In this document: positions 1-64,000 of the stretch, one piece after another
How the letters are laid out: each line of letters opens with the position of its first letter
Position numbering within the stretch: position 1 is the first letter of the stretch
Assembly: GCA_030674185.1 (NCBI GenBank)
Contig: CM060307.1
Span: 69,762,905-69,826,904 of the forward strand
Reading direction: 5' to 3'
DNA: 64,000 nt
DNA from: Monoplex corrugatus
Lineage: Eukaryota > Mollusca > Gastropoda > Littorinimorpha > Ranellidae
The notes under the pieces: generated by a model
The model's input: the letters and a program-made list of their open reading frames with translations, nothing else
Databases searched by the model: none
Told to the model about the DNA's origin: nothing
Program-made: the position numbers and the translations under genes

Positions 1-61
1 CGAACGCTCGCGGCTGCGAGGAGCCCGGTTTTCTCACGTACCTCATTCATGACAGTTCAAG
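1..61 (+). other. DHX15: Possible upstream coding exon of DHX15 (truncated by window edge)
   Basis: A CpG-rich stretch ends in a good donor (CAAG then GTAAAC). Read so that two bases are left over at the donor, the frame is open across all 61 bases. It joins the first certain DHX15 exon in phase as HDSSRDRDDDRRDR, which suits the Arg/Asp-rich N-terminus of this family. No start codon or homology anchors it, so it could equally be 5' UTR. Confidence 0.3.
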
Positions 62-772
62 GTAAACACGTTAAAGGAAGAAGATACAATTGGTGTGTTT
101 GTCTGAAAATAATGCATAAATGTAGGGCCTGTAAGTATAAATCTGTCTTATATTACTCATTAGTATCATCATCATTGGGGTATCTTTATTGCTGTTATCA
201 TTATCAGGCCTAGGCTTATAGGGTTTTCCATCAGTAGTGATGACATGTATCTAATGTTAATTTTTTTTTGTCAGTTGTTTGTTATTTATCCTGCACAAGT
301 AATAATATTAAAGAAATAAAAGCGAACATCCCGAGCCTAAAGGCCTGGACTTGACCTCTGCTGAGAAGATACTTGACCTCTCAGGTCCTCTGCCGAGATG
401 TGCGGCTTCTCAGTTCTCTTCATGAAATCGTAGGGGCATGGCTTTCTGGGAGCGTGTGCAACCCAGGTGCTTCAGCAAAAGGCAGCACAGCAGGAAAGAA
501 CAGAAAGCCTGACGCCAGTCATGGAGTACAACATTGATAAAAAGAAGTTCTGTCATGTCCATGGTAATTTGGATTCATTTTCTTCTCTGAATTGCGCCAT
601 GACCATGATCTTTTGTCTTTGTCACACTCCTAGTCGCTTGAAATAGCGATGAGTCAGATGTGCTCACAAGTCAGCTGATTGATTGCTTCTTCCACCAGAA
701 AAATTGCGCATGCAATTGTAAAATTGATGAAATACGTTTTAAGTAAGTATGTATATTTCTGTTGACTTCAAG
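62..772 (+). other. Intron or upstream region of DHX15, nothing further recognised
   Basis: AT-rich sequence with no long ORF. The acceptor at its 3' end (cttcaag) precedes exon 773-888. A short ATG-initiated stretch at 522 ends at a possible donor, but its phase does not fit the next exon, so I did not use it. Confidence 0.4.
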
Positions 773-19534
<18,762 letters not shown>

Positions 19535-20314
19535 TTGATCTGTGAACACTGGGACCAAATCACAGCTTCTCTTCATTTCGTTTTGAGTTGTGTTGAAACT
19601 ATATTCATAGTCACGGACACTGTCATTTATTAGGCAAACTGCAAAATTTGTTAACTTTGATCGTAACTGCATTGCATCCTGTCATTGTCAGGCTGTGGTA
19701 TAGTTTGATCTACAACTGTAACAAAAACAGATAAAGCAAAACAGAACCTGTCACTGAGAGTAAAGGTACAGGAATTGTACATAAGTTTTCATCAGCAGAA
19801 ATAGGATGAGCAAGATGAAAACATTAAGCTGTTCATCAGAAATCAGAAAAGGTAATGTGCTGAAATGAAGGGACATGCTTCATCAAGAAGTTTTCACAGT
19901 TATCAGTTATGAGTTTTGTGGACGTCGAGATGTAGTTAAGAATTTCATGTGGTCAATATGCAAGCTGTTTTTGTGTGGTTGTCATGTGATGTCTTCTTTT
20001 ATGAAGTTCGGCATTTACTGATAGACATTACATTTGGTTGTTATTGAAGTTTCTTTACGTGTGTATCATATGATGCCTGCTTTTCTGAAGTTAGACATCC
20101 TCTGATACACATGTATTGTCTTGCAGCTGTTTTTAAGAAAACTTTGGTGTTCTTATTTGTATTAAAAAATGTATAGGAAAATATGAAAAAAAATCTAATC
20201 AGCTTGATATGTTTCGTTTGCAATGTCTGTTTTGAAAATGACAGGTACTTTCTTGTGTTTTAAGGTAATGGTCACTGAATGAATTGAATATATGGCTGTG
20301 CATGTGTGCGCGTG

Positions 20315-20351
<37 letters not shown>

Positions 20352-20610
20352 TTTATGTTGCTATGGTGACGTGGTACTTTTAACTGTGTGCTTCAGGGTT
20401 TTGTCCTAGATTTAGCATCCGTTTTCCCAGAACTGTGAATTAAAATCTTGTTTCCATTCACAACATTGGCCTGTGTACGAGTATTTTGTTTATTTGGAAA
20501 GAAGTCTCTGGGCATTTGTTTTCAAACCCTGTCCATCCTCCTCCCCCCAATCAATTATCTGCACAGTTATCTGTTGCAGAAGTTTGAATAAATGTACCAA
20601 GCTTGTTCCT
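19535..20610 (+). other. DHX15: DHX15 3' UTR with polyadenylation signal
   Basis: AT-rich, no ORF. A canonical AATAAA lies at 20587-20592, the most likely transcript end. A (GT)n tract sits at about 20318-20350. The long-TIR element copy begins just after the signal. Confidence 0.6.
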
Positions 20611-20629
20611 GTCTATGGTCTCTGAATTA

Positions 20630-21070
20630 AACACATTTTTAATAGCACATAACATAACCATACCTTACAAGTGCATTAGCTCAACTGATGCGACAGCCCA
20701 TTCTCTGCAAAATACTTGAGAAATCGGTGAAAGGATGTCCATCGCCAGGTGCTGCTGTCTTGTCCATCCCTTGATACCTGGTTTCATATCTTACAACTAG
20801 TTCCTGCGTACCTATCTCACTCTCCTCAAACTGGCAGTTGGCAACAGGTATTTCTGTTCTACTTACTTGACCAGAAGGATGGTCACTCAAGCCAGAACAG
20901 AATATAGGGATAGCGGTGGGCATGACTGTGGCACCTGACAGTGGACATCTTTCCACTGATTTCACAACCACATGGTCGATTATTTTGCAGATAGCATGGT
21001 CTCGTGCATTGAGCTAATGCACTTGTAAGATATGATTAGTATGTTTTATTAAAAGGGAATTTAAATTAAA
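20630..21070. mobile_element. Long-TIR DNA element, copy 2 (MITE-sized)
   Basis: Core termini CATACCTTACAAGTGC at 20659 and GCACTTGTAAGATATG ending at 21034, with similarity extending outward on both sides as in the 10.3 kb copy. The interior shares the phrase around 20790-20850 (ctcactctcctcaa, ctggcagttgg) with 11500-11560. It is about 375-440 bp, an internally deleted relative of copy 1. Confidence 0.65.
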
Positions 21071-21249
21071 ATCCAATGATGAATAGGTGGTGCATGTTTT
21101 TTTGTTTTTATTGTCAAAGGATGGTCTTTACCACACACAAGCTCCAGCCCTGTGCAACATTATGATAGCATCAGTTAAATTTGTTTAAAGTCCATGCAAC
21201 TGAACTGTGTCGATCCTTTTGTTATCCTTGATTGTCAGGTGTTTGATCA

Positions 21250-21890
21250 ACAGAGTTGAAGCTATAAAGTTTGGACTAATAATAAAGTATCAAACTGTTT
21301 CAATTAAGAAGGGAAATTGTCCAATGCTTAAAATTTAAATGCAATAAATATTGCAATTGTACATGGTCACCAAGTAAATGTAGACAACAAAACGGTCACT
21401 ATTTCAATATACTGAAACATCAAAACAAGACGTCAACATTGTCACATGCACACCATAAGCAGGATGTTACACAAGCTTACAATTTTTCAAAACAGAATGG
21501 AATGAACTTTATGCCTTCAGACGTACATCCACATGAAGACATGCGCACTCTGTGACATGAACATGACATCAGGCTGTCAGAGAGGTTTACAGACTAAACA
21601 ATTTGTGAATTTAACTTTTTGCCAAAATGCAAAGTGTGAAACATAATCTCCATTTAAAGATGATGTGATTGTAATCTTCAATTGGGTGGTAAAGGTATAA
21701 AGTTTGGACTAATAGTGAAGTATCAAACTGTTTCAATTAAGAAGGGAAATTGTCCAATGCTTAAAATTTACATGTTTACAATTTTTCAAAACAAAATGGA
21801 ATGAACTTTATGCCTTCAGACGTACATCCACATGAAGACATATGCATACTCTTGTGACATGAACATGACATCAGGCTGTCTTCATTCTGT
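21250..21890. repeat. Imperfect direct duplication downstream of DHX15
   Basis: Segment 21257-21337 recurs at 21690-21772, and 21478-21584 recurs at 21776-21885. The second copy lacks the intervening 140 bases. Arms are roughly 90-95% identical by eye. Function unknown. Confidence 0.8.
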
Positions 21891-22236
21891 GTAAGAAGCA
21901 TGGGCAACAACTATATATGCATTTAGCGCACAACGGGAATTCCTGTTCTTTCTAAGTTTGTAACTAAAGTAGATTGTGTTGAAGTGGAAGTCTCTTTTCC
22001 TTGCTATAAAGATTCTTTACTTTCATACGCTTGGAGCATTTTCAGAACAGCAAATATTCACATGTGGCTTTCTTCAAACTTAAAGAGGGTAAAACAGTGA
22101 GTCAGATGAGCACTCACAATGCTGACTTGAGAAACATTCTGAAGTGTTGGCCATTTCTAAGACTTGGAAAAAAAAAAAAAGAGAGAGAAGTGGGTGGATA
22201 ACAGTAACCTGCTTTCTGTACGGTTAATGTTACTTT

Positions 22237-22784
22237 CATGGGTGCAACTTTTTCCGTTTGACAACGGAATCCGTTTTTTCAAAAGCGTCAGAAACGGAAA
22301 ATCCGTTTTTTTGAAAAAATTGCTGAGCTGGGGTTGTTTTTGTTTTTTTGTTGTTGAAAAAATCGTTTATTGAACGTGAATGTTTCATGACGGTTACTCT
22401 CTGGTGTAGAAAGGAAAGCGGAACCTCGCATCAACTTCCGTGAAATTGCCACCATTTTCGAGCTTAGCATGTTGAGCAAACTTCACGTTGCCAGCGGTGA
22501 AAGAAGGCGAATATGTTGCCTTAATCGACGCAACTGTCAAGAATAAATGGCGTTTGGAATGGCTAGAGGAGAAAGATACAGACAAAGATAATTCCTGTCG
22601 CCTGTGGTGTGTGAAAAGCATCTGCTGTTTTTCTTGAATCTAATTGCAGGAGAAAGCTTAAAATTCAGTTTTATTTTTACAAAAGCTTCAGCGTCTGGGG
22701 GGCATAGCCCCCCCAGACCCCCCATACAAAGCACTGCCCCTGGATCCCTTTCCATTTTTTGACTTTTTCTAAGTTGCACTCTTG
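22237..22784. mobile_element. Short TIR element with GC hairpin (hAT-like?), copy 3
   Basis: Termini CATGGGTGCAACTTTTTC and the reverse complement of GAAAAAGTTGCACTCTTG-like sequence, flanked by the 6-bp direct repeat TACTTT (22231-22236 and 22785-22790). The hairpin GGGGGGCATAGCCCCCCC followed by AGACCCCCC lies at 22697-22724. Repeats of CGGAAAATCCGTTTTTT lie near the left end. Confidence 0.7.
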
Positions 22785-22912
22785 TACTTTAATGTAACAT
22801 TCTTGGCTAGGTTGTGACTTTGAAAAATGGCCCACACATATTCAAAGTTGAATCATGTTATGGCTTAACAACATCAACAAAAATGTATGAAGTGTTATTA
22901 AATATGTCTTCA

Positions 22913-22970
22913 ATCCTTTTACTCCCTCACTGTTGGAAGCTGGTGGATGGGGTGAGGGAGTCGAAGGGAT
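22913..22970. repeat. Short palindromic repeat, TTTGACTCCCTCACC type, copy 1
   Basis: Arms CCTTTTACTCCCTCAC and GGTGAGGGAGTCGAAGG pair as a hairpin around the loop GCTGGTGGATGG. It belongs to the same motif family as 24393-24441, 32575-32659 and 47770-47880. Confidence 0.6.
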
Positions 22971-23219
22971 AATAATCCTTTATGAATCACACACACATAT
23001 ACAAATACCCACATAAATTATAAATCTGAATAAATGTCCAGTTAGGTAAACACACAAATGCTACAATTCGGTATAAAACAGTCCACATAAGAATGGGAAA
23101 TGTAGATTAAAAAGATAATTAACACACTTCAGATTATGTAGAAACCAAAGTTCAGTTAACAGATTTCTGCAGTTTTGTAGGATTTTCATCATCTTCCATG
23201 TTGCAGGACCAGACTGTTG

Positions 23220-23400
23220 AAGAGCTGTGAATGTGCTGTGTTTTATTCCGAGCAGTGTTGTTTTCTTGGATGTGTATATGCATGTTTTTTGGCCCATACT
23301 GCAAATACATGTTGCTGCACACTTTGCATACTCCATCTTTGATGTGTGTGCATGCTGTGCTGTGTATTTTTGTGTTTTCATAAGTCACCTAACATTGACA
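23220..23400 (-). repeat. Repeat shared with 49550-49660
   Basis: The reverse complement of this stretch (including aagatggagtatgcaaagtg) resembles the + strand at 49560-49650 (aagatggagtatgtacagtg), including the following gaaaacat phrase. Family unknown. Confidence 0.4.
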
Positions 23401-23464
23401 TGGCTTACAGGATCTTTGATATGTGTGTTTGATATTCTTTGTATACCATTAAGGGAATTCAGGT

Positions 23465-23650
23465 ATTAGCAGTCTGCACACGAGTTTGCTAGTAGTTTTC
23501 TGGTGGTATCAAGTTCTTCCAGTACACTTTCATTAGTTCTTTTATCTGTCCATTTGACACATAGTCGTCTCCAATGAGGCCACATCTCTGCTGCCTCAAT
23601 TCTTCTGCAATCAGTTTTTCTGAGTCCAGACTTTGCAGCCCAAAATCATG
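23465..23650 (-). pseudogene. Non-LTR retrotransposon (RTE-like) ORF C-terminal fragment
   Basis: The minus strand reads KTDCRRIEAAEMWPHWRRL, then KWTDKRTNESVLEELDTTR. This is the region after the reverse transcriptase in RTE-type polyproteins (compare IEAAEMWFLRRMLRVPRTAK in the 44 kb copy). It is short and degenerate, and a different family from the RTE copies below. Confidence 0.6.
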
Positions 23651-24392
23651 ACTGACCAGATCAAACATTTTAAAAGTCTAATTTTCAGGCCATTTGGTAT
23701 GCCTCTATCATTCCAGACATTGTTGAACCAGTGTAACCAGAAACACAAAAATAGAAAGAGACCACACATTTTATTACAAAACAAGATGGGCGCAAAGTTT
23801 CCATCAAATGGTCTTTGTCAAGCACACAAAAGACAACAAAGAAACAAATACACAAAACTTGGAAGTTGGGGGGGTGGGGGTGGCGGAGATTGGCAACAGA
23901 TCTCAGATGTTTTGTTCAGCTGGAGAAAATAACAGATTGGAAACATTTGCACCCTTAATTATGAGGAAGGGTGGAACTCGGATCTGGCTGAAGTCTGACA
24001 TCCCAGCAATTAAGATATCACGTTCATCAAATAATTACTTTGATTAATGAGCATGACCAAGTTTTAGGATCATGGTTATCCCTCCAAACACAAAATGTGT
24101 CACCATTGATGTCATTGCTAGTAAAAACCTCAGTTTCAGTAAGAACTTGCATATGAGTGGGCATAACTCATGTTTGAGGTTTTATGGTGGCATTTGCAGG
24201 AGAAAAAAAAAGGAATGCTCAGTCATGTCTAGATAGTTTTACAGAACTGAGAAATCTATTGTGAGATCTGTTTTGGAATACAGATATGTATTTGAAGTAT
24301 ATTTCAAGACCTGCTTTGATAGAAAAAGAGAGAGACATATAGGCCTATATGCAAAGAACAGTTAATTCATAGTTAAAGTAACTAGAATTGTG

Positions 24393-24441
24393 TTAACCAT
24401 TTGACTCCCGCACCCTATCCACCAGCATCTTGAATTGTTAA
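24393..24441. repeat. TTAA-bounded mini-repeat, TTTGACTCCC type, copy 2
   Basis: 49 bases from TTAACCATTTGACTCCC to GAATTGTTAA with TTAA at both ends, containing CACCCTATCCACCAGC. It looks like a very short piggyBac-type derivative or a solo terminus. Confidence 0.45.
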
Positions 24442-24448
24442 CCATATT

Positions 24449-25569
24449 CATCATCATCAGGTGCCTTGCCGCATGGCGTTGGCGATTATGGACTTCCATC
24501 TGTCTCCATCTCTTGTTGCCTCAAGCATCTCTTCCACCCTCCTTGTCTTCAGCCACTCTGCAAGTCCGTCTAGTATTTTCTCCCTGGGTCTACCCGGTGC
24601 TCTCCTTCCCTCCAGCTTTCCCGTTGTGACCAGGTGTTCCAATCCCCCTTTCCTCATAAAATGGCCTATGGATATTGCCTGCCTTTTCCTAATCTTCCTT
24701 ATGAATGATCTACTTGTGTCTGCCTCCATCAAGACTGTCTCGTTTGTTTTCTTTGCTGTCCATGGAACTCTCAACATCCTTAGAAACCACATCTCGGCTG
24801 CTTCAATCTTGTTCTGGCTTTGCTTGTTGACTGTCCACGCCTTACAATCCTACAACAGTATTGGTTCTATATAGCATTCAAGAATTCTCTTCCTGATGTT
24901 AATTGATAAGCATTTGTTGGTAAAAATGCTTTCCATCTTCTTGAATGTTGTTTTGGCTTGGCCGATTCTGCTGGCTATTTCTAATGTGCATCTGCTGTCT
25001 GGTGAAATGATCAATCCCAGGTATTTAAATCTAGCAACCTGTCTCAAGGTTGTGCCGTTTGCTGTTATTTTGCATGAGGGGATTTCATGTTTTCTACTGA
25101 TCACCATACTTCAATCTTCCTGCTGTTTAGTTCCAACCCCTTACCTTTGCTTTCTATTTCGAGTATATTCACAAGGTTTGGTAGGGCCCTTTCACTTTCT
25201 GCAATTAGCACGGTGTCATCTGCATATCGAATGTTGTTTATCATTTTTCCTCCAACCTTTAATCCAGGGTCTTCCTCTAGGTTTCTCATGATGTTTTCGC
25301 TGTAGAGTGAAAACAGATCTGGTGACAAAACACAACCCTGTCTGACTCCTCTTTTGATGTTTTGGAAAGAGCTTATATCGTTTAAAAATCTCATTGCAGC
25401 TGTTTGTTCCCAATACATATTTCTGATTATTCATAGATCTTTTCCATCAATATTGAGTCTTTCTAGTTGGTTGATCAATTCTTCATGTCTTACCCGATCG
25501 AAAGCCTTGGTATAGTCAACAAAGCATAAATATAAATCCTTGTTCACCTCGATTGAACTGTCTATGATA
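24449..25569 (-). mobile_element. RTE-like LINE copy A, 3' part (split by the Tigger insertion)
   Basis: Minus strand. The (GAT)n 3' tail is at 24449. Reading inward come the C-terminal domain (GRRAPGRPREKILDGLAEW, CEAWTV-type region) and the reverse transcriptase with the YADDTVL catalytic box (about 25200-25250) and RQGCVLSPDLFSLYSE. Several frameshifts and a changed CEAWTV region show it is inactive. It breaks at TA 25568-25569 and resumes at 32254. Confidence 0.85.
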
Positions 25570-25765
25570 CAGTGAAACCCGGCTATATTGAAGTGGGCTA
25601 TATTGAAATCCCGGCTATATAGAAGAATTTTTCAGGTCCCGGCCGAAGCTCTACTTTTTTTTTGTTAAAAAATGTTGGCTACATTGAAGTCGGCTATATT
25701 GAAATCCCGGCTATATTGAACCAAAAATTCAGCCCACGGGACGTTTTTACCTGGCTATATTAAAT
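25570..25765. repeat. Tigger 5' TIR with iterated subterminal repeats
   Basis: About seven iterations of GGCTATATTGAA or close variants (for example GGCTACATTGAAG, GGCTATATAGAAG, GGCTATATTAAA) in under 200 bases. Similar units in inverse and direct order occupy the 3' end (29685-29819 and 32105-32251). They are the likely binding sites of the CENP-B-type HTH. Confidence 0.8.
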
Positions 25766-26046
25766 GTTTGCTCCAAAGATTTTTTTAAACTTTTTATTTT
25801 TAAGAACAATGACTGCGCGGGCGCCGAATGATATGACACGCCTCTGACAGCGCAATCAGTTGAGGAAGGGGAGAGGCCAGATCAGCATCAACTTTCGAGT
25901 CAGGAGGTCTCTGATAACAATTACGGTCTAACAATGCCGCGGGCCTCTGACAACCACGCCATGTAGTCTTGTGGTGCGTAGATCTCCCCGACTTAATTTC
26001 TCTTGTTCATGCGAGTACAGTAGTTTCCCTTTGTACACTAGCAAAA

Positions 26047-27008
26047 ATGGCTGCAAAACAAAAAAGGGTGAGTCTGACAATTAAAAGAAAAATCGAGCTT
26101 ATTCAGAAGCTGGAAACTGGCTGCAAAAAAAGAAAGGAAGTAGCTGAGGAATATGGAATTTCGGCAGGTTGTGTGATCAAGATTATGAAAGAAAAAGAAA
26201 CATTGAAAAGTCTTTACTACAGCGGAGAAATAGATCCAAAAATCCAGAGACCACATAGAGTAGCTCGACAGGAAGAAATAGAGCATGCACTTCTTCAGTG
26301 GTTCAAAGGTGCCAGGAGTAATGCCATTCCTATAAGTGGGCCTGTGCTGAAGACGAATGCTGAAGAGTTTGCAAGAAAACTCGGCTTAAATGACTGGGAG
26401 TGCACGAACGGTTGGCTTAGCCGATTCAACAAGCGACACAACATCAACTGCCGAAAAGTGTGCGGCGAACGTGAAAGCGTAGATGAAGTGTCCACAGATG
26501 CATGGGTTAGCGAAGTGCTGACCCCAACTCTTCAAAAGTATAAGGAGAAGGACATCTTCAACATGGATGAATGCGCTCTATTCTTCCGTATGCTGCCTGA
26601 TAGAACCTTTGAGTTCAAATCTAAGAAGTGCCATGGAGGAAAGCAGTCTAAGGAAAGAGTAACTGTGAGTCTTTGCTGTAACATGGACGGGTCAGAGAAA
26701 CAGTCGCTTTTGGTCATCGGGAAGTTTGCCAAACCCCGGTGCTTCAAAGGCATTGAGTTGCCACTTCGCTATACATCGAACAAGAAAGCCTGGATGACAT
26801 CCGACCTATTCGAGAAGTGGTTGCGCGATTTTGACCGGTCCATGGACAGTGCAAACCGAAAGGTCTTACTTGTGATCGACAATTGCACTGCTCATGTCAA
26901 AGTTCAAGGCCTCCTGGCAACAGAAGTGCTTTTCCTCCCACCAAATGCCACATCCAAACTCCAACCTTTGTACTGTGGTGTGATCAAGAATTTGAAATTC
27001 TTCTACAG
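26047..27008 (+). CDS. Tigger/pogo transposase, exon 1 (HTH-CENPB-DDE)
   Basis: Starts MAAKQKRVSLTIKRKIELIQ. Residues about 1-60 form the CENP-B N-terminal HTH and about 70-140 the CENPB-type HTH (WLSRFNKRHNI). The DDE_1 catalytic core follows: first Asp in FNMDECALFF, second Asp in LLVIDNCTAH. The third acidic residue, normally the D of LQP(L/M)D, reads Tyr in LQPLYCGVIKNLKFFYR, so the copy is probably catalytically dead. The frame ends in TGA inside a strong donor (CAG then GTGAGTACG), and splicing to 27405 keeps the frame. I chose ATG 26047 because family homology begins there, not at the upstream ATG 25969. Confidence 0.9.
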
Positions 27009-27014
27009 GTGAGT

Positions 27015-27081
<67 letters not shown>

Positions 27082-27293
27082 CTCTCTCTCTCTCTTTCCC
27101 TCTCTCACATACACACTCTCTCTCTCTCTCTCTCCACACACACACACACACACACACACTCACAATCACTCACAATCACTCACACATACACACTCTCACA
27201 CACATTTGAAATTCTTCTACAGGTGAGTACGTGTGTGTGTGTGTGTGCTCTTTCTCTCTCTTTCCCTCTCTCACGTACACACACATACACACA

Positions 27294-27353
<60 letters not shown>

Positions 27354-27404
27354 ATCACTCACACACTAGCACACAATTAAGGTTTGAAATTGGTATTTTT
27401 TCAG
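27009..27404 (+). repeat. Transposase intron made of microsatellites with a duplicated donor
   Basis: The intron runs from GTGAGTACG to ttttttcag. It consists of (GT)n, (CT)n and (CA)n blocks. At 27206-27233 the exon end plus donor (TTGAAATTCTTCTACAG then GTGAGTACGTG) is repeated, so there are two potential 5' splice sites separated by about 220 bp. Confidence 0.75.
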
Positions 27405-28794
27405 AACACGGATGCTCTCCAGGCTCATTCTTCACGTTGATTCAGGCCTGCCCTTGGGTGAGTTCAGCGTCACCCTCCTCGATGCCGTCAGGAACCTGAA
27501 GCACGCATGGGACAATGTCAGACCATCCACAGTCCGAAACTGTTTCCGGAAAGCAGGATTTAATCGAAGTGACCTTGATGAAGGAGAAGCCTGCACTGAG
27601 ATGCCATGCGACGTGGGAGCTGACATTGAGGCTGCTGACATGGAGCCGCTCCTGTTACGACTCTACAAGGAGCTGGATGTGTCCCTGGAAGAGTTTTGTG
27701 ACGTTGACAATGATGTTGCTACATGCGCGGTTCCTTCAACAGAAGACATCTTGTCCTCACTTAGCTCTACCAGAGGTGACACCGATGAGACCATCAACGA
27801 CAAAAACGACTCTGATGGGGATGACTGTGGGGAGCAACCTCCGTCTATCTCAAAGCTGGAGGCTTTGTCTGCTCTTTCAACTATTGAGCTGTATCTGTTG
27901 CAAACGGGAGCAAATGAAGAGATCAGAAGAGGACTTCAAAAATTCAGCGGTCAATTCGAACATTTGCTTCTAACAACTTCCACAATACAAAGCAGAATCA
28001 CAGATTTCTTTTCGTCACCATCAAAGCCTGAACAGGCAAGTCATTCATTCACTTGGAGCCATTCCACTTCTCCCCCCTCAACCAGTAAGGACACGCCTCG
28101 TCCGTCAACCAGTAAGGACACGCCTCGTCCGTCAGCCAGTAAGGACACGCCTCGTCCATCAACCAGCAAGGACATGCCTCGTCCGTCAACCAGTAAGGAC
28201 ACGCCTCGTCCGTCAACCAGTAAGGACACGCCTCGTCCATCAACCAGTAAGGGTTCCACCAGGCATACAACAGATGACTCTTTCGTGTTTTTTGACAATC
28301 TTGCAACACTGATCAAAGATGCATCATCCTACGAGGAACTTGAGAACATTGTTGCTGCAGAAACGCTTTCCTTGTTCGCACAAACGCCCATCACATACAA
28401 ACCATACCTGCCAGAAAAACCAAACGTGGACTATGTGTCCCTCGAGCTGTATCCTGATGATGCTTCGCAGTGTCTTCCAGTGCAGGTGCGTGGTGACGGA
28501 AATTGTCTGCCGCGGTGCGGGTCTCTCCTAGCATATGGAGATGAAGATCATCACACTGAGATGCGGGTCCGTATCATTTTTGAGATGGTTCAAAATTCAG
28601 ACCTGTATCTTTCTGATGATTTCCTTGCATCGGGGACGGATCTTCAGAATTTGGTGAAGACTTACATCTCATACTCAGACCAGACATTTTCCATCAACGT
28701 GACGGAAGAAGACATGAAAAACCTTTTTCAGAATGACGTGATGAACTGCCGATGCCCAGGAGCCTACATGAGTATGTGGGGAATCCATGGTTGA
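27405..28794 (+). CDS. Tigger transposase, exon 2: C-terminal DDE tail + PIP box + vertnin-like OTU domain
   Basis: After splicing, the frame reads FYR-TRMLSRLILHVDSGLP, then LLDAVRNLKHAWDNVRP and TVRNCFRKAGFN, the normal Tigger C-terminal region. Then come an acidic linker, QSRITDFF (a QxxIxxFF PCNA-interacting motif) at about 27990-28013, and a Ser/Pro repeat (TSKDTPRPS units). The OTU-like domain follows: VSLELYPDD, VRGDGNCLPRCGSLLAYGDE (D-G-N-C catalytic Cys) and MRVRIIFEMVQNSDLYL. In this copy a 1-base deletion (GGTTGAG against GGTTTGAG in the second copy) creates a stop at 28792-28794, removing the His-containing end of the OTU domain. Confidence 0.85.
28077..28252 (+). repeat. 27-bp coding minisatellite (TSKDTPRPS), copy 1
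   Basis: About 6.5 units of 27 bp encoding (S/T)SKDTPRPS within the linker between PIP box and OTU domain. The unit variants (TSKDMPRPS, ASKDTPRPS) occur in the same order at 30511-30686. Confidence 0.95.
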
Positions 28795-29499
28795 GTAGTG
28801 TACTGGGTGTGCCTGTCCAGTCTGTGTACCCACAGTATGGAGGTTTCATGTTAGAAAGGACCTCCATATGAGTTGTGCAGCCTCGCATCTGTCGACAAAG
28901 TGAGATCAACACTTCCCAGGAAAGCTTGCCGACTATCATGTGGACGTCCTGTCTGGGGAAAGACAAACCTGCGTCAACCTGGGTTCAACCACTTTGTGGT
29001 TTGTGTACCAACTTTTGAACCGCGTGTCTTGTCAGTGCTGATCCGAAACTTTCGGAAAGGGTTATCAACATAGCGTAATGGCATGATGGCCTTCTTGTGT
29101 TGTGTGTGTGTGTGTGTAGGGGTGGGTGGGTGGGTATTTTTTTCGTATTCGACATTGAACTTTTGAACAGCAGTTATGTAATTTTTTCTTGAAATGTTTA
29201 ATGTGTCTCGTATTCAGAGAGATCAGTTCAGTTTTCGCTTTTCAAGGATGCTACATTGCCTATGGAACAACTCCGTCGACGCGATACCACAGGTACAAAG
29301 GTCCAGACGATGCTGTCTTTTTTTTTTGCTTTCAGATACACCGGACATATGTCTTCTTTTTCATTAAAGTTTTAATCAAATGTTAATTTGGCGTCGGTCT
29401 GATAGTTTTGAATGGCTCTGTGTGTTTGTGTGTGTAAGGGAGGGGGGGGGCGTGCGTGTGGTGCCGTGGGGTGTAGTGTGTTGTTGTGTTGTGAGTGTG

Positions 29500-29524
29500 T
29501 GTCCGTGTGTGTGTGTGTTTTTGG

Positions 29525-29560
<36 letters not shown>

Positions 29561-29565
29561 CAGAA
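29500..29565. repeat. (GT)n in the Tigger 3' region, first copy
   Basis: GT-rich run that is longer in the second copy (about 31890-31999), where it contains extra CCGTGTGTGT units. Confidence 0.9.
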
Positions 29566-29819
29566 AAAAAAGCAAGGAGGGGTCGAAGAACAACAGCCAA
29601 CAGGTGAAAGATTAATGGGAATATATTCACATCAAACGCAATGTGTGGACACGGAAATAAGAAACCTATAGTGAAAAAAAAAGTTCGGTTAAAATTGAAT
29701 TTTTTGAAGGGGAAAAAGGAGGGGAATTCAATATAACCGAGAATTGGCTATATTGAAGTTCCGGCTATATTGAAGGTCTTCCCGGTCCCGTGCCACTTCA
29801 ATATAGCCGGGTTTCACTG

Positions 29820-30350
29820 TAGGAGTAGGAGCCTCAATAAAAATACAGGAAAATATGGAGATCCGAGATGACTGGTTGCTTTTGTAAAAGTTAGATCAAG
29901 TTATGCTTGAGGAAGCATCATCAAAAACAACATAATTGTGATCAAGTTGGTAATTGTAAGAATGGGTGTCTAGTTACTCATAGGTATTTTAATATGCAGT
30001 AAAACAGAAATATGCACCACAGAAGTTACAGACAAGCATCATTGAAGCCTTCATCTTGATGGACAATAGACACTTTAGTGTAGTAAAGAGCCTCGAGCTC
30101 ATCTTTGTACCGGAACATGTATTAAAAAGGTCTGCATTTGAAAATAGAAAGATATGGGCAGAGCATCTGTTAAAAAGAATAATAGAGAGCATGGCTGGCA
30201 CCAGTGTAATTCCCATGTCACCTAAAACTGGGGCCTGACATGAAGCAGAGGTGTACACATGACAACGAAAAGTGAAACATCTGACCTTTCAAAAGCACTT
30301 TTCACAATATCAAATTTATTTGAAATCCACACAGCATGGATGAGAAAATG
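29820..30350. repeat. Block B', copy of the sequence at 33253-33738
   Basis: Begins TAGGAGTAGGAGCCTC and ends CATGGATGAGAAAATG, as does 33253-33738. In between the copies agree in long stretches but differ by many one- or two-base indels. It lies between the two copies of the Tigger 3' part, joined to the second with the shared bases AAATG. Confidence 0.85.
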
Positions 30351-30397
30351 AAGAGATCAGAAGAGGACTTCAAAAATTCAGCGGTCAATTCGAACAT

Positions 30398-31456
30398 TTG
30401 CTTCTAACAACTTCCACAATACAAAGCAGAATCACAGATTTCTTTTCGTCACCATCAAAGCCTGAACAGGCAAGTCATTCATTCACTTGGAGCCATTCCA
30501 CTTCTCCCCCCTCAACCAGTAAGGACACGCCTCGTCCGTCAACCAGTAAGGACACGCCTCGTCCGTCAGCCAGTAAGGACACGCCTCGTCCATCAACCAG
30601 CAAGGACATGCCTCGTCCGTCAACCAGTAAGGACACGCCTCGTCCGTCAACCAGTAAGGACACGCCTCGTCCATCAACCAGTAAGGGTTCCACCAGGCAT
30701 ACAACAGATGACTCTTTCGTGTTTTTTGACAATCTTGCAACACTGATCAAAGATGCATCATCCTACGAGGAACTTGAGAACATTGTTGCTGCAGAAACGC
30801 TTTCCTTGTTCGCACAAACGCCCATCACATACAAACCATACCTGCCAGAAAAACCAAACGTGGACTATGTGTCCCTCGAGCTGTATCCTGATGATGCTTC
30901 GCAGTGTCTTCCAGTGCAGGTGCGTGGTGACGGAAATTGTCTGCCGCGGTGCGGGTCTCTCCTAGCATATGGAGATGAAGATCATCACACTGAGATGCGG
31001 GTCCGTATCATTTTTGAGATGGTTCAAAATTCAGACCTGTATCTTTCTGATGATTTCCTTGCATCGGGGACGGATCTTCAGAATTTGGTGAAGACTTACA
31101 TCTCATACTCAGACCAGACATTTTCCATCAACGTGACGGAAGAAGACATGAAAAACCTTTTTCAGAATGACGTGATGAACTGCCGATGCCCAGGAGCCTA
31201 CATGAGTATGTGGGGAATCCATGGTTTGAGTAGTGTACTGGGTGTGCCTGTCCAGTCTGTGTACCCACAGTATGGAGGTTTCAATGTTAGAAAGGACCTC
31301 CATAGAGTTGTGCAGCCTCGCATCTGTCGACAAAGTGAGATCAACACTTCCCAGGAAAGCTTGCCGACTATCATGTGGACGTCCTGTCTGGGGAAAGACA
31401 AACCTGCGTCAACCTGGGTTCCCAACCACTTTGTGGTTTGTGTACCATACTTTTGA
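30398..31456 (+). pseudogene. Duplicated PIP box and complete OTU/vertnin-like domain without the transposase
   Basis: Same frame as the first copy but not stopped after WGIHG. It continues LSSVLGVPVQSVYPQYGGFN, VVQPRICRQ and IMWTSC to WVPNHFVVCVPYF and a stop. The final NHFVV supplies the candidate catalytic His of an OTU fold, and GDGNC the Cys. The order VSLxLYP...SVYP...IMW...HxF parallels vertebrate vertnin as I remember it. No promoter or start is evident for this copy. Confidence 0.75.
30511..30686 (+). repeat. 27-bp coding minisatellite (TSKDTPRPS), copy 2
   Basis: Same unit order and variants as 28077-28252. Confidence 0.95.
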
Positions 31457-31889
31457 ACCGCGTGTCTGTCAGTGCTGATCCGAAACTTTCGGAAAGGGTT
31501 ATCAACATAGCTTAATGGCATGATGGCCTTCTTGTGTGTGTGTGTGTGTGTGTAGGGGTGGGTGGGTGGGGTATTTTTTCCGTATTCGACATTGAACTTT
31601 TGAACAGCAGTTATGTAATTTTTTCTTGAAATGTTTAATGTGTCTCGTATTCAGAGAGATTCAGTTCAGTTTTCGCTTTTCAAGGATGCTACATTGCCTA
31701 TGGAACACTCCGTCGACGCAATACCACAGGTACAAAGGTCCAGACGATGCTGTCTTTTTTTGCTTTCAGATACACCGGACATATGTCTTCTTTTTCATTA
31801 AAGTTTTAATCAAATGCTTAATTTGGCGTCGGTCTGATAGTGTGAATGGCTCTGTGTGTTTGTGTGTGTAAGGGAGGGGGGGGGGGGCG

Positions 31890-31952
31890 TGCGTGTGTGT
31901 CCGTGTGTGTCCGTGTGTGTGTGTGTGTGTGTGAGTGTGTGTCCGTGTGTGT

Positions 31953-32000
<48 letters not shown>
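31890..32000. repeat. (GT)n with CC interruptions
   Basis: Expanded relative to the first copy at 29500-29565. Confidence 0.9.
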
Positions 32001-32001
<1 letters not shown>

Positions 32002-32253
32002 AAAAAAAGCAAGGAGGCTCGAAGAACAACAGCCAACAGGTGAAAGATTAATGGGAATATATCTCACATCAAACGCAATGTGTGGACACGGAAATAAGAA
32101 CCTATAGTGAAAAAAAAGTTCGGTTATATTGAATTTCTGAAGGAACAAGGAGGGAAATTCAATATAACCGAGAATTGGCTATATTGAAGTTCCGGCTATA
32201 TTGAAGGTCTTCCCGGGTCCCGTGCCACTTCAATATAGCCGGGTTTCACTGTA

Positions 32254-32545
32254 GTTCTTATGATGTATATGGCATTGATAGTTCTTTTCCCTTCCACAAA
32301 TCCACACTGTTGATCTGGCTCTGCTATTTCTCTTTTGATTCTATTCCTTGTCCTCATCATGAATATTCTTAATATGATCTTGGTTACATGACTCATCAAA
32401 CTGATTATGTGATGGAGTTCGCATTCTATAGCCCCTGTCTTCTTTGGAAGTGCAATGAAAATTATATTTGATTTTGACATATCTTTGGGGATTTTTCCAG
32501 TGTCGTAAATTTTATTTAGGAGGACTGTTATTTTATGGCGAAGCA
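32254..32545 (-). mobile_element. RTE-like LINE copy A, upstream RT part (continues 24449-25569)
   Basis: Minus strand reads the N-terminal palm of the reverse transcriptase: TGKIPKDMSKSNIIFIALPK, then CGFVEGKRTINAIYIIRT. This joins in sequence to 25567 when the Tigger element and one TA are removed. It is truncated at about 32545. Confidence 0.8.
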
Positions 32546-32574
32546 AAAAAGTAATCTTACTTCCTCACCCTAAC

Positions 32575-32660
32575 CACCAGTGAGGTAGTCAAAGGATGAG
32601 GGAGTCAAAGGGTTAAGTTTTGGCAGTTGGCGGATAGGGTGCGGAAGTCAAAGGGTTAAG
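32575..32660. repeat. Mini-repeats ending AGTCAAAGGGTTAA, two adjacent copies
   Basis: GATGAGGGAGTCAAAGGGTTAA-type ends at 32616 and GATAGGGTGCGGAAGTC...TTAA ends at 32659. The inverse, TTAACCCTTTGACT, matches the usual piggyBac terminal TTAA-CCCTTT pattern. Confidence 0.5.
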
Positions 32661-33252
32661 CATCATATGTGTGTGTGACAAGCATGTGATGAAAAGAGAA
32701 AAGGAGCAGGTGAATTCCCTTTTCTTGTTTTCCGTGATGAATATGAAAGTGTATATGTATGTACGAGCTATATATATGCATATGTGTGTGTGTGTGTGTG
32801 ACAACTGGAGAATCGGACACATGTGACTGTTTCTGTGTATGTTAGAGGGACAAAGTTGACTGCAAACATGCATGCATATGTGTGTGTGTGTGTGTGAAAC
32901 ACATTCATGCACCACTGTATGTGTATGAGAAAGAGAGATGCGCTAAATGTGTTTTCTGAGTGCCAAAAAAGCATACATGCATGCATGTTGGTGTGTGTAT
33001 GCATATATATGAGTGTGTGACATATGCATCAGAACGTATGTGTGTATGAAAGAGAGCGGTACACTCGGCGTGTTTTCTGAGTGTCATAAAAATGTGGAAC
33101 AAACTGAAATCTCATCGTTATTCCCAGTTAGCTCAAAGTATGACACTTATGATACTTTTCCATCCAGAGACCGATTATTTGCTGTCAATAACTACCAGTA
33201 AACTATGAAGGTGCACAACGTACCCAGGGTTGTATACTGAGGAAAAAAAAGC

Positions 33253-33738
33253 TAGGAGTAGGAGCCTCAATAAAAATACAGGAAATATGGATCGAGATGA
33301 CTGGGTTGTTTTGTAAAGTTTGAGCAAGTTTATGCTTGAGGAAGCATCATCAAAAACAACAGAATTGTGATCAAGTTGGTAATTGTAAGAATGGGTGGCT
33401 TAGTTACTCAGAGGTATTTAATATGCAGTAAAACAGAATAGGCACCACAGAAGTTATCAGACAAGCATCAGTGAAGCCTTCTCTGATGGACAATAGACAC
33501 TTTAGTGGAAAGAGCCTCGATCATTTGTACCGGTACTGCATTTGAAAATAGAAATGATAGGGCAGAGCACTGTTATAAGAATAATAGAGAGCATGGCTGC
33601 ACCAGTGTAATGCACAGCACCTAAAACTGGGCCTGACATGAACAGAGGTGTACACATGACAAAGAAAATGAACATCTGACCTTTCAAGCACATGCACATA
33701 TCATGTGTATTGAATCACTCAGCATGGATGAGAAAATG
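33253..33738. repeat. Block B, partner of 29820-30350
   Basis: Same sequence as B' with numerous small deletions. Family unknown; no ORF. Confidence 0.85.
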
Positions 33739-33879
33739 GACGGAAAAGAATTGCATGAAGAAAGAATATAGACACTGAAGTAACTGATTCACAGTGCAAC
33801 AGCCATTTGATGTTTCACCTTCAAATCTTCTCTGAAGATTCTTTTTATTTTCAACTGTAGTCTGTGTGTATGCGAGAGA

Positions 33880-33978
33880 GGATGGGAAATGTGCCTGCAG
33901 TGACAAGGGATAGATTCGTATGGAGGGCCATGATCGCCAACGCCATGCGACAGGGCTTATGATGATAACGATGATGTG
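33880..33978 (+). mobile_element. RTE-like LINE 3' end fragment
   Basis: Plus strand reads VTRDRFVWRAMIANAMRQGL and stop, then a GATGAT-type tail, matching the C-terminus (IIANAMRQGT) of the other RTE copies. It is the only copy in this orientation. Confidence 0.7.
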
Positions 33979-34139
33979 AGTGAAAGTGTGTGTGTATGTG
34001 TATGTTAGTGTGTATGTATATGTTGTGTGTATATCTGTATGTGTGGGTGTACATGGGCGTGCATGTGTATGTGTCTGTGTTGTATATGCTTTAAGTAAAT
34101 GTGTTTGTCTATGTTGTAGACCTATTGTTTATATGCAAT

Positions 34140-35190
34140 GTACCATACCATACCATACCATACCATACCATACCATACCATACCGCTGCAGACTGGTTTA
34201 GGCTATTCAGCCTTTAGTCTGGTCTTTTTCACGAAAAACTTAGTCAATCTTACAATTTAAAACTTCTTGTGTAGGTATTGATGGTGCAACAGTCTGGAAG
34301 TCTACCTAATCGAATATATGCAGTCTGCCCAGTGGCGATCCAGACTGGCCTTGAAGCTGTCGAGAGATGGTGCGGTGACCACTTTTTCTGGGAGCGCGTT
34401 CCAGGGATTCACCACTCGATAGGAGAAAAAGTGCTGGCGCAGTGAACTATCGCAACTCCTTTTCTTGAGCTTTAGATTGTGCCCACGGATCTGCTTAGCA
34501 CTGTTTTCCAGTACAAGAGGACTCTTCGTGTTGCACAACCCGTGTGTGAACTTGTAGGTTTCAATCATGTCACCCCTGTCCCTTCGGTACTCCATGCTGG
34601 GGATCTTCATTCTGATAAGTCGCTCTTCATAGGGACAGTCAACCAGACCAGGAACCAACTTTGTTGCTCGCCTGAGAACGCCCTCGATGATGTCCTTATC
34701 TTTCTGATATCTTGGTGACCACACATTGTTGGCAAACTCCAGGTGAGGGCATATCAATGCAATGAACAGCTGTCGCATGGTCTCGGTGTCAAGGTACTGG
34801 TAAGAGCGCCTGATCAGCCCTAGAATTCTGTGTCTCAACATGGTGGCTGAATTAGAGTTCCTGATCTACCAATACTCCCAGATCTTTCTCTCCCTTTGAT
34901 GACTCCAGCATCACTCTCTCTTCGCTGTTGTGTAGTCTCATGCTATATTCTGCCTTGGGGTTACTGTGTCCGAGGTGTAGAACCTGACATTTTGTCGCAT
35001 TGAACCGCAGCTGCCAACAATCTGCCCAGTCAACAAGGTTATCTAACTCCTATCCCTCTTGTTTTGCTCCTCTACTATGTCAAACACTTTTGTATTGTCT
35101 GCATACATCTGACAGATGCAGTTCACCACCTCTGGCATATCATTGATGAACACAATAAACAGCATTAGCCCCAAGACGTTTATACGTGAT
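34140..35190 (-). mobile_element. CR1-like LINE 3' fragment with (GGTAT)n tail
   Basis: Minus strand. At the right is the RT region VLGLMLFIVFINDMPEVV with a changed catalytic box, MYADNTKVF. Then comes an open 179-residue stretch (MLRHRILGLIRRSYQYLDTE, RATKLVPGLVDCPYEERLIR, YRRDRGDMIETYKFTHG, YRVVNPWNALPEKVV). The 3' end runs into pentanucleotide repeats (CATAC on + strand, 34142-34183), the LINE's own tail. It is 5'-truncated with frameshifts, and inactive. Confidence 0.85.
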
Positions 35191-36171
35191 GTGCAAGAGA
35201 TTTTTTTTCAATGATTGACATATGAAATGGGTATGTTACAAATCTTTTATTGCTTCCTTAACATTGTCTTACCATGGTTCATCTGTTTTCATTGGAGGCA
35301 GGGGCTGACATTTATTTGCTTCACGTGTATCTGCCTCTGTCTCTCATGCTTTGTAACGCACTTAGGGCTGTTGCATGATGAGGTGCTGCGCAAGTAGTTT
35401 TTTTTTTTTTCTATTCTTCTTCTTGTAACTAATATTGTTATCATTACTATTAATTATCATCATTATTATTGCTGTTCTTGTTGTTGTTTATTACTATTAT
35501 GAGTAGTATTATTTCTATGATTAATGTATGCTAGACTGGTTTGTGTGATCATCTGCAAAACTGGGATGACCGCCTCTACATCATACGTATTGCACGGGGT
35601 TAACTGGACTGGGGTTTCAGTTTGGGCCCGCGAAAAGGAGATACGACGAATTTATCAATTGAATTCTTCCTCCATTTCTTTTCGGATCTTGTCCCTTGCT
35701 GACTCTGACGATAAAACAGTGCCATTGCTGAAATGCGATCTTGCGGTTTTGGATTCCCGCCAGACAATGCTCATTAAATTATCATGTGATATGGCGTCGC
35801 CGTTGCTAAGCGATATCTTCCAAAAGAAAACAGAGTAGCGTCCCATGATCAATGGCATCTTGAATAAAGCAGTGGACGGGCCACAGAAGCTACATTCTCT
35901 GTGTACTGGCCTTCGGTGATCATTCTGTGGATCAGTTCCCGCATCCATCATGACCAGCGGCCAGTCAAAGGCCAATAGTAAGTTGACATTAATATAATGT
36001 TGTGTGGTTAGACCAATTGAAAGCGGCCGGCATTTATTAGTTTCGAGATACCAACATTCACTGTACTGTGATTGTGATTGTTGCATTCAGAGTCTTTCAT
36101 TCAACATTGAATCCTCATGACCACGTAACATTATGATTGTCGTGAATCAAGATGATGATGATCGATATTAA

Positions 36172-36175
<4 letters not shown>

Positions 36176-36251
<76 letters not shown>

Positions 36252-36275
36252 TGTGCGCGCGCGCGCGTGTGTAAA
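36176..36275. repeat. (GT)n followed by (GC)n
   Basis: About 70 bases of GT repeat, then GCGCGCGCGC. Confidence 0.95.
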
Positions 36276-37215
36276 GTGAATGCACGTTTGCTGATTTATG
36301 ATTGTGTTGTGTTGTTGTTGATACTTGAATTGATACATTATTAGATATGTGTGTATGTCACAATGTGTGCATATATAAGTATTATGTGTAAACCGTCACT
36401 CAAAGTCACTGTTTACCAACACATCCCTTGTCATGGACCCAATCCTTCCAACATCACAAGGCAATGCAACTAAAAAAATAGTATCTGTATCTGTCTTTAT
36501 ACATTGCTACATCCAAAGATCTGGCATTAACACAATGGATCTGGCATTAACGCAACGAATCTGGCATTAACGCAACGAGTATCCAAAAACGAAAAAAAAA
36601 TTTCACTCTGATTTAGCTTGCCTGTGGCATTAATTCATTTACTTGACAGTAAACATCAGAAGGTGTTGGTCTGTGAGAGTCACAGGGTAGGAATGAGGAG
36701 TGCTTATAGTTTTAAGTGCATTCTTTGTAAACTGGGGGCTCATGAGACACATGACATAGAATTGAAGAGTGCCTATGTTTTCACTTTTTGCAAAGTATGG
36801 GGTGAAAATCCAGACCATAAGTTAAGGACTGCCAAAACTAAGCAGCTATTTTTTGATTTACTCAGTTATAAACAAAAAGAAAGAAATATGAGTGTAATGT
36901 TAGAATGATTACAATCGGGATTTGAGACATTTCAAAAGTTTTTAAAAATTCTTAAAGTTTTTCTTTTTCTTTATTTTTCATAACATGGGGTAGTGGTGGG
37001 TGGGTTGCTTTCCAAATGACCAAACAGAAAATTAAGTTTGCCAGACCTATGAGTTGTATGTTGGTGAAAAATGACTGGTGGTAGTGGTTGTAGCGTTAGC
37101 TTGTGTGTTTGAATCATAGGTGTGCTGTTCCTATTGCATGTGTCAATTATTTACAATATGTCCTGCAGTGAAGGTGTCTCTGTGTGAATTATGGATGGAC
37201 CTGTAGATGGTGGTG

Positions 37216-37450
<235 letters not shown>

Positions 37451-37457
37451 GAGAGAG

Positions 37458-37930
37458 ACGAGTTGCCATGGTGTAGTTATTTGCACAACAGACTACCAAC
37501 TTGAAGATTGTGGGTTCGAATACTGAACGGTCCATTAAAAAAATCATTGAGGGATTTTTGGGCTCCAGTCACCTCCCACCCAGAGTTGAGAATGCTATGG
37601 GCTCATTGGGACGACACAGTCAAGTCTCATCTAATTCATGGGTGCATCAGTGAGGGTATTGCTGACATTTTTTTTACCAAAACCACAGGTGTCTGTAACT
37701 CTCGGGCCTGGTTGATGGCAGCCCTGTCATGCATTCTCAGTCCTAAAAGGAACTCCATAACATCATGATTATCATTTGTATTGTATCATCATCATTGTAT
37801 CGTAAAAACTTTGGCAGCTTCTGTTGCTGTTAATGAGGCATAGAAAATGAATGGGGGGGGGGGGGGGGGGGAGTAAGCAGAAATGTAATCTCCCCAAGTG
37901 TGATGATTCTGAAAAAAAAAAAAAAAAAGA
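37458..37930 (+). mobile_element. tRNA-derived SINE, copy 1
   Basis: tRNA-like head with an A box (GCCATGGTGTAGTTATTTG) and a B box (GTGGGTTCGAATACT). The body phrase CACCCAGAGTTGAGAATGCT, then ATGGGCTCATTGGGACGAC, is shared with 45501-45985. It ends in an A-rich tail. A poly-G run interrupts it near 37853. Confidence 0.75.
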
Positions 37931-37967
37931 AGGAAAGAAAAGGAGAGCGAGCGAGGAGAGAGAGGAG

Positions 37968-38019
<52 letters not shown>
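37911..38019. repeat. Poly-A and (GA)n
   Basis: SINE tail A-run followed by about 45 bases of GA repeat. Confidence 0.9.
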
Positions 38020-38024
<5 letters not shown>

Positions 38025-38225
38025 TACAGGTGTTTTGTGGTGTGGTTGTGTTGATGGTATGCATGTTTCTTTTCTGTGTTGATAACACAGATGAGTATGT
38101 TCATGCCTGAATTTACAGAGTTCTGTTTTTTAAAAGTATTATTTCCTATGCAGCAAAGCAATTGTCACATTTTATAAAGCATGATGCTCAGAGAATGAAA
38201 AGTATTCTGTTTTTCACATGAAAAA

Positions 38226-38366
38226 TTATACCTTTGCTGCTGTTAATTCTATTAGTAAATATTCATTTAGTTATCTTATAGTTGACAATTATTTATATAC
38301 CTTTGCTGCTGTTAATTCTGTTAGTAAATATTTATTCAGTTATCTAACAGTTGATAAATGTTTATA
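38226..38366. repeat. Tandem duplication of ~70 bp
   Basis: TACCTTTGCTGCTGTTAATT... occurs at 38229 and again at 38299 with few substitutions. Confidence 0.85.
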
Positions 38367-38571
38367 TATTTATGGGTTTATTTGTGTTTATTTAGGTATC
38401 TTTTGTTATTTTGTTATATTTGTTGTTGACAGCTATTAAATATGCTGACATGTTATATTATTTTTTTTCTTTTATTTCATGATAATAACAGTATTAATAT
38501 TTATCAATATCATTGATGTTGTTGTGGTGGTAGTATAGATTGTGATGAAAGATGACAAATAATGTACACAG

Positions 38572-51508
<12,937 letters not shown>

Positions 51509-51930
51509 ACAGCAAACTCAGTATTTACCTATCAGTATTTTAAAAACTTGAATTTGAAGTTTTATCATATGCACAAAGAAAATGCACAAAGGTAACTGAT
51601 TTTTAGGAAAAGGAGTTTGTGTTGGATTGGTGTTTATATAACCTTGTTTTGCTTTTTCATGTTTTATGTCCTTTGGCCTTTGCCCCCTTTCAGACCAGCT
51701 GTGCCTCCAAGGAAGTCTCCTGGACTTTATATTCAGACTGGTCAAGAGCTGATGTTTGTCTTTAACCTTTTCCTCTGCCAGTATTACCTCCGTCCAGCTC
51801 TCCAAGCCTGAAGGGTTTTTATCCTTACATTGTGTTGATTCAGAAAATCATGAAAACCATGAAAGTGACACACAGTTCTTCAAGATGACATCTCTGCATT
51901 CAGAATAAATTCCATATGCACACAAATGCT
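51509..51930 (+). other. THEG: THEG-like 3' UTR with AATAAA
   Basis: The first canonical AATAAA after the stop is at 51904-51909. The transcript end is inferred. Confidence 0.45.
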
Positions 51931-52689
51931 GTGTAATGGATAAGATTCCAATGAGCAAAGAAACCAAAGAGTCAGAGCACAGAAATTATTCTTATGTTGC
52001 TGCACAAATCATTGTTGTTCTAACAGAGTGAACAAACAGAAGCATTGCCTTTGCCTGGCTTTCAGACAGGCATGGGTGCTAGTTGCAGAAACATGCTGCC
52101 TGCCTTGCTGACAGGCACAAGACACAGTAAATCAGCCATCATTTACTTAAAACAAGTAAACAAACAAACAAGCAAAAGAAACTAGCAAAGAAAGAGATAA
52201 ATAAAAGGAGATTGTTGAAGTTCAAAGATATTGCTGAGTAATCATACAAATCAAAACAAAAATTAAATCAATCAACATATTCAAAGAAAAACTTAGAAGA
52301 AATATTAAACTTTAAAAACAGAGGCATTGTTGAGTATTGTAATTGGATAATATGTCTGTTGTGAGCTGATAATCTGATTGTTGTGAGCTGATAATCTGAT
52401 TGGTGCTGGTCAAAAACAAGGATTGCTCTCTTATTTGCACACTGTTTTTATGATTGTTTTTGTTGTTGTAGCCTGTCTAAATATTCCGGTTGGCTTTTAT
52501 TTATTTCACAGTGAATTGCTCACATTTTGCTCTTATTTTATTGCAGTGGCGTGTCTGTTTCAATTTCCATATAAAATGAATGTCTTTACAAGAGCGTCGG
52601 TACAAATAAAGATACTAACAAAAAGAAAGGAAAATATGGTTTAACAAGATACCAATTCACGCACCACCATCCCCTTTCAGTTAATTACA

Positions 52690-53318
<629 letters not shown>

Positions 53319-53412
53319 AGTAAGCCAGAGCTGGACTCTGCATACAAAAAATAGATGAATAATATATTGATTGAAATGTTCATACAGCAATGCATGCCAT
53401 CAAGAAAATTCA
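53319..53412. repeat. Duplicated segment paired with 54182-54294
   Basis: AGATAAAGTAAGCCAGAGCT...CACCAGCTTG matches 54182-54294, where a short CACACACACT stands in place of the 600-bp CA array. Divergence about 15-20% by eye. Confidence 0.8.
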
Positions 53413-54181
53413 CCAGCTTGTGTAGATGGCTAAAGTCAAATGTGATTATATGATATGTATATGTACATGTATATGTATAAGTATATGTATATGTGTATAC
53501 ATATACATATATATTCAGTCATGACCTAGACCCCTCAGAGTGTAAAGAACATAGGGCTGAAATATTTGCTTCAAGGGAAGCTTCTTTCAGGACCTTCTGC
53601 TGTCCAGCTCTCCCCAGAGTTCCCAGCTGTAAAAAAAAGAACAAACTGCTGTTTATTAAATAATGTGAATAAAATTTATATACCTTTTCAGTATTCTGTG
53701 ATGTTTGTTTCATGCGTGCAAACCAGTATTATCATGATGTGGCTTGTATTTTTTCCCTACAGCACTGTTATTTCAGAGAAATGTGGAAAAAATGTATTAT
53801 CCATATTTATTTCCCTGTGATTTTAAACTACTTAATTTATTAGGATTTTGTTGATGCTAAATGTATAATGGTTTGTGCAATTTCTCTGTACCAATTTATT
53901 TACAAAGTGTTGTGTGGGAGTGTGTGAAAATGTGTAAAGTATGGTTTCTTTGTAGTGTATGCCTTTCATTTAGTGTGGTTTTCAGATTGATATGATTCTA
54001 TTGTTTGCTTTTGGAGCTTGGTTTCATTGTTATTATTTTTAATGTTTTAGGAAGACCTTTAAAAATGTTTAGCAAAGATTGACAATCAGCTTTTAAATAA
54101 GGAAAGCAAAAATATTAGCAAGATTTTATCAGAAAAAAAAATTCTGCTGTATATTGTCGATTTCACACTACACACACACTA

Positions 54182-54294
54182 AGAGATAAAGCAAATCACA
54201 GCTTGACTCTGCATATAACAAACAGATTAACATATTATTTTGAGTTGAATATTTATACAGTAAAGCATGCCATCAGGAAAATACACCAGCTTGA
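54182..54294. repeat. Duplicated segment paired with 53319-53412
   Basis: AGATAAAGCAAATCACAGCT...CACCAGCTTG, preceded by CACACTACACACACACT. Confidence 0.8.
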
Positions 54295-57200
54295 AAACCA
54301 ATCTTTACTTGCCAAATAAGACAAATCAAAAACATTTTCTGGAGCATATTTCATTCTGTTCAATGATGCGTGCATTGATTTGTAATCATTTATTTGACAG
54401 CATAAAAATAATTGCTGGTATATTTGTTTTTACATCAGTGGTGTTTTGCAAACAGGTGTGAATGAACAAAAAAACAACAACAAACAAACAAAAACAAACA
54501 AACAAACAAACAAACAAACAAACACACAAAGAAATAAACAAACAGGTAAAGAAAAGAAAAAGAAAAAAAAAAGAAAAGAAAGAAAGAAATAAAAAGAAAG
54601 AAAAGGAGTTCGGCTGACTTGTTTTATTGTTAGCGAAGATTTTGAAATGTGCCATGCAATTCAGCGTAGTGTGCTATTAATAGATAATCATACCCAGATT
54701 GTGTCATTTACTAAAATTATTTGGTAAGAAAGAATATGTTTATTTACTGAAAAAAAACATGCTGCATGTACACACAGAATAGATTACCAATATAATGATT
54801 GAAGCATACAGATACCAGATCTCATTCATTTTATATATAATGTTTATCCTTTTCTTTGCTGCTTGATATTGACAGTGTGGTTCAGCGACTTTTGCAGATG
54901 CACACTTTTACTTAATAAAGGAAGAATATCCTGTACTTCATTAGACTTTACATGCAAAAGTATATACGAGCAGTGATTTCTAAACAGAAAAGTTCCTTGC
55001 TAACAGGTACGAGCTTGTTAAATTGAATTTCATTATTGGATATCTTTTGTTGACAGCCATGTCAGTATTACATTTTTATGTGTATCTCAGGCACCCCTTG
55101 AATATTATGCAATAAACATTATTTAATTTTAGACTGGCTTGAATGAGCTACAAAGCTTTGTCTTCAATAATTAAGGAAGGGTCTTGTAGGATGATAATGA
55201 TAAATGATACTATGAGATTTCTTCAGCTTTAAGACTGTGACAGAGGTGTACGCAATCTTTCTTGTTTGTTGTGTTAACTTCAGTTGCATACAAGTCATTC
55301 TCAGTAAAGCAAAAATGCATTCCCTGAGTCGTAACATAATTTACTATACATCTTGCTGTATTGGCAGACTTGTGGTGAGAGGCACCTGCAGTGTTGATAA
55401 AATCATGTTGGTAACATAATGAAAAATTAGTTAATATTGTGGTTAAAAGTAGGTTTCATGTAAATTTATTTTTGTTTGGTACGATAATAAAGAATTGGTC
55501 AATGTTGTCGATATAACTAGATTTTACCTTGGTACATGTTGTTGCTTTTGACTTCTGCCAAGATACACTTGAATCTGAAAAAAAAATTGCTCAAGGTTAG
55601 AAGCATTAGGTCAGATATGGGAAATTCTTATACCGGTTAGCCTAATCTCACTTTGGACTTGGGCATCAGCCCAAACCAGACTAAATCAGACTTGACTGGA
55701 ATTATTCCAGACTAATGGAAATTTTTATGTACACTTCAGGTCATTATAAAATTTACAAAGTATACTCTCAGTATTTTTTTTCATGAACTAATACCTTTAC
55801 ATCATAAGGCACATTAGCGAAATGGCTCAGTTGTAGTTTTTAAATGTTTATTTTAAACTATGATTGCGTTTACCAGATCAGTATTTGTGTTCTCTATGAC
55901 ATATTATTTTGTGTTGAATTTTTATTGAGACTGTTGAAATCAAGTAGGCTACATCATATTTTCACATCTCACCTTCTATTTTCTTCCTGTGTGCTACATA
56001 GTAACTGTTTGGAAATATTTACCTTTTTTGCTTTACATTTTGGTGGCATAATAGCATGTGCATCCCAGAACCCATTTTTTCCACACATGTTTATGAATGT
56101 TTATCCTGGGTTACTTACACAGATTGTTTTCAAACAGTATTATATTGCAAACTGTACTGTGACCTGTATGGTTTTTGTTTTTGTGTGTGTTCAATGCAAT
56201 AAAGTGTGCTTTTGCTTTTTTATCTCCATCTTCTTGTCAGACAGGTTTATGGTGTGTGTGTTTGTGAAATGCCTATTATCTGAAAAGTATATCTGTTGCC
56301 ACTGTTGCTTGCTTCAAAAACTATTTTGGCTGCCCCTTCTTCTGCATAACCACTGTGTTACTATTCCATAACTACATTTTTTAAAATTCCAATACAATAT
56401 CAAACTTACCTAACTGAGATCACCATGAGAGTGGGGTATAAGAGGCCACAGAATCAGGTACAATTTTTCACAAAGTTTTGATGATTCATGAAATATATCC
56501 TGTATGAAAAGCTTGTTGCGGGATCCCAGCACATAGGAAGCCTACTGCTGTTATGTAAGGAGATATCAGTGTACCCACTTGGGAAGACATAGCTACAAAT
56601 CACTATGCCTCATGTCAGGCTATATGTGCAGGCATTGCCATGGCAGAAGAGAACAAATGTGACTGGGGTTGGACAGAAAAGAGATATTGAGAGGAAAAGC
56701 TGCGGTGGTGATCACCCAGCCACAGCCATCAGCCTTCATGGGTGTCAGCTGTTCTAGCTAATCCAAGAATGGGTCTTTTCAACCACAGCCTATGCAGTTT
56801 CACATCAAACTATCCTTAACCAGGCACATCCATTGTCTAATTAGACAGATGGGGCCATTAGTGTGATGATTTATGAGCTGCTCATTTTTATTTAAAAAGA
56901 GAAGTTTCATGGTGCATGCCTTGTGGTGAGAGTCACATTACCGTATTGAACATCTGTTATTTGATTGTTGGAAATGGCATGACACCAGCTAGAAATATTT
57001 GAAAGCGGACTCATTGCTGACATTATTTCATGATGTTCTTCTGGAAAATATTTTTGCTTTCTAAGAGAAATCATTTTCTTGAGTGTGATTTCAATACAGA
57101 ACATGTCTGAGACATTTCTACTTTGACATTGTGTAACAAAAATGATGTTGACAAAGAAGGTCTTGCTTTCAAAGTCAAAATATACATAGAGCAATGCATG

Positions 57201-57440
57201 CATCATGTAATAGAAGCCCAGCTCTAGAAAGCAGATTTTTTCTGTGTGATGAAGATTTCATATGGAGACTGAAAGCCAGCACTAGCTGAGAGCATCTTTG
57301 TATGTTTTATGGCAAGGTTGGGCAGTAACCTTCACTCTGTGAAAATTAGTGTTGTTTGCATGCAGGCATGCATACCTACAGACACAGAGTTGCACACTTA
57401 CATACACAGATATCAAAAACACTCAGGCCCATTTCAAAAT
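54295..57440. other. Intergenic, no gene recognised
   Basis: A/T-rich, with an (AAAC)n run at 54477-54530 and A/G-rich sequence to 54610. A 175-codon + strand frame at 55844-56371 is rich in Phe/Leu/Cys with no family resemblance and no supporting splice signals. Confidence 0.5.
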
Positions 57441-57518
<78 letters not shown>

Positions 57519-57688
57519 ACACACAAGTTTTCATGGTAACTATGCTCTGATCTGTCTGCATAGATCATTATCAAACCATCCATTTCTACAGCTATTTATA
57601 ATGTTCTGTTCATTTTTCTGTCTCTTCTCTGTTGCTCACCCTCTTTTCAGTGTGAATATCATGTGTGTGTGCATTGTGTGTGTGTGTT

Positions 57689-57735
<47 letters not shown>
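57441..57735. repeat. (CA)n and (GT)n microsatellites
   Basis: CA run 57441-57530 and GT run 57661-57733, inverse to each other about 130 bp apart. They could form a long dinucleotide stem. Confidence 0.95.
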
Positions 57736-57739
57736 CACT

Positions 57740-59073
57740 ATGCATATACTATGACTGCCACACCAGTTATCTTTTCATTGTGTTTTCTTTCTCGAAGTAA
57801 GAAGGCCATGCATTACAAGAAACTGGTGGAGGGTAGATAAGTAGACAAACCAAACATAGGGTAGTGAGGTAGCAGAAATTTCTTTTCACTCATGCTGTCC
57901 ACTTTTTGAGGGTGGGAATCAACCACTTTTCTTCTTTGCTGCTTAATCTTTAACCACTACAACCATTCACATCTGGATAGACCTGAGATTACACACACAA
58001 AACTTCACGAGCCAGGCTTAAGCTCTGTCAGACTGATTAAAGGTGCCTTTTACATCAACCACAGATGTCATTTTGCTATCAGCGATTCCATTAATTTCAG
58101 GCACCTTTCCCCATATATTTTGAATGAATTGTCAAAACTCTACAGTTGCATAATGAATAACTTTTTATTTGGTCAAGACTGGCTATGTTTACATGATCCA
58201 CCACACCACATACACATGCATAAAACAATTTGTGTGTATCTGTGCATACGAGCTGTGCGTGTGCATGTGTTCGATCAACGGGTCCACCTCTAGATTTTTT
58301 TGGGGGGGGGGTGAGGGGGGAGAGTTACATAACAATGCTCTGCAGTGTGCTTCCATTAACAAATCATTAACTGTAGTTCTATAATTCTATTCATTAAGTG
58401 AAATATTAAGAAACCATTCTTCTTGGAATACATTATAATACTCTTATGAACAAAAAGACACATGATTCAAGATTCTTGAGGAAGTGTATAGCCATGTTTT
58501 GATGCACACCACTGGCTGCTTCCTGGCAGACATATTTCAACATTTTCCAGATGTAACAAAACTAAAATCCGCACCTAATCCTGTAATTTTGTTATCGCCT
58601 TGCTATGGGATGGATGGGGAAGCTAGTTTCATTATCTCGTGCACTTGCATACTTATTCAGATGTTGTGATCGTTTGACATTAGATTTTCTTTAGACAAAA
58701 CCTGTGTGCCGATCCGCTGTGCCTCTGCGAATATGTTACAAGAGTGTGCTTTTGTGTACACGAGTCCTGGGGAGGGGGGGGGGGGGGGCGGGGTCAAACA
58801 TTTAATGATTTTGTTACTTCGATACGCAACATTTTGTGTTGTCGGCACTGTGGAGTAATCTATATGCGGATGAATATAGGTGATTTGCCCAGACACTAAT
58901 GGCATCTAGCGTTCCTGTATTGTTTGCCACTGCACATGATAACATGCACTACTGCCGACACTCAGCAACATCACAGGCACAAACGCGTGTTGCTCCGCAA
59001 ACACGTGCTCGCGTGTTTGCATGCAGAGACGCATGTATGTGCGTGTACATGTCATGTGTGTGCACGTGCGTGT

Positions 59074-59112
<39 letters not shown>

Positions 59113-59480
59113 TGTGTTGTGTGTATGATGTTTATCATATATATGCCGGGTGCATTCTCCGCGATTACGAATCAAGTCAACAACAAAACCAAAACGTTAT
59201 AAAATTAATACATTTGTTTACGTGGGCTACGAACGTGACCGGAAGTAACCCTAACCACTTTTTTTTTTATAGCAGACGTTTTTGTGCCGTAGTATCGTAA
59301 TACTTATTTTCTAATGGGGGTCAGCTGAAAAACTTGCCGAACACATCAGTGTTGTAATAAATAAACATAGCTACGACGAAAGCAAAAAATAACCAAAAGT
59401 AAAACTCACACTATGATATTTTATTATTTTGATGTATCATACGAAACTGTGACCAACAGTATCGTCCTCGGTAGTTTCAT
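57740..59480. other. Intergenic and upstream region of the HIG1-domain gene
   Basis: Poly-G at 58303-58322 and 58767-58790; GT run at 59080-59123. From 58900 CpG-containing ACGTG/GCGTG words increase, possibly a promoter-proximal area. No TATA box or initiator that I can defend. Confidence 0.4.
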
Positions 59481-59481
59481 A

Positions 59482-59628
59482 ATGGCAGGACCAGGGTCAG
59501 CAAAGGATACAAGCATGACAGACGAAGACTTTTCTTATTTGCCACCTGCAAGAGAAAATTTGTACAGGGAGGAGGGCGTGAAAGAAAAGTTCATACGGAA
59601 ACAAAAGAAAACCCTTTTGTACCTATAG
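59482..59628 (+). CDS. HIG1-domain mitochondrial protein, first coding exon (HIGD2A-like)
   Basis: Encodes MAGPGSAKDTSMTDEDFSYL, PPARENLYREEGVKEKFIRK, then KKNPFVPIG if one A is restored in the AAAA run at 59608-59611. As assembled, the frame instead ends LLYL-stop. The EKFIRK...NPFVPIG block opens the HIG1 domain of HIGD1/HIGD2/Rcf1 proteins, which sit in the mitochondrial inner membrane and help assemble or stabilise cytochrome c oxidase. The donor GTAAGT at 59629 falls where the family splits before its two transmembrane helices. I chose ATG 59482 over the in-frame upstream ATG 59413, whose extra residues are hydrophobic and unlike the family. Later exons are not found in the window. Confidence 0.7.
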   Translation: MAGPGSAKDTSMTDEDFSYLPPARENLYREEGVKEKFIRKQKKTLLYL

Positions 59629-59693
59629 GTAAGTAACACACAAGCTGTGTAGAAAACAGGCCAACCTCCACAGTTGGCGTCTGCTAACACTAG

Positions 59694-59785
59694 TAACAGC
59701 AACATCATCATGATCGTGAATGTAACTGAAATATTCAAATAACAGCAACATCATCATGATCGTGAATGTAACTGAAATATAGTGA
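59694..59785. repeat. Perfect 45-bp tandem duplication
   Basis: AACAGCAACATCATCATGAT-CGTGAATGTAACTGAAATAT occurs twice in succession without visible mismatch, just after the HIG1-domain exon. Confidence 0.95.
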
Positions 59786-59844
59786 AAATGATAAGATGAA
59801 AAATATCATAGTTCTTGAAAGTTGAACACGCTTACTGCAACACA

Positions 59845-60430
59845 TCCCATACGTTACAGTGATACAGAAGGATGTTGATAGGCTGGAGAGCATCCAGAGG
59901 CGTGCGGCTCGCTTCATCACCCAGAATTACAAAGACCGCACCCCTGGATGCATCACAACCATTCTGAAGCAGCAGAATTTACCACCACTGCAGACCAGGA
60001 GGAAGGAGCAACGCCTTACCCTGTTCTTCAAGATCGTCAGGGGGGAAATCCCAGCCATACCAGCAGAGCAGTTTCTCAAACCTGTGGCCAAATCAAAAAG
60101 GAAAATCATACCACGCTTAGAGAAGGACCACGTAACAACTAATATAGTATCAACCATGGCCAGAAACAACAACAGGTGCTTCGTGGTTGAACGCTCAAAC
60201 ACCACCACCTTTAGGAATTCTTTCTTCCCTCGAACGACAACAGAGTGGAATGGTCTGCCAGACGATATCATTACCTTATCGTCGGCACACCAGTTCAGGA
60301 TGGCTGTGTCTGGCCTCAGATGCAGCCCAAAACCAGCCTGCTGAACGAGGAGAGGGCCCCAGCGACCATACTAGATGGTGCTGGGGGTCGGCTAGGCCAG
60401 CTGATTATACCAATTTTCAGCTGAAGTGAA
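59845..60430 (+). mobile_element. CR1/Jockey-group LINE 3' fragment
   Basis: Plus strand open 59859-60344: DRLESIQRRAARFITQNYKD, LPPLQTRRKEQRLTLFFKIV, FPRTTTEWNGLPDDIITLSS and stop, the C-terminal end after the RT of CR1/Jockey-type LINEs. It has a short 3' UTR (AGCTGAAGTGAAGCC) and no upstream RT; 5'-truncated. A different family from 34140-35190. Confidence 0.8.
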
Positions 60431-60995
60431 GCCTGCCGACGGTCAGTCCCCCCCCCAAAAAATCTTTTTTTTTTTAAAGTTAGGAATCCTGTGTGCTCTC
60501 CCCCAGTTTTTTCCCCAGTTTTTCCCCTGTTGGCGCGTATATCCAGAATTGGATTCTGCCGACGTCTACACATCAAGACATCAAGATAGTCATATTTACG
60601 CACGTATGTACCGCAGACACACGCATGTTCACTGTGATACACGCCACACACTAGTGGTGTACATCACTACCTGTGACTGATTTACACAACTCAATAAAAA
60701 AAGAAACTTTTGAGACTGATCAGTAATTAGAGTTTGAACCAACAGTCGTTTGTGAAATGAAATGACTGCCAGTGGCTGCAGTTTCAGATGGGGTGTGGTA
60801 GGAAAGGGGGAGGTAAACCAGATGGTTATATGGTTAGGCCTACAATTTTTAATATCATAAAGTTTGACAAGTTTTGAAGTTTGTGTTATGTTACTTTGCT
60901 CGTTTTTATGAAGGGAGATAACCCTGCTTGCCTTGGAAGGGGCATACTACCTGTTTTAGATATATATATATATAATATATACATGTGACCTCATC
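60431..60995. other. No feature recognised
   Basis: Mixed sequence between LINE fragments, with a (TA)n run at 60961-60980. Confidence 0.5.
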
Positions 60996-61759
60996 ATCAT
61001 CATCATCATTAGGTGCCTTGCCGCATGGCGTTGGCGATTATGGACATCCATCTGTCTCTATCTCTGGTTGCCTCAAGCATCTCTTCCACCTTCCCTGTCT
61101 TCAGCCACTCTGCTAGTCCGTCTAGTATTCTCCCTGGGTCTACCCGGTGCTCTCCTTCCCTCCAGCTTTCCCGTTGTGACCAGGTGTTCCAATACCCCTT
61201 TCCTCATAAAATGGCCTATGAATGTTGCCTGCCTTTTCCTAATCTTACTTATGAACGATCTACTTATGTCTGCCTCCATCAAGACTATCTCATTTGTTTT
61301 CTTTTCTGTCCATGGAACTGTCAACATCCTTTTTAGAAACCACATTTTCCCAGCCATTCTGCCACCCTTTAGCTGCGAGCCGGCGTCGCCTACGTGTGCT
61401 ATTTTTAGCCAGGCAGGGTCGACCAAAGTCCATCAGTGTAGTGATAAAGGGATGGGTGAAAACGGTGTGGGGAGTGGAAGGGAAGGGGCACGCTATTAAT
61501 AGCTGGAAGAAAGTGGCCAACTAAAGTATCTCGGATTTGTGCGCCGTGCTGCCTCAATCTTGTTCTGGCTTTGCTTGTTGACTGTCCACGCCTTGCAACA
61601 GCACAACAGTATTGGTTCTATATAACATTCAAGAACTCTCTTCCTGATGTTAATTCATAGGCATTTGTTGGTAAGAATGCTTTCCATCTTCTTTAATGTT
61701 GTTTTGGCTTGGCCGATTCTGCTGGCTATTTCTGATGTGCATCTGCCGTCTGGTGACAT
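60996..61759 (-). mobile_element. RTE-like LINE copy E, 3' fragment with a 200-bp insertion
   Basis: (CAT)n tail at 60996, RTE C-terminal region to 61348, then about 200 bp of unrelated sequence (61349-61548), then RTE sequence again to 61759 where a GTGACC MITE abuts. Minus strand reads VPWTEKKTNEIVLMEADISR, then GRRAPGRPREN. Confidence 0.82.
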
Positions 61760-62388
61760 GTGACCTCCCACCTCCAAATCAGTCTTAACTCGCAGTCAGT
61801 CGAACAGCACTAGGAGCTGAAAAGGTGACTGAGGGTCTGTGTGGGGTGTTTTGATTTTTTCTCAAAATTGATTTCTGTAGACTATATATAATCTATCCCC
61901 CACAGAAATTTTTTTTCTTGAAAAAATATTTTTAATTAATTTTAAATTGGTATTTTTAATGCACTGATCACAGCAGAAAGAACACAATTTCCTACTAAAG
62001 TACCTATTTTTGTCTCTTATTGCGAACTGTAACCTGTACAGTACCCCCACATGTAATATACTGACAGAAAGCTCTTTGGTGCACATTTCGGATGATGACA
62101 GCTAAAATCAGAAACAAACTGGGTCAAACTCAAAGCCACCAAATAAAGAAATTTAAAGAAAATGTTTAGAGAGTACATAAAATTAAAAACTTTAGAGGCC
62201 GTTTTCTCAAAATGGCTGTCATACAACTTAATGACTTTAAACATACATAACTTCTACATTTTTTTGAGTATAAGCTGTATTCAAGTACCAAAATAATCAG
62301 CTGAATGTACACTTTGCAGTGATATATCTATGTATATCTCAAAATACCCAAAATGCTAGTTAAGACTGATTTCGTGCTGGCAGGTAAC
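61760..62388. mobile_element. GTGACC-terminal MITE, copy 3 (intact, carries the empty piggyBac site)
   Basis: Termini GTGACCTCCCACCTCCAAAT and GTTACCTGCCAGCACGAAAT (as inverse). Flanks ACAT and ATAT are a near-match target duplication. Orientation is inverse to the 7.0-8.6 kb copy. TTAA at 62360-62363 is the unoccupied equivalent of the piggyBac insertion site. Confidence 0.85.
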
Positions 62389-62425
<37 letters not shown>

Positions 62426-62430
62426 TGTTT
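62386..62430. repeat. (AT)n and (GTT)n
   Basis: AT run of about 28 bases, then five GTT units. Confidence 0.95.
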
Positions 62431-62869
62431 GCTTTTTTTCACTGATTCGCACTCCTTATTCAGTTTCACAGTTCCAGTGGAAACAGTAAGGCCTCTCCCA
62501 CAACATAAAGTAACTATTAATCTGCAACAAGGGATCTGTGGATCTTGGTTGCAAGTGCTGAATATGTTGAGCTGTACAATGGAAAAAAGTCTTGAGAGTG
62601 AGAGAGGTCTGCTGATGTTGCATGCTTCTGCAGAAAAATAACTGTCACTCTGTGCTCAGGGCAAAAAACCCCCCAAAAACCCCAAAACAAAGCAAAACAA
62701 AAAAACCCAAAACAAACAAAAACACATGGGCTTTGGATATGTTAGAAAACTAATGTCAGCCTACCTGAAAGTCCAGAAAAAAGCTGATCAGCAAGTAAAT
62801 TCACATTTGGCAATGACAAATTCATCATCAAGATAGGTAAATGTACACAAGAATGAGACAAATATTAGT

Positions 62870-63370
62870 AATCCAAGAACAGTTGAACAACATAGGTCAG
62901 CGGTGCCAAGAAACAGGATCTTGAGTCAACCCTGCCAAAACAGAGGTACTGTTATGGACTCTTGTAACAAAGCAGCTGTTAAGGAAATTCCTTTGGTTAC
63001 ATTCAGGGGAATCAGGATTGAAGTTGAACAAATTGCTTGTGCTATCCTGGAATCAGTTTGACGGAGTGCTGACCTTCAAAAATGTTGAGACCTGTACACT
63101 CATGTGTGAAAAAGCCTGTTCCTCCTTTGTTATCTTTTGTATATGCTTGATGCAGGCCGGATACCCAAAACTTTGAACCTGTCTTGATTTGTTCCTGTTT
63201 GTTTGAATGCTGACAAGCGCTTTGATTTAGATTTTAAGTGGCTAGAATTCCACCTTGAAAGGAGAATCAAGAGCCATCATTGGTCAGATTATTGATGGTA
63301 CTGTTCAGAAATAACTCTGTGCAGACTCTTGCAACATGGAATAGAAAGGTTTTGCGCTTTTCTGATTGAG
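62870..63370 (+). pseudogene. Highly degenerate LINE reverse transcriptase fragment
   Basis: Pieces in different + frames resemble an RT thumb: NPAKTEVL near 62926, IPLVTFRGIRIE near 62990, then LTFKNVETCTLMCEKAC near 63070. Frames change every 50-100 bases. The call is tentative. Confidence 0.4.
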
Positions 63371-63870
63371 AGATCAATAAAATTATTTAAAAAAAACACC
63401 TTCAAATGTTGGATAACTTCATGTAATAACTAGGTCCTTAGTGAGTATTATTAACAACCATAATTTTTTTCTAGTATCTTTTGTAACAGTTGACTTCACA
63501 TTTGCATTGATAAAGATAAAGGAGTTTGCCACCACTGTCTGTGCAGTCATCCTGTGCGATTCAAGGTCACCATGAGGACAGAGTATGAAAGCCACAGTTA
63601 GACAATTCTGGCATGATTTATCAGAATGAGGGTTGGCATGATGTTACCAGATGATACTGTGGATTTCCAGTTTGGATTTAGACTGCGTGACAAGGTGGTA
63701 AGTTATGCTTCCTTTCATAATGTAATCCTCACCCAAGACACACTGTACAGGCATTGGAAACTTGAGCTATGCTATCAATACTGCATCCATGAAATGGGCG
63801 GCATTTGATTATGTGGTCTACCTTTGACTGTGTGGTTCCAGTCTTTCCATTGAGCCCGTAGAAAAATCCT
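63371..63870. other. No feature recognised
   Basis: Short ORFs only. One at 63626-63808 has no recognisable motif. Confidence 0.4.
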
Positions 63871-63874
63871 GCTA

Positions 63875-63965
63875 GATTCTGTACCCAGTACTGAAAACTC
63901 AAACCCACTACCTCCTAGTCTTCAGACCAATAAACTAATAAGCCATTTTGCTATGGTGACTGATC
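63875..63965 (-). mobile_element. tRNA-like SINE head, degenerate
   Basis: Minus strand has TAGCAAAATGGCTTATTAG (A-box-like) and GGTAGTGGGTTTGAGTTTTC (B-box-like) at tRNA spacing. Weak. Confidence 0.35.
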
Positions 63966-64000
63966 TGGTACAAACTTAGCAGATGGGATGTTATTTTATG

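Follow-up and report, generated by a model that had tools for sequence, protein, structure and literature searches.

Based on the analysis reported here, a Tigger-type transposase in the gastropod Monoplex corrugatus is joined in one reading frame to an OTU-fold domain, and this fusion is real. The fusion belongs to a young family of DNA transposons within the pogo/Tigger group. We suggest, as the probable explanation, that its product is a single spliced protein consisting of a pogo/Tigger transposase with a C-terminal OTU-fold cysteine peptidase, and that this protein acts as a deubiquitinase during transposition.

A Tigger-type insertion in a LINE

The window, i.e. the whole stretch of 64,000 nucleotides that was analysed, contains at 25570-32251 (+ strand) a pogo/Tigger-type insertion with terminal inverted repeats (TIRs) and a TA target duplication inside an antisense LINE. 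The insertion comprises one Tigger-type element and an extra 3' part. Its left TIR (25570-25596, + strand), CAGTGAAACCCGGCTATATTGAAG, starts at 25570, is preceded by the target TA at 25568-25569 and matches the right ends exactly over 27 bp. The reverse complement ends at 29819 (right TIR of copy 1, 29793-29819, - strand) and at 32251 (right TIR of copy 2, 32225-32251, - strand), with a TA outside each, the latter on the LINE side. When the flanks are joined without the insertion, the LINE reverse transcriptase frame is restored, and the joined flanks are a 92% match to the uninterrupted LINE at 44945-45425 of the same window.

Exon 1 (26047-27008, + strand) has the Tigger order of a CENP-B/HTH DNA-binding domain followed by DDE_1, and all three Pfam matches are above cut-off (CENP-B_N, E 1.7e-8, 34 bits; HTH_Tnp_Tc5, E 6.7e-14, 52 bits; DDE_1, E 5.3e-34, 118 bits). 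The intron (27009-27404, + strand; GTGAGT...TTTTTTCAG) is full of dinucleotide repeats, and splicing of 27008 to 27405 keeps the frame, joining KNLKFFYR to TRMLSRLILHV. Exon 2 of copy 1 (27405-28794, + strand) is a single frame from the end of DDE_1 through the Tigger tail and a repeat linker into the start of the OTU-like domain, and stops at 28794 because of a frameshift near 28790. The linker (28070-28252, + strand) is built of 27-bp units of nine codons (TSKDTPRPS), the number of which differs among copies. By arithmetic (962 + 1618 exonic bases), the full spliced protein would have ~859 residues. Among the sister copies described below, the donor motif is present in 18/19; the acceptor could be located in 18 and is AG in 17 of these. 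The in-frame junction and the conserved donors bear out the earlier note, according to which this splice gives one frame from CENP-B/DDE through the Tigger tail to the OTU part.

Exon 1 of the window copy carries D174 and D278, while the third catalytic Asp is lost (D309Y; codon 26971-26973), a substitution that had gone unnoticed in the earlier note. This Asp is present in 19/19 sister copies and in the annotated protein P0003, where the spacing is DD30D; thus, D,D,D with 29-36 residues between the last two is found in the family and is missing from the window copy alone. Because Tyr replaces the third catalytic Asp, the window copy is probably not autonomous.

The OTU-like domain of copy 1 (28270-29015, + strand; Cys codon 28504-28506) is frameshifted, and its end is approximate. 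Copy 2 (30342-32251, + strand) is a 5'-truncated second copy of the 3' part of the element in which the domain has an open frame (30704-31453, + strand; D76 at 30929-30931, Cys79 at 30938-30940, His242 at 31427-31429). The two copies are identical at 881/882 positions; in the 1,050 alignment columns that follow, there are 14 mismatches between them, and 39 columns contain gaps. Therefore, copy 2 is no independent witness. The spacer between them (29820-30341) can be aligned to 33253-33738; this alignment contains 17 mismatches, and 55 of its columns have gaps. Copy 2 is not an independent element: either this stretch was duplicated in the assembly, or it represents a second, polymorphic insertion at the TA of 33253. 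The terminal NHFVV to which attention had been drawn is indeed present in copy 2 only, but this copy is merely a 3' part and adds no independent evidence.

The fusion in sister copies

Because copy 2 nearly equals copy 1, the independent witnesses to the fusion are 19 other copies in the host genome. These were taken, with the window copy, from 150 listed DDE_1 matches and cover profile positions 1-132/133 with E from 3e-34 to 3.2e-32; weaker matches (1-132 with E 1.6e-28; those at 1-130 and 1-137) were left out, and L028 was unused. In all 19, which lie on 12 contigs, OTU sequence is found downstream of the DDE exon, so that the joining of the two parts proposed in the earlier note holds in each copy. 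In 16/19, as in the window, the element lies between short TIRs with TA on both sides. An annotated protein of Littorina saxatilis combines DDE_1 and OTU. These data bear on the idea that the OTU frame is a gene of its own, next to or within the element, and that the fusion is an artefact of annotation or assembly. The duplicated, frameshifted stretch in the window does resemble an effect of assembly or noisy reads, but the same order in 19/19 copies, 16 of them within TIR/TA ends, the single frame that links DDE_1 with the OTU part in exon 2 and the annotation of P0003, from a named species, as one protein make this idea extremely improbable.

One or more stops or frame-shifting indels occur in 17/19 sister copies, and 0/19 can be read throughout with every part intact. 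Counting substitutions as distinct changes relative to the majority codon, the per-site ratio is 0.48 for the OTU part (9 synonymous, 15 nonsynonymous), 0.74 for exon 1 and 0.87 for the tail, all based on small counts; among these young copies with few changes, there is no sign of selection in the substitutions. L001-L008, the eight top-scoring DDE_1 loci from other Tigger/pogo families of this genome, gave no OTU profile match above inclusion (best E 1.3), a weak control that covers ~1.5 kb of flank.

An OTU fold and its predicted activity

The OTU-like domain is firmly predicted to have an OTU fold. Its AlphaFold model has a pLDDT of 89, and among the solved-structure matches listed by Foldseek, 50/50 are OTU-class enzymes. 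The scores are modest (TM 0.27-0.51 on the query; identity 9-20%); the A20-like OTU enzymes VCPIP1, TRABID, A20 and Cezanne are among the best matches, and each of the first three spans the whole 250-residue model. These enzymes are 11-20% identical to the domain and differ from it in being cellular regulators, not transposon proteins. Thus, the OTU-like domain named in the earlier note is recovered at the level of structure, and both motifs on which it had been recognized, GDGNCLPR and SLLAYGDEDHH, are read in the translation. By profile, the Pfam OTU family (PF02338) reaches E<=1 in 3/11 members of an alignment of the domain (A2; best E 0.012) and scores below the 23.3-bit gathering cut-off in P0012 (13.2 bits) and L029 (15.6 bits); the window domain is without any Pfam match. 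In searches for an outside source of the domain, an IMG/VR scan for a viral origin gave 17 pattern matches, 0 of which were confirmed by tblastn, and tblastn against phage gave no match.

The 11 sequences of the A2 alignment come from three protein backgrounds, and nine of them are 30-39% identical to the window domain. The catalytic Cys and the late His are invariant in 11/11, and readable sister copies keep Cys79 in 18/18 and His242 in 17/17. The D-G-N-C block has exceptions, with NGNC in P0003 and DGDC in one VRTN-like family (L035/L036). The OTU domain could instead be a catalytically dead or useless passenger, e.g. a pseudoenzyme binding ubiquitin or a partner, as for vertnin, which is listed as inactive and OTU-like (PMC10318531). 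The lack of the Asp before the Cys in P0003 and the many frameshifts among copies are in keeping with this; however, a Cys and a His that are invariant in 11 sequences on three protein backgrounds are hard to explain unless the active site is used, and we regard a dead passenger as improbable. Slightly less probable again is a protease that processes itself, releasing the transposase from linker and tail, and is not a deubiquitinase. Some viruses have their polyproteins processed by proteases of the papain fold (PMC10318531), and a site for cleavage might lie in the long repeat linker, but the structural and sequence matches are deubiquitinases.

In the explanation that we favor, the OTU domain is predicted to be an active deubiquitinase, whose substrate would be either the transposase to which it is joined (action in cis) or host proteins retained at the ends of the element. 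The removal of ubiquitin may then prevent proteasomal turnover or block host restriction while the element moves. The sparse Pfam OTU matches (3/11), the modest TM-scores, the NGNC and DGDC variants, the lack of a selection signal and the broken copies weigh against this explanation. A deubiquitinase whose main target is not the transposase but host chromatin or DNA-repair proteins at excision and insertion sites is a less likely variant with perhaps a minor share of the probability. Such a role has been proposed for the OTU/Ulp1 domains of Ginger1 (PMC2836005), and tethering to a DNA-binding transposase would bring the OTU domain to the element ends; nothing in the sequence separates this variant from action on the transposase.

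A shared OTU clade, vertnin and known systems

At least two further kinds of protein, hAT-like ones and large "VRTN-like" ones, carry a fused OTU domain of the same clade as the Tigger version. One VRTN-like ORF sits within a TIR-bounded repeat, and the core of the VRTN-like protein P0008 models as integrase-like (VIA-align 2 fold comparison of the model), although VRTN-like relatives have no Pfam integrase match at E<=1. In a 19-row tree, the Tigger OTU is sister to the hAT-like OTU (93/88), while an earlier 16-row tree disagrees on the neighbor; the 16-row tree was built without P0006 and P0013, the 19-row tree also without P0002, P0004 and P0010, and L036 was unused. The earlier note held that the transposon had captured a protease. 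The Tigger-OTU fusion stands, but the domain is common to hAT-like and VRTN-like proteins and is not Tigger's own. For this reason, and because one tree pairs Tigger with hAT-like proteins, it appears more likely that Tigger picked up a module that had been in circulation among transposons before, and we infer that this module may have passed between VRTN-like, hAT-like and Tigger elements.

Vertnin is described as a papain-fold protein without catalytic residues (PMC10318531), in contrast to the element OTU, in which Cys and His are present; the likeness between them lies in an OTU-like fold by description (PMC10318531) and in the database names of relatives. Two clam relatives carry vertnin names, with P0009 and P0013 called VRTN-like or Vertnin (NCBI/UniRef). 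The named protein matches are from molluscs (Littorina, Batillaria, Mya, Mytilus) and a nemertean (Lineus), the rest being unnamed, and no match named as vertebrate was among the protein matches listed. The suggestion that related elements were a source of vertnin is, for a Tigger origin, not supported by anything here; an origin from a VRTN-like transposon would fit the database names better. Tentatively, and with some doubt, one OTU lineage could be a travelling accessory of DNA transposons that has changed hands among unrelated transposase superfamilies (integrase-like VRTN-like, hAT-like, then Tigger), with vertnin, a developmental gene of vertebrates, as the domesticated, catalytically dead descendant of such a VRTN-like transposon. 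If the vertnin link holds, it would explain where a gene linked to vertebral number in pigs came from.

Transposases with an OTU tail have been described before, in Ginger1 and Helentrons. Ginger1 DNA transposons, one of them in Aplysia, are described as carrying a C-terminal OTU or Ulp1 cysteine protease within TIRs (Bao et al. 2010, PMC2836005) and thus resemble the Tigger element in having a transposase with a C-terminal OTU inside TIRs. However, the Ginger1 core is Gypsy-integrase-like, compared with CENP-B/DDE_1 here, and in exon 1 of the window no integrase-core family was found at E<=1; the Ginger1 OTU, compared by description only, has been assigned to pfam02338 (PMC2836005), a family for which the window domain gave no match. 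Helentrons and VTD-carrying Helitrons encode OTU or other deubiquitinase domains, and activity on ubiquitin has been demonstrated for Helitron VTDs; these elements differ from the present one in being rolling-circle elements with Rep/helicase and without a DDE transposase (PMC4067079, PMC9741609).

In agreement with the earlier note, no Tigger with an OTU domain was found described in open-licence PMC full text, in which "otu" occurs 0 times in three pogo/Tigger surveys, including PMC9219625 and PMC7386202. With Tigger as described in these two surveys, the element has in common the CENP-B and HTH domains, DDE_1 and the TA duplication, and DD30D is within the reported DD29-36D. Intact mollusc Tiggers are reported as 1609-2851 bp with transposases of 532-575 residues, most complete Tiggers as ~2.8 kb (range 1018-4525 bp) and pogo transposases as 300-977 residues (PMC9219625, PMC7386202), whereas the copies of the present family that are bounded by TIRs measure 3.7-5.1 kb and encode an OTU tail. 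With this family, pogo/Tigger joins the transposons with a likely deubiquitinase, and related OTU domains occur on three kinds of transposase-like proteins in one genome. One enzyme class fused to unrelated transposases suggests that ubiquitin is a general front between transposon and host and that interference with the ubiquitin system of the cell is a recurring trick of transposons, an idea that is testable with a single family.

Anatomy and insertion site of the Tigger-OTU element

The sequence at 25570-32251 of the window is a DNA transposon that has inserted into a LINE of antisense orientation. The left TIR of this transposon begins at 25570, is 27 bp long and is an exact inverted match to both right ends, which end at 29819 and 32251, respectively; TA lies outside each right end, as it does at the left end. 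If the sequence to the left of 25570 is connected at the TA to that beyond 32253, the reverse-transcriptase frame of the LINE becomes continuous, and the reconnected stretch shows a 92% match to the uninterrupted LINE at 44945-45425. The window holds two copies of this antisense RT-LINE, at 44461-45425 and 24690-25569, that are ~93% identical. One of the two represents the LINE site without the Tigger element.

Exon 1 (26047-27008) encodes CENP-B_N, HTH_Tnp_Tc5 and DDE_1, each above the cut-off in a Pfam profile search, while exon 2, from 27405, is a single frame that comprises the end of DDE_1, a Tigger-type tail, a linker of 27-bp units and an OTU-like domain. The number of these 9-codon units in the linker (28070-28252) differs among copies, including the sister copies L009-L027, and ranges from 3 to 36 by a strict-pattern count. 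Units gained or lost whole can leave the frame intact. Elsewhere in the window, open frames on both strands at 52575-53518 arise from a long TG/CA dinucleotide repeat and were not counted as genes.

Transposase-OTU fusion across the host genome

The host genome (3.02 Gb in 7,621 contigs, with the window on contig C3) was searched, and 19 further copies of the family were fetched from 12 contigs. The earlier note had proposed that one frame joins transposase and OTU, and named copies in which the two are never joined as evidence against it; in all 19 sister copies, the DDE exon is followed downstream by OTU sequence in the same orientation. The OTU match is partial in L024, where residues 172-250 alone matched, and in L013, where residues 1-192 are followed by a run of N. 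Both TIRs with flanking TA are present in 16/19 copies, and these TIR-bounded elements are 3.7-5.1 kb long; the left TIR was without a match in L011 and L015, and neither TIR matched in L013, most of which is N. For the proposed 27008/27405 splice, the donor motif is present in 18/19 copies, and the acceptor, located in 18, is AG in 17 and CAA in L010. Moreover, the annotated 730-residue Littorina saxatilis protein P0003 contains DDE_1 (149 bits) and OTU and is unbroken over the predicted junction. The precomputed Pfam label on P0003, PF27509, had no match in the Pfam set searched here.

A genome search with the OTU gave three more loci of the family (L037, L038 and L039). Long N runs are present in each; exon 1 is represented by 23 residues in L037 and was without a match in L038 and L039. 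As the Tigger tail is present in every one of them, an OTU of the family lacking that tail was not seen among the 19 sister copies and these loci.

Condition and relation of the copies

DDE positions 174, 278 and 309 of the window copy are D, D and Y, whereas the third position is D in P0003 and in 19/19 sister copies, with DD30D spacing. The window copy is thus damaged. Its private changes are T44I, K104N and D309Y in exon 1 and L184F in the tail, and its OTU has the majority codon at every position. The sister copies are nearly identical and therefore young. Even so, 17/19 have a stop or an indel whose length is not divisible by three, and the OTU frame is wholly open across 250 codons in five (L009, L011, L012, L015 and L023); that of L021 has an in-frame insertion. 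NHF is present in 14/17.

Copy 2 (30342-32251) lacks the 5' half of the element. It equals copy 1 (25570-29819) at 881/882 positions; thereafter, the two differ over 1,050 alignment columns, of which 39 are gaps and 14 are mismatches. Similarly, an alignment of the spacer (29820-30341) with 33253-33738 contains 17 mismatches and 55 gap columns. This gap excess appears to resemble unpolished long-read sequence, and copy 2 may therefore be an assembly duplication, e.g. a join of two haplotypes. Another reading is that copy 2 is a real second insertion, polymorphic and ~1 kb away; in its favor, copy 1 adjoins TA and the spacer at its right end, and the counterpart of this TA, at 33253, is unoccupied. 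Either way, the frameshifts in copy 1 should not be taken as old decay, and copy 2 provides no independent support for the fusion.

OTU relatives and a predicted role

In a tree of 19 OTU domains, the Tigger OTUs form one group (100/100) that is sister to the hAT-like OTUs (93/88); provided that the midpoint root is correct, the two groups are placed among VRTN-like sequences. An earlier 16-row tree differs in placing the Tigger group weakly (71/85) next to P0012, a member of the OTU alignment. The hAT label of the hAT-like relatives is supported. Based on the tree of 19 domains, we hypothesize that the OTU may have passed from VRTN-like to hAT-like to Tigger elements. A 6.27-kb repeat with 30-bp TIRs (GGGCCTTTTTCAAAAAATGTTG; L035 at 1210-7478, also L036) encodes a 1,113-residue VRTN-like protein with an OTU, after which more sequence follows. 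Vertnin itself, the product of a vertebral-number gene, has a transposase-like helix-turn-helix motif (PMC3024977) and is described as an inactive OTU-like protein (PMC10318531). On the contig of L009 (G000:C438), a Tigger-OTU copy (11579-12328) and another OTU match (2696-3427) are separated by ~8 kb, and such proximity might allow modules to be exchanged; the latter match belongs to a 41-42%-identical group that by identity also includes the hAT-like L029.

Intact mollusc Tiggers are reported to be 1609-2851 bp long with transposases of 532-575 residues (PMC9219625). In agreement with the earlier note, which knew of no described Tigger with an OTU, none was found in a search of open-licence PMC full text. 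From the OTU fold, the Cys/His pair conserved in three backgrounds and the existence of transposon precedents, we infer that the predicted OTU enzyme, tethered to the transposase, would most likely deubiquitinate either the transposase or host factors located at the ends of the transposon. OTU-tailed transposases as such are already known. For instance, Ginger1 transposases have a C-terminal OTU or Ulp1 (PMC2836005), and Helentrons carry an OTU (PMC4067079). For Helitron-encoded VTD domains, deubiquitinase activity has been demonstrated, and shielding of proteins required for transposition has also been proposed (PMC9741609).
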